A stretch of DNA of 64,000 nucleotides, from NCBI RefSeq assembly GCF_000787575.1, contig NW_012236526.1, forward strand, positions 620,001 through 684,000. The letters run 5' to 3'. Made by a program: the position numbers and the translations under genes. This DNA comes from Acytostelium subglobosum LB1. Lineage: Eukaryota > Evosea > Eumycetozoa > Acytosteliales > Acytosteliaceae. Shown in pieces: positions 1 through 64,000 of this stretch (the first letter of the stretch is position 1; each line of letters starts with the position of its first letter). A model generated the notes under the pieces. That model did no database searches. It was not told where the DNA came from and was given only the letters and a program-made list of their open reading frames with translations.

Positions 1-61
1 TAGAAATTAATTAAATATTTTGTTATTAATAATTAATTGTTTGTTTTTTGAATAAATAAAG

Positions 62-690
62 CTTTGGAGGCACATTGTAGTATTGCGTGCCCCTTTGACC
101 AGGTATGCTGCCAGCCATTACCAACTTTACCTGCAAAATGCATAAACAAATCTACATTCTTCAAATGCCAATTGGGACAGTTATGTTCGGTTGGTCAAGA
201 TGGAAAGCCTCATTGTTATGATCCAACATCCCAAGTGTCTACCTCTGCCTCCACTACAGTTTCCACTCAATCAACTGTGGCCACTACCACCGCGTCAACT
301 GTGTCAGCCAGCAGCTCAACGACATTCACTACTACGGTGTCCACTCAATCAACAACTGCTTCGACAGTTGCATCAACGGTGTCCCAAGCTAGCGCCTCCA
401 CTGTTGCCTCGACCTCCGTGTCTACTCAATCAACAACTGTCTCGACAGTTGCGAGCACCGGAGGTTCAACATCTTTGTCTACCATTGCTAGGACTGTTGC
501 TTCAACAAGTGTGTCCACTCAATCAACAACTGTGTCGACAGTTGCGAGTACAGTAGCCTCAACTAGTGTGTCCACTCAATCAACTGTTGCAACAACAACT
601 GTATCAACAGCTAGCACATCTGTCAGTACCACTGTCACCTCGGGTCCTGCTCCCACATCTACAACCTTCTCAACGGACCCAGTTGGTTGA
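62..690 (+). CDS. Colossin-like cell-surface protein, first fragment (partial)
   Basis: Bases 1-61 look like the end of an intron: they are AT-rich, carry stops in every useful frame, and finish with AG at 60-61. The gene therefore starts left of the window. The exon encodes a short Cys-rich segment (about nine Cys in the first 50 residues), then a long Ser/Thr/Val/Ala-rich stalk of repeats such as STVAST and TVSTQST. Such stalks are typical of heavily O-glycosylated secreted or surface proteins of dictyostelids, including the colossins, and that family link is an inference from the SdrD/Cna-B-like domains at 1765-2384. The frame stops at 690, exactly where the same repeat type switches to the other strand, so this is not a natural C terminus. 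Confidence 0.6.
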
Positions 691-1148
691 AACTGTTGTC
701 GTGGCAACTGTAGAGGCTCCACAGGTGCTCGCAACAGTTGATTGAGTTGATGCCGTGGCCGTGGTCGATGCAACAGTACTGGCAACAGTTGACTTAGTGG
801 AAACAGTGGTTGTCACCGTTGTCGTTGCTGTTGATGTGGCAGTTGTTGTCACAGTGGTCGTTGCCGATGTTGTTTGAGTGATCGTAGAGCCAGCACCAGT
901 GGTTGTGTTCACCGCCAGATGTAGCAGTAGTTGAGGCAGTAGTAGATTGAGTAGAAACTGTTGTTGAAGCCACATTTGACGGTACCTGAGCAACAGTCGA
1001 GGAAGCAGTGCTGGCAACAGTCGATTGAGTGGAAACTGTTGTAGAAGCTACTGTGGAGGTTGGTCTGGCAGTGGTGGTGACCGTGGTAGTGGCGGAAGTT
1101 GTTTGGGTAATGGTAGAGCCTGCACCAGTTGTTGTTACGGTTGTGGAG
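685..1148 (-). pseudogene. Inverted segment of the same Ser/Thr-rich stalk
   Basis: Between two plus-strand stalk fragments, the minus strand of this interval encodes the same repeat vocabulary (STTVSTQST, GAGSTITQTTS, TATTTVTTT). It reads open in two frames that meet near 910-920, where one base is out of register, so there is also a frameshift. The plus strand has stops throughout. The simplest reading is that about 0.46 kb of the gene is inverted, either in the genome by recombination between inverted copies of the GSTITQT module or by misassembly of near-identical repeats. Confidence 0.6.
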
Positions 1149-2384
1149 CACCATTGCTAGCACTACCAACAGACCAACATCCACTGTTTGCAACAACAAC
1201 TGTGTCTACACAATCAACTGTGGCAAGCACCACGGCTTCAACCACGTTGAGACCAACATCCACGGTTGCCTCTACCACAGTCACAACCACTGGTCCAGGT
1301 TCCACAATCACCCAGACCNCCNCAGCCACTCTTTCTACCGGATCGACAACTCAATCAACAACTCAAACCACAACGGGACAAGCATCGACAATCACCGCAA
1401 CCACCACAGTTACCACAACTGGGTCCGCCTCGGCCACTGCCACTGCCACCTCGCCACCAACTGGTCAAATTACCTCCACTGTGGCTACTACCACTGTATC
1501 GACCCAGTCGACCACAATGAGCACTGTTGCCAGCACCACCAACAGACCAACATCCACTGTTGCAACAACAACGGTGTCATCACAGTCAACTGTGGCAAGC
1601 ACCACTGCGTCCACTACTTTGACATCTACTACTCTGAGACCAACCTCGACAACTGCATCAACAACTGTCACTACAACTGGTCCTGGCTCCACCATCACCC
1701 AGACAACAACTTTTGTTTCACCCTCAATGCTGACCGCATGGTGAATGCTGGATTCAGGAAGCCGACTTACAAGATCAATGGATTCTCATTCCAGGACACC
1801 AACAATGACAACATTAGAAATAACGATGATCCATTCTTAGCAGGCTCCGTCATCACACTCAAGACCAAGGCCGGTGCAAATGTTGGGACTCAGACCTCCA
1901 CCGCCAACAATCCAGGATACACTTTCAACAATCTGGCAGCAGGTGACTACTGCATGTCTGCCTCGGTTCCCACTGGTTACAACCGTCTGACTGTCACCAA
2001 CAATGACAACTCATTCGACAACACCAACAACTTCTGCTTCATTCTCAATGCAGACAGGACTGTCAATGCTGGATTCAAGAAACAATCCGTAGGAGGTACA
2101 ATTACAGTGATATTGTACAGTGACAATAATTTAAACCATGTCTATGATGAAGGTAGAGATGGTACTGCTGTAGGTGCGGTTTCAGTCCTCACAAATCAAG
2201 ACACAGGAGCTGAGGTCGGAAGACAGAGAGTCGTAGGCATGGAAACAACGTATTCCAAATCGTCCCAGGAGGCAGATATTGTATTCAAAACTCCAGGGGT
2301 AGGTTTGGATACCAGTATTCTAACAGGAAGGGAGCTTACAATCAATTTGACAATAATGGAAACTATTGTTTCACTATGAATTGA
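1148..2384 (+). pseudogene. Colossin-like protein, 3' part with frameshifts: stalk plus two SdrD/Cna-B-like domains
   Basis: The stalk resumes at about 1148 but changes frame near 1187, where an extra T appears relative to the same module at 1558-1575. It changes frame again near 1705-1715 at the junction with the end of a B-type domain (NNFCF..LNADR..NAGF). A complete Cna-B/SdrD-like domain follows at about 1765-2090, with FQDTNNDN, a Tyr-rich core and NNFCFILNADR. A last one at 2092-2384 changes frame near 2236; its end reads NGNYCFTMN then stop at 2382-2384, matching the domain's C-terminal pattern. Two undetermined bases lie at 1319 and 1322. Several independent frame changes in a repeat-rich region with Ns suggest poor assembly at least as much as a true pseudogene. 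Confidence 0.6.
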
Positions 2385-2738
2385 GATATCACACTCTATC
2401 AATCATATGGCATTAAGGAATAGACCAAATTAATGAAACAGGAGGATTAGAATAAATAATTCCCTTCTAAAAGTTTTGTTAAATATCTATCAGTGATTAG
2501 AATAATAACTTTCAGATTCTCCAATCATTCATTCCAACTAAACTAAGTAAATCATTTAAAACGAATGATCAAACCAGGAATCTCTATAAACGACATTATC
2601 AAAGTCGGAGTATTCACAGGCCGATGACTTTACCGCCCAAGGTCGACATCTACACACCAACAATAACAAAACATGTGTGTATGTTGGTAAGTATGTTATG
2701 TAAGTATTATTATATATATATTTATTAAATAGTTCCTC
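2385..2738. other. Convergent intergenic stretch
   Basis: AT-rich spacer between the 3' end of the colossin-like gene and the 3' end of the polyserine gene. Short TA runs occur near 2711-2721. I see no further coding or RNA signal. Confidence 0.5.
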
Positions 2739-3668
2739 TTAACACCCACTTGAACTGGAGGATGATGAGCTCGAGCTACTTGAGGATGATGATGAGGAGG
2801 AGGAGGAGGAGGAGCTGCTCGATGAGCTCGACGATGAGCTGCTTGACGATGAAGAGCTGGATGATGATGATGATGATGATGAGCTAGATGAGCTGCTTGA
2901 CGAGCTGCTGGAAGAGCTAGACGAGCTGCTGCTTGATGAGCTAGATGAGCTGCTTGACGAGCTGCTGCTTGATGATGAGCTGCTCGATGAGCTGGATGAA
3001 GAGCTGCTGCTGCTTGATGAGCTGGATGATGAGCTGGATGAAGAGCTGCTTGAAGATGAGCTGGATGATGAGCTTGATGAAGAACTGCTGCTTGATGAGC
3101 TCGATGATGACGACGAGCTGCTGCTGCTTGATGAAGAGCTGCTCGACGATGAGCTGCTTGATGAGCTCGATGATGACGACGACGAGCTGCTAGATGAGCT
3201 TGACGACGATGAGCTGCTCGACGATGAGCTGCTCGACGATGAGCTGCTCGACGATGACGAGCTCGACGATGAAGAGCTCGACGATGAGCTGCTTGAGGAC
3301 GAGCTGCTGCTGGATGAGCTGGATGATGAACTGGAGCTGGAAGACGAGCTGCTGCTGCTGCTGCTAGATGATGAGCTTGAGCTGGAAGAGGAGGATGATG
3401 AAGATGAGGATGATGAGGATGAGGATGATGATGAAGATGATGATGATGAGGAACTGCTCGAATGTGAAAGAATGCTTGAGTGTGACTGTGATAGAATTGA
3501 CGCTATATTAACCTTCTCGTCGGACATTATATTTCTATCCTTGAGATGGTAAATATCTATCTTTGGCTCCTCATTTGTGATCGCAATGCTCTTTCGGCTA
3601 GGACTCGCGATGTTGGGGAGCACTATAATGAGTGCTACTAATACAATAAAGAACCACTTGGACTCCAT
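2739..3668 (-). CDS. Secreted polyserine protein
   Basis: Single-exon gene of 309 residues. Residues 1-21 form a signal peptide (ESKW, then a hydrophobic FFIVLVALIIVL core). A short unique region up to about residue 69 (with EEPKIDIYHLKD) follows, then about 238 consecutive serines and a final Gly-Cys. The serine codons are a scrambled mix of TCA, TCG, TCC, TCT, AGC and AGT, so the tract is uniform as protein but not as DNA. Function is unknown; a secreted, probably disordered and glycosylated chain is the inference. A C-terminal Cys could allow disulphide dimerisation. Conservation of the reading frame over 0.7 kb despite codon scrambling argues for a real gene. The plus strand of the repeat gives only shadow frames rich in Met, Ser and Cys. 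Confidence 0.75.
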   Translation of the reverse strand: MESKWFFIVLVALIIVLPNIASPSRKSIAITNEEPKIDIYHLKDRNIMSDEKVNIASILSQSHSSILSHSSSSSSSSSSSSSSSSSSSSSSSSSSSSSSSSSSSSSSSSSSSSSSSSSSSSSSSSSSSSSSSSSSSSSSSSSSSSSSSSSSSSSSSSSSSSSSSSSSSSSSSSSSSSSSSSSSSSSSSSSSSSSSSSSSSSSSSSSSSSSSSSSSSSSSSSSSSSSSSSSSSSSSSSSSSSSSSSSSSSSSSSSSSSSSSSSSSSSSSSSSSSSSSSSSSSSSSSSSSSSSSSSSSSSSSSSSSSSSGC

Positions 3669-5107
3669 ATCTTAATTGATTGATTGATATTATATATTAG
3701 TATTAATGTTATTGATGTTAATGTTGATGTTGATATTAATGAATGATGCTAAATGCTATCCACTGCCAATGTTATTAATTTAAAAATCATCAATCAATCA
3801 GACTGACGGACGACTAATGAAGATACTAATAATGATTGATTGGTGATGATAATGATGATAATATGTGAATGTGTTGATCAATGTGACCAAATGTAAGAGA
3901 GTGAAGATAATGATGAAAGTGTAAACATAACAACTCTTACTTCTAACAAATTAACACTTGAATGGATAGGATGCCCGCCCGCCAGCCCATCGCGAAACAA
4001 TGTAACTCTAACGTATAACATATATATATTTATACATTGAGTCACTCAGGTAAGCAGGCGCGCCAACAATACTTCTACAGTTGGCGTTAGGTACACAACA
4101 AGCACAACACACAACACAGACTTGGTGCCCGCGCGCGGCTGTATCATCACAACACATTCAAAACAACACTCACTCTCTCTGACACACATACACACACACA
4201 AATACTTGTTGATCAACCGCCAACCCCGTCGGGTCGGCAAAGTGTTGTGGTTAGGTTTGTTGTTCATTCTTCGTTGACACACATAGGGTGATGTGCGGAT
4301 GCGTGTGATGGTGGGAATGTGATTGCTTGGACAAGAAACACAATATAGTTGTGGACAAATTTAGAAGTAATAAGTACTCTTGTGTGGTTGTTTGTCTTTT
4401 GAGACTTGCTGCTGCTGTAGTTGTTGTTGTTGTTGTTGTTGGCTGTTGTGTGTGTGTAACAGATTTGAGGATAGATAGATAGGTTGATTGGTGAGATCGC
4501 ACTTTACGTAATCCTTTGATGATCTGTATATGTATGAATAAATGAATGTTTGTTTGGTCAAACAATGATTTAAAAAAAAGTAATTGTTGTTGTTGTTGTT
4601 GGGTTTGGTGGAGTGACGGTGCAGGAAGGTGTTCTTTATAACCCTTGGGTAAAGAGGACTCTCTGAATGTCGAGAGAGGCAGAGAGCTAGAGACCCTTCC
4701 TTCCAGCAACTGTCAGCCAACAGTTGTTGTGGCGCCACCAGAGACTCTGGTGCATTGTGGGGCAATACATCTTGTTGTTGCCTCAATGTTTCGAAGTGTT
4801 TGTTGGGGACGTTTTGCAAACAAAAAAAAATATGAAAAAACACACAAGCCGACGTGGTCACCAAAAATGAGGTCTTTGTTTCGATCTGTTGGTCAAAACC
4901 TCGTAGATGTGTTGTGTGTGAGTGCATGTGTGTATGTATCGCCACAAGTGAGGAAAGGTCAAAGTAAGTCGTTGGAAGGCAATGCCGAAGCAAACAAGGT
5001 CCTTCCGGAAGTGGATGCCAAGTACATTGTCGACAAAGGAGATCTTGACAACAAACAACAACAATACAACAGATGATGTCAGCTGAAGGACATACTTGAT
5101 GTTGATC

Positions 5108-5142
<35 letters not shown>

Positions 5143-6992
5143 CAATGGTACCTGTTGTTGATTTTTGATGCTGTAATGTCGCGCGTTGATCTTTGTAAAC
5201 TAACTAACTAACTAACTAACTACTGAACAATTTTATGTATGTATGATGTATATATGATTGATGATGTATGAAAATGTATGTGTCAAATGATTGATGGAAT
5301 GCCATCGTCGTTGCTGTTGTTGCTCTTTGGCATGATGATGAGGTCCAAAGAAGGCACACACACAAAAATAACTCACACCCCACTTCTCTCCCTCTAACAC
5401 ATTGACCAATCGAGATGGTGGATCGGATGGGGGTACATCAGGGATGAATACCTGGTGTTATTGAGGGTAGAGGAGGTGCAACATGCTGGCATGCCAGGCC
5501 CTTGATCAGGCAGGCAGTCTCAGCTGACTGACTGATTTGATCAACTCTTTGGTTGGTGGTTGAATGAGTCTGTGTATTCACACCATCACCACCTTACACA
5601 CATAAACATACACTTAAACAACAAATAATAATAATAATAATTATAAATAAATAAATAAATAATACACACTTACACTAAAGAAGGCTTGTAAAGGCCAATG
5701 AACAAGCATGATTGATTGATGATATCACCCATCACTAATTAAGGGTTGCGTGGTGCTGATGCCATTTCATGTATTATTAATAATAAGTAGGTACACACCC
5801 ATTAATTAACGTCATGGTATTGGTATTGGCAATGAATGGAATGGAATGAATGTATGAATATTATAGATAATGGAGATGGAATGAGTGTGTTTGGTGTTTG
5901 TGGATATATATGTATGTTTGTTTGTTTGATTAGATTGACATTAGGGTGTTGTTTGGAAATGGGTTGCGCCTACCCCTACCCTTTTAGAGACAGGTCCAAT
6001 GATGATCTGTCTGGACTGATTGATTGATTGATTGACTGACTGTGTACGTCAAAGAAAAGAGAAGGGAGGGAACAGATACAAGTTGGTTTTGGTCCGCACA
6101 GCAAACAAATGAGGTTGATTTTTAGGTGAATGGGAATAGATGAATGAGGTGTAGTTTGTTTGATTGATAGGTCTCTGACTGAGACGACCATAGACGTCCA
6201 GTCCTATCTTGTCAATCTTGGGCATCCATACAAGTTGATATGACTATGACTGACTAATAGATAGACAATATATAATATATGTATTGATCAATTACCTTTT
6301 TTGTATTTGTTATCTTTTGCTATTATTATGAGCTGTTTTAGAATGATTTAGATGTCAATCAATCAAATCAAATCATCAATTCACACACAACAGAGGTGAA
6401 TGAGGTGATTGATTTGAGTAGGTATTCAGGACTATCTTGCCCCTCGAGCGAAAGAAGGCATTATCAGGATCCATCAAAGATTTTTTTTGAGTCATTAAGA
6501 TATAACGCCATCTGATGGACCGCCATTTTGTGGCACGCTTGCTCTCTATCCAACCCCACTATTCTCAATGATCAAAACATCGTCAACATCAAATGAAAAA
6601 AAAGAATTATAAATATCTACCTAGTATGTTATGTTTTGTGGATTTATGCAGTCTCTACACATGCTGCTGCTAAGGTACTGTAATAATGAAAGACCATGGT
6701 CTTCATGGCACTTTATTTGATTGTAATCACAACAACACACAAAGTCCCATTCAGATAATCACGCATTACCATCGTCAATGTTTAAGTTTGTGTGTTATGT
6801 GTGTGTTGTCTCGTGAATGCATTGTGGACAAGTCCAGTCATTAATGTGTCAGGGCGATGGAATGGAACAGAATGTCATGAATGTCGACCATGCTGTGATT
6901 ATAATCATCGATTATAATAGTATGACACCATCTCCAACCTGACATGTATAAAGTGTCATCCAGTAATTGTTGTCAATTTACTCAAATTGTTC

Positions 6993-7025
<33 letters not shown>

Positions 7026-8103
7026 ATTATTCATTCATCATTCAATCAATTATTCATTCAATCTTTCCTCATTCCCTCCTCTTTCACTCGCCTGGTGATG
7101 GATGGATGAATGGTGACTTCAATGTTTAAACTCGTACTTCCATTAGTTGTTGTTGTTGTACTTCCGATACATACAATGACAAACAAAGTCGATGTTATTT
7201 GAACAGGCGCGTCCCAGACCTTGTTGTTGGTGAGGTGATTGTGCTAGCCGATCGCTCATCCATTGAATGCAAACAAACACACACACCAACTCAAACTTAT
7301 TATGAGATTTTTTTTTATAAGTGATGATTGTTAAAGAAAGTGATGGAGGTTGGTGTTTGTTGACTTGTCCAAAACTTTGATGCCCAACTGACCACTCACG
7401 CACTCACTCAACACCGCCCCATCCATCTGCACTCTATCCAATTACAAACAAACAAACAAACATCTGTGACATCATATACTTATATATATATATATATATA
7501 TATCAATCTTTATCTATCTTTATATATATACATTTTCAAGATTAATAACTGTATCATTATCAACAATTATCATTGTTAATAACATAGTTCATTCATTCGA
7601 TTCAGTTTCAAACAACAAGACAGAGAGATCTTATCAATCGCCCAACGCACGCACAGCATCTCATAAAAACATCGGACTTATTGATTGCTGGTTGATCACT
7701 CTATATTAGTCAATCATCGGTCATTGCTGCTGTCCAATTGTCTCTATCCTATAGACAGCAGCAACTATACTTTATACTTATACTCTACTATATTGATAGT
7801 GTTGTTGTAATAACATCCATCAGTATGTATGTATCATACTATTATCAAATGATTGATTGAACAGGTGTAATAACTAACATATACATGTAGTAGACCCTCT
7901 CTCTACATCATCATTAACTCAAACATCCTTTAGAGTAGATTGATTGAGATTGTAATACACATATATATATATATATACACACAGACACATAAGGTATGTA
8001 TGATCAGATGATTGATTGAATGAATGAATGAGTGACTGACATCTCATCATCAACATCAACAACAACAACAACAACAATAGCTATTGTATCATTAAGAATT
8101 ATA
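3669..8103. other. 4.4-kb gene-poor region
   Basis: No convincing gene on either strand. It holds many microsatellites: TTGA at 5107-5143, AACT at 5202-5221, ATT at about 6993-7023, TA at 7476-7502, and TG/CA tracts. There is a 12-bp perfect palindrome, CTGGCATGCCAG, at 5486-5497. A plus-strand open frame at 4645-5076 has a coding-looking tail but no recognisable domain (see rejected items). The right end is the upstream region of the SAPS gene and contains a probable 5'UTR intron at 7994-8080. Confidence 0.5.
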
Positions 8104-11100
8104 ATGGACGAAGACGAGAAGCTTAAGGAACGTCGTAGATTGCGTGAGGAAAGAAGATTACGCGAGGAGGAGGAAGAACGACGTCAAGAGGAGGAGAGAC
8201 TAAAAAAGGATGAGGAGCGCAAGGCCAGAAGAGAACAACGCGATCGCGAGAGAAAGGACCGCGAGGAGAAGCAGAAGCAAGAGCTGGAGGAATACATGAA
8301 GAAGGCCGAGGAGGAGAGAAAGGCAAGGCGCGACGAGCGCGAGAAGCGCCGTTTGGAGGAGGAAGCTCGTCTGGCCGAGGAAGAGGAGCGCAGACGCAAG
8401 GAGCGCGAAGAACGCGACAGGAAGCGCAAGGAGGAGGACGAGGAGAAGCGTCGCATCAAACAGCGCGAGATCGAGGAGGCCAAGCGCAAGATTCAGAAGG
8501 AGCTCGACGAGGACAGCAGCAGCGGCAGCGACGCCGACTCCCAGATCGACAACGTGCTCTCCATCAAGAAGAAGAGACTCAGCGCCAAGCAGACAGTCGA
8601 AACCATAGTGCAGAGCGTCAGCGCTGAAAACAGCCAATTGACCAATGCCGGCGAGTCTGTCGTCGCCATGCTGTTCACAGACGATCTCAAGGACGACATC
8701 ATGGACCTGATTCAAAGCGGCTTCAAGCCGCTCACCGACTACCTATCGCTGCCCGAGACCATGCTCTCGATGATGCAGATCGTCGTCGACGTCGAGCTTG
8801 GCTCCATCGTCTACGACGCCAAACCCGAGTTTGTGGCCGACACAGCCTCGCCCGAGCTCAGGAATGGTCTTGCACGCCTCACTGCCTCCTTTGAGATATT
8901 GAAGGGCGCACTGTCTTCGGTTCCACGCACGGTGGCCGACCCCGGCAACTCATATATTCTCGACGCGCTGTTTGAGGTCATCCAGTACCAGCCACCTCTG
9001 CCCGTGTCCAACCTGCACTCATTCACAGAGCTGGCAATGTCACTGCTGTCGCGCAAGCCCGAGGTGCTCGTCTATATCTGCGAGCACAGCGACACTATCC
9101 TGCAGTCGTTGATGCTGCATATTGGCTCCATGGAGATCATCGACCTGCTGCTCAAGATGGTCGAGGTCGAGATGCAGTTGTCGACGACCGGAGGCTCAAC
9201 CAACTTCTTTGGCGCGTTCTCGTCATCGTCGGCGACGCCAGCCGCGGCGTCCAAGGAGAAGCCATCATGGACAAACGACCTCACAGTCTACATCATTCTC
9301 AAGCTGAACGAAATCTTCAATCCAGAGCAGCTGAGCGAGAATCTCGAGACAGAGATCGAGAATATTACACGCCTTATTGTCGAGATCGTCAAGAGGTACT
9401 CCAAGTCCAAGGTTGCGCATCACTTCTGCGGCCAATCATTCTCAAACGCATTGCTCACCAACGCATTCCGCGTCGTGCTCGAGAACGACTTGACCTCGTT
9501 CACGCCATCCTGCTCAATCATACAGCTGGTGTCAACGATGATCGAGTTCAGCTCGATCACAGTCAATCCACAATCACAGGACCTGGCACCAATCATCAAT
9601 TTGATGTTCAAGCCGCTGGTGGTGCTCAGCGACGGCCGCGAGATGACCGCCATCGAGGCAATCAACGAAATCCTCTCCGTGCCCGACTTCAACCAATCGC
9701 TCGGACTCATTCGCCTCAAGTGCATCAATCTGGTTCATTCGCTGGTCAAGGCCAACGTACCCAAGCTGGACAAGGCCATCTGGGAGTGTGGCATTCTGCG
9801 AAAGTGTGTCGATATGTTCTTTGAGTTTGAGTCCAACAACATCATCCACTGCTCCGTCGAGACGCTGCTGACTCCGCTCATCCAGCGCAGTCTGGGCTCA
9901 GAGGACGAGGAGTTTATGTATCACCTGCTCAAGGACTGCGAGTTTGTCAGCCGCTCAGTGTTCATCTTGGGCGATACAAAGAATATCAACAACAACTCAA
10001 ACAACAAGACCTTGCTGCAGCAAGCCGTCCAGGCCCAGATCACAGCACAGCAACCCGTTGCCGTTGCAGTGGCACCGGTCGAGGAGCCAGCAGCGGCACC
10101 CGTCAACACCTCATCCAGATCGGTCCGCTTTGCAGACAGCGAGCCAGTGGTGTCCAATGGCACATCAGCAGACACTCCCGCTGAGCCCCAGAAGAAGCCT
10201 AGGCTCAGGAGAAAGGTGTCGTTTGCTGAGGAGCCCGAGGAGGAGAAGCCAAAGAGTGCTTTGGAGTCGTTGTTCTTCAGACCACCACCAGCCCCACCCG
10301 CCGAAGAGGTCGTCGTTGAGACGCCCAACAATGCCGCCGACACCACAAGCGACACCTCATCCACTGGCTCTGACGTGTCAGTTGGTTCAGACATCACATC
10401 GTCGAGTGGTTCCATCCCTACATCATCTGCTGCCGCACCACCATCTGCCGCCGCCACAAACGACTCAGTCGCCTCAGAGGACAAGAAGGAGAGACGCAAG
10501 AAGCACAGGGAGGACTCTGAGAGCAGGGAGCACAGGAAACACAGGGAGCATAGAGAGCACCGTGAGAGCAAGGATTTGCGCGAGAGCAAAGAGTCCAAGA
10601 AGAAGTCCAAGAAATCTTTGGAGGAGCTCGCCGCTGAGAATGGACTCGTCAATCCAAATGGCGAGCCACTGACACCCGAGCAGGAGAAGGAGCTCAAGGC
10701 CCTCAGGAAGAAGGAGAAGGAGGAGCGAAGGAAGAGACGTGAGGAGAGGAGGACCCGCAGGGCTCAGAAGGAGGCCAACGGTGAGGCCTTGACCGAGTCC
10801 AAGGAGGAGGGCGAGGGCGACGAGAAAAAGAAGAAGAAGAAGCATAGGAGCAGCCACAGCGGCAGCAGCAGCAGCAGGAAGGAGCGACACAGCAGCAGCA
10901 GCAGCAAGAAGGACACCAACAACTCATCCGTAGACAATACTGCCTCTGGAAATGATGATGTCAAGGGTGTGGAGACTACGCTCAGCGTTGAGGTCAGTGG
11001 CGAGATGACCACCGACACGACCCAGCCATCGAACCTGCCAGCTTGGGCCACCTCGCTCGACTCATTCATCAGCGAGGGCAATGCCGAGGAGGAGGAGGTG

Positions 11101-11703
11101 CTCTTCCCCGAGGTGTCAAAGCTCTCTCTGAACGACTTTGGCATTGAGGGAGGCGAGATCTTGGATTCACTGTCAACACTTGTGCCGGTCGACCAGTCAC
11201 ACGAGCAACAGGAGGCGCAGCAACAGCACGAGCAACAACAACACGATTTCACCAGTACAACCACAACGGATAATTGTAACAATAATGGCAACGACAGCAG
11301 CAACAACAACAGCAGCAGTAGTTGTAGTAATAATGTAGATAATAGTAGCAGCGAGCAGCAGCAACAGCTGGCAGTGGAGGAGGTGGCCAAACCAAAGAAA
11401 CTGTACCAAAACGTCGGACACATCCTCTCACTGTGTATAGAGATCACGCACATCGTCAACAAGAGCAAGAATCATTTCCTTCGCGATGTTGTCGATGAGT
11501 GCTGTGGCGAGGGCGACTGGGACGTCATTGTGGTGCCCAAGCTCAAGAAGGAGATATCCTACAGGAACACCAAGCCCATCGGCACGGTGTCGATGCGTAA
11601 GGGCAAGGGCAAGCCAACGTTCCAACTCGTGGAGATCCAGCCCGTCACCTCCACTGGAGTGCCAATCGCCCCAACCGAGACCTCATCCAAGTTCTTCTTC
11701 TAA
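8104..11703 (+). CDS. SAPS-domain protein, PP6 phosphatase regulatory subunit-like
   Basis: Start at 8104 (MDEDEK), 1199 residues. An upstream in-frame ATG at 8032 lies inside a probable 5'UTR intron (GTATGT at 7994, AG at 8079-8080), so it was not used. Residues 1 to about 155 are an unbroken Arg/Glu/Lys-rich charged helix. A helical-repeat domain at about 162-625 carries SAPS-like signatures such as HIGSMEIIDLLLKM and, near its end, LLKDCEFVSRS. A long disordered, charged and Ser/Asn/Gln-rich insert follows. The last 100 residues again look like a SAPS tail (NVGHILSLCIEI ... GDWDVIVVPKL ... IGTVSM). SAPS proteins (yeast Sap, human PPP6R) bind the PP6/Sit4 catalytic subunit and direct it to substrates in cell-cycle and stress signalling. 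The charged N-terminal helix is not typical of the family. Assignment is by pattern only. Confidence 0.72.
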   Translation: MDEDEKLKERRRLREERRLREEEEERRQEEERLKKDEERKARREQRDRERKDREEKQKQELEEYMKKAEEERKARRDEREKRRLEEEARLAEEEERRRKEREERDRKRKEEDEEKRRIKQREIEEAKRKIQKELDEDSSSGSDADSQIDNVLSIKKKRLSAKQTVETIVQSVSAENSQLTNAGESVVAMLFTDDLKDDIMDLIQSGFKPLTDYLSLPETMLSMMQIVVDVELGSIVYDAKPEFVADTASPELRNGLARLTASFEILKGALSSVPRTVADPGNSYILDALFEVIQYQPPLPVSNLHSFTELAMSLLSRKPEVLVYICEHSDTILQSLMLHIGSMEIIDLLLKMVEVEMQLSTTGGSTNFFGAFSSSSATPAAASKEKPSWTNDLTVYIILKLNEIFNPEQLSENLETEIENITRLIVEIVKRYSKSKVAHHFCGQSFSNALLTNAFRVVLENDLTSFTPSCSIIQLVSTMIEFSSITVNPQSQDLAPIINLMFKPLVVLSDGREMTAIEAINEILSVPDFNQSLGLIRLKCINLVHSLVKANVPKLDKAIWECGILRKCVDMFFEFESNNIIHCSVETLLTPLIQRSLGSEDEEFMYHLLKDCEFVSRSVFILGDTKNINNNSNNKTLLQQAVQAQITAQQPVAVAVAPVEEPAAAPVNTSSRSVRFADSEPVVSNGTSADTPAEPQKKPRLRRKVSFAEEPEEEKPKSALESLFFRPPPAPPAEEVVVETPNNAADTTSDTSSTGSDVSVGSDITSSSGSIPTSSAAAPPSAAATNDSVASEDKKERRKKHREDSESREHRKHREHREHRESKDLRESKESKKKSKKSLEELAAENGLVNPNGEPLTPEQEKELKALRKKEKEERRKRREERRTRRAQKEANGEALTESKEEGEGDEKKKKKKHRSSHSGSSSSRKERHSSSSSKKDTNNSSVDNTASGNDDVKGVETTLSVEVSGEMTTDTTQPSNLPAWATSLDSFISEGNAEEEEVLFPEVSKLSLNDFGIEGGEILDSLSTLVPVDQSHEQQEAQQQHEQQQHDFTSTTTTDNCNNNGNDSSNNNSSSSCSNNVDNSSSEQQQQLAVEEVAKPKKLYQNVGHILSLCIEITHIVNKSKNHFLRDVVDECCGEGDWDVIVVPKLKKEISYRNTKPIGTVSMRKGKGKPTFQLVEIQPVTSTGVPIAPTETSSKFFF

Positions 11704-12264
11704 ACTTGCTCCTACCATCCTACCTACCTTCCTACCATTCTACCCTCCATCCTTCCATCCTCTTGTCTGTGTCTGTCGTTGTGTTGTACGCAACGCAGTT
11801 GTCAGCAGCCCGATGCTGGTCTCGTGTATCCAACTCGCAGCGCAGTGTCCCATACTCTTAGAACTCAACCAACTCCAACTCAATATCTCGTTTTGATCAC
11901 GTCACCCCAAAGGAGATAATAGCAACCGCCAATACATATACACCAACCAACCAACCCAACCAACCAATACCCAACCAACAGCAACCAGTCAACTTGGCTA
12001 TTTAAATAAATGATAATAATGTAAGTCAGACATCCCTCAAAGCCTGGAATTTTGGGTTTAATGTGATTGTTTGTCCAATCATGGTCAATTATGAATTCCT
12101 GGTTGACAACATACTAATCTCATTCCATCTTTGGGTATCCAATCAAACAATCCAAACTGGAATTATAAGTTCAACTGGTTATCATATTATTATAAGTTGC
12201 CAAAATGATGCTGATCAAATAATAATAGTATAATTCTAATTTGATAAATAAAATATATTGAATA
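11704..12264. other. 3' flank of the SAPS gene
   Basis: C-rich TCC/ACC-rich stretch followed by AT-rich DNA. No gene seen. AATAAA-like motifs near 12005 and 12245 could serve polyadenylation of the SAPS transcript or promoter function for the small gene that follows. Confidence 0.4.
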
Positions 12265-12402
12265 ATGTATGAATGTAGAAGATGTAATGGTGTAGGATAT
12301 GTACAATGTGCATACTGCTCTGGGGACATTTGCCAAGACAAACGCAAAGATTGTAGTACATGTAACAACACAAGAAAAGTCCAGTGTCCAAATTGTAAAT
12401 GA
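12265..12402 (+). CDS. 45-residue DnaJ-type (4 x CxxC) zinc mini-protein
   Basis: A small open frame from ATG 12265 to TGA 12402 encodes 45 residues with four CxxC pairs in regular spacing: CRRCNGVG, CAYCSGD, CSTCNNT and CPNC. This is the arrangement of the DnaJ cysteine-rich central domain, where pairs 1+4 and 2+3 each bind a zinc ion. In other organisms stand-alone DnaJ-type zinc fingers act as redox or folding helpers, but no function can be claimed here. Lys/Arg residues between the pairs and a termination codon right after the last pair make a compact domain. An upstream exon cannot be excluded, but no good acceptor keeps the first cysteine. Chance occurrence of four evenly placed CxxC motifs in 45 codons is unlikely. 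Confidence 0.6.
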   Translation: MYECRRCNGVGYVQCAYCSGDICQDKRKDCSTCNNTRKVQCPNCK

Positions 12403-12535
12403 ATCTGATCATCAACATTCCCAGACTCGCCATGTAATGTCACCTCCTTAGTCAATCCTTATTCCCTCAAAGTGGAATTATTCCCTGATTGATCAATCAA
12501 TCAAAAAAAATAAATGAATGATTATTAGTTATAAT

Positions 12536-14371
12536 TTACTTTCCAGGTTGTTGTTGTTGCTTCTTCTCCTCCAACAACTTGATCAATCTCTCGCGAGATG
12601 GTGCAGCCTTGTCCTTCTGGATGAGTAGCGAATCAGAGTTGAATATCTCATTCTTGGTGTAGACGAGCCAGGAGAAGAATGATATGAAACCAAGCACATG
12701 TCCACCAATCCAATAGGGTGCATAGCGTTCGATCTTGGGCAGAATATAGTACCATGGATACAAAGAGTAGATGCCCGCCAGGTAGAAGTAGAACTTCTCC
12801 TTGGTCGTGTCCAGCTTCTTCCTCTGATCGTTGTACAGCGTGGTCATGGCGCCCACAAAGAATATTGGTATGGCCGCCGTGATGATCGATGTGCGGAAGC
12901 CGTTGCGAAGGATGGCGCGCATCGGCAGCTTGTTCCTGGCGCTCTCGATGCAGCCCCAGACAAAGCCACCAGCACTCGTGTGCAGATAGAGCAGCCAGCC
13001 CGACTCGACTAGCTGTCGCTTGGCGCTCTGCAGCGAGCTGGCCTCGATCAGACTCTCCTCGCGCGAGTATGTTTCCATCGACAGTCGCTCCTCTGGCGTG
13101 ACCTTGAGCTCGGACGCCGCTTGATGATTGTTTATACAGGTGTGCGAGATCACCAAGAGTGCAGTGTGGAAGGCTTGTTTCCTCATCACCTGATATTCAT
13201 TCAATTCCTCCAGTGCAGTGATCGCGCCAGCATTAGCAAGTGGCAGGCGGGCGTCCTCATGCGACGCCATCCTCGACATTGTGACACCAAGTGACTTCCT
13301 CACATATGCCGGTAAGTAATGTGTAGTTGACAGTCTAACGATCCTTGGGATCACAGAGTAGTCAGTGACTATATTGATTGATCAGGATAGTTAGTATCAT
13401 TGATTGATTGATTGATTGAAATGAATGAGTTGAATGAGAGATATATACTGTAGAGTGATGCATTCTCGATGGTCTTGACAGCGTAGACATTGAGGTCAAT
13501 GTTGGAGTAGTCCTCAATCACATCCAATAGGTGATTGATGTTCTTTGCTGAAGCCAATACCTTCTTGATTGATTCATTGTTGCTTGAGCACTCTGATAAA
13601 GTCTTGAGCTTTGTCTCCATTATTGACAACTCTGTGATGGTACTCAGTTCTCCAACGATCTGATCAGCATACTTTAAGTAGTATTCAGTGTCATCATTGG
13701 TCGATAGGAATACTAACATTGATTGATTAAGTTGATTGATAGAGTGAGTTGAATGAATGATTGAATGAGTTGAATGAATGAGTGCGATACATACCAGCCA
13801 TGCCCAAGGCTACAACACCCCATACTCCAAATGATATGGCATTCCTTGTGAGCATCTGTCTGAATGGTGACGCCTTCTGTTGCTGTTGTTGTTGTTGTTG
13901 ATGTTGATGATCTTGACCAGGTTCATGTTCTTGTCCAGTCTCGTTGTAGTCTTGCTTCTGTCGTTGAGTCTGTCGTGACAACTGTTCCAGTAGAGTTCTC
14001 CTATTCTCAATTGTAAGTTGTTCCTTTTGTTTATCAGCATCCTCTCCAATGTCCTTGTTGTCATTTGAAGTTGATGTTGTGTCCTTTGTTTGTTGTGGCT
14101 GTTGTGGCTGTTGTGGCTGTTGTGGCTGTTGTGGTTGTTGTGGTGGTGGTGGTGTTGTCTTTGGGGCCTTGCCTTTGTAGTTGTTGTTGTTGTTGCCCTT
14201 TGAGGAGTAGTTACGGTATGTGTTTAAGTTGTAGATGTTTGATGATGACAATGATCCTTGACCAACTACAACAAGAATGCTTTTGTTAAAGTCTTGGGCT
14301 GAGTGTGATAGTGCTGTGGCTAGGACAGACCTCGACTGAGGTGTCAGTAACCTTCTGCATCCAGTCAACAT
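12536..14371 (-). CDS. Mitochondrial-type membrane protein with armadillo-like segment
   Basis: Three exons: 14371-13795, 13712-13449 and 13368-12536, giving 557 residues. Both introns start GTATGT or GTATAT, end TAG, and keep phase 1. The N terminus is Arg/Ser/Leu-rich without acids for about 25 residues, like a mitochondrial presequence. A Pro-Gln repeat and Gln/Asn-rich linkers follow, then a hydrophobic segment around residues 176-198 (SFGVWGVVALGMAVF). Helical repeats resembling ARM units come next (VYAVKTIENASLY; ANAGAITALEEL). The C-terminal third has about four hydrophobic segments, including a Gly-rich one (SAGGFVWGC) and IITAAIPIFFVGAMTTLY, and ends with a charged KKQQQQPGK tail. 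I do not recognise the family. A Tim17/22-like C-terminal fold is only a weak possibility. Confidence 0.65.
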
Positions 14372-15389
14372 GATGATTCGTTATCTTTTGCTGTAGTGAA
14401 TAGACGAATGACGAATGATTGTGGATCAATCAAAAATGAGTTCAAGTTCAAGTCTCACACACAATATGATCAGTCGTCATTTCACCAAACATGAGATTCA
14501 ACATTTATAACTATGATCATATGATTTAAACATATTTATATATCTCAACAATGTCATCATCATATGTTCACTTAGGGTCGACCTGAGGTGGACTTCACCT
14601 CAAGTTCAAGTATCGAACTACTTTGGTAATGAACAAAAGGGTAGGTGTGTGGTTAACAATGCCATTGAATAGGACCCGACTAGACCACTGTGTACAAGAC
14701 AGGCAAACCATTCAACCAACTTGACAATAAACTCACACACACCTGATCTGTCAATCAATCAATCAATCACACACAATCACGATCACAAATAAACACACAC
14801 ATACACACACACACACACATACCACCATTGTGCCATCAAGTGACATAAACACTGTCAACCAACACACATACCCCTAACACGAGCAATGACATACCAAATG
14901 TCATACACACATAAATGAACATACATCCAATAATGGATGATTGTTATAAACATCAATCATCAGACCTTTGGCCTTTTGCAACGGATCGGCTAGGCCCAAT
15001 TCAACTAAACAACAACTACAACTACAACGACATTCATACATCTTGTAGGGCCTGGCACATGAGTGTGTGTGTGTGTGGGCGGTGTATCTGTGATCCATCA
15101 ATTATAACAACTTAATAATTAAGTTTGTTCGTTTAATTAACACCTCCCGCCATTCCAACTGGAACAAGACATTATTATTATTGTCAAAGTTGGTGGAGTG
15201 ATGGATAGGGAGGGCACGGCATGGCACACACACACACCCTTAGCCGCTTGCCGCCAGATGGACCATCCATCAATCAATCAATCAATCAGTCCCAATCAAT
15301 CATTATATTAATTTACATTCCAAATCAAATATAGTATTATATATATCTATTATTAATTGTATACTTATTACTCGATCAAACAAACAAAT
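14372..15389. other. Divergent promoter region
   Basis: 1.0 kb between two outward-reading genes. It contains CA tracts at about 14790-14820, TCAA repeats at 14752-14768 and 15266-15287, and AT-rich DNA directly before the lyase start. No gene or RNA signal recognised. Confidence 0.45.
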
Positions 15390-17930
15390 ATGAATATATT
15401 ATATTTATTGTCCATCACATTGATGATGATGATGGCGACAGCCACGGCACAATCCGATAACTTTTATACATTGCAACAAAGATACTTTGATTATTATGTT
15501 GCCCAAGTCAACTCTTCAACTGTGTCCCAAGTGCAACAGTTGATGTCCAACATTCAGGCCGATGGAAGCTGGTCCAATGTCAACTACCAAGACACCAACG
15601 CCATCCAGTGGCAGCCATTGGTACACGTCAACAACTTCCTGTCGATGGCCGCCGTCTACTCGGCCGACCACCCCGGCAACAACCTGCATCAGAGCGACGA
15701 CCTGCTCAACAAGACCCTGCTGGCCCTCGACTTTTGGCTGGCCAACTCCACCGGCTTCTCCTCGTCCAACTGGATCCACACGGAGCTCTCGCCCTCCGTG
15801 CCCCTCAGTGCCGGATGTTTCCTGCTGGCCAACCAAACACATTTGAATGAGACCCGTCGCGACCTTTTGTTGCCAATCCTAAACAAGGCTGCATTGGGCA
15901 ATGGAACATTCCAAGGTGCAATCAAAGTGCTCGTTGCCAAGATCAATGTGCTCAAGTCATTCATCATCCAAGACGAATCAGTCACCTCTGCCGCCTTTGT
16001 AGTAGCCTGGAGCACCCTCACCTACACCGCCGGCAATACCGATGGCATCAAGATTGATGGTAGCTTCTTCCAAGGTGATCCAGTAAGTACCCCAACCTAT
16101 TCTGGAACCATCCACACGATCACTAATTCGCTCACTCAATCAATCAATCAAACATAGTTGGTAGTCAATGGATACCATGGCGCTTCATACTTGAATGATG
16201 TTCTCACAATGATCGTGTTGACGGATAATACTTCTTTTGTTGCCGGTAATGCTGGCCAGGAGGTATTCGCTACCATGGCCCTTCAGGGCTCGCAGTGGAT
16301 GTCATACTCTCTCAATGGTGGCACGTTCTGGCATTCACAGGTGGTGAGCTTTGCCTTGGGCATCCCAGATGGCACCCTGTTCAGTGGCATCGACCCCAAC
16401 CTCTTCTGGCAGTCACCCTTGAAGAACTCTGAGTTCCAAGTGTGGGGCAGCCGTATCAACGGCACCAACACCCTGCTCCCAAGTGGCAACCGTCAGTTCT
16501 GGTACAGTGACCTTGTCGTGCATGCTCGCCAGAACTACATGGCCAGCTTGCGATTCACATCAAAGCGCACAATCAACTCCCAGTGTCAGTTGGGCAACGG
16601 CTACACCACCCAGAAGATCGCCGATGGCTCGTTCCTGCTAATTGTCGATGGCAGCGAGTACTTCAACATCTATCCCTTGTGGGACTGGCAGAGGATTCCG
16701 GGCATCACCTCCGAGGTCAACGACACCCAGGTCGCCTGTAGCGCTGTGCGTGCTGTCGGCACCACCAAGTTTGACGGCTCACTCTCTGATGGAGATTATG
16801 GCATTGCCGCCATGGACCTTGCACCCACCTACTCCACCGTGCGCGGCAAGAAGGCTTGGTTCATGTTTGACGACCAGATCGTGTTCCTCGGCACCAACAT
16901 CACCAACACACTCAACACGGCCACATTGCTCACTTCGATCGAGCAGAAGTTCGATGGAGGCAACAACATATTCACAAGCAATAACTCGGCCAGTCCATTG
17001 CCAAAGGGCGGCATCAACACGTTCACCAATGTGTCTTGGGTCCACCATGGCCAGGTAGGCATCCTCTTCCCAGACGTCTACAACAAGACCAATGCGGCCC
17101 CAGTTACCGTCAACGTGGGCACACAGGGCAAGGGCGCATCGTGGCAGTACGTCGGCACCGACTCCAAGGGCACCAATGGAGACATCTACAGCGTCTACCT
17201 CAGCCACACTGCTGGTGGCGCAGTCCAGAACCAGTACCAATACATAATGTTCCCCAACATGATGTACAACACCTTCACCTCGCAACTGGATACGCTGGCC
17301 AAGTTGATCACAGTCATTCGTAATGATGACTCTGTGCAGGCCGTCGCACATAGGACACTCAACAATCTTCAGATGGTCTTCTGGAAGCCTCAACAGACCG
17401 TGACCACACCCTATGGCTTCAAGGTGACCTCGCAGTTCCCAATCTTGATCCAAGTGCTCATGATCAATGAGACCAACTACGACATCACAGTGAGTGATCC
17501 AACACAATTGTTGGCATCCAACATTGTTGTGTTCCAATACCTGGAGCTCAAGGGTGACTTCTGTGTGTTTGACAAGGCGACCAACTACTCGACGGTCACC
17601 TTCTCATTGCCATCGGGCAAGTTTGTAGGATCATCGATCAAGAAGCATTATCTGGTGTTGAGTCATCCAGTGCCACCAGTGTCAACAACAGGAGCAAACC
17701 CAACTATTGGCACATCGACAACAGCCGATGGCACAATGACCACCTCAACAACAGCCGATGGCACAACAACTGGATTAACTACGGGAACAACCACTGGCAC
17801 TACCACTGGCAGCACAACCTCGCCATCAGACTCGACCACAACAGAAAAAACAACGTCCAGCACTGATCGCCTCATTCCGGGCATGGTGGTCATTTGTATC
17901 CTCATGGTCATTAGTCTTCTTACCTTGTAA
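15390..17930 (+). CDS. Polysaccharide lyase family 8 (hyaluronate/chondroitin lyase-like), membrane-anchored
   Basis: Two exons, 15390-16082 and 16158-17930, join in phase 0 to give 821 residues. Start at 15390 gives a clear signal peptide (NILYLLSITLMMMMATATAQS); the ATG at 15357 is less likely. The N-terminal alpha/alpha-toroid region has NWIHTELSPSVPL, matching the NW..EI..P signature of PL8 enzymes, and DGSFFQ ... NGYHGASY near the active site. A large beta-sandwich part follows. The C terminus is a Thr/Gly-rich stalk (about residues 730-795), then a hydrophobic end (IPGMVVICILMVISLLTL), suggesting a GPI or transmembrane anchor on the cell surface. PL8 enzymes cleave uronic-acid polysaccharides by beta-elimination. 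With the splice used here the usual catalytic His of SFxQH is Gly (QGDP); an alternative donor at CAAG/gtgatc with acceptor ggtag changes this stretch but does not restore it. Confidence 0.78.
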
Positions 17931-17990
17931 TAATAAAGCGCGACTCAATCAACAAATCAATCAATCAATGAACAGGTGGGCATCAATTCT

Positions 17991-19926
17991 TTATTGTTTG
18001 ATGACACGGATGAACCAGATCTCGACGTTGTTGGTACCTGTGACCACCAACTTGAAGTCAGCGTTGCCAGGTTGGACGGTGTTCTTGAAGTGTGCGTCGG
18101 GGATGGTGAAGGTGGCGGTGGTTAGATTGCCAGATGAGCCAGCTTGGACCACAGGATCAGTGAGAACAGTGGCACCCGCAGAGTTGACGTAGGACAGCAC
18201 CCATGAAGTTGCGCGATTGTCTAGGAATACAACTTTGATCTTGACAGGTCCAGATGGAGTCACGGGGGTGATGAACTCATCATCAAGATAGAAGACAATT
18301 GATGTGTTTCCATTGGCTACATTAGTTTGAAGACCTTCATATGCAATACCATTGTTGCTTCCACCCTCCTCCTTGACTACATTGGTGTACTTGGTCGTTC
18401 CACGTTGTGTGATGGCACCAGCAACATCACGTTGAGTTAGGAAACGCTCATAATTCTTGATGTAGGGGGCACCCTTCCATGAGAAGCCATAATCAAAGTT
18501 GTCTTGGGCTTGTCTCAGAGCAGCCCATGCCTCAAATGAATTGTTTGGCCAGCGTCCAAGGTTGAATCGTACCCAGTTGTACAGGTCAGGATAGGTGCGG
18601 ATGTATGAATCATTGTCGACCAAGTATAGCCAGTTGACACCCATCTGCAAAGCCTTGAGATTGGACATCTTGACAGCATAGGCCAATACATTGGAGGCAG
18701 TTGTGTAGCCACAAGCATTGAAGCACTCATTCTCTGTAGCAATCACCCTCTTTGGATTTGCCTGCAATGGCCAAGTCTTGTTCAAAACCATGTATCCATT
18801 GGCATCAACTTTGACTCCATAAGCTGGAATGTGAGATAAATGGAAGTTGGATATCTCTGTGATACCAGTGCGAATACCCATTCCCTTGGACACAGCATAA
18901 GTTGCCCATAGGTTCTTTGAAGCTGGCCACTGATCAATGTCGAAACTATATTTCCAGAGTTAGTTAGTATAAGTGGATGGCAATGATATTAATAATGACA
19001 ATCACATACGGATAATCCTCACCAGTATAGATCAACTTGTAAGCAAAGTCATCTGATGGATCATTGTTCTCACCATTGAACATGTACACAAGATCATCGA
19101 CCATTGTACGGAACCAAGTATCAAACACCTGATAGGTCAATCCCTTGGCAATGTACTTTCCAACAACGTCAAAGTCAAACTCACACCAGTTGAATGCACC
19201 TGGAACTTGTACCTAAGTATCAATCCAACTAATATTAGTTTGATTGATATGATGGATAACCTTACTAGCACTTACAAACTTCATCCTAGGGTCGGCTCTC
19301 ATGTTCATTGTAACAAAGAACTATGTTTTGTGATTGGTTAGTTATGTATGACTCAAGGAATGAATAACATCTTTGAATTGCTTCACATACATGGCGATAC
19401 ATCTTCTTGAGTTCACCCCAAACACATGGATTCCAGATTGGAAGATGATACTCATTATCATAGTCCTGGACACTTGCAGTCACTTGGCAATATGATTGAA
19501 TCCATGATGGTGCCCACTTAATATGGAGAAGTATATTCAATTATTAGGATAAAAAGGATTAGATATGTCATTCATATTGTATGTACATACAGTTGAACCA
19601 GAGTTCCAGATACGCAACCAAAATGGAGATGTTGTAGAGTTCTGTGATGCGAATGTTCCAAAGGGCATCTCTTTGATGGTGGCTGCAATGTTGGTTGCAT
19701 AAACATCCTTGCTTGGATTGACTTGCTTCCAAGCAACATCGAATGACTTTACATTGATGTTAACTGCTGGTGTGGCCGCTTCAGAGTAGAATCCAGAGTT
19801 TGGTACTACAGTTACACCTGCTGGGAGAGACCAATCCTCACCCAGTGCCACTGTTGGTGTGACAGCTGACTCAGTTGTGGATGATATCACTAATAAATAA
19901 AGTAATACAATTACTTGTCTATACAT
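17991..19926 (-). CDS. Secreted protein of unknown function, possibly glycoside-hydrolase-like
   Basis: Five exons: 19926-19591, 19516-19391, 19320-19276, 19212-19010 and 18945-17991, giving 554 residues with consistent phases. A signal peptide covers residues 1-20 (MYRQVIVLLYLLVIS). The mature part is rich in aromatic residues and reads like a barrel enzyme (FWLRIWNSGS, WAPSWIQ, FNWCEFDFD, VNWLYLVDNDS), followed from about residue 445 by a beta-sandwich-like C-terminal domain (VKIKVVFLDNRATSW). No catalytic motif is certain, so the enzyme idea is an inference. Its stop codon lies 60 bases from the stop of the convergent polysaccharide lyase, with AATAAA-like signals for both genes between them. 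Confidence 0.6.
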
Positions 19927-20359
19927 ATTTAATTGATTGATTGATTGAATTTAATAAGTAAATAAAGAGGCGGGTACTATTTAAAAAGCAAATGCATATT
20001 CTTGACTGGATCATCATTCTCGATCATATCTCTAGATTGATGGTGATGTGTTAGAATGTGATCCGAGTACTAGATATTTGAGAATGTCGGGGTAAGATGT
20101 CCAAGAACCCATTGTCAGGGCAATGATGGCTTTTTATTGGTTTGTCAAGTTATCAATATCTGAATTGGATCTCTTGTATTGTGATCCAAAAACAGGATAT
20201 GAGTTATGGGTGGGGGTGCAAATGTGATCGAATGGTTACAACGACACGCTTCGATCACACCTCGAACACTCTCGACTGATGGATTGGTTGATTGATTGGT
20301 TGTTTGAATACCGGATGATTAAGAATCGGAACTTGGGCTGGACAACTGATTCAGACAGA
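19927..20359. other. Spacer between two minus-strand genes
   Basis: Promoter side of the secreted-protein gene and 3' flank of the ankyrin gene. TTGA repeats sit near 19931-19947 and 20283-20303. No gene seen. Confidence 0.4.
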
Positions 20360-23300
20360 CTAGATTGATGGAATGTGGGCAGAGATCAACCGATCACACA
20401 TGTTGATGATGTTCAAACATCCATTGACAAAGGCATGATGGCGAACTGTGTTGAGCAGCTTGGTAATGTTCATCTGGTCCACTTTTGCTCGAACATAAGG
20501 TGATGATCCATCACTCACACCTTCAAACATATAAGTGATCAATCTGTGATGGTTGTTGATGACAGCCTCCTGGATGCTGGACATTGATGGCAGATGTCTC
20601 TGGAGTTGTGATGCTGTCACACATCGTTGATGTATCATGCGGAGTGTTTCCACGTTGCCATCAACACAGGCGTTGTTGACAATGATGGCCAATGCACTGG
20701 ACTTGACATTTTCGACACTCAAGTATCCTTTGTCCATGAGATATGACAACACTGATGCGTTGCTATCATTGAACACATTCAATGTGATCATGTCTTGAAT
20801 CCTTTGTTGATCCCAACCATATCCATGTTTTGAGGTGACTCGATGGCGCACTCTGATGGCCAGGTTGATCAGGTAGTCAATGGCTTGGACATCACATCTC
20901 TTGGCACAGTTATCAATCCATCGATTAAAATTACAAGAGGCCACCAAGTCAGCCGCACTGATCTCATAGATAAATGGCGTGATCACCAACTTGATCAGCG
21001 ACAATGACTTGGATGAAGCAGCCACTATCGCATCATTGGCACAGTCTGAGCGAGGCATCAATGCGACAAACTCGGCCACTTTGTCCTCGGTCACGTCGAT
21101 GCCTTTGCCAGGCAAACCAATGCAATCGATCAAAGAGGCGACGTCACTGGCAGAACATGTCAATCCTCGGTCCTTGTCCATCAATAACTTCTTGGCCATT
21201 TGGACATTGCCAACTTTCATCGATGCTCTGAAGAGGTCTGACGAGTGTTGCTTCAAAGGTGGATTCTTCATCTCGATGTATTCAATCAAAGCTTGGTCAC
21301 ACAGCTCAAACGCATCGATCAGACCATGATGGTAATCATAATGAGTGAGATCAAATATGTTTGGATGTGCCATCAATCGCTCAATCAACTCGATTGATAC
21401 GATGCTCTGATGAATCCTTCGAATGCCAACCATTTGGATGGTCTGATAAGAGGTCATCATCATCATCATCACACATTGATCAATGAGGTAGTTTACCAGG
21501 TCGACATGTCCATCTTCCAAAGCATATTGAATGGAGTTGATCACATGTTGCCTATGTCCACTGCCCTTGATCAGTTGGTGAATGCGCTTGACGACTGCCA
21601 AGCATCCACTCCTCGAACCTGTATCGAACAATTCAACCAATCTTGATTCACTAAGATCAATCCCAGGCATTGTCAACATGATGTCCAAATGCTCGGGGCG
21701 ACCATATTCGCAACAGCTTTCGATCAGCGACCACGTGTCGAGTTGAACAACATCCTCCTCACATTCTCTGACAATGTATCCAAACACTGATGATGGCAAA
21801 CCGTCAGACAATGCTATCTCCAGTATGTTTTGAAGACATTGGCGGTGAGGCATCAGTGATTGTTGGCGCAGGAACTGCACCATCTCGAGTGCCCATGGCT
21901 TGGTGAGCCATCCTTTTCTCAAAACAAAGTAGTAATCATTATCCTCATTGATCGATTCCAGTTTGACACCCATCTGAATGAGTTTGCGATGGAATGATGG
22001 ATGTCTAGCCAGCAGGAATAGGATCTCGTTGATGAAGACTGGGGTGGCGGATGTGAACATCTTGAAGTATTGATCAAGTATCCACTCCCAATGTGGATGT
22101 GAGCATGATGAGATGTTCCATAATGTGTCATCATCCAGATGTCCATAGTGATCGTATGTCATCATCATGTTGGGATTGGCCAGCAGCACTTCCAATGCAA
22201 GTGAGTCACACTTGGCAAATGCCTCTGACAACAATGTTGTGTTGTGAGGGTATTGGTATTGATTGTTGATGGTGGAGTATGATTTGATGAAGTATTCAGT
22301 GGCACCAAACTTGATGAATTGAAGAAGATTGTTGTCCAACAATGTTGATCCTTTGATCACTCTGTCCAAATCAATGCCCAATGATGAGTGGATCAGTCCA
22401 ATCTGTCGCATGATCATTGTGGCAAGCTTGCCATCACAAAAAACCAAGTGGAATGCTTGGTCCAATCCTGGACATGTGGACACATTCATTGATTGTTGTT
22501 GAGTGTGTGGAGCAAGATGACTGTGATCGATCATTCCAAATTTTAGTGATTAATTGAATGGATGATTGATTGATTGATACATACTCATTGTTCATCAGTT
22601 GATTGAGTGAGTCGATGTGATTGATGCACAGTTTGATCAATCGAGTTGCTCCAATCTGGTAGGCAGTGTTGAGGATGTTGTTGATTGTTCTCAGTCGGTG
22701 AGTCGTGGATTGTTTGTTGAATGATGTCGTGTTGAGATAGTATGACAATGAGTGATGGGCATTCTTGTTGGCCATATGCTCAACAGTACTCGATGTGATC
22801 TCATCGATGGCCACATCTCCAAAGTGACGTTGAAGTGAATGGATGTGTTGAGGATTGTCTTTGACGAGTGCATAATGTACAATTTCCGGCAATATGCCCA
22901 CCAATTGACCCAACCTGAACAGACTGATGATGTAATCAAACACCTCGGATGAGTGATTGCGTGCTGCCCATTCGCATATCTTTGGATCACTCTTGACTTT
23001 GACAGAGTGCTTGAACATCAATCTGATCTCATCAATCGATGCCTTTGAAATGAACTTGTGATGCACTTTAAATGGATCATGAACAATGTCATCAGCAGAC
23101 ACTCCCTCGATCTCCATGTCGAAGCAGTCCTGCATCAGCTCCAATGTCTCGCGACACCTGCTTGTGAGTGCTTTGGCCAAACATTCAGATGTCTCATATG
23201 GCTGATCGTATTTGGTATGTATCCTTGTCATCACTGCCGCTGAGCATCCTGCCGCCACCTCCATCACGAAGTTGATGTACCTGCCCACATCGATCTCACA

Positions 23301-24584
23301 GTTGTCAATGAACATGCACACAATGTCTGACGTGATGTTGCTGCCAGGTTGGCTCATGACCGTCACCATGTTCAAGAGTGTCCCGTCATGGAACTCCAGT
23401 GGGGGTGATCGTGGACTGCTGATGAGCCTCGCCATCGATTCAGACATGGTTCGCCAATACTTTTGATCAATTATTATGAACTGGGTGATCAAGTGCTCGG
23501 CATTGATAAGGTCGTCAGTGTATATTGCTGCCATTGGTGTGGGGGGTAGCTTGGGCATGTCCGAGGACATTGATACGTCATCGCAAGTTGGTTGTGATTG
23601 TGTATCCAAAAGTCGAAGGATCTCGAAACGCATCCATGTGTGATGTTTGTATAGATGTCTGATGAATGCCTCGCGACCATTCTCCACCGCCACATTGATC
23701 AGTCCATATAAAGAGCTCCGTTTGAGGAGCATGATACCAACTTCATACTCGCCGACGATACTAATGAGTTCGATGTTACCATCTCTGGCACAGGCACTCA
23801 GGAAGTGTGCCAATGAATAATGGCTGTTGTTTGCCATGTCCATTGTCAGGTTGTCAAGGATATATCGGGAACTGTCAATCATGTTGAATATGGCTGCGTT
23901 TTCCAGTGCACAGATCCACAGTCTTTTGAAAGTAAACAGCAGTCCATACTCTTCGTGAAGTACGCGGAGCACACCAACACTGATGCCTTGTCTTTGAAGT
24001 GTGTACTCGTCGAGTTGAGCAATCCCCTCAAGCAAACTCTCGTTGGCCCCATATTCCATATCAATAGCATGTCTCTTGATGTCATCCGAGGTTGGAATGA
24101 TGCCACGTGACTTGATGTGTTGGAGCAACAGACGGACAAAGTGTTCGTTGCCTCTGTCGATGAGCGGGAGACATTCAACAAAGTCCATGATCGATGTTGA
24201 GTGGCATTGTGTGGCATCGATGTATGATCGAAGAATGTCAATGTTGCCATGTTGACAGACATGTTCCAACTTGAACACGGTCTGATCGATGATGATGTTT
24301 GGATGTTTGATCAGATGATTGAATGCTCTGGTGTTGTTGTACTGCGCGGCACACTTCAACAATGATGTGTTGTAAGGGTAGTTGTCAACACTGTCGAATG
24401 ATTCAATGAACATCGATGTGGCATTGAACTTGAGCATCATCATCAGATCACCACTGGAGTGCAACACTCCTCCTTTGATCGTTGACTTGTTCAATCGATT
24501 GTGGACGTCACTGATATGTCCGAGTATGTTTCGGCACAACAACTGATTGTGGAACACTTGATTTATCATCTGTTTGTCACTCAT
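20360..24584 (-). CDS. Large degenerate-ankyrin protein, two duplicated halves (copy 1)
   Basis: Two exons, 24584-22585 and 22520-20360, joined in phase 2 give 1386 residues. Each exon could pass for its own gene of about 700 residues. However, the donor (TGA/GTATGT), the phase and the first codon after the junction (Asp-His) are the same as in the paralogue at 49258-53452, which supports one gene. The halves resemble each other: both begin with an F-box-like helical segment (VFHNQLLCRNILGHI; AFHLVFCDGKLATMI), then KGGVLHS/KGSTLLD, NYPYNTSLL/QYPHNTTLL and HPNI/NPNM. Degenerate ankyrin units follow throughout (GNIDILRSYI, GHVDLVNYLID, GNVETLRMIH). Dictyostelids carry large families of such proteins, probably protein-interaction scaffolds or ubiquitin-ligase adaptors; the function is unproven. 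Confidence 0.75.
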
Positions 24585-25269
24585 TGTTGTTCATTATTTG
24601 TTTAATTTAATAATAAGATTGATTATGTAACTTAAACAGTATTTTATTGAAAGTTCCAACTGATGACATTAATGTGTCGTTTCGAAGTTCCAAATTAAAG
24701 AACCCCAGTTTAACGGTTAAATTAATTTCAAAATTTGGAGGTATTTGAGAAGAGAGTTCACACCACAAGATGTTTGAATTGAGAGAGTGTAACAACCACA
24801 TGGACAAGGTGGTTTGGTGTGAGTGATACAATGTATAGTGAGATAGAGATAGAGAGATAGATAGAGATAGACATAGACATAGAGTGAGGGTGAGTGTATA
24901 TATCCCATTTATTATTATACATCAATCAATATATATATATTATTACTGTTGTTGTTGTTGTTGTAACTACATATTTCTAACCTTACTACTACTACTACGA
25001 CGACTCTAGAGTATAATAACAACCTCGTCGATCATTCATTCAATCAATCAACCATTATCCAGTACGACAACAAGTAACCAACAGACATATTGACGACTCA
25101 ACCTTACTTAACGACTACAAGATATTCGATACATATTTAATTAATAATATAATAATATTAAGAACACAGGATCGACCAAACGAAGCGACAATACCAACAT
25201 ACACGACATCGATCATATATATTAGATCATCCAACCAATCAATCAAGCAATCAAATCAATCAATCAAAA
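24585..25269. other. Divergent promoter region
   Basis: Between the ankyrin gene start and the RRP6 gene start. It contains TAGATAGAGA-type repeats at 24841-24885 and a TCAA run directly before the RRP6 ATG. No gene seen. Confidence 0.45.
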
Positions 25270-28200
25270 ATGAATCATGACTTTGGGAAGCGAATGAACG
25301 CACCAAACGGTGTCATTGGGGGCAATATCCCGATGCACTCACAACCACGTAACAACATGGTGGACTACGACCCTGACGATGTGATCGATGACCTCTCTGA
25401 TAGGTTCTCATCGACTATAATGGAGGTAAGCAATCATTCACTGGTTACTAGATCTACACGGAAACAGAAGCTAACAAACATCATGTGATCACACCATGGC
25501 CTCCAGGATCCTTACATGGATAGAGCACCAAATGAATACCAACTATATCAGATGATGATGCAACAACAACAACAACAACAGCAACAGCAACAGCAACAAC
25601 ACCGACAACTTCAACATCCATACTTAAACGTTGGTGGTCCACAGATGGTAAGTTGGCCCCGGTTGAGTCTACCGACCACGCCAACATCCCATACTAACAC
25701 CCGATCAATCACACAATAGATGGGAATGAATGTACCAAATGATTACATGTACTCAATGGCAGCACATGGTATTAATATGCAGAAGCCTCAGTTGATGTTT
25801 GAGGACCCGGTGGACAACACAAACTATCCATTCTTGCCAAAGATACGCGAGAAGCCCAACGCCATGGTACCACTCGACCCCATGTTTGACAAGGCCCGCC
25901 TCAACTTTGTCAATGGCACCTTCGTGCGCACCAAGGAGCAGGAGAAGCTGATCTTCCCGCATCCCTACGAGTACGAGCTCAACCATCTCACCTATCTGCC
26001 CAAGCAACAAGTGGCGTGCAAGGAGCAGGTGTCCAAAGGCCTGGACGAGACGGCCTACACATGGATCGACCGCGTTGACCAGTTGGCGGCACTCTGTGAC
26101 AAGCTGAACTCCGTCGAGGAGTTTGCCGTCGACCTCGAGGCGCACAACTTCCGCTCCTACCAAGGCTTTGTCTGTCTGATGCAGATATCGACGCGAACCG
26201 AGGACTTTATCATCGACACAATCATACTGCGATCGCACATGCATCGCCTCAATGTGCCCTTCACCAACCCACGCATCGTCAAGGTGCTGCACGGCAGTGA
26301 GAACGACATCAAGTGGCTGCAGCGCGACTTTGGCATCTACATTGTCAACATGTTTGATACGGGCCAGGCCTCCCGTCTGCTGGACTTCAACTCGTTCTCG
26401 CTGGCCTTCCTCCTGCGTCTGTACTGCAGCGTCGACGCCAACAAGCAGTTCCAGCTGGCGGACTGGCGCATCCGACCGCTGCCCGAGGAGCTGATCAAGT
26501 ACGCCCGCGAGGACACTCACTACCTGCTCTACATCTACGACCGTCTGAGGAACCAGCTGCTCACGTCCAAGGCGCCCGGCACCTCGTCCGCCGTCAACAA
26601 CCTGCTGGAGGTGCTCCGACGCAGCAAGGAGCTATGTCTGATGAAGTACGAGAAGGAGGTGTTTGACGAGAACACAACATACTTGGAGTATGCCAAGCGC
26701 GTTGGACTTAACTATGCCGCGCCACAGATGAGGATATTCAAGATACTGCACAATTGGCGCGAGAGGATTGCACGTGAAGAGGACGAGAGTCTGCGATACA
26801 TCCTGCCAAACACCATCCTGATGGAGATCGTCGATCAACAGCCCACCTCGGTTCAGGAGTTGCTGGCGTGCTGCTCCCCAGTGCCTCCCCAGCACATCAA
26901 GAGTCATTGCCATGAGCTGATACAAGAGATCCACAAGTCCAAGACAATGGGAGTGGATGGTGGCGCCTCTGGACCAGGCAGCAGCGCAAGTGATCCAGCC
27001 AACAAGCAGTACAACACGGGCTTGATGAATGGTATGGGCGCACGAGGCATTGCTGGCCAGCCCATTGGTCAGCCAATCCAGACCCAGCAGCAACAGCTAC
27101 AGCAACAACATCTGCTACAACAGCATCAATTACAGCAGCAACAGATTGTCTACCAACAACTCCAGCTCCAGCACCTTCAACAACAAATCCAGCTCCAACA
27201 ACTGCAACATCTTCAGCAGCTACAACATCACAACCAGCAGGCGCCTGGCTCCTCTGGTGTCCAGTCACAGTACCAGCAACAACAGCAACTTCAACAGCCA
27301 CAACTACCACAGCCACAACAACAAATCCATCAACAACAACAACTTCAACAGCCACAACTTCAACAACCACTCCAACAACAACAGCTACCACAGCTTCCAC
27401 AGCTGCCACAGAGCAAACCCTCTGTTGAGAATGGCCAGCAGCAGCAACAGGTCTTCACATCGATTACCTCGCCCAATGTAGTCTACCCACCATCCCATTC
27501 ACAGAGCCCAGTCCTATCGACGCATGAGCTGTACAAGACAGCAGGCTGGCTCGAGTCCAACCAGGAACCAATCCCCTTCCAGCCATTGATGAACCCTGCG
27601 CCAAGAAAGGGCTCCCTGGGCGCCAGTCAGCTACCTCAACCAACAGCCCCACACACAACAACAGAGCCCACCAAGCAAGAGTCAGTGGCTGCAGTGGACA
27701 ACAAGGCTGAACAACAACAAAAGCATAATAAGAAGCAGCAACAACAGCAGCAGCATCACCAACAGCCAATCACTCAAACGCAACAACCACAACAATCTGT
27801 GCAACCACTGCAACAGCAGCAGTCTGCTGTAGCCAAGACAACGACTGGCGAAACTGCGGCCATACCACCAAACTTGTACAAACCAATAATGGATAACCTC
27901 AAGAGCCAAGCGCCCAACCAACCGATACTGGATGTGGAATCTCTTGAGGATGACGATGATGACGACGACGACGTTGACAACAAGTCCACCAAGTCAAACG
28001 ACATGGATGAGAACGAACTAATTGAGTCATACCTGTCCGACTCTGGCGAGGAAGAGAGTAAGTATTCACCAGAGTCGCATCCACTCTCTCTCTCATGTAC
28101 TAACCAATGCCATCTCTCAGTTCCCAAGAGTATGGAGGAGATCTTCCAGCTGTCCAATCTCAACAGAAGGAGAAATAAGGAAAAGAAGAAGCTAAAGGAG

Positions 28201-28866
28201 ACGACAACGCATGTCCCACCCACAGCCAATCCGACCTCCTCCTCTTCGTCATCGATGGAGACACCATCCAAACAGAAGAAGGGCGAGCTGCTAGACGCCG
28301 ACCCCATTGTCTTTATGAAGGTGATTGGATGGATACCCGATGGAGGCACTGTCCGTGCCACCTCGCCCACAACCGTCTTCCCAGCGGGCGGCAGCCACGA
28401 GCAACACCAGCAACAACAGCAAATGACCCATCAGAGAAACTTGGCCTCGCACCCAATGTCGCAGTCCAAGCTGAGGGACCAGCCAAAGAAGACGAGCAAA
28501 CAGTCGCATCACCACCAGCACCATCATCACCAGCTGCATCCACACCAGCAGTTCACCGCGCCCTACGACTTCACACCGACGCCAATGCACATGCAAACGG
28601 CCCAGCAGCCTCCCCAACTCCCACAACACTATCCACCACAATCTTCCAACCAGCCAATGTTCTCCAACCTCAACGAGCAGCCATTGCAGAGTAATCCCAA
28701 GAAGAAGACCACGACCTCCATGCGATCGGGGGCAAAGTCCTCTTCCTCCTATGTTTCCAATCAAGTAAGTAGCATTAGTGTCCACTAGTGTTCACAGCAT
28801 CAGGTTCACTAACATGACATGTCCTTCTTCTCTCCTCTTGCCAACCCTTTGCAGACCAAGAAGTAA
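25270..28866 (+). CDS. exosc10: Nuclear exosome 3'-5' exonuclease RRP6/EXOSC10
   Basis: Five exons: 25270-25425, 25507-25647, 25720-28057, 28121-28764 and 28855-28866, giving 1096 residues. The DEDD-Y nuclease domain spans about residues 215-390. It has motif I FAVDLEAHNFRSY (Asp and Glu at about 237-239), motif II HGSENDIKWLQRDFGIYIVNMFDT and motif III YAREDTHYLLYIYD. An HRDC domain follows at about 440-525 (FKILHNWRERIAREED ... LPNTILMEI). The C-terminal half is an unusually long Gln/His/Pro-rich and charged region, with an Asp run near 27949-27971 and basic stretches. RRP6 trims and degrades nuclear RNAs with the core exosome; the basic tail is likely to contact RNA or the core. The 63-base intron at 28058-28120 has no stop and is a multiple of three, so its retention would insert 21 residues; it carries a perfect TACTAAC branch site. 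Confidence 0.93.
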
Positions 28867-29380
28867 GCAATAAAGCCTTCTATTATATATTATTACCCTT
28901 TATGTATTGCTATAGCCAGTCATGTTTATTGTACATACCGTTGTTGGTGGTGGATGGTGGATGGTTGATGGATAGAAGAGTGGTTTGTTGGATTGTTGGT
29001 GGATAGATGGATGGATTGTGCTGCTGGGTATGTCGCTCCATGCTCTGCTCTACTACCTTGCTCTCGCTTCCCTCGTCCGGTGGACAGGCGGTGGTTGGTG
29101 AATGGTTGAATGAATGAATGAATGAATGAATGAAAGGGTCGTTGATAACCTCTCAATCATTAATGGAACATCGGCTGGATGAATATATGTGAGGTGTGGA
29201 GTTGGCTGGCTGGATGGATGGCTGGCTGGGATTGATGGGATGGATGGATGGACAACAAAAGTAAACAAGCTAGTTTGTATTCATTATAGAAGCTGCGGCG
29301 TGCTGGCTGGCTGATTGGTTGATTGATGAATGGTATGTGAGAGAGAGATGAGAATATAACTATCTTTGTTCGGTGACTGA
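28867..29380. other. Convergent intergenic stretch
   Basis: Between the 3' ends of RRP6 and Rab5. AATAAA at 28869 follows the RRP6 stop. Simple GGAT/GGCT and AATG repeats (29108-29134, 29199-29250). No gene seen. Confidence 0.45.
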
Positions 29381-30293
29381 TCAGTTGCAGCATGGCTTCT
29401 TCTTTGGGTTGTTATTGTCGATTGGGGCTATTGGAAGTCTTCCCGAGCCAGGTCTTGGGTTTGGCGTTTTAGGGAGTTTCTTGGCTGTATAGATGTATAA
29501 AGAGAGAATGGTCAGTACTTACATCAAGTCTATCAATCAATCCGATCCTATTCGATCTGATCCGATCAATCACGTACCTATTTCTACAAAGAGTTCATTA
29601 ACGTTTTGAGCAGTCTTGGCTGATGTTTCCATAAACAAGAGTCCGTTCTCCTCTGCATATTGTTGTGCCTCCTACAATGATGGATGGATAATGTTAGTGT
29701 TATATGTTCCAAACTCATACGTTGATGAAGAAGGTGATTGAATGAATGAATGATTACATACGGCTGTTTCAACTTTACGCTTGGCTGCCAAGTCCAGCTT
29801 GTTACCACATAGAGCAATAACGATGTTTGGACTGCCCTGTCTCTGTAGCTCCTTCACCCACTTGATCGCCCTCTCGAATGAGTCCTGGCTTCTGATATCA
29901 TAAACAACAATGGCAGCCTGAGCACCACGATAGTACATAGGTGCAAGAGTGTGATATCTCTCCTGTCCGGCAGTATCCCAGATCTCAAACTTCACTGTAG
30001 TGTCATTTAAACATACTGTCTGTGCCAAGAATGCAGCTGTCGATTATTGTATAGTATTGTTATGTTAGTGAACTGTTTGTTGGTCATGCATCATCATCAT
30101 TATCATCAAGTGAGTGTAATGATTGTGATGAAAATCAAGCCTTAGCATCCTTCGTATGCATACCTCCTATAGTACTCTCTTGATATTCTAAAAAGTGTCC
30201 ACGTACGAATCGCAGCACAAGTGATGACTTGCCGACAGCAGCCTCTCCAAGCAATACAAGCTTGAACTGGAAGATCTTGTTGTTGTTATTCAT
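29381..30293 (-). CDS. rab5A: Rab5 small GTPase
   Basis: Four exons, 30293-30164, 30036-29762, 29671-29578 and 29484-29381, giving 200 residues, the normal Rab5 length. The P-loop GEAAVGKS is at residues 16-23, the Rab5-type effector region reads [15 protein letters not shown], switch II is [23 protein letters not shown], and NKLD and ETSAKT complete the guanine-binding motifs. The protein ends KKKPCCN, a di-cysteine prenylation signal. Gln68 in the switch II DTAGQ motif is intact, so GTP hydrolysis should be normal. Rab5 controls early-endosome fusion, phagosome maturation and macropinosome traffic. Introns carry the CAAT-type repeats in the sense direction. Confidence 0.95.
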
Positions 30294-31220
30294 CTGTCAG
30301 TTGTGTGTATGTATTTATATATGTATATATATATATATTGAATTGAATTGAATTGAATTGAATTGAATTGAATTGAGTTGAGTTCTTCGACGTAGCTATT
30401 GATCTTTTACAAAGATTGTAGATTAGATTAGATAGTTTGATTGAGAAAGCTACGTATGTGTTTGATTGGGATGGGATATATATATATAAATATTAATATG
30501 TGTGTGATTGAATGAATAAGAATGAATGAATGAGATGAGTGTTTGTGTATTTGAATGAATGAGTTATTTGTTGAACAAGGAGGAGCAAAGTTCGCTTTAC
30601 CTTGTCTCTTGCGTCTGAGTTAGTGAGTGAGGGAGAGTGGGTTGGTGAGTGAGTGAGAATGTGGTTGGGAGAGAGTGAGAGAGTAAGTTTGACAGATAAA
30701 TACAAAAAAAAACAATGTGTGTTCACCTCAACTCCACCCAATATTCAACGATTTAGTTTTTTTTTGTTGTTGTTGTTATCTCAACCAACAATGTGCGTTG
30801 CGCCATTGTTTGTTGTGTTGAGGTGGTGAGTGGGGACCATGAGGTCCAAGTGTGTGGACCTTTCTTTGACAACCAGGACAAGCGAAAAAAAACAAAAAGT
30901 CAAACCTTACATCTGCCATGTCGACACCATGAGTGGAAATGAGCAATGATTATTGCCGATCCAATTAATGATTGATTGATTGATTGATTGATGCATTGAG
31001 AACGAATGAATGAATGAATGAGTGACTGATTGATTGATTGAATGACAATGACTAACTACAACTATAAACCTGTTTATTGTTGTTGGACATATAAGAGATT
31101 TGGACGGATGCGTTGATTTGACCATACTATGAGGGAAGGGGGATAGGATGAACCTAGGATCATCCAAATATGACGGATGAAGAAGTAGAAGATGATGATG
31201 ATAACGATGATGATCTAAAT
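30294..31220. other. Upstream region of Rab5
   Basis: 0.9 kb holding the Rab5 promoter and the 3' flank of the four-TM gene. It has a pentanucleotide ATTGA array at about 30341-30376, TTGA runs at 30971-30993, and (AATG)n near 31006-31020. No gene recognised. Confidence 0.45.
30341..30376. repeat. Pentanucleotide array (ATTGA)n
   Basis: About seven perfect units of ATTGA, upstream of Rab5, possibly inside its 5' leader. Confidence 0.8.
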
Positions 31221-32011
31221 CTAGTGGATGACATGGTATCCATGTCGCTTGGCATGTACAATCTTGGAGGCGACGAGCAACAAGAAGAAACTGATGATGG
31301 TGGCAACCATCTGGCAGATCCATCCGTCAGATGGCTTCCAGTAGAGAGTGACGCCTGGGAAGTGGGCATGACCTCTAAAGTCATTGCACAGCTTGGTGTT
31401 CTTGAATGAGTCCCAGAAGATAAACATTCCATCCGAAAGGTCGTCACAGATAGAGTTGTTGATCCTATCATTGATTGATTGATTGATTGATTGCGTGAAT
31501 GAGTGAGTGAGTATGATTGAGTGAATGATGGTACCATTCACATGACTTGACATGACACCTACATCAAGAACAACAATGTCGAGAACATGTCAGCAATGAA
31601 CACGAGGACAGAGAAGGTCAGAATGAACTTTCTAGCATGCTTGCTTATGTGCTTGACCATGCCAAGGAGAGTGAGGATGAGAACAATGAAAGCCTAGTAA
31701 TGAGTGAGTGAGTGTGAGGTGAGTGAGTGAGCGAGGGGAAGTGTCAGAGGGAGAGCGGGAGGGATGATGGACTGACTAATACTTACAAAGAAACAAGAGA
31801 CAAGGGTGAAGCCAAAGGAGACGTACATTGTTTGACGTGTCTTTGAGCTGTACTCACCGTTGAATTGACCTCTGTTAAGAGACCAAGTTAAATGAGAGTT
31901 GCCCAACTCATACCATGAAGTACTTCCCAACATAGAGTAGATGTTTAGGCCAATGATGGCACCAGAGAACACTATGGCCAGAATGGCCGTCATTGTATGA
32001 ATGTGTTTCAT
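31221..32011 (-). CDS. Four-transmembrane protein, unknown family
   Basis: Three exons, 32011-31787, 31693-31563 and 31464-31221, give 199 residues. Four hydrophobic segments are visible: residues 7-27 (TAILAIVFSGAIIGLNIY), about 62-87 spanning the first splice site (VSFGFTLVSCFFAFIVLILTLL), 98-118 (FILTFSVLVFIADMFSTLLFL) and about 170-188 (MVATIISFFLLLVASKIV). The first loop has WYELGNSHLTWSLNRG. The third loop has Cys residues and WKPSDGWICQM. The topology resembles tetraspan/claudin-like proteins, but no family signature is certain. The second donor is GTAGGT in phase 2; using the next GT would create a stop, which fixes the model. Confidence 0.7.
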
Positions 32012-32772
32012 TTTGTATATCTGTGGCTATATACTAAATAGTGATGGAATGATTGATTGATTGATTGATTGATTGAGTGATTGAGTGAATATTTATCTTA
32101 TATTTCAGGTACAGATAATAACTTACTTGTCTATGTGTGTATGTATGATTGTTTAAATAATAATGTTTACAAGTCCTTGTTTAACTCAAAAGATATTATT
32201 TATTGTGTAAAGGGTGTGAGTGAGTGAAAGAATTGCTTGTGATTGAGCAACAGAGGCATGCCATGGTGCGTGACGACCCATTCTCAAACAAAACAACCTT
32301 GGGTAAAATATCACAAACATGCAAACCTCAGATAATTGCGAATAGGAAAGAGTATCACATGATAGATAGACAGGTTGAGATACAATCAATCTTAACGACC
32401 TATATCTTTAATTCCTTGATAGTTGACAACTTGTAGAGAGAGACAATAAATTCTAAGGAAAGAAGGAGGAAGTTCTTTGAAGGTTGGTTCATTGATGGAT
32501 GGATGGAGTATATATTTAATACATGTATTGCGCTTGTGTGTATCCACATCAGGTAGGTAGGTAGGTAGGTAGGTGCGCTATTGACTCTTGACTTGATGGA
32601 TGATGAAGTTGTTGTTGTTGTAAGGTTGTGATTGGTAGTGTGCCGCGGATGGTAGGTCTTCGGATGTCCTCCTTGAGGCCGAGGAAACGAATGGATTGAA
32701 TGAGAGATGGATTATTCGAGAGAGTTATCGTGCCAACTCAATGATGCATCAACATTATCATTGACCATCTAT
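32012..32772. other. Spacer between two minus-strand genes
   Basis: Promoter side of the four-TM gene and 3' flank of the first ALYREF-like gene. TTGA run at 32049-32073, (GGTA)n at 32553-32572. A plus-strand open frame at 32224-32436 has no good start and no known domain (see rejected items). Confidence 0.4.
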
Positions 32773-34123
32773 CTACATATCACGATTGTCATTGTCGTAC
32801 TCAACCTTGAGCATTTTACCATCCAACTGTGCATTGTTAAAGGTCTTGACAGCAATGTCTGCATCGCCCTTGTTGTAGAATATCACGTAGGCTGTTCCAT
32901 TTGATCGTCCACTGTTATCGAAATTGATCCTAACTGACTTGATTTCACCTGCTCTGACGAATATAGCCTGTCGTTGTCAAGTTGTCTTTGGTTAATCAAT
33001 CAATCCAAGTCATCCATTCATTCAATCAATCAAATATTACCTTTAGGTCATCCTCTGATATGTTAAAGTGGAGGTTGTATACCCTCAATCGGGTGCCTGT
33101 GAAGAGTTTAAGGTTGCGTCCAGTCTCGTGTGTACCAGTTCTGATTCGATTGATATCGTGATGTGGATTGCGACTTCTCAGTAGAGAGCTGTGGCCCTCC
33201 TCGTCGACGTAGTCATCGCGATGCGACGACATGTGTCCGCGAGGCATGCCACCGCCACTGCTGCGAAGTGATAGGGTTTGTCTGCCTCTGATGCCACTGC
33301 CTCTGATTCCTCTGAGGCCGCTACCAACTCTGATAGGACTGCCGCCACCACCAATGATCGTGCTGCCTCTGCCACTGCCACTGCCTCTGCCACCGCCTCT
33401 GCCACTGCTGTATCTGTAGTCGTCGTCGTCGACAATGTTATCGTCCATGATGTCGTCATCTTGTTCGTAGCGATCGTCAATATAGTCGTCGCGATCGTAG
33501 CGAGTGGTGGTTCTGATCGGACTCATGTCCAGGTCGTCACGTCTAGTCCTCAATCGGCTGAGCAACGATGAGCCCCTGAGCGGGGCGCGTCCATCTCGCA
33601 ACGATGACACTGGCCTCGTTGGCAATGTCAAGCTTGGCTTGTAAAAGTCGTTCTCTGTTGTGATCTTGAGCTCCTTGGGATGAACCTTTCCTATCAGCTT
33701 GGTCGCAGCAGCCTTTGGTTTGGCCGTTGTATTCTCGATCGTTATCTTTAGATTTGGCACTGTCGATGATGAATCCTTGCTGCTTGATGCCTCATCTCTA
33801 CCATTGTTCTTTGTTGTCGTTGTTGTTGTCTTTGCTGAAGTATTTGTTTGCTTGACAGGCTTTGCTGGTGTCTTTACAGGCTTTGCCTTTGACTTTGTCT
33901 TGGCCAACTGATTGTGTTTGATTGATTGATTGAGTGAGTGTGTCAGTTATCTCGCGCTCAACTCATTCATCCATTCATTCATTCAATCATTCAATCATTC
34001 ACTCATTACCTTGTTCTTTGATAGTGCAGCCTTTGGGGCAGCGGGTGGTGCAGCCTTCTTCTTCCTCTCTGCCTTCTTATTCGTAATGAACTGATCCAAC
34101 GAGAGTGCAATATTGTCGCTCAT
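32773..34123 (-). CDS. ALYREF-like mRNA export adaptor (UAP56-binding motif + RRM)
   Basis: Three exons, 34123-34010, 33907-33041 and 32967-32773, giving 391 residues. The N terminus NIALSLDQFITNKK fits the UAP56-binding motif of ALYREF/CHTOP-type export adaptors. A basic Lys/Ala-rich stretch follows, then an Asp-rich patch and an Arg/Gly-rich region (GRGGGRGSGSGRG) likely to bind RNA. An RRM closes the protein at about residues 308-385 (RNP2 LRVYNLHF, RNP1 NGTAYVIF), interrupted by the last intron after LK. Such proteins couple splicing (TREX) to mRNA export in the nucleus. A related gene lies directly upstream on the same strand. Confidence 0.8.
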
Positions 34124-34573
34124 CTTATGAATCTTTAATTACAAACAACTAACTAATACTATTACTATTACTACTTCTATCTATATATATATATATATAT
34201 ATATCTGTTTGAATTATGACAACGACCACAAACACGAATAAAGTTAATGAATGAAATGAAGTGCTTTCACACACAACTAAATTGCGATTTTAGTTTTTTT
34301 TTCAAGATACACAACCGACTCTTTTTTCACTCATTGTACATGGACATCCATTATGATCCATCCCTGTTGTTACTACTGCCCTACATGATCGCTTGGATCG
34401 ATCCCGGTCACATCCAAAGTATCCGGTCAATGACAGGATGGCCAGACAGGTAGAAAGGCAAGTTGTCAAAGTGTCACATCCAAGGAAGGAAGGAATGAAT
34501 GAATGCAGAAGGAAAGAAGGAGTGATTGAATGATTGAATGATTGAGTGTTAGATATACATGTAATGATATAGT
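34124..34573. other. Spacer between the two ALYREF-like genes
   Basis: 450 bases with a TA run at 34183-34203 just upstream of the first gene. No gene seen. Confidence 0.45.
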
Positions 34574-35835
34574 TTAGTTGCCATTCATTCTATCTTGATC
34601 CTGGTCATCATTATCCTGTTCATGATGATCATCATAGTCCTCATCATCATCATCCATAATGAGTTCTATTTCCAGTTTGTTGTCACCTATCCATGTATTG
34701 TTGAATCGCTCCTTGGCCATCATTGCATCGAGACGACGACGGAATGTGACGATGGCCTCCTTTGGTCGCGCGTAGTCCAGCAGCTCAAAGTCCTTCAGCG
34801 GTCCAAAGTTGGTGAACAGTCGGCCAATGTCACTCTGCACAACATCGTCGGGCAGGTTCTTGAGTCGCAGGATTGCCCACGAGTCGTCGTCGTCCTCGTC
34901 GTCCAACTCGCCATTCACATTGGCGTTCTTGCTCGCGCTTCCATAGTCACGAATGCCACGTGGGTCAAACAGAGAGTGATCAATCTGGCTCGACAGCAGT
35001 CTCTTCTTCTTGATGAGACCGATATTGTTCTTGTGCGGTCCTCTTCCATGGTCTACTTTCTCGTCCCTGTCGTTGGACCTTCTGCCCCTGCCATTGATAT
35101 TGATATTGATATGCCTTTGACGTCTTGATGATAATAATGATGATGAAGATGATGATGTTGACTTGTTGTGATATGTCCTACTACCACTACCTCTGTTGCC
35201 ATTGCTTCCACTTCCACTTCCACTTGCACCATTATACACTCTGACACCTCGGCTATTCGTCGTGATGCTGCCCATCACACCATCATTACTTCCACGACGC
35301 ACCCTCAGTCGTGACAACTGTGGTCTGTCATATGCTTGCTCATTGTTGATTGTTATATACAATGACCCATCCAACTCAACCTGGCGTGCTCCAGATGAAT
35401 GTGTCTTTGTTATTGTTGTTGTTATAGTTGTCTAATGTGATTGATGATTGATCATTGATCTCAAGTTAGTTAGTGTCAGAGGTGAGTGAGTGAGTGATGA
35501 GTGGCAATGACACATACATTCTTCAAGTTCTTGAAGCCTGTATATGACTTCTTGACATGATATCCTTTACTATTATCATCGTACTTTGTATGTTTACTTA
35601 TGTTACTTTTGTTATTGATATTGATGTTGATGTTGTTATTGCGATGATGATGATCACTCCTCTTTGCTCTCTTTGCTCTTATTACTTCATCTAAGCTTTG
35701 ACCTATCATTTCAGTTGTTGTCTTCTTCTTTATTATGGATGATGATATTGATGATGATGAAGAGGATAAGGATAGCTTTGATGCTTTGGCAGCAGCCCTC
35801 TTCTCCTTTATAAAGTCATCTAATGATACATCCAT
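34574..35835 (-). CDS. Second ALYREF/SKAR-like protein with two UAP56-binding motifs and an RRM
   Basis: Two exons, 35835-35518 and 35431-34574, joined in phase 0, give 391 residues. It starts MDVSLDDFIKEKR, a UAP56-binding motif, and has a second one at about residues 43-57 (IGQSLDEVIRAKR). The middle is Ser/Asn/Arg/Gly-rich with short RGR stretches. An RRM-like domain at about residues 288-363 has RNP2-like ILRLKNLP and a degenerate RNP1 (EAIVTFRRR), and a very acidic Asp/Glu tail follows. It is probably an mRNA export or processing adaptor. The pair may come from a tandem duplication, but the sequences have diverged beyond the motif level. Confidence 0.72.
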
Positions 35836-35989
35836 TCTTATTTAAGTAACAATAGTACTATTCTACATGCATCAAGTATGTCAATTAGATAGAAAATAGT
35901 TAATAAATGAATGAACGAATGAACATGTGACTGGAATTGTGTGGTCAACCTGCAATCTACACTAATGTACCACACGAACAAACCATCGA

Positions 35990-36214
35990 ATGTCGACTCA
36001 ATTCGAATTCAAAACCACACACTCCCGCACGATTCATTTGCCGGTCACCACCACAAAATTGTTCGTTGAATCAAAGACGGCGTTGCTGGCTGCCCTGGTC
36101 ACAGATCAAGTCTACAACAAAAGGATCGGTGTATTAATGGTAAGAGCATGCTTCTATCATTTTCAAACTATTATCTTTCAAATCACAAATATATATATAT
36201 ATATAAAGGTATAG
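35990..36214 (+). CDS. Small protein, 51 residues if spliced
   Basis: ATG at 35990 opens a frame with a coding-like composition (TTTKLFVESKTALLAALVTDQVYNKRIGVLM). Exon 1 is 35990-36139. A GTAAGA donor and an AAAG acceptor at 36207-36208 define a 69-base intron, after which only Val and a stop remain (36209-36214). The intron is a multiple of three without a stop, so the unspliced message would read on to 74 residues ending in the same stop. Product unknown. Evidence is limited to the frame and the splice signals. Confidence 0.4.
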   Translation: MSTQFEFKTTHSRTIHLPVTTTKLFVESKTALLAALVTDQVYNKRIGVLMVRACFYHFQTIIFQITNIYIYIKV

Positions 36215-36822
36215 AAATTAGGATATATACAATCAATCAATCAATCATTAGTATATATTACTTACATAGGATAGGACAGACACACAAAGTGTTTAATTTA
36301 AAAAATATTTATTTATTTTTCATTCAAAGACCGTTAACTGCATCATAGTCGTCGTGTGGGTGAGGGCTTCATTCCTTCAAAGACAAACAAACAAACAACG
36401 AACCTTTGCAAGAACCTGGGTGGTGTTGTAATTTGATTTCAAATTGTAATCATTTACATTCATTCATTCATTCAAACATATCATTACACATACACATACA
36501 TATAATATATATCTATCTATATCATATTTAGTTCAATCAATCATTACATTAATAATTTAGTTGTAACATACCAATATATATCTTTATTACACACATACAC
36601 ATCAATTATTGAGTGTACTTCATCATTCATTCATTTAATCACAATCAATCATTTAAGTTACACTTACTTGTATCATTAGTCTAAAGTAGTAACAACAACA
36701 GCAGCAGCAGCAGCAGCAGCAGTAGTATTAGCAACAACAGCAACAACTACAACAACAACAACAGCAACAGCAACAGTAGCACTCAGTACTAGCAGCCAAC
36801 ACGATAAATATATATACAAAAG
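36215..36822. other. Upstream region of the SNARE gene
   Basis: AT-rich DNA followed by CAG/CAA repeats at 36696-36780 directly before the SNARE start, probably 5'UTR. No gene seen. Confidence 0.45.
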
Positions 36823-37568
36823 ATGTCAGATTTAGATGAATATGAGAATGAGATTAGATCTCTGTTGGAGGAGATCGATAGAGGTATTAAGGAGATAACT
36901 AGAGCATCTGGAAAGAAACAACAGTTTGACGTTAGAGCAAAGGCCGAGATGTTGGAGGGTAGACTAAAGCGTGCGAATGCCGTTCTAAAGAGCTTCAGAG
37001 CGGACTACAGAGAGCTGGAGAAGAAGGATCAGGGACCATACGCAACCAAGGCCACACAGTTTGAAGAGACGCTCAAGACACTAAAGAACGAACTGGAATG
37101 GGCGTGCAAGCAGAGTGAGAACGGTGGACTCGGTGCCGCAGGTGCTCAAAGCTCGCCACAGGACGACTATCAACAGACAATGGTGCAGGCCAAGAGGATA
37201 CAAGCTGAGGACATTGATGCCACCGGCAGAATTGCCAGTCAAGTCGTAACAATCAATCAAGTGGGTAGACATAGCAAACTTAATAAATGATGATGGAGAT
37301 GAGCGCAAGTGACTAACTCTCAATCAATCAACTTCAAACCAATGTTTAGGTCGGTCAAGCAACACTTGAAGAGATGGCCATACAGGAGGAGAAGATGAAA
37401 CAGATCAACAAGAGCATGGATGAGATTGATGGCAATCTCAAGTTGGCACAGAGACAGATGAGAGCCTTTGCCAGAAAGATGGCCACAGACAAGCTTATCA
37501 TGGGTCTGGTACTGCTAATCGTCCTGGCCATTATATTCGTCATTATATGGAAGATTGTCAAGAAATAA
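36823..37568 (+). CDS. Qb-SNARE of the NPSN/Vti1 type
   Basis: Exons 36823-37260 and 37350-37568 give 218 residues. The N-terminal part is a helical bundle (EYENEIRSLLEEIDRGIKEI ...). A SNARE heptad region lies at about residues 130-193 (EEMAIQEEKMKQINKSMDEIDGN), followed by RKMATDKLIMGLVLLIVLAIIFVIIWKIVKK, a C-terminal membrane anchor. The ATDK-IM sequence before the anchor is characteristic of plant/protist NPSN proteins, hence that choice over Vti1. It would act in vesicle fusion as a Qb subunit. The intron lies inside the SNARE domain in phase 0. Confidence 0.82.
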
Positions 37569-37884
37569 TCAAACATACAATTAACTCAATATATATATAT
37601 TAATAATATTAATAATAATAATAACTTGTCATAATACAAACAAACAAACAAACACGTCCCTCTCATCCAACCTAACTTTTTTGATTAGGCCTCCAATCTT
37701 TGGCACAAACACAAAAGCCAACCAAAAAGGGATAATTATTTGTTTGTTTTTTTTTTTCAAAGACTCCCCATTTGATTTTTTGGTCAACTAAAACCAATCA
37801 ATCATTAATCCTCGAGGGAATGTTCTATTCTAAGCATATCATCAATCATACTTATACATACTCACGATACATTGTCATGACAAG
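37569..37884. other. Intergenic spacer
   Basis: AT-rich 3' flank of the SNARE gene and upstream region of the LRR gene, with T and A homopolymer runs (37739-37758). No gene seen. Confidence 0.4.
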
Positions 37885-40194
37885 ATGATGGATACTCTAC
37901 CTCCACAGTTAATAGCCAACATCCTTTATCTTGATCTAAGTAATCAGTTCAAGTGTGGTCGTGATGGTCCCAAAGCCCAAGTATGTGTTGGTCCAGCATC
38001 ATTCACCATCACAGCCAACAACACCCCTGGTGGAGTCCAACAACAACCAAATCCCTCAACAATGACAATGACAACCAAAGATGTTATATGCTTTGATAAG
38101 AATGACTCTGCATATAGGTCATTGATTAGATACTCGTTGGTGTGTCGTGGTTGGAAGGATGCAGTGGTTGGACTCATTCCAATTCATTCATTCTCAATCA
38201 CTAATGCCAGTGGACTAAAGTTGTTGTTATCGTTCATCAATCGAATCAACCGTCTGCCTCAGATGACAACGTTGAACTTTGTTGTGTCGGAGCAATTGCG
38301 TAGTCTTACGCCAGCCACCTCCGAGCCATACTCACGCTACTGGACGCCATCAGTCAATTCGACGCCAACCATGATCACTAATCCAACATCATCAATGTTG
38401 GCTTACAACAACTGCTCCATGAACCATGTATTCTCCACATACCCCTCGCTGTTGGCGGCCCATGTTGATGGAGACACTCGCACTGGCAATGGCACTGACA
38501 CTGCTGGCTCAGACTCTGTCAATGGCAATGGCAAGGAGGCCAACCCCAACCCAGGCAAGAAGATCAAAAGCTTCTTCAAGTCTCTGCTGCCGAATGATGA
38601 GCACGAGTTAAGAAGGGAGCACTTTGAACGATTGCTAAAGAGTGGCCTCGCCGTGCAGTCACTGCGCTTCACTCATGACTCTTGGGAGTCACACTATGGT
38701 GCATGCCTCTCTTTATCATTGCTGGCGTGGCCTCTAGCTGAGCTCAATCTTAGCGGCAACAAGCTGAATGATGGAACTATGAAGTTGATCCTGCTGGCCT
38801 TCTCTTCGCTCAAGGTCATCCACCTGCACAGCTTGAACTTGTCACACAACAACCTCTCCAACGAGTCGGTGCTGGGCCTTGCCAAACTGATCAAGAGCTA
38901 TGGCGTGCCATCAAGGATCAACTTGTCGCATAACCAAGTTACATCGGCGCCAATCAAGCCACTGCTAGAGGCCATGCGCTCTGGAATCGAGCCATTCTCC
39001 ATCCAGCTCTCACACAACAAACTCAATGACCTTGGAGGTGTGCTCTTCTGTCGCTACCTTCAGACAAACTCCAATCTGCGCGAACTCAACCTTGCCAACA
39101 ACAACCTCACATGCGAGACACTGATACTCATGGCTGAGGCGCTGCGCACCAACGCCTCACTCACATCACTCAAGATGTCACTGGTCGTGATGGGTCACGA
39201 GGAGACACTAGCACTCGATACGGCACTGCGAGAGAACACCACGCTCCGCCAGTTTGCGATGGCTGCATGTGTGGCTACTTCACTGGCCGGTTCAAAGCTG
39301 GCACAGGCTGTTGCTCGCAGCAGATCAATCACTAGACTGGATCTACGCTACAACAGCATCGACATCACAGGTGCCAAGACTCTCATTGAATCACTGGCCG
39401 TCAATGAGCTTTTAGTTTACTTGGACCTCGGTTACTGTGGCATTGGTGCAGAAGCAGGGGCATTGTTTGGTCCAAGTCTGTCGGCCAACAAACATCTTCA
39501 GAGCCTCTACCTCAATGACAATCGATTGGGCGCCAGTGGTATCATTGCTATATCCGAGGGACTCGCTGCAAATAGCACGTTGCGCGACCTCGACCTCTCG
39601 TCCAACTGCTCGATCAACGAGACCCTTGGCCTGGAGGCCGTGTCAAGGCTCTCTGACGCAATGGCGCGCAACACATCACTTCACTCACTAAGACTCAACT
39701 TCAATCGTCTTGGACACGAGTCTGTTAGTCTGCTGGCGGCTGCATTAAGATCCAACAGGTCGTTGGTATCCCTTAGTCTGGCCGGCAACTACATCCGCAA
39801 CGAAGGTGCAATCGCTCTCAAAGGTGCACTACAAGTGAACACTACACTTCGCTCACTCAATCTCAATACGGCAGGTCTACAAGCTGATGGACTACTCACA
39901 TTGTTGGGCGCACTGACCACAAACACACATCTGGCTGAAGTCAACCTGGCCAACCAGGCAGCGACGCCCGACGAACTGGTTCAGATTGACAAGGCGCTCC
40001 GCCAAGTATTGCAGCGCAACTCCAGTCTGGTACAACTTGAGGTGCTGCCGTCTGTATCAGAGCGTCGCCCATACCTCTACGAACGCCAAAGGCACCACTA
40101 CAAGTTCAAGAAGTACCTCTTGAAGCTCTATGAGTGGAAGTCAGTGGCCAAAGAGCGACTGATTGAACAGTTCTCGCTCCTCCTCAAGACCTAG
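37885..40194 (+). CDS. F-box-like, ribonuclease-inhibitor-type leucine-rich repeat protein
   Basis: Single exon, 769 residues. The N terminus (LPPQLIANILYLDL ... IRYSLVCRGWKDAV, split by an insert of about 65 residues) looks like an F-box. From about residue 260 there are some 14-16 leucine-rich repeats of the RI/NLRC3 type, for example LAELNLSGNKLNDGTMKLI, NLRELNLANNNLTCETL, SLVSLSLAGNYIRNEGAIALKGAL and TLRSLNLNTAGLQADG. A short basic C terminus follows. The likely role is substrate recognition in an SCF ubiquitin ligase or another scaffold function; that is inference. The final residues form a charged helix (YERQRHHYKFKKYLL). Confidence 0.82.
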   Translation: MMDTLPPQLIANILYLDLSNQFKCGRDGPKAQVCVGPASFTITANNTPGGVQQQPNPSTMTMTTKDVICFDKNDSAYRSLIRYSLVCRGWKDAVVGLIPIHSFSITNASGLKLLLSFINRINRLPQMTTLNFVVSEQLRSLTPATSEPYSRYWTPSVNSTPTMITNPTSSMLAYNNCSMNHVFSTYPSLLAAHVDGDTRTGNGTDTAGSDSVNGNGKEANPNPGKKIKSFFKSLLPNDEHELRREHFERLLKSGLAVQSLRFTHDSWESHYGACLSLSLLAWPLAELNLSGNKLNDGTMKLILLAFSSLKVIHLHSLNLSHNNLSNESVLGLAKLIKSYGVPSRINLSHNQVTSAPIKPLLEAMRSGIEPFSIQLSHNKLNDLGGVLFCRYLQTNSNLRELNLANNNLTCETLILMAEALRTNASLTSLKMSLVVMGHEETLALDTALRENTTLRQFAMAACVATSLAGSKLAQAVARSRSITRLDLRYNSIDITGAKTLIESLAVNELLVYLDLGYCGIGAEAGALFGPSLSANKHLQSLYLNDNRLGASGIIAISEGLAANSTLRDLDLSSNCSINETLGLEAVSRLSDAMARNTSLHSLRLNFNRLGHESVSLLAAALRSNRSLVSLSLAGNYIRNEGAIALKGALQVNTTLRSLNLNTAGLQADGLLTLLGALTTNTHLAEVNLANQAATPDELVQIDKALRQVLQRNSSLVQLEVLPSVSERRPYLYERQRHHYKFKKYLLKLYEWKSVAKERLIEQFSLLLKT

Positions 40195-40543
40195 GCTCGC
40201 CTTCCACATCCCAACCAACCTCCCCTTCCCCACCCTCCCCTATTTATGTACAGAACATTAAACAATCATAGACCTTGGCTATGTCCAAGTCTTGTCTAGT
40301 TTGCTTCCTACCCTGCCCTACCCTTTAGAAGACATCTGCGTGAGGAGTCTGGTGACAACATTGTTGAAGACAGTCAGTCGTTTAATGAGAGTCAATGAAT
40401 GGATGGAATGTTTTACGCCGAGTTGTCTGTATATCTATCTGTCTATCTGTCTGTCTGTCAATGATTGTTGTTGGGGATTGTTGGATTTGGTTGGGCTTGG
40501 GATTGGTGTCTGGCTGTAGTAACTACTGCAATGTTGTTGTTGT
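40195..40543. other. Convergent intergenic stretch
   Basis: CTGT repeats at 40437-40458. Holds the 3' flanks of the LRR gene and trfA. No gene seen. Confidence 0.45.
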
Positions 40544-43500
40544 TTAGTTTGGCTTGGTCGTACCACGACTGCTGCTGCTAGGTTTAAATATCTTCAGTGT
40601 CTCCTTCTTCTTGTCTATGTCTTTTTTCTCTTTGTCTTGGTCCTGGTTCTTGTCAGTCGTCTCCTTCACCTTGTCATCATTGCTAGTGCTGGTACTGGTG
40701 CTGCTACTAGTGCTAGTGCTAGTGCTGGCGGTGTCACTCTCGTGATTGTGATTGTTGTTGCTATTGGTGTTGTTGTCCTTTGAGCCTTCTGCCATTATTG
40801 AGTCGATCTTTGGTGGTGCTGGCTGTTCTTTCTCCTTCTCCTTCTCATTCTCCTTATCCATCTTCATCTCCTTGTCGTCATTCTCCTTAACAATCTCTTT
40901 CTCTTTCTCCTTCTCCTTCTCCTTCTCTTTGACATCGACAGCCTGCGTCAGTGGTTCTGTGGGGCTGTCCACTGATGACTTGGATCGCTTGAGTGACTCT
41001 GTGCTGGAGCCATTCTCAGTGTCAATCTCTGTGTGCTTTCGCTTGTTGGCTTCTTCCTGCTCCTGACCAGCCTTCTCGACATTGTCTGGACGTGGTGAGC
41101 GAGGTGGTGTGGCAGTTGCAGTGATCTTGATGTTCTTGTTGTTGTTGGAGCTGTCATCATCGATCTGCATTGATTGTTCGTCAGTAGTTGATGTTGTGGC
41201 GGTATCTTTAGCGTCTGGCTCCTTCTCGGTTGTTGGAGGTGACTTGGTGGTGGTGGTGGCTGGAGTGCTCTCTGTCGTTGTCTCTTTGCTTGACTCCTTT
41301 GGCTCATCCATCTCGACGACATTGGTTTTTGGTTGTTCCTTCTCTTTCTCCTTCTCTGTCTCCTTCTCCTTCACAATCTCTGGCTCCTTCTCCTTCTCTT
41401 TCACGCTCTCCTTCTCCTTCTCCTCGTTGTCGGTCTCTGTCTCTGTCTCCTTCTCCTTGGATGCAGCGGCATCAGCAATCGCACTCAAGAATGCTGAGGA
41501 GGTGTGATGATGCTTGTCCTCGTGGCTTTCCTTTTCGATAATGTCCTTCTTGGTTCTCTCCACCATCTCCCTGTCTGATCCATTCTCTCTCTCGCTGACT
41601 CTGTTGTCCCTGCTGCTGCCGTGCTTCATCTCGATATCGGCCATCCTCTCGAGTGAATGTCTACCACTACCCTTGTCCATGCTGTTGCTCCTTTCAATGT
41701 CCATTACTGGTGAGGCCTCCCTGTTGAATGCAGGAAGAGCAATTCGCTCTCTAGAGTCTGGCTCAGACTCTCTCATGATGGCGTCCTCATTGTTGCGGGC
41801 TGGCTCCCTCTCTCTGGCTCTGTCCTGGATATCTCTGAACTGGAACAGACCACCTGCGTCAGGTCTGCCGTTGAGACCCATCAGCAGTCCTCGCTCCTCC
41901 ATGTGTCGGGACTCGGGTGACGAGGCTGTGTTCAGATCCTTGCCCTTGTTCCTCTGCGTGCTCTTGTCGGTCAGTGAGATGTTCAGCTCGTTCGACGAAG
42001 GCAGGCTGTGGTTCCTCTCGTCGTGCAGGATCTCGGGCAGGTTGGGAATGCTGCCACTGCTGCTGCTGTTGTTGTTTCCGCCGCTGTTGTTCGAAGTGCC
42101 GTTGCCACTACCAACATCTCTCATGCTTGCGAGGCCACCTGGTCCCATGCTGCCGCCGCCACTGCCAGCCTCTCTCATGTTAGCGAGGCCGCCGCTGCCA
42201 ACTCCAATGCCTCCAATGCTGTTGCCTCCTGTCATGCTGGCGATGCTTCCTCCATTGTTGTTTCCTCCGCCATTGTTTTGTCCGCCAATGTTGCCACTGT
42301 TGCTGCGACCGCCAGGGCCCCTGTTCTCCATCATGCCGCCTGGTGAGTTTGGTTCGATTGTCATTGGGGCCGACTTGTTATCAATGAACTCCTCCTTCTC
42401 TCCATCCTTCTTCTTTTGTTTGTTGCTATTTGGTTTAAGTGGAGGTGGAAGAGAGTTAGTTAGACAACGATCATCATCATCGTGTGCACTTTGGTCCTTA
42501 CCTAATCTGTGATTTAAGGGTGGCTAGTCTTGATTGAATATGCTTGTTCTGTGGATCCAACTCTGCTGCTCTGATGTAGGCATCCAAAGAGTCAGAGTAC
42601 TGGTTGCAGCTCTCGTACAGTGTGCCAAGGTCGTACCACACCTCGCTCAGGTATGGATTGATCCTGATTGCTCTTGTGTATGCATCCAATGCATCGCGAT
42701 ACTGATTGATTTGATAATAGAGAACACCGATGGAGCACCAGAACGATGGGTTGCGACCATCGCGGTAGACCGCCTGCTGATAGGCGTCGTAGGCCTTCTT
42801 GTACTTTTGTTGAATCATGTAGCATCGACCGAGTAGATACCAGGTCTGAGCGTCTGATGGGTCCGAGTCGATGGACTGGATCAAAAAGTTGATGGCCTTC
42901 TCCTGATTGGAGAAGGTTGGGTCGTGGTGATAGAGCCAGCCGAGCTGTTGTAACACCTTAGCATGTGTTGGGTTCTCCTTCAACACTGTCTCGTATGCCT
43001 CCTTTGCTAAAGTATACTGTTTGTTGTTGTTGTTGTTGGTTAGTCAGCTGCCAGCCTGGTTGTCGTGGCGGTTGATTGATCTACATACATCCTTCTGCAA
43101 CTCATATACGTGTCCTATCTGGAACCAAATGTCAGAGGCGGTGAGGGGCTTGGGAGGGTTCTTGAGAAGGCTGTTGAAGCACTCGAGACTCTGTTCGTAC
43201 TTGCCCTGGTGCTTGTAGAGCACGCCCAGACGGAAGTAGATCTCGTTGTTCTTCTCAAAGTTGCTGCTCATCTTGAGCACGGCGGTGAAGGCCTCCTCGG
43301 CGTGCTCGTACGAGCCGTAGCGGTCGTACAGAATGCCAATGCCGTACCAGAGCTTGGGGTCCTTGGGGTTGGGCAGGTGATAGAGTGCGTGCTGGTAGGC
43401 CGTGTAGGCCTTGTGCAGATCGTCCATCATCAGATAGCAGTGGCCCAGATGGCCCCAGGCCTCGCCGTTCTTGTTGTCGATGGTGACGACGCGCTGGAAG

Positions 43501-43775
43501 TAGTCCGAGGCCTTTTGGAACTGCTCCTTGGCGCGAAAGATCGAAGCGATCTGTGACAGCGCCTTGATAGAGTATGGGTTGTGCTTGAGGGCGTTCTCGT
43601 ACGAGAAGATGGCCTTTTCCTGGTCGCCCAGCACCTCGGCCACCGAGCCCAGCTGTGTCCACACCAATTCATTCTGCTCTCTGAACTTCTGTGTGATCAC
43701 TGCCAGATGATCGACATTCCCATTATTGTTGTTGTTATTGTTGTTGACGTTGACACCTGCGCCGCTGTTTGACAT
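40544..43775 (-). CDS. trfA: General transcriptional corepressor Cyc8/Ssn6 homologue TrfA
   Basis: Three exons, 43775-43089, 43016-42502 and 42425-40544, giving 1027 residues. Residues about 37-395 hold ten TPR units whose sequence is highly specific for Cyc8/Ssn6, for example WTQLGSVAEVLGDQEKAI, AWGHLGHCYLMMDDLHKAY, KLWYGIGILYDRYGSYEHAEEAF, NEIYFRLGVLYKHQGKY, HAKVLQQLGWLY and FWCSIGVLYYQINQYRDALDAYTRAI. The rest is low complexity: Gly/Asn-rich, then Arg/Asp/Glu-rich, then a long Lys-Glu repeat region, ending in a Ser/Thr-rich and Lys-rich tail. The protein bridges DNA-bound repressors and Tup1 in the nucleus. The last intron falls exactly at the TPR/low-complexity boundary. Confidence 0.95.
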
Positions 43776-45050
43776 GTTGTGTGTTTTGTTGGCGACTCTG
43801 TCGTAGTATTTCCCTTTGATGTCTAATTGATTGATTGTTTATTCGTTTGGATGAATGACTACGGAATGATTGATTGATTGAGTCAATGATACTACTATTC
43901 TATGTTGTTTGAAGAATGTGAAGTAGTAGGAGTGTCAATGAATGTTTGGCTCACTCACTTTATCTATCACTATCACTATCACTATCACCCTATCTCTCTC
44001 TGTCACAAGTTAGTTATGTTATACGGGTGTGGTGTGTAGGATGTGTGTGAATGTATAAGAGGGGTGAATGATGAATTGAGTTGTGTCGATCGGTGTGTTA
44101 GTGTAAATGGTAGAGTGGTGTGTGTGAGTGCAGTAAGCATTATGATGATGATGAGGTGTGTGGCTGACCAGAACCGAGCTGAGCCTTTGCTATGATAATT
44201 GTTTGTTCTACCCCCACCCACACTAACCACGCGTCTAACATTATTAGTGGTGGGGGTGAAATGGGCGGGGTGTGGTGGGTGTCTCTCTCTGACGATGAGG
44301 AGTTTTGTGTGTGTTTGAATTTATGTGTATGTATGCGTATGCTTTGTCTGCATGGTAATGCTCTGTCTGTCCTGGCCTTGTTGTCTTTGTCTTGCTCCTC
44401 CTAGGAAGGTATGACATGACAACTTCAAGTAAGTACTTACTTGTGACAATATCAATATGGTTTGAGATAAAGGATGGTGGAATTATAGATTGATTGTTTG
44501 ATTGATTGACTGATTGAATCTGATCAGATTCCTCATGAATAGGATTGATATATATAGACTGATGATTGATTGAATGATTGATGATGTGTTATTGAATGGA
44601 ATGATGATCAGGTCTATCTATGTATCTGAGTCTATGTATTATATGTATCTATCTATCTATCTATGTATAATTAGCAAAGGAGAGACTAACAACTAACTAA
44701 AAGATAATGTTGGGTTGTTGTTGTGTGGGTTCCAATCAACACTCACACACGAGAAGTATGAACAGTCACCCATCATCCACACCCCCCTCCTAATGGATAA
44801 TAATAATCTTTGGAACTTCAATTATGGAATCAACAATAATTAACAATTACATCTAGATAATCACAAGTAATATTTATTTATAATTTAAATATTAATTACT
44901 TCATTATTATTGTCTTATTCCAACATTGATGACAAACCTAGATAAACCCATAAATTCAAATTATTTTGATCACTCAAACAAAGGGCGCGAAATATTCAAA
45001 GTTGAATTAGATTCATGTGATAGTTCATTGATTGAACGATTATTGACATA
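43776..45050. other. Divergent promoter region with an inverted repeat
   Basis: 1.3 kb between trfA and ORC3, no gene. It contains an imperfect inverted repeat of C-rich and G-rich arms at 44211-44226 and 44244-44256, TATC and TTGA microsatellites, and strongly AT-rich DNA just before ORC3. Confidence 0.5.
44211..44256. repeat. G/C-rich inverted repeat
   Basis: Left arm CCCCCACCCACACTAA and right arm TTAGTGGTGGGGG are complementary except for three unpaired bases in the left arm, with a 17-base spacer. It sits about 0.44 kb upstream of trfA and 0.8 kb upstream of ORC3. It could be a hairpin or paired binding sites for a factor that likes G runs. Confidence 0.5.
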
Positions 45051-48000
45051 ATGAAAGGTACAAAGGAGGTAAATAATAGTAATAATAATAATAATAGTAA
45101 TAGTATATTGTCAATAGCTCCAAGAAAGAAGAAAAGAACAGAGGAACCTCCTCCTCCTACACAGGACATCACCATTAGACTCACTGAGATGGCCATCGCC
45201 ACCACCAAGAAGAAGGTAGGTCGACCAAAGCAAGCAAGCAAGCAACAGGCAACAACAGTGACGACATAAACTTATAAACAAACACAGACACAGACAACCC
45301 CAAAGAAGAAGAGGCAATCATTATTATCATCGGCAGCAGCAGAGGCAAAAGCAGCGGCAGCAGAAGCAGCAACAAAGGAGAGGCTAATATGTTGCAAGTG
45401 CTTGACTGAATATGATAGTCAACATTCTATAAAGTTGAAGGATAACCCATTGGTACGTTGCGAGAACTGCCAGAGATGGTGCCACATTCAACGGTGTGGC
45501 TCGAGAGACAGAGCCTCCAAATCGTTCTTCTGTTCGCACTGTCAGCGCTTGAAGAACCTCGCCGAGAAGGGCTCGCTCAGTCGCCAGCTCCGAGAGTTGA
45601 CCATCAGCTCCAAGAAGTCACTGGAGGCAAGGCTCAAGACCAAGCTCGTTGAGAAGCCCCCAGGCTTTGATGACGACGACGACGACGACGGCAGGCCCAT
45701 CTATCGCCAGCCTGGCAAGGAGGATGGGGACTACATCCCGCGCTCCTCAGACGACCCCGTTGACACCTATCTCACCGAGTCAGACTTCACATATGCAATG
45801 GCAACTGTATGTTTGTTTGTTTGATTACACCACCTACGCACGTGCACGGCTACTCTAACGCTACGCCACTCCTTGTCTACAACAGAAACTATCGCCGACA
45901 TACCCAGCCAAACGACAGGATGGGGACCCAACATTTGAGCACTTGAACCAGTTTATCGGCTTGGACAAAGAGAGTAGCGAGCAGGTGATAAGGTCTCGAT
46001 ATCACGCATTCATTCAGTACACAGAGTCCGAGTCGTTGAAGGCACTGGACAACTACACGGTCAACTCAAACATGCCCAAGATGAAGGAGATTGTCAACTT
46101 TATCGAAAAGGCCTATCCGCCCCAGACCGTGCTGGAGACGCGCATGCACCTGGCGAAGCGGACACCAATCAATCTGCAGACGATGCAGCCCAGCATGCCC
46201 ACCGTGCTCCTGTACACTGGCACGTCTATCCCAAACATCGTCCACATGTTCCAATTGGTCGGCCTGGGGCTGGCCGGGCGCAAAGAGAACAGCATGCAGA
46301 CTTTGCTGCCGCTGGACCCAAGCTACTCGCTGCCACCCATCGCCACATTGAGCAGCGAGCACTGTTCCTCATTGCGATCGGCGATCACAGCCATTTGCCA
46401 ACAGTACATTCAGTCGTCGACCAAGTACGCTCGCGATCTGGACGCCAGCTCGGCACAGGACAGCGTACTACAGAGTGAATCACAACTGGAGGAGTCTGAC
46501 GTCATTGACCAGAGTGTCGAGGGCACACAGAACACGCAGCCAACCCAGACGACGGGCGGAGGCAAGGCGGCACCAAAGGGTACTCGAACCACCAGCATCG
46601 CAGAGATTGAGAGGTGGTACATGCACACACATCACCTCCCATTGATGCAGCGAACGATCGATGCGTTCGTCAAGAAGACACCACCAGGCGAGCTGACCAC
46701 TGACAAGCTCGACAGCCTGACCGTGTCCAGGGTGACGCCCATGGTCATCATCGAGAACTTTGAAGCATGGGACGCATCAATCATTCAAGATCTATTATAC
46801 TTACTACAGTATGTTGTTCATTCACGTGTCTGCGGCTGGCTAACTAACAATCAATCAATCACGCACACGACACAGCTCATATAGAAGCACTGTACCATTC
46901 GCAGTCATATTGTCAGTGTCAACCACATCGGATACAGTTCACACGATGCTCACTCATTCGATCACTTCTCTGCTCTCGATCAGATCGATCGCGCTACACT
47001 CACAGAACTACTTGTTTGAACGATTTGTCCACGACACGTTTGTGGAGGACGGACTGATATCGTTTGGACCCAAGGTGTACCGCACGCTCTATGAGAGCTT
47101 CAAGAACAGTCACCTGTCCATGGAGGTGCTACAGCGCCAGTTCCGGTACGCCATCAAACTGCACTTCTTCTACAACAACCTCAGCTTCCTCTGCACGGAC
47201 AACCTGCAGCTGGCCGACCACGAGTTTGGCTCCTACATTCTCAATAGCCATCGCAGAGCCAACTTGGTGTACGGCGGTGCCATTAGCGAGGGCGACATGC
47301 CAGATGTAAAGATAGTTGGCAAGCCCAGCCCATTCATATCGAAGGACATTGACAATGACAATGTGGACGAGGAGCTCAGCGAAGTCGAGGACAAGTGTTC
47401 CGAGGCGAGTCCAGACTGGGAGAACGCAGAGATCCTCAAAAATTCGAGCTATGTGTCCAGCGATGACACCGACGCATCACTCAACTCAGATGGAACAGAG
47501 TCAGAGGACGACGATCAGTTCAATCTAAGCATCAGCTTCTACGACCGCCTGACCGTCACTGAGGCCATGCGACCACCAATAAGCGATCACGAGGTACCCG
47601 CCAGCGACTACCGGTTGGACAATCTGCAGACCGATCACATCGTCGCCATCAAGAACGTTGCGTCCGTGCAGAACTTTATTGCGACCATGGTGCCAAAGAA
47701 GGAAAGGGCGTGGCTGGACAACAACATTCACATGCGTGATGTTATACTCTCAATGATGTACAACTTCTTTGGATTCCGGTTCATCCGCTCAACAATCCTA
47801 CGTTCCTATCACGCCATCCTCCAGCTGGTCTTCCCCAGCATCCAATTCAGCGAGATACTCTACAAAGTGGCCATCGAGGATTACAACCAGTTTGCATACC
47901 TCAAGCAAGAGTTGAAGAAGTAAGTACTCTCTTCCACTCCCATTCCATTTCAATCAATCAATCACTAACTCACCATCATCGTTCAATCAATCAATCAATC

Positions 48001-49007
48001 AAACAATCAGGGAGGATATGATCAATGGAATTGTAAATGTTGTACAGGGTTGGATAGAGAGACTTACATTGTTGACAGACTTGTCAAACTATCCACAACG
48101 ATTCCGTCGTCTGGATGATCACATTCCAGCCAACCAGAAGTCTAAGCCTCATGCCAAGATCAACACCTACTTAAAGACATGTCGCGACATCATCCATAAA
48201 TTCAAGAACCCAGGTTCGGACGATGAGGAGTCTGCTGCCAGGATCAAACATTCAAACAAGTCTAAACAAATGATGTAGGTTATTACGATCAATCACTCAA
48301 CCAATCTCTTCGACTCATTCACACGTCAACAAACTACAGGGAGGACTTGAAGAGAGCGAGACAAAAGAAGAATCCATATGATGGAGCGCAGATATTGCTA
48401 CTTGACCTGTTGGATAAGTTCATGTTGTATGTATTGTATTGTATTGTATTGATTGAGTGTCAAGGCCACACTGACTCACTCTCACCAATCATTGGCTCGT
48501 AGTGACTTTATCGCATTCGATATGGCCAAGCTTCCAATCAACGAGATATTCTATTGCAATGAAGGAGATATGGTACATCAGAAGTACAACATCAGATTCA
48601 CGATGGACATTAGACGAGAGATGTTGCGCTCATCAGAGATACTCAAATGTGTCGACCAACAATGCTGTGGTCTCAAACAAAACAATCAACAATCAGCCAC
48701 CAACGAGGATATCACCATCATGTAAGTATTGATGATTGATTGGATATCTCACCAACACTACTGACCTACCATCCATCAATCCATCCATCCATTCATCCAC
48801 AGGTTCTCATTATACTCTGAGTTTGGTAGATTCATCAATCTACACGATTGGCTCACATCATTCTGCATGTTATTCAATGGAACTGGAGAGCATTCTCCAG
48901 AGCTACAGGCAAGGTTCGCTTCGTCATTGGACATTCTTCAATTCCTTGGCTTGATACAGAGGACCAACAGACGAACTGATCATGTCATTAAAGTGCACTG
49001 CTACTGA
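45051..49007 (+). CDS. orcC: Origin recognition complex subunit 3 with N-terminal PHD-like zinc finger
   Basis: Eight exons: 45051-45215, 45294-45806, 45886-46808, 46876-47919, 48011-48274, 48340-48426, 48503-48721 and 48803-49007, giving 1139 residues (human ORC3 is about 711). ORC3 features are PTVLLYTGTSIPN near residue 331, the ENFEAWDASIIQDLLYLLHSYRS segment, FAVILSVSTTSDTVH, ITSLLSIRSI, KLHFFYNNLSFLC, and a C-terminal winged-helix end (ARFASSLDILQFLGLIQRTNRRTDHV). Exons 1-2 add about 226 residues with a Lys/Ala-rich stretch and a Cys/His cluster at about 88-137 (CCKC, VRCENCQRWCHI, FFCSHC), which looks like a PHD/zinc finger. Exon 3 has no usable ATG of its own before conserved ORC3 sequence, and exons 2 and 3 join in phase 0, so one gene is favoured. 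An acidic insert lies in the middle. ORC3 helps ORC bind replication origins. Confidence 0.88.
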
Positions 49008-49257
49008 TCGTGTAGTAGCAGAGGGCAGCACTATGGTTTGGTTTGGGCAATGCAAAGCTTAAGAGTGCAAGCATGTCCAACACCAACACCAACATCAACT
49101 CCAACTTCAACATTGTTTGTTTGACTGATTGATTGGTTAAAAGAGGTATCCATTATTATATCTTGAGTTTGATCGTCTGACATCATTCTTGTTTTTGATA
49201 ATCAAACAAATTATCATTCATTCATCTACATGTTGACCAAATATATAACGACAACAA

Positions 49258-52200
49258 ATGAAAGATAATGACAAAAGACACATGATCAATCAAGTGTTCC
49301 ACAATCAGTTGTTGTGCCGATACATTCTCCAACATGTCAGTGGCATATATAGTCGGTTGAACAAGTCAACGATCAAAGGAGGAGTGTTGCACTCCAGTGG
49401 TGATCTGATGATGATGCTCAAGTTCAATGCCATATCGATGTTCATTGAATCATTCGACAGTGTTGCCAACAACTACCCTTACAACACAACATTGTTGAAG
49501 AAGTGTGCCGCCCAATACAACAACACCAGAGCATTCAATCATCTGATCAAACATCCAAACATCATCATCGATCAGACCGTGTTCAAGTTGGAACATGTCT
49601 GTCAACATGGCAACATTGACATTCTTCAATCATACATCGATGCCACATCATGTTACTCAACACACTGCATAGACTTTGTTGAATGCATTCCTCTTGCAAT
49701 CGACAATGGCAACGAACACTTTGTTCGTCTGTTGCTCCAACGCCTCTCAGTGCGAGGTAGTGTTCCTCGAGACAATACTGAAATCAGTGAAGGAGATAAC
49801 TCTGATAATGAGAGGTACGACGAAGCGATTAAACGTCTCAATAAGTACAAGTTCAAGTGTCATGGTATCAGCATTGATGTGCTCCGTGTGCTTAACGAGG
49901 AGTTCAGCTGCCTGTTCGTGTTTGGCAACATATGGAGCGATGTCCTCGCTCGCTCAGCCAAGTTCGACATGGTCGACAGTGTCCAATACATCTTGAGCAA
50001 CCTCGGGCAGAGAATGAAGAATGTTCATCCCTACTACTTTGGCCCATTCATGAAACAGGTTGCCAAGGCCGGCAACGTTGAGCTCTTTCGCATGTTCACT
50101 GAGTGCCATCACTGCGATGCGTATTTCAGGGCGAGCAACGTCAAAGACATCATCATCAAGATGGCCGCAGAGTATGGGCAAGAGGCATTGGTCCTTCAGC
50201 TCTACGACCTGTGCATTGTCAGGGGTGTGTACCCGATGCCCGAGAGTGCCTTCGCTCCCTATTTGGAGGGCCCTCCACATGCCAAGCGTCTTCGCATCAC
50301 ACCACTGGCAGCCATTCTCAACGATGACCTTATGTATATTGATGCAATGCTGTCCAGCATCAATTCGCTCGATCTCAAGATGTGTCGGAGCATGTCCACC
50401 TCGATAGCGATGCTGATCACCAGCCAGCGATCGCCCGCACCGGTGTTTGATGGTCAATCACTCTCAAACATGGTGTTGGCCATTAACAAGCCTGGCAGCA
50501 ACATCACCGTTGACTTGGCATGCAAGTTCATCGATCACTGCACATTCAACGAACATGACGAATTCAAGGTATGGATTGCCAAGAAGTCTGCGTTGGAGGA
50601 GGCGGCAGGCTTCTCTGCCGCTTTGATGGCAAGGATATACAGGCTGCTCAATGACTTTTATGATGAAGGCCTGTTCATGGCCAAGGCATTGGCGAGCAGG
50701 TGTCGCGAGACTATAGAATACGGAACAAAGAACAAGCTCAAATTGGTCAAGCTAGACGCATTCAAGTTCTTTGAGAAGGCATCGATGGATGATGTACGCT
50801 TTGTGTCCAAACTCCTGGACTCCAAAATTATGACGGATCCTGTGATCTGTGAGTGGGCCGTACTTAATCAATCATCAGAGGTGTTTGAGTACATCATCAA
50901 TCTGTTCACAATGGATGAGTTGAAGACCAATCTACAGGATATTGTGGAGTTTGCTATGATATATGGCAATCCTCAACACATTCAATCACTTCAACGTCAC
51001 TTTGGGGTCCAACATGATCTCTATATTGGGCTAAGTCTTGAGACACTTGAGAGCATAGTCTCTGACAATCACTATTCATCACTGGAATTCCACTTCAACT
51101 CAACAGCATTCAACAAACAAACAAACAAACATCAATTGAGAACACTCCACAGCATCCTCAACAAAGCATATCAAGTTGGATCAACTCGATTGATGAAACT
51201 GTGCATCAATCACATCGACTCACTCAATCAACCGGATGAAAGTAATGAAGGTGACGAGGAAGATTATGAAGAAGAAGATGCAGAATATGATGATGATGAT
51301 GACAATGATGATGAGGACTGTGAGTATGTATCGATCCCGGTATCAAGCAACCTCCATCAATCAATGACTAACAATGTCATTCACTCGTAGCCATCCAGTT
51401 CCAGAGTTGGATCAAGCGTTCCACTTGGTGATTGGTGATGCCAGGTTAGCAACAATGATCATGCGACAGATTGGAATGATTCACTCATCATTGGGCATTG
51501 ATTTGGACAGATTGATCAAAGGATCAACATTATTGGCCAACAACAATCTTCTTCATTACATCAGGTTTGGTGCCACTGAATACTTCATCAAATCATACTA
51601 CACCATCAAAGATCAATATCAATACCCTCACAACACAACATTGTTATCAGAGGCATTTGCCAATTGTAACACACGTGCATTGGTTGCACTGCTTGACAAC
51701 CCCAACATGTCCCTTCCTACGGATCGTGTGGCATTGGAGAACATCCTCCGAGGCATATCCAGATGCCCACCTCCTTATTGGGAGTGGATATTTGAACAAT
51801 ACCTAAAGATCGTCTGGCCGACTGACACTCCATTTGTGATGACCGAGGACTTCTTCCTTTCGGTACACCATGTTGCATTCCTTCAAAAGCTCATTCAGAT
51901 GGGCTTCAGTCTCGATCGAACCGACGACTACAAAATCATTTACGATCGGTTGGCCAATAGTTGGTTCACCAAACCGTGGGCATTGGAAACCGTACAGTTC
52001 TTGCATGATCACTCACTTCTAGAAAAGTCGTTTCAGAAAGGCTTGTTGTACAGGGCGATCGAACATAACGTCCTGGATGTCTTTGGCCACATCATCAGCA
52101 TCAATCCAGAGTTTCAACAATTGGATGCTTGGATTGATTTGAAGCGAGGACTGTTGGATCATTGTTGCAAGTTTGGACGTGCCAACCATCTGGACATATT

Positions 52201-53452
52201 CCTTGCATTGCCATTCAATGATATAATCACCAGAGGAGTGTTTTTGATCGAGGCGGTGTCCGGTGGACACTTGGACATTGTGAGGCGTCTGGTCCATGAC
52301 ATTGGATTAACTAATCCAGGCCGTATCGCCAACAAGATTTTTGAGGCCATCCCATTTGCATTGAATCATGGACACTTGGATATATTCGATTACCTCATCT
52401 CATTGGAATATCAACGACCACAACCCCGACGTGTAAAAACAGCAATGGCCAACAAATCAATGATCATTGAGGTCGATAGCATCAGTGACAACATCATATC
52501 AATTGAGTTGATTGAGAGGTTGAAATCATGTGGACCATACACCATCAAACTCAATAGTTATAGAATTAGCAAGCATGCTTTGGATCGAGCAATGACCGTT
52601 GGCTATGTGTCCATGGCCAGGACATTGTTGGACATGTATCCGCACGTGGCATTGGACAAATCACACCACTTAACGTACGTCCCTGAATTGATCAAGAGTA
52701 TTGGGACACCTGGTAGCCAGGCGACTGAAGACACCATCTCAGAGTTTTACCTCAAACTTAAAGATAGTGTAGGATCAACACTTCGCGACATGATGTTGGG
52801 TGCTGCCACCAAGTCCTTGTCAATGATCCAGTGGGTCATCACTCACTTCACATCAGCCCAATACAATGAATCAGTTGATAGGCTTACTTGCTCGGACTTC
52901 CAATACACGATTGATCGATGTGCCAAGAGATGCGATGTCCAAGCCATTGACTATTTGATCGATCTGGCAATTGGTGTTTGTAAGAGAACAGACGCAGTGT
53001 ATGGCTGGGATCAACAAAGGATACAAGACATCATCTCATTGGACGAGATCAACAACACAACAGTGTTGACATATCTCTTGGACAAAGGATACATGAGTGT
53101 CGATAATGTCAAGTCCAGTGCATTGCCAATCATTGTCAACAAGGTCTGTGTTGAAGGCGACGTGGACATTCTCCGCATGATACATCAACGATGTGTGACA
53201 GCATCACAACTCCAGAGACATCTGCCTTCAATGTCCAGCATCCAGAATGCTGTCATCAACAACCATCACAAATTGATCACTTATATGTTTGAAGGTGATA
53301 GTACCCATGATGGATCTGGATCATCACTCTCACCTTATGTTCGAGCAAAGGTAGACCAGATGAACATTACCAAGCTGCTCAGAACAGTTCGCCATCATGC
53401 CTTTGTCAATGGATGTTTGAACATCATCAACATGTGTGATCGTTTGATCTAA
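49258..53452 (+). CDS. Large degenerate-ankyrin protein, two duplicated halves (copy 2)
   Basis: Two exons, 49258-51323 and 51391-53452, joined in phase 2, give 1375 residues. It is a close paralogue of the minus-strand gene at 20360-24584, alignable from the start (DKRHMINQVFHNQLLCRYILQHV) to the end (NGCLNIINMCDRLI). The halves again match each other. Ankyrin-like units include GNIDILQSYID, GHLDIVRRLVHDIG and GDVDILRMIHQR. Relative to copy 1 an acidic Glu/Asp stretch (EEDYEEEDAEYDDDDD) is inserted just before the intron. The stop seen when exon 1 is read on (51388-51390) is the acceptor TAG itself. Start chosen at the first ATG after an AT-rich leader. Confidence 0.75.
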
Positions 53453-54435
53453 ACAATGAAGTACAAGTATAAATAATAATAATAAACCATCCACCAAGTA
53501 GGACAATCCCTAGGTTTATGGGTGGGCATGGTCCTACATGATTTTGGTCGGGGCCATCCAAATAAAATCAGGACTTGGCTCCCTCTTTAGGAAGGCGATC
53601 GGTGATCATTTTGGTTTTTTCCAAGCTTTCCAGAGCAAAAAAATATCCAGTCGTGCTTGAATCCGATCAGGTTTCTTAATTTAATCAAAAGGTTGTGACT
53701 GACCTGTCCATCAAGATTTGTTGTTGTGAATCTTTACTTTCATCCAGCAAACACTCAATCAAACAAACACATAAACAAAACAAACATATAAAGATATATA
53801 AAAGGACTTTGAGTATAACAACAACAGCATCATCAATCAGAACCTAGGTTGGAAGTCACAAACATAATGTAATATACATGTCTTGTCCTTGCCCATGGGC
53901 ACGGACACTCTTACTTTCTCCTTCTCCTCTATTGAATGTGTCGATTGATTGATTGATTGAGTGATGAGTGAGTAGTATTATTCAGATTTAGATTGGCCCT
54001 TCACTTTCATCTTGTGTCAATCACCAATCACATCACGTCTTTCAATCAATCACACACGCGAGTGTGCCTCACACACACTCAACCACACAAACCACAATCA
54101 CCCCCAATCAATCAATCAGTCTCAGTCACATGTTCATATCATCAAACAATGTGGATGGATGGAGAATCACCCTGGTGTCTCTCCGTCCTCTTACTCTATC
54201 TTACTTACACCTGTTCTAACAATTCAAAAACATAATCTTACAAGTCTGTTCTTGCTGAGCTGTATCACTCACTCAATCAATCAATCACTCCAATCACTCA
54301 TTCATTCATCAACTTCCACTTCTCCAATTCCATCTCTCCACTCTTACTTACTTATATACTTTTATAATCAAACAAACAGTGTAATAATAATAATCAATCA
54401 ATCAATCAATCAATCAGATATTATAATTAGACTTG
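53453..54435. other. Intergenic spacer
   Basis: About 1 kb with no gene. A 6-bp perfect stem (TAGGAC/GTCCTA) with a 26-base loop lies at 53499-53536. Long TCAA runs at 54392-54417 lead into the PH gene and may be part of a 5'UTR intron ending at 54430. Confidence 0.4.
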
Positions 54436-55510
54436 ATGATGGAACCACATATAACAGCCACTCATGAGGGCATTTTGGACGTTGCAAAGAAGACAACATT
54501 GCATGGAACAAAGTTCAAGTCCAACTACGTTCGTCTGGTACCAGGCGGCTTGTATATATACCTGACGGACCAGGACGACACATTCAAATGCATCGAGATT
54601 GAGTTTGCCATGTTGGATGCCAGTCCCCAGAACAACACAAGACCCTACACATTCTCCGTGAGGAACAGCTCAAACAAGGTCACCTTCTTCTCTACAAACA
54701 CTCAACAAGGTATGTGTCAAGTTTCGAATCGCGCGAGTCGTGGCACACCGCCACACGGGCGGAAACACTTCGCCACACTCGCGGAAACACACACGGAAAC
54801 ACATCGCCACACATGCGGAAACACAAACTAACACTCGAACATCAGAGTTTGACAAGTGGATTGAAATGATAAAGAGTTGCTCTGGAAAGAAGAACGCAGG
54901 TATACCATTGGTACAGCATGATGCATCGGTAAAGAGAGAGGGAAGAACAGACGTGCTGTTCAGAGCCAAGAAGAACATCTCGGGAAAGATTGTTAGCTCG
55001 GGCGTCGGCAAGAGCGGCATCAAGAAGATGATTCCTGAGGAGGGCCGCGAGCTCATCTCAGCCATTCGCAAGATCATCAAGCGTGTCTCCAGCGAGGAGA
55101 AGGCCAACGAGATCGAGAAGAACATCATCAAGATCCTCGTCAAGGTGTTCTTCCAGATCGACAACAAGGCCGTGCAGATGCAGGATTTGGCCAAGGTGGA
55201 CCGCGCGCTGCGTGACGCCTTTGACAACCTGGACCGCGCATTCCGCTTCTACGGTGTGCGCAAGTCTGCCGACCTCGTGCCCCTGTTCACCAAGGTGTCC
55301 ACATCGTTCAAGATCGCCGAGACAGAGTCGGTGGCGCTGTTCTCGCCCTACCTGCGTCCACACAACCTACAAAAGATGCGCACGACCTTCACCTTCTTGG
55401 GCTCGGTCGAGTTCTTCTCCAAGGTCTGGGACGACAGTGAGATCGAGGATGAACTGTTCCTCCTTGTCAGTGCACTAAACAAGTACACTCAGATTGAGAT
55501 CATTCAATAG
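54436..55510 (+). CDS. PH domain fused to a TNFAIP8/TIPE-like helical domain
   Basis: Exons 54436-54709 and 54846-55510 give 312 residues. The start is the first ATG after an in-frame stop at 54424. Residues about 8-105 form a PH domain (HEGILDVAKKTT..., SNYVRLVPGGLYIYLTDQDDTF, TFSVRN, and the closing helix EFDKWIEMIKSC). A basic linker follows. Residues about 145-312 form an all-helical domain resembling the TNFAIP8 (DUF758) fold: ELISAIRKIIKRVSSEEKANEIEKNIIKILVKVFF, later HNLQKMRTTFTFLGSVEFFSKVW and LFLLVSALNKYTQIE. TIPE proteins bind phosphoinositides in a hydrophobic cavity, so both parts would act on lipids at membranes. The family call for the second domain is tentative. Confidence 0.65.
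54749..54828. repeat. Intronic tandem repeat, CGCCACAC..GCGGAAACAC unit
   Basis: Inside the only intron of the PH gene (54710-54845) there are three imperfect copies starting at 54749, 54771 and 54805. The middle one contains an extra partial copy. The intron is far richer in G and C than the other introns in this window. Confidence 0.6.
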
Positions 55511-55933
55511 TTGATTGTCTGGTGTGTGTGGCGCGGAAGAATGTAACAAATGTGTGGCTGGCTGGCGGGTCGCCAGCGAAACATCCAACAACAACAACAG
55601 CGAGGCAAACGAACACTCAACTCATACAAACATATTATATAGATATAGATACCCTTTGTAAACCTATTCCACAAGCATTGCAGCAACAACATCAACCAAC
55701 CAAGTATATGCTTTAGCTTTTTTTGGACATCCCTCCAGCCCAGAAGACTCTGTCGCCGGGCAGGGATGGTACCCATTGTGAATAAACACTCAAGTGATGG
55801 TTGAGGCCAGGCCACATGACCTAGTCCTCTGCCACTCCTTGTCTAATGCACTCTCCAAAGTATACTAATCCTGTATCCAACATCCGCGACAACACGTTGG
55901 TTGATCGACTTGTATATATGATAATAAGGTTTG
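55511..55933. other. Convergent intergenic stretch with two hairpins
   Basis: Between the stop of the PH gene and the stop of the SET gene. It holds a perfect 7-bp hairpin at 55561-55577 (arms GCTGGCG/CGCCAGC, loop GGT) and a longer stem at 55728-55768. No open frame of note. Confidence 0.5.
55728..55768. other. Stem-loop, possible structured RNA element
   Basis: Arms CATCCCT (55728-55734) and AGGGATG (55762-55768) pair perfectly, as do GCCC (55738-55741) and GGGC (55758-55761), with a three-base bulge and a 16-base loop. It could belong to the 3'UTR of the PH gene, to a separate small RNA, or be chance. Confidence 0.35.
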
Positions 55934-57985
55934 TTATTGTATCCTCTGAAGCAATGGTATGGTCTTGTTGGCTAGACATTGTGGACATTTGCATTCGAAT
56001 CCATAGCTGTCCAGAAGCATCTCGCGTCGACGATCGGTGGAAAGGTTGTGGCCATCAAGGTAGGTAACAAACAGTTCCTCACCCTTCTTGATAGGGCGTT
56101 TGGTGACAACACGTAGTTGCTTATCATTGATGATTGGCGCTGCAATGAAGATGTTTGGCTCGCATGAATGGTTGATGAAGCTTGTGTGCAGGGGGATGCC
56201 GACAAAGAACTTGCCGACGCGGTCCTCAAAGTCAAAGTTGAAGCCCAGCTCGTCCAGCGCATCCTTTGTGCAGTGCACATGGATGGTGCTGGTGTACATC
56301 GACAGCTGGTTCAAAGTGATCATCGACTTGAACCTGTAGAACAGCTCGGGTGTGAGGCCGCGGCGATCGTGGAAGATGTCCTTGATGAGCGCGTACAGCT
56401 TGGACTCCTTGCGCGACAACAGGAATTGCGAGTTGTCTGGCATGGCGTAGACCAGGCGCTTTGTATGATCGTCCAGTGTGAATGGGCGCAGAGGTGAGTT
56501 CTTGTCGCCATTGGAGTGCTGCGCCGCCAGCATCTTGAGCAGCAGCATGTAGCCAGTCCTCTCAAACTCGGTGAGTGAGCTGATCTGTTTCTCGTACTGA
56601 TTGATCAGTGATCTCAGATGGTCATTGTTTGTGCAGATTGGCGAGTGCTTGAGATTCGCGTCACTCTTGCACTCGGGCGAGCAGTACAGTGCCTCGTGGC
56701 ATGATGGGCAGTCTTCGGGGATGATCCTACCCGTTGGCAATCTCGTCATCTTTGTAATAGTATGTGCCAATCTCTTATACTCTCTACTCTTTACAATCTC
56801 CTCCTCATTCTCAAAGCTTATTGGTTTAAATGCAATGTGGCAGTTATGGCAATGATCATTCTATTCGTGATGAATTGATTGATTGATGATGATGGAAGAT
56901 GTCAGGTCAGCATCCATGGTCTGATTGATTGAATGATTGAGGGACTTACGTCTTCTCTTATGTTGTCCATGTTGGAGGTGGCTATTGAGAAGGTCTCGAA
57001 CACCAACTCCTCAGCTCCAATGTCGCGTGTGGCAAACAATCCACGTCCATGTACACCAGACATCTTGATTTGGACAGCATCAATCATATCCTTTGTAATA
57101 AAGTTATAATATTGGTAGTCCTATAATAGATTGATTGATTGATCGTCAGTTATGAATGATTTGGTCATTCATTCCACAAGTTGCCTTACATCATCATATC
57201 TTGGCACAATGATCTTGTCTGGATTGGCCATAGCCTCAGCCTTCTTCTTCAAGTTATACACAGTGTCATTCTCGACCAGTCTCAAACTAACATCAAAGTG
57301 TTCTATTGCCTCATTGAACTTTAACTTCTTCATCAAACATACTCCCTTGACCATGTTTGCTCTGATTGATTGATTGAATGAGTGAGTGACGCGATCGTGC
57401 CAGACTGAGAATGATTGAATGAATGACTTACTCTGCAAGATCATCCGAACTGTTTGACATCTTTAGTACAACTTCAGTGTCTTGGATGGCTTCATCTAAC
57501 ATTCCAATCTCTTCATAGACTACTGAACGTTGGAGATAGGCGGTGGAGTCATAGGGCAGTTTGTTGATGATCCAATAATACTTTTGTAATGCCTTCTCAT
57601 ATTGTCCAGCTTCCAATGCTTCATGTGCCTCTTCGTACGCTTGATTGATGAAACGACCGACTCGAGGCGATCGCATATTCAATCTCTGTATCTTGCTCTG
57701 ATCAGGCATCAATGAATCCTTGAATCTTTGTTGTATTGGTGATAAAGGTGGAGGTGTTGTTGTATCTGTAGTTGTCATTGCTGAGCCAACATTAGTGTTA
57801 CTGATGTTGCTAATTCTGTTATTATCATTCTCTGATTCTGATTGATTCAATGTACTATATGATGCTAGTCTTGTGATTAACTTTGTTGTTGATGTTGGTG
57901 TTGTTGAGAGTCGAGTGATTGCATTAGATGATGAATGTGCAATCCTATATAATGATGACACACTTGGTATATATCTTGACAACAT
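55934..57985 (-). CDS. TPR-SET-MYND (SMYD-type) protein with mitochondrial-like N terminus
   Basis: Four exons, 57985-57432, 57361-57190, 57120-56950 and 56860-55934, give 607 residues. The first ATG in frame gives MLSRYIPSVSSLYRIAHSS, Arg/Ser-rich and free of acids for about 45 residues, like a mitochondrial presequence. TPR-like helices occupy about 115-235 (ALEAGQYEKALQKYYWIINKLP; DEAIQDTEVVLKM; KFNEAIEHFDVSLRLVEND). A split SET domain follows: VHGRGLFATRDIGAEELVFE, then a Cys-rich MYND-like insert (CHNCH ... CPSCHEALYCSPEC), then FINHSCEPNIF, RPIKKGEELFVTYLD and the post-SET CKCPQC. This is the SMYD arrangement of a lysine methyltransferase. The His of the MYND consensus is not obvious, so the finger may be variant. 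Confidence 0.82.
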
Positions 57986-58276
57986 TATTATTATAATCAA
58001 TGAGATAATAACTACCTGTAAACAATGAAGCAGAAGGAAACGAAAGACTCGGTTTTGATTGAATTAGTCCCATAAATTGAAAATTTGGATGAGGGCAAGG
58101 GTTAGGGTAAGGGTTGTGTGAATTGGTTGCGGAAGTGTGAGATTGTGTGAATGATGAACTATCACTTCAAATTTCAAGAACGTTGACTGTACAGAGATAA
58201 AGATCATTCATTCAAGTATTAGTAATAGTAGTAGTCATAGTAGTATTAGTAATAGTAGTAGAGGTAGTTTATTGCC
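57986..58276. promoter_or_regulatory. Divergent promoter of the SET and Rab3GAP1 genes
   Basis: About 0.29 kb between two outward-reading starts, so both promoters must overlap here. It contains a G-rich stretch near 58091-58115 (GGGTTAGGGTAAGGGTT) and AGTA repeats close to the Rab3GAP1 start. Confidence 0.5.
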
Positions 58277-61200
58277 ATGGCAAAGACAAAGAAGGTAGGC
58301 TTGGATACAACACAGATGAATGAATGAATGAATGAATGAATGAATGAATGAATGAATGAATATGTCGACTGACAGTTAACTGTTATGATATTATTATAGG
58401 ATCATCATTTACAGCAACAACATCATGATGGACATGATGATAGGTTTGAGATAATAGACTTTACAATTGCTTCAGAATGGGAGACATTGGTATCAAAACT
58501 GGAGAACATTGTAAAGAAATGCTTGAAGAGTAGACAGTCAATATCGGATGTGACAATCAACTTTAGACATCAATCATATCAATTCATCTATGTCACTCCA
58601 CTTGCATCTACACATCCCGTCACCGCTGCCACCTCAGCCGGCAGTGGATCATCAACACCATCAACTGTACAGCCAAACAGTATGTTATTACATTCATCAT
58701 ATATTGAAGTGAGTGATTGATCTAATGCACCATCATCATACAGACTTTATGAATCCAAAGAATGACTTTGCAATGTTCCCAACTACTGATCCTGCTAATG
58801 CTAGACGTCATGAGCAAGAGAACTTCTCAGACTGGTTTGGCGTTCAAGAGTACTTCCTGATACTTGCACTTCGCGACACTGGTCCCGAGTTATCAGAGCT
58901 GTCAACCATCATGTCTGCAGTCACCGTGGCACTTCACAATGAGAACTGGTACATATCATCATCATCATTATTATCTCGTATCCAGGGCATACACATTAAC
59001 TCATCATTCATCAATCATGATCGCCACCGCACAGCCATATACCAACCTTTGTTGGATTCGATGAGAAGAGATTAGAGAACTTCTTGGGATATATGTACAT
59101 GCCGATCAAGCGTAACAGCGATCATTGCTTCGAGATGAAGCTTGCAACCGAGTCCATCTCCATCCCATCCCTCAATGCACATCAGAACATCGCAGAGTCT
59201 ATCGAGAAGCAGTTAAGGATACTCTATGCCAAGCTTGTAGGTATATTATGTTACAAAGAGTTGCTCACTCACTCACTTGTTCACATGTACCCTACCTTAG
59301 TCACACGACCCTGATGATCGCAACTGGGATAACTTCCTTTCATTGACGACCATCTCTTCAAAGTACACATACATCAAGAATGACTTTGGTGAGAGTGTTT
59401 GGAGGTATACAGACACCAAGCCAACATCTCCCCATCCCCAACAGCATCAGCAACAACAATATACTCAACATCAACAACAACAGCAACAGCAACAACAACC
59501 TCCACAGGAGGTAGATGAAGACGAGACAATGTCAACATCAGTTATGGAGAGCACAGAGTTGTTTAGATGGGGATATCCAATGGACCCAATCGAACGTATG
59601 TTCAATCACATCCATCGTCAACATCCCTCCACATCTCACTGACCTGATTGATTGAATCAACAACAGAGCTTCACTTTTGTGTCATGTATCCACCTTTGAA
59701 GAGCGCTCATATATTGGATGGTGACTTTGACGCGATTCAAACAAAGAGCTGGTTCATCAAGTCAATCTATCGCAAGCCACACAGCTCACTCTTCCAAATG
59801 ACACTGGGCATCGTCAATGTATTCAATGCATTGTTGGACTCTAACAAGACTCAATCAATCTATCAATCACTGTCCGACTACAACATAAAGAACAGGTACA
59901 CTCTTTCCTATCAACAGAAGAATGAGCAGATGCAGCAACAACAGCAACATCAGAACCAGACAAACTCTCCAGACATGCGCAAGGGCAATCAAAGCGACAA
60001 CCCAAGTTTGATCAAGACGGTCGGCTCATTCAAGAAGTCTCTGGCATCATCCCTGGCCGCGCCCCTCATCCCCAGTGACCACGAGATTGACTTTGTACTA
60101 CGCGATCTCTTCTTTGACAAGAAGGACAGCAACGATCCAACACATTTCAACAACATCCACGAGGACATCCTCAATTCACAGCCACATCCAACAAAGGTAT
60201 GCTGTGTACATGCGTGCTCACGAGTCAGAGAGGGCACGACCAACCATACTAATCACCCATAATCATATACAGAGCACAGTGATCAAGAGAGCACCTGTCG
60301 ATTCTTTGTTCTTCTCCTTCAGCTTTGTATGTTTGAATGTACAGAGCTTGATTGGCATACTCGTGTTCTGGTCAGAGTTTGTCGAGGAGATCAAATGGCA
60401 TTGGGAGCACTCCCTGCCCATCCCACGAACACTTGGCAGCGACAAGATCAACATGAACAACTGTCTGATATTCCAGAAGATGCAAATGGTAAGTTTGGAC
60501 TGGACTCATGAATGAATGAATGAATGAATGACTAATCAGTGATACATGTAGATCAATTATTGTATCTCTAGAAAGGTGAAGGAGAGACGATCAAGGACCT
60601 CATCAAAGACACAGGATGACTTGACCAAGGGTGCCCAGGTAAAGACTCAGTCCGATGGTTGGAACGATGATGAACTGGAGGGACTTGATGACATGCCCGT
60701 AGATACAGATAGCCCACCATCAGGAGGCGGAGACACATCGCCTGAGATCCTGAAGGGTCAATACCTATTGTACCATGATAGAGAGATTGTGTATGAAAAC
60801 ATACTACCTACCTTTGTTGTACTCGTCGAGAGACGACTAACCTCACTCAATCAATCATTCATATAGAATACCAGAGACACAAGAGTTTGGACCAATGACT
60901 GACGATCAGATAATGGAGCAGTTGGAGGAGATGATGAAACTTGGTGACTCGGAGGAGGCTAATGAGATGAGATTGAAGAAGCAGACACCCTCATTGCTCT
61001 CGGATATGGAGTCATTCAAATATGCCAACAAGGGATGTGTGTTTGAAGACTTTATTAGATGGCATTCAAGACGTGACTGGGTACTACACAAGGAGGACGG
61101 TAGCATACAGACACCGGAACAGCCATCGCCAGCAATGGACGCGTCACTGGATGTTGACGAGTTTGGCATCATCGAGGGTGGCGAGATAGAGGACGACGAG

Positions 61201-62155
61201 TCTCAAGGCAGGACACGTGGCAAGGGCTTTGGTCGTGATGGTCATCTCAGCTCACGTATGACCAGGAAGAACATCTGGCGCAAGACATGGAGAGAGGCAA
61301 AGGCACAGTCAATCGACGAACAAGAACCACTCTTTGATCATGTCAAGCAGGCTGAGAATGCGATCCAATACTTGAGAAACATTAACCCAAATGACCTATT
61401 GTATCAGTATGTTGTCGACCTGATGGTAGTCTTGCCCTTGATACACTGTGCTAACCCTACATTCCACCTCCAGGATGATGTCTGTAATACTAACATCGAT
61501 AGCTCCATTGTTCTTGAATGAGAAGTCCTCTGGCTCATCAGTGCCCAATGAGCTGTGTCTTGGAATGATCTCCAAGCAGACCAAGAAGAGTGTCGATGAC
61601 TACTATGACACTTTGATCAAGATTTGGCCCAACCACCAAGGAGCCTTCTCCGAGATGTAAGTTACATACTCTGTTGAGCATGATGCGGTATACATCTCTG
61701 ACACATTTCACCATCATTCACCAACATGCAGGAAGAGAACAGACTTTGATCCACTGTTCAAGGCGATCCAGGAGGTCGAGAACAGCACATCCAAGTACAC
61801 TTCGTTGAAATCAAAGGTATGAATGAACGACTCGAGTCCACCTCGCTCGCTCAATCACTGACTCACTCAACCTTTTCCACATCAACAGTTTAAGAACCTG
61901 GATAGGATCATTGGCAATCTGTACGAAAGAGGATACAGTGACATCAAGGAAAATGAGTTTGCTTTGGTATCGGAGTTGATATTCGGAGAGTATGACGATG
62001 CCTCGACTGTCAAGCCAAACGTCAAGGAGTACATCACCAGAAGCTATGCTCCAAGACCATTCCGCAGTTCTCAAATGATGCCACATAGGATGTACACATG
62101 CGTATCACAGTTTGAGTGTAGAGTGGCAACAGTCATCTCTGAAGAGGACCAGTGA
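58277..62155 (+). CDS. rab3gap1: Rab3 GTPase-activating protein catalytic subunit (Rab3GAP1)
   Basis: Twelve exons: 58277-58294, 58400-58679, 58744-58948, 59035-59236, 59301-59595, 59667-60196, 60273-60488, 60552-60790, 60867-61406, 61474-61656, 61732-61816 and 61889-62155. All phases agree and give 1019 residues, close to human Rab3GAP1. Signatures are FEIIDFTIASEWETLVSKLE at the N terminus, DWFGVQEYFLILAL, FWSEFVEEIKWHWEHSLPIPR, INYCISRKV, then LLSDMESFKYANKGC and FEDFIRWHSRRDW, which contains the region of the catalytic Arg finger, and a C-terminal RPFRSSQMMPHRMY. Gln runs interrupt exons 5 and 6. It acts as a GAP for Rab3 and, with Rab3GAP2, as an exchange factor for Rab18 in membrane traffic and autophagy. 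Donor 58680 (GTATGT) was preferred over 58709 because only it keeps the frame. Confidence 0.93.
58317..58361. repeat. Tetranucleotide array (AATG)n in intron 1 of Rab3GAP1
   Basis: About eleven perfect AATG units inside the first intron (58295-58399), the longest tetranucleotide run in the window. Confidence 0.85.
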
Positions 62156-62685
62156 GTGAGCAGTAGGTAGAAGTTGAACAAGTTCTGATTGGCTGTTCCT
62201 ACATTCTTCTTCCACAAACAATCTTTGCTTTCCTAAACCATCATCCACTTCCAACAATTGTTAACATGTAAATAGAAATAATAATAATAGAGTGCCATCT
62301 CATCAATCACTTCCATTCAATTCACCCATTGTTCATCGATGTTTAGTTGACGTGTGTAACCGACAAAATGACCGATGATTGGTCAGTGTGTGAATCAAGG
62401 TGGGCTCATTTTTCAAGATTGGGGGTCTTTGAAGGCTTCATAGCTACACAAGACGCAAGCCACCTCCTTCCCATTCTGGATTGGGAGCCAATCACCACTA
62501 CCACCTACCCCATCACATAAATTGGGATTGATTGATTGAATGTAGGATTGATTGATTGATCTAGGAATCTAGATTCACACACATCACTATGATCAAACAA
62601 CACTTATTCCTCTATTCTCACTTTTAATCAATCAAATATTCAAACAGATATATATACATAACATATTCCAATCCAATCAACATTG
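62156..62685. other. Intergenic spacer
   Basis: 3' flank of Rab3GAP1 and upstream region of the last gene. TTGA repeats lie at 62526-62562, and AT-rich DNA precedes the next start. No gene seen. Confidence 0.45.
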
Positions 62686-64000
62686 ATGGACTCACTCACA
62701 TTTGCCACATTGCACACGGCTTATGCTGATGAATGGATGTCCATCGCATTCTTGCCAAGTGTTAAACAGACGTTCAATGTGGAGAATAACTTTTATGACT
62801 TGTCAACATTAGAGTTGGATTTGAAAAAGGACTCAATCCATCATCTACCAATAGCCGAGGCAATATTGACAATTGATCGCCAGTTCCAATCGATGAAGTG
62901 TGCATTGGAGCGTGCTTTGGCCGATACCACCAGCTCCGAACAGGATCGTCGCGCACTCATCGAGACACACATCAGCTCATTCACCTCATTCATTGATAAT
63001 GAGATTGCGCTCCTGGAGAAGGCCATTACGGACATTGGTGGCAAACCGCCACATAAACAACAGTTGGAGACATGTCGTATTACAATGGCAAGGTATAATC
63101 CCAAGTCGTTGGATGGAGCATTGGCCGCCTACATGGGACCCATAGCACTGCTCTGGAAGGAGTTCAACAATGTATTGGCCAAGTACGACATGGCCGAGCG
63201 TGACTTTTACTATCAATCAACAATCTCCAACTTGGCATACAGCGTAGTAGAGTGGAGGATCATAATGGCAAACTCTCAAAAGATAATCAACGAGGACAGG
63301 AAGGTGAAGCGCGTCAACATCTACGACCAGTTGCTCAATACTTATATATCATCGCCAGTTAAGATCAGGAACAAGGAGAGTCAGCCTGGGGCAGAGGACT
63401 CGGCTGGGTCACCAATGGCGTTCACGCCACCAAGGGCAGAGAGTCCATTACCTGACGAATCGACGTCCGACACCGAGTCTACAACAACACAAACAACTAC
63501 TACTACATCAACATCAGCGCAACAACAAACACCTCAACTACCAACTGTACAAACTACATCACCTCCTGTAACAACATCAACATCACCTCTTTCAACAAGT
63601 CCTCCTCAACCTCCCATATCAACCCTCTCAGCCTCACTCAATCTCGTGTCCTCAGGCCAATCACTCATTCAATCAGCCTTTCATCTTCAACCAAACTCAT
63701 TGCCAACTCAATCACTTCTCCAACATCCAACAATCTTGGTAGGTTCCCCTACACAAAGAGGAGCAGGTCAACAACAGATAGCACCTGATCGTGTGGTCTC
63801 GGTTGGATGGCAAAAGGCAACTCCAAAGAATGCAGGTGGCGGACAACCTATTACAGGATCACTAAGCAATAGTGATGGACTTCAACTGTCAACATCAACA
63901 ACAGCAGCCAACATATGTCAGAGTCCACGAACAGCTGCTACCAACTTGTTACTCGAGACCATCACAAGAGGATCGACCAATAGTGCCGTATCCAAACAAG
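62686..64000 (+). CDS. Unknown protein, N-terminal part (runs off the window)
   Basis: ATG at 62686 opens a frame that stays open to the last base, giving at least 438 residues without an intron. Residues 1 to about 230 look helical and folded (TLHTAYADEWMSIAFL, ALLWKEFNNVLAKYDMAERDFYYQ, AYSVVEWRIIMANSQKII) with coiled-coil character. The rest is Thr/Ser/Pro/Gln-rich and disordered, with SP and TP pairs (SPLPDESTSDTES) that could be phosphorylated. I recognise no family. Confidence 0.7.
   Translation, partial: MDSLTFATLHTAYADEWMSIAFLPSVKQTFNVENNFYDLSTLELDLKKDSIHHLPIAEAILTIDRQFQSMKCALERALADTTSSEQDRRALIETHISSFTSFIDNEIALLEKAITDIGGKPPHKQQLETCRITMARYNPKSLDGALAAYMGPIALLWKEFNNVLAKYDMAERDFYYQSTISNLAYSVVEWRIIMANSQKIINEDRKVKRVNIYDQLLNTYISSPVKIRNKESQPGAEDSAGSPMAFTPPRAESPLPDESTSDTESTTTQTTTTTSTSAQQQTPQLPTVQTTSPPVTTSTSPLSTSPPQPPISTLSASLNLVSSGQSLIQSAFHLQPNSLPTQSLLQHPTILVGSPTQRGAGQQQIAPDRVVSVGWQKATPKNAGGGQPITGSLSNSDGLQLSTSTTAANICQSPRTAATNLLLETITRGSTNSAVSKQ

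Follow-up and report, generated by a model that had tools for sequence, protein, structure and literature searches.

Gene structure and ORC3 identity

The window, a 64,000-nucleotide stretch of Acytostelium subglobosum LB1 DNA, carries at 45051-49007 on the forward strand a predicted ORC3 gene, whose eight exons splice into a single frame of 1,141 amino acids closed by a stop codon at 49005-49007. All seven introns are of the GT-AG type and measure 65-91 nt. The first-pass annotation had set the locus at 45051-47300; its start region holds, while the span turns out to be the 5' half of a gene that continues to 49007. The features, as predicted, are:

45051..45215, + strand: exon 1, residues 1-55, with ATG, Asn-run and Lys-rich stretches (gene model, coding score)
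45216..45287, + strand: intron 1, 72 nt, GTAGGT...ACACAG (gene model)
45288..45806, + strand: exon 2, residues 56-228, with basic tail, finger, Asp-run linker and probable start of the ORC3 N-terminus
45390..45542, + strand: PHD-like finger, residues 90-140, with C90/C91, C93, C113, C116, W119, H121, C125, C137 and C140
45777..45800, + strand: ESDFTYAM, residues 219-226, possible counterpart of the ORC2-packing strand (by eye, suggestive)
45807..45885, + strand: intron 2, 79 nt, GTATGT...CAACAG, phase 0 (gene model)
45886..46808, + strand: exon 3, ORC3 (gene model, Pfam, ORC3_N genome search)
46876..47919, + strand: exon 4, ORC3 (gene model, Pfam, ORC3_N genome search, PDB matches)
48011..48274, + strand: exon 5, ORC3 (gene model)
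48340..48426, + strand: exon 6, ORC3 (gene model)
48503..48721, + strand: exon 7, ORC3, where the winged helix begins (gene model, Pfam)
48803..49007, + strand: exon 8, ORC3 winged helix and stop (gene model, Pfam, PDB matches)

The acceptor of intron 1 has an alternative AG six bases further on, at 45293, that also keeps the frame. Read on into intron 1 (45207-45242), exon 1 gives KKKVGRPKQ in frame and then a stop; we take this to be an AT-hook-like core, and retention of the intron would yield a short basic peptide. The divergent neighbour at 43044-43838 on the reverse strand encodes a TPR protein (TPR_1, 1.5e-36), presumably resembling the Cyc8/Ssn6 corepressor, and the downstream neighbour at 49261-51387 a 709-aa protein with weak ankyrin matches, below cut-off.

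From residue 226 onward the predicted protein is ORC3. Pfam places ORC3_N (PF07034) at residues 256-641 with 106.5 bits (gathering threshold 25; E 2.4e-30) and ORC_WH_C (PF18137) at residues 1037-1138 with 67.7 bits (gathering threshold 26.4; E 1.5e-18). Compared with the PDB, this part of the protein (226 to the end) gave four sequences at E <=0.001, all four of them ORC3, the best (7.9e-23) being chain 4xgc_C, which we take to be the Drosophila ORC3 chain. In the whole genome (30.7 Mb, 56 contigs) an ORC3_N search recovered no second ORC3 copy, both matches being exons of this same gene. No relatives were found among viral contigs (queried with exons 2 and 4) or GTDB genome contigs (queried with exon 4).

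The region between the AAA-like domain and the winged helix is present and long, with no Pfam family match. Residues 690-780 (exon 4) are strongly acidic (net charge -22) and lie where other ORC3s have their Orc6-binding insert. In the part of PMC3791464 available to us, an ORC3 insert in the AAA-like/winged-helix interval binds Orc6 in other ORC3s, and the D. discoideum and P. pallidum accessions given there belong to the Orc6 alignment.

A probable fusion of finger and ORC3 in one gene

The Cys/His cluster (CCKC, CENCQRWCH, CSHC) that had been ascribed to exons 1 and 2 is indeed there, at residues 90-140, and the spliced model reproduces the phase-0 join of these exons to exon 3 at 45806/45886. 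Exon 3 likewise has no start of its own, as had been claimed: no Met precedes the ORC3_N match at residue 256, and the first Met of the exon is M291. From the finger to ORC3 the reading is free of stops and interrupted solely by the 79-nt intron. Introns 1 and 2 (72 and 79 nt; donors GTAGGT and GTATGT) resemble the five within ORC3 and fall in the same size class. The proposal of a true ORC3 with an N-terminal Cys-rich finger in a single gene is thus borne out at the level of the prediction by the continuous frame and the ORC3_N and ORC_WH_C matches, and we regard the fusion of finger and ORC3 in one gene as very probable.

Codon usage, scored with a table trained on nine long open reading frames elsewhere in the window, provided a soft test of this model. 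Taken as wholes, exons 1 and 2 score 0.159 and 0.185 bits per codon in the predicted frame, against at most -0.355 in the other forward frames and at most -0.054 in the reverse ones (for exon 1, the other forward frames give -0.687 and -1.414). Within exon 2 the signal is uneven. It is strong after the finger (0.357) and weak over it (0.059), yet there still the highest of the three forward frames; in the 29 codons before the finger, the predicted frame scores 0.009 and another frame 0.212. The last exon is itself ambiguous (-0.014 vs 0.026) despite its clear winged-helix homology.

An error of the gene model or of the assembly, in which exons 1 and 2 would be a separate PHD-like gene misjoined to ORC3, could draw on this weak score over the finger and the better frame before it, and on a gene model that is known from sequence alone. 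We consider such an error very improbable: the frame is continuous, the introns are consensus, a terminator and a promoter would probably be hard to fit into 79 nt, and exon 2 matches a single site in the genome, namely itself at the ORC3 locus.

Somewhat less remote, though still improbable, is that the locus makes two products through alternative splicing or alternative starts, one a small protein with the finger, terminated within intron 2, the other an ORC3 whose first residue is M226. Exon 2 does read open for five codons (VCLFV) into intron 2, up to a stop at 45822-45824, and an in-frame ATG (M226, at 45798), absent from the first-pass annotation, sits at its extreme 3' end. Set against this, the exons lie 79 nt apart and join in phase 0 at consensus sites, and a start at M226 would lose residues 219-225, a possible ORC2-packing strand that is suggestive by eye.

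Potential ligands and family of the finger

Residues 90-140 hold nine Cys, three His and one Trp. Eight of these residues (C90 or C91, C93, C113, C116, H121, C125, C137 and C140) are potential zinc ligands that follow each other in PHD order, and the aromatic residues of a PHD finger are in place too, W119 preceding the His, and F135 preceding C137, by two positions. The spacing differs from that of the C4HC3 PHD in one respect, H-x3-C here replacing H-x2-C.

The zinc-finger profile search proposed in the first-pass annotation produced weak matches to PHD and to Zn_ribbon_9, neither over its Pfam cut-off: PHD (PF00628, gathering threshold 24) reached 10.3 bits with exon 2 and 12.8 with the finger, and Zn_ribbon_9 (PF02591, gathering threshold 29.1), the finger's top Pfam match, 22.2 bits (E 1.6e-4). 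The Pfam families YokU (13.2 bits against a cut-off of 27) and FYVE_2 (12.0 against 27.2) also stayed under their cut-offs, and NCBIfam gave no match for exon 2 or the finger. A phmmer search of the PDB with exon 2 listed 20 chains at E <=10, the best at E 0.2; we take 15 of these 20 to be PHD-carrying (EBS, SHORT LIFE, PHF23, PHF13, SHPRH, Set3, MLL5, KMT2D, BPTF and CXXC1), the remainder comprising two HORMA proteins and three unrelated chains. Two single-sequence AlphaFold models, made without relatives, one of exon 2 (173 aa) and the other of the 68-aa finger, had mean pLDDT of 52 and 67 and disagree in fold, and Foldseek returned one match, at E 8, for the low-confidence exon 2 model.

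These data leave room for a zinc module of another kind, a C4 zinc ribbon or an unclassified treble-clef or cross-brace fold, that would serve ORC-internal protein contacts or bind DNA and not histones. The ranking of Zn_ribbon_9 above a PHD profile that stays under its cut-off, the H-x3-C spacing and the basic character of the finger all favour it. Zn_ribbon_9, however, is itself under its threshold, and its best-matching segment spans no more than residues 93-119; this reading leaves H121, C125, C137 and C140 unexplained, yet these occupy PHD places. We hold a module of another kind to be possible but doubtful.

The term "PHD-like" of the first-pass annotation is therefore kept with a reservation. 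Ligand order, Trp and the PHD chains found by phmmer (E >=0.2) speak for it, whereas the spacing, the higher score of Zn_ribbon_9 and the lack of a match over any curated cut-off speak against it; we write PHD-like and not PHD because no curated cut-off was reached and the spacing is H-x3-C. The finger is probably a zinc-binding module, PHD-like with a private spacing, and its assignment to the PHD type is plausible, with the balance moderately in favour. Zinc binding and a PHD-type fold are inferred, as is the tethering discussed below.

In-genome controls

To compare the finger with those of its own genome we built two PHD profiles. A six-frame search found 32 PHD places, 21 of them over cut-off; 30 of the 32 were cut out, 29 were translated, 21 (at least 41 aa, no stop) entered a broad profile and eight a subset profile. 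The same kind of search gave 73 RING places; of the 30 loci extracted from these, 26 received a score and four were left aside as partial or containing a stop. One RING locus (L060) is the same place as a PHD locus (L018) and so part of the training set of the broad profile.

With the broad 21-PHD profile the finger scored 9.6 bits, a value reached by 4/5000 full shuffles and 4/5000 shuffles with Cys and His fixed, and in a repeat by 0/5000 and 3/5000, respectively. No fewer than eight of the 26 RINGs have higher scores, seven of them apart from L060, and the best of these has 14.0 bits. Since so many RINGs exceed the finger, the broad profile does not discriminate, and we ruled it out as discriminating evidence. 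The subset profile, made from eight of the genome's fingers (seven of the C-x-C type) picked after seeing the ORC3 finger, gave 13.8 bits, which 2/5000 full and 1/5000 Cys/His-fixed shuffles reached, counts that are optimistic because of this choice. None of the 26 RINGs attained this score (best 11.4), and the alignment matched every ligand position with one residue inserted after the His. A RING finger was rejected, the finger scoring -5.4 bits on the same-genome RING profile.

We also searched for the ligands as patterns. The eight-ligand pattern, written after seeing the sequence, was run over 589,210 six-frame residues from the window and the PHD, RING and ORC loci, a non-random set, where its sole hits were ORC3 and four distinct PHD fingers over the Pfam cut-off (L006, L007, L012 and L019). 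The short core C-x2-C-x2-W-x-H occurs at 174 places in the genome at the DNA level against 55 for a reversed control pattern; on these counts it carries little alone and was dropped as evidence.

Among known fingers, the closest likeness is to the C-x-C PHDs, a type that we take to include plant EBS, MLL5 and yeast Set3 and that is represented in this genome by L006, L007, L012 and L024. The ORC3 finger shares with them the C-x-C start and the C-x2-C-x2-W-x-H core and, with the complete ones, the aromatic residue before the last C-x2-C. It departs from them in a first loop seven to eight residues longer, in H-x3-C and in remaining under the Pfam cut-off.

ORC1 and the absence of BAH matches

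We then looked at the other replication proteins. The two CDC6/ORC1-type loci of the genome separate cleanly: one (L037) is ORC1, matching ORC1 chain 5uj7_A at 6.3e-59, and the other (L036) is CDC6, its top match being a CDC6 chain at 2.2e-27. ORC2 is present as well. For D. discoideum, the part of PMC3297607 at hand lists all six ORC proteins and CDC6.

The N-terminal tail of ORC1 (L037:4417-5307) is 297 residues long, 38% Asp/Glu with long acidic runs, and contains no Cys. Pfam found neither BAH nor PHD in it at E <=1. Across the genome, an exon-by-exon six-frame search gave 0 BAH matches at E <=1, though a BAH split by introns could escape it; six-frame searches of the same genome yield 32 PHD and 73 RING places. 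The genome also has at least 207 matches to FNIP repeats, which mark dictyostelids. The absence of BAH possibly reflects a loss from the genome or an artefact of exon splitting, and detection of BAH in eukaryotic ORC1 is patchy in any case, perhaps from weak profile sensitivity (PMC7058166, in the part available). As predicted here, ORC1 lacks a detectable BAH or PHD, and a missed 5' exon could exist. The acidic, Cys-free ORC1 tail with no detectable BAH or PHD, and the lack of BAH in the six-frame genome search, are additions to the first-pass annotation.

Proposed position of the finger in ORC

In human ORC, the RecA-like sheet of ORC2 is extended by a strand from ORC3 residues 10-14, and residues 42-86 of ORC3 form, in the open state, a long helix (PMC7467728, in the part available). 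The N-termini read CFVFK in human and CFVYK in fly, the Phe preceding the helix Trp by 40 and 45 residues. In our protein, F222 of the ESDFTYAM stretch sits 48 residues before the position that we matched by eye to this Trp. Run through phmmer, the 199-aa N-terminal region of ORC3 brought up no ORC3; its hits were four PPR matches summed over repeats, plus two unrelated chains with weak scores, so the strand at residues 219-226 stays an argument by eye, suggestive only of a native ORC3 N-terminus at the end of exon 2. If right, it would tie exon 2 to ORC3 and put the finger on the ORC2/ORC3 side.

With human and Drosophila ORC3 the protein shares ORC3_N, the winged helix and the sequence match; unlike it, those proteins start about ten residues before the ORC2-packing strand, with no finger there. 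It would be an ORC3 with about 218 extra N-terminal residues followed by an ordinary ORC3. The extension would open with a Lys-rich tail, which likely serves as a nuclear signal, and continue with a PHD-like zinc finger of the cross-brace type and a flexible linker. The finger would hang from the ORC2/ORC3 side of the complex and help anchor ORC to chromatin, by way of the H3 tail or of DNA.

Candidate functions of the finger

The C-x-C PHD class includes readers of H3K4me3. In the phmmer alignment, W119 and Y97 fall on a Trp and a Tyr of EBS that we take to be cage residues. The mark occurs in D. discoideum, but in cells lacking Set1, where all H3K4 methylation is gone, cell-cycle progression is unaffected (PMC13186565, in the part available), which makes an essential link between H3K4 methylation and ORC unlikely in that species. 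The net charge of the finger (+4 over residues 90-140) is joint third most positive of the 22 fingers compared and is a better match for DNA than for a basic histone tail. The H-x3-C spacing, for its part, may disturb a histone-binding site. Together with the Set1 result, the basic charge and the spacing make contact with DNA or protein a close rival to histone reading.

Domain rearrangements of this sort have a precedent, the ORC1 of Chloroplastida, including Arabidopsis, carrying an inserted PHD (PMC7058166). As in plant ORC1, domain rearrangement within a single lineage would have brought a PHD-type reader onto an ORC subunit; the plant case differs in that our module lies at the N-terminus of ORC3 and is no more than PHD-like in sequence. 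The BAH of metazoan and yeast ORC1 likewise binds chromatin from the N-terminus of an ORC subunit, a role that is putative here, and it has another fold and sits on another subunit, in contrast to a genome with no six-frame BAH match. The sections of PMC7058166 covered here mention PHD in ORC1 and none in ORC3, and among the titles, abstract openings and passages covered by a literature search, no PHD or zinc finger in ORC3 is described.

In our judgement there is an even chance that this is one gene for an ORC3 whose PHD-like finger helps hold ORC on chromatin, in a lineage with no recognisable reader on ORC1. As to role, the finger most likely serves on ORC3 as a tether to chromatin or DNA that is specific to this lineage. 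The lack of a detectable BAH or PHD in ORC1 fits a further idea, the transfer of the reader to ORC3: in dictyostelids a PHD-derived finger would have replaced a lost ORC1 BAH, moving the nucleosome contact to the ORC2/ORC3 half. We think this stronger version unlikely, if worth stating.

In genomes whose origins are not sequence-specific, the choice of origins is an open question, and work on chromatin reading by ORC has dealt with ORC1. A zinc finger on ORC3 beside an ORC1 with no recognisable reader would offer, in a group of amoebae with good genetics, a natural way to ask if the position of the reader matters. ORC would also have acquired a PHD-like module twice, independently, the earlier known case being the ORC1 of green plants.
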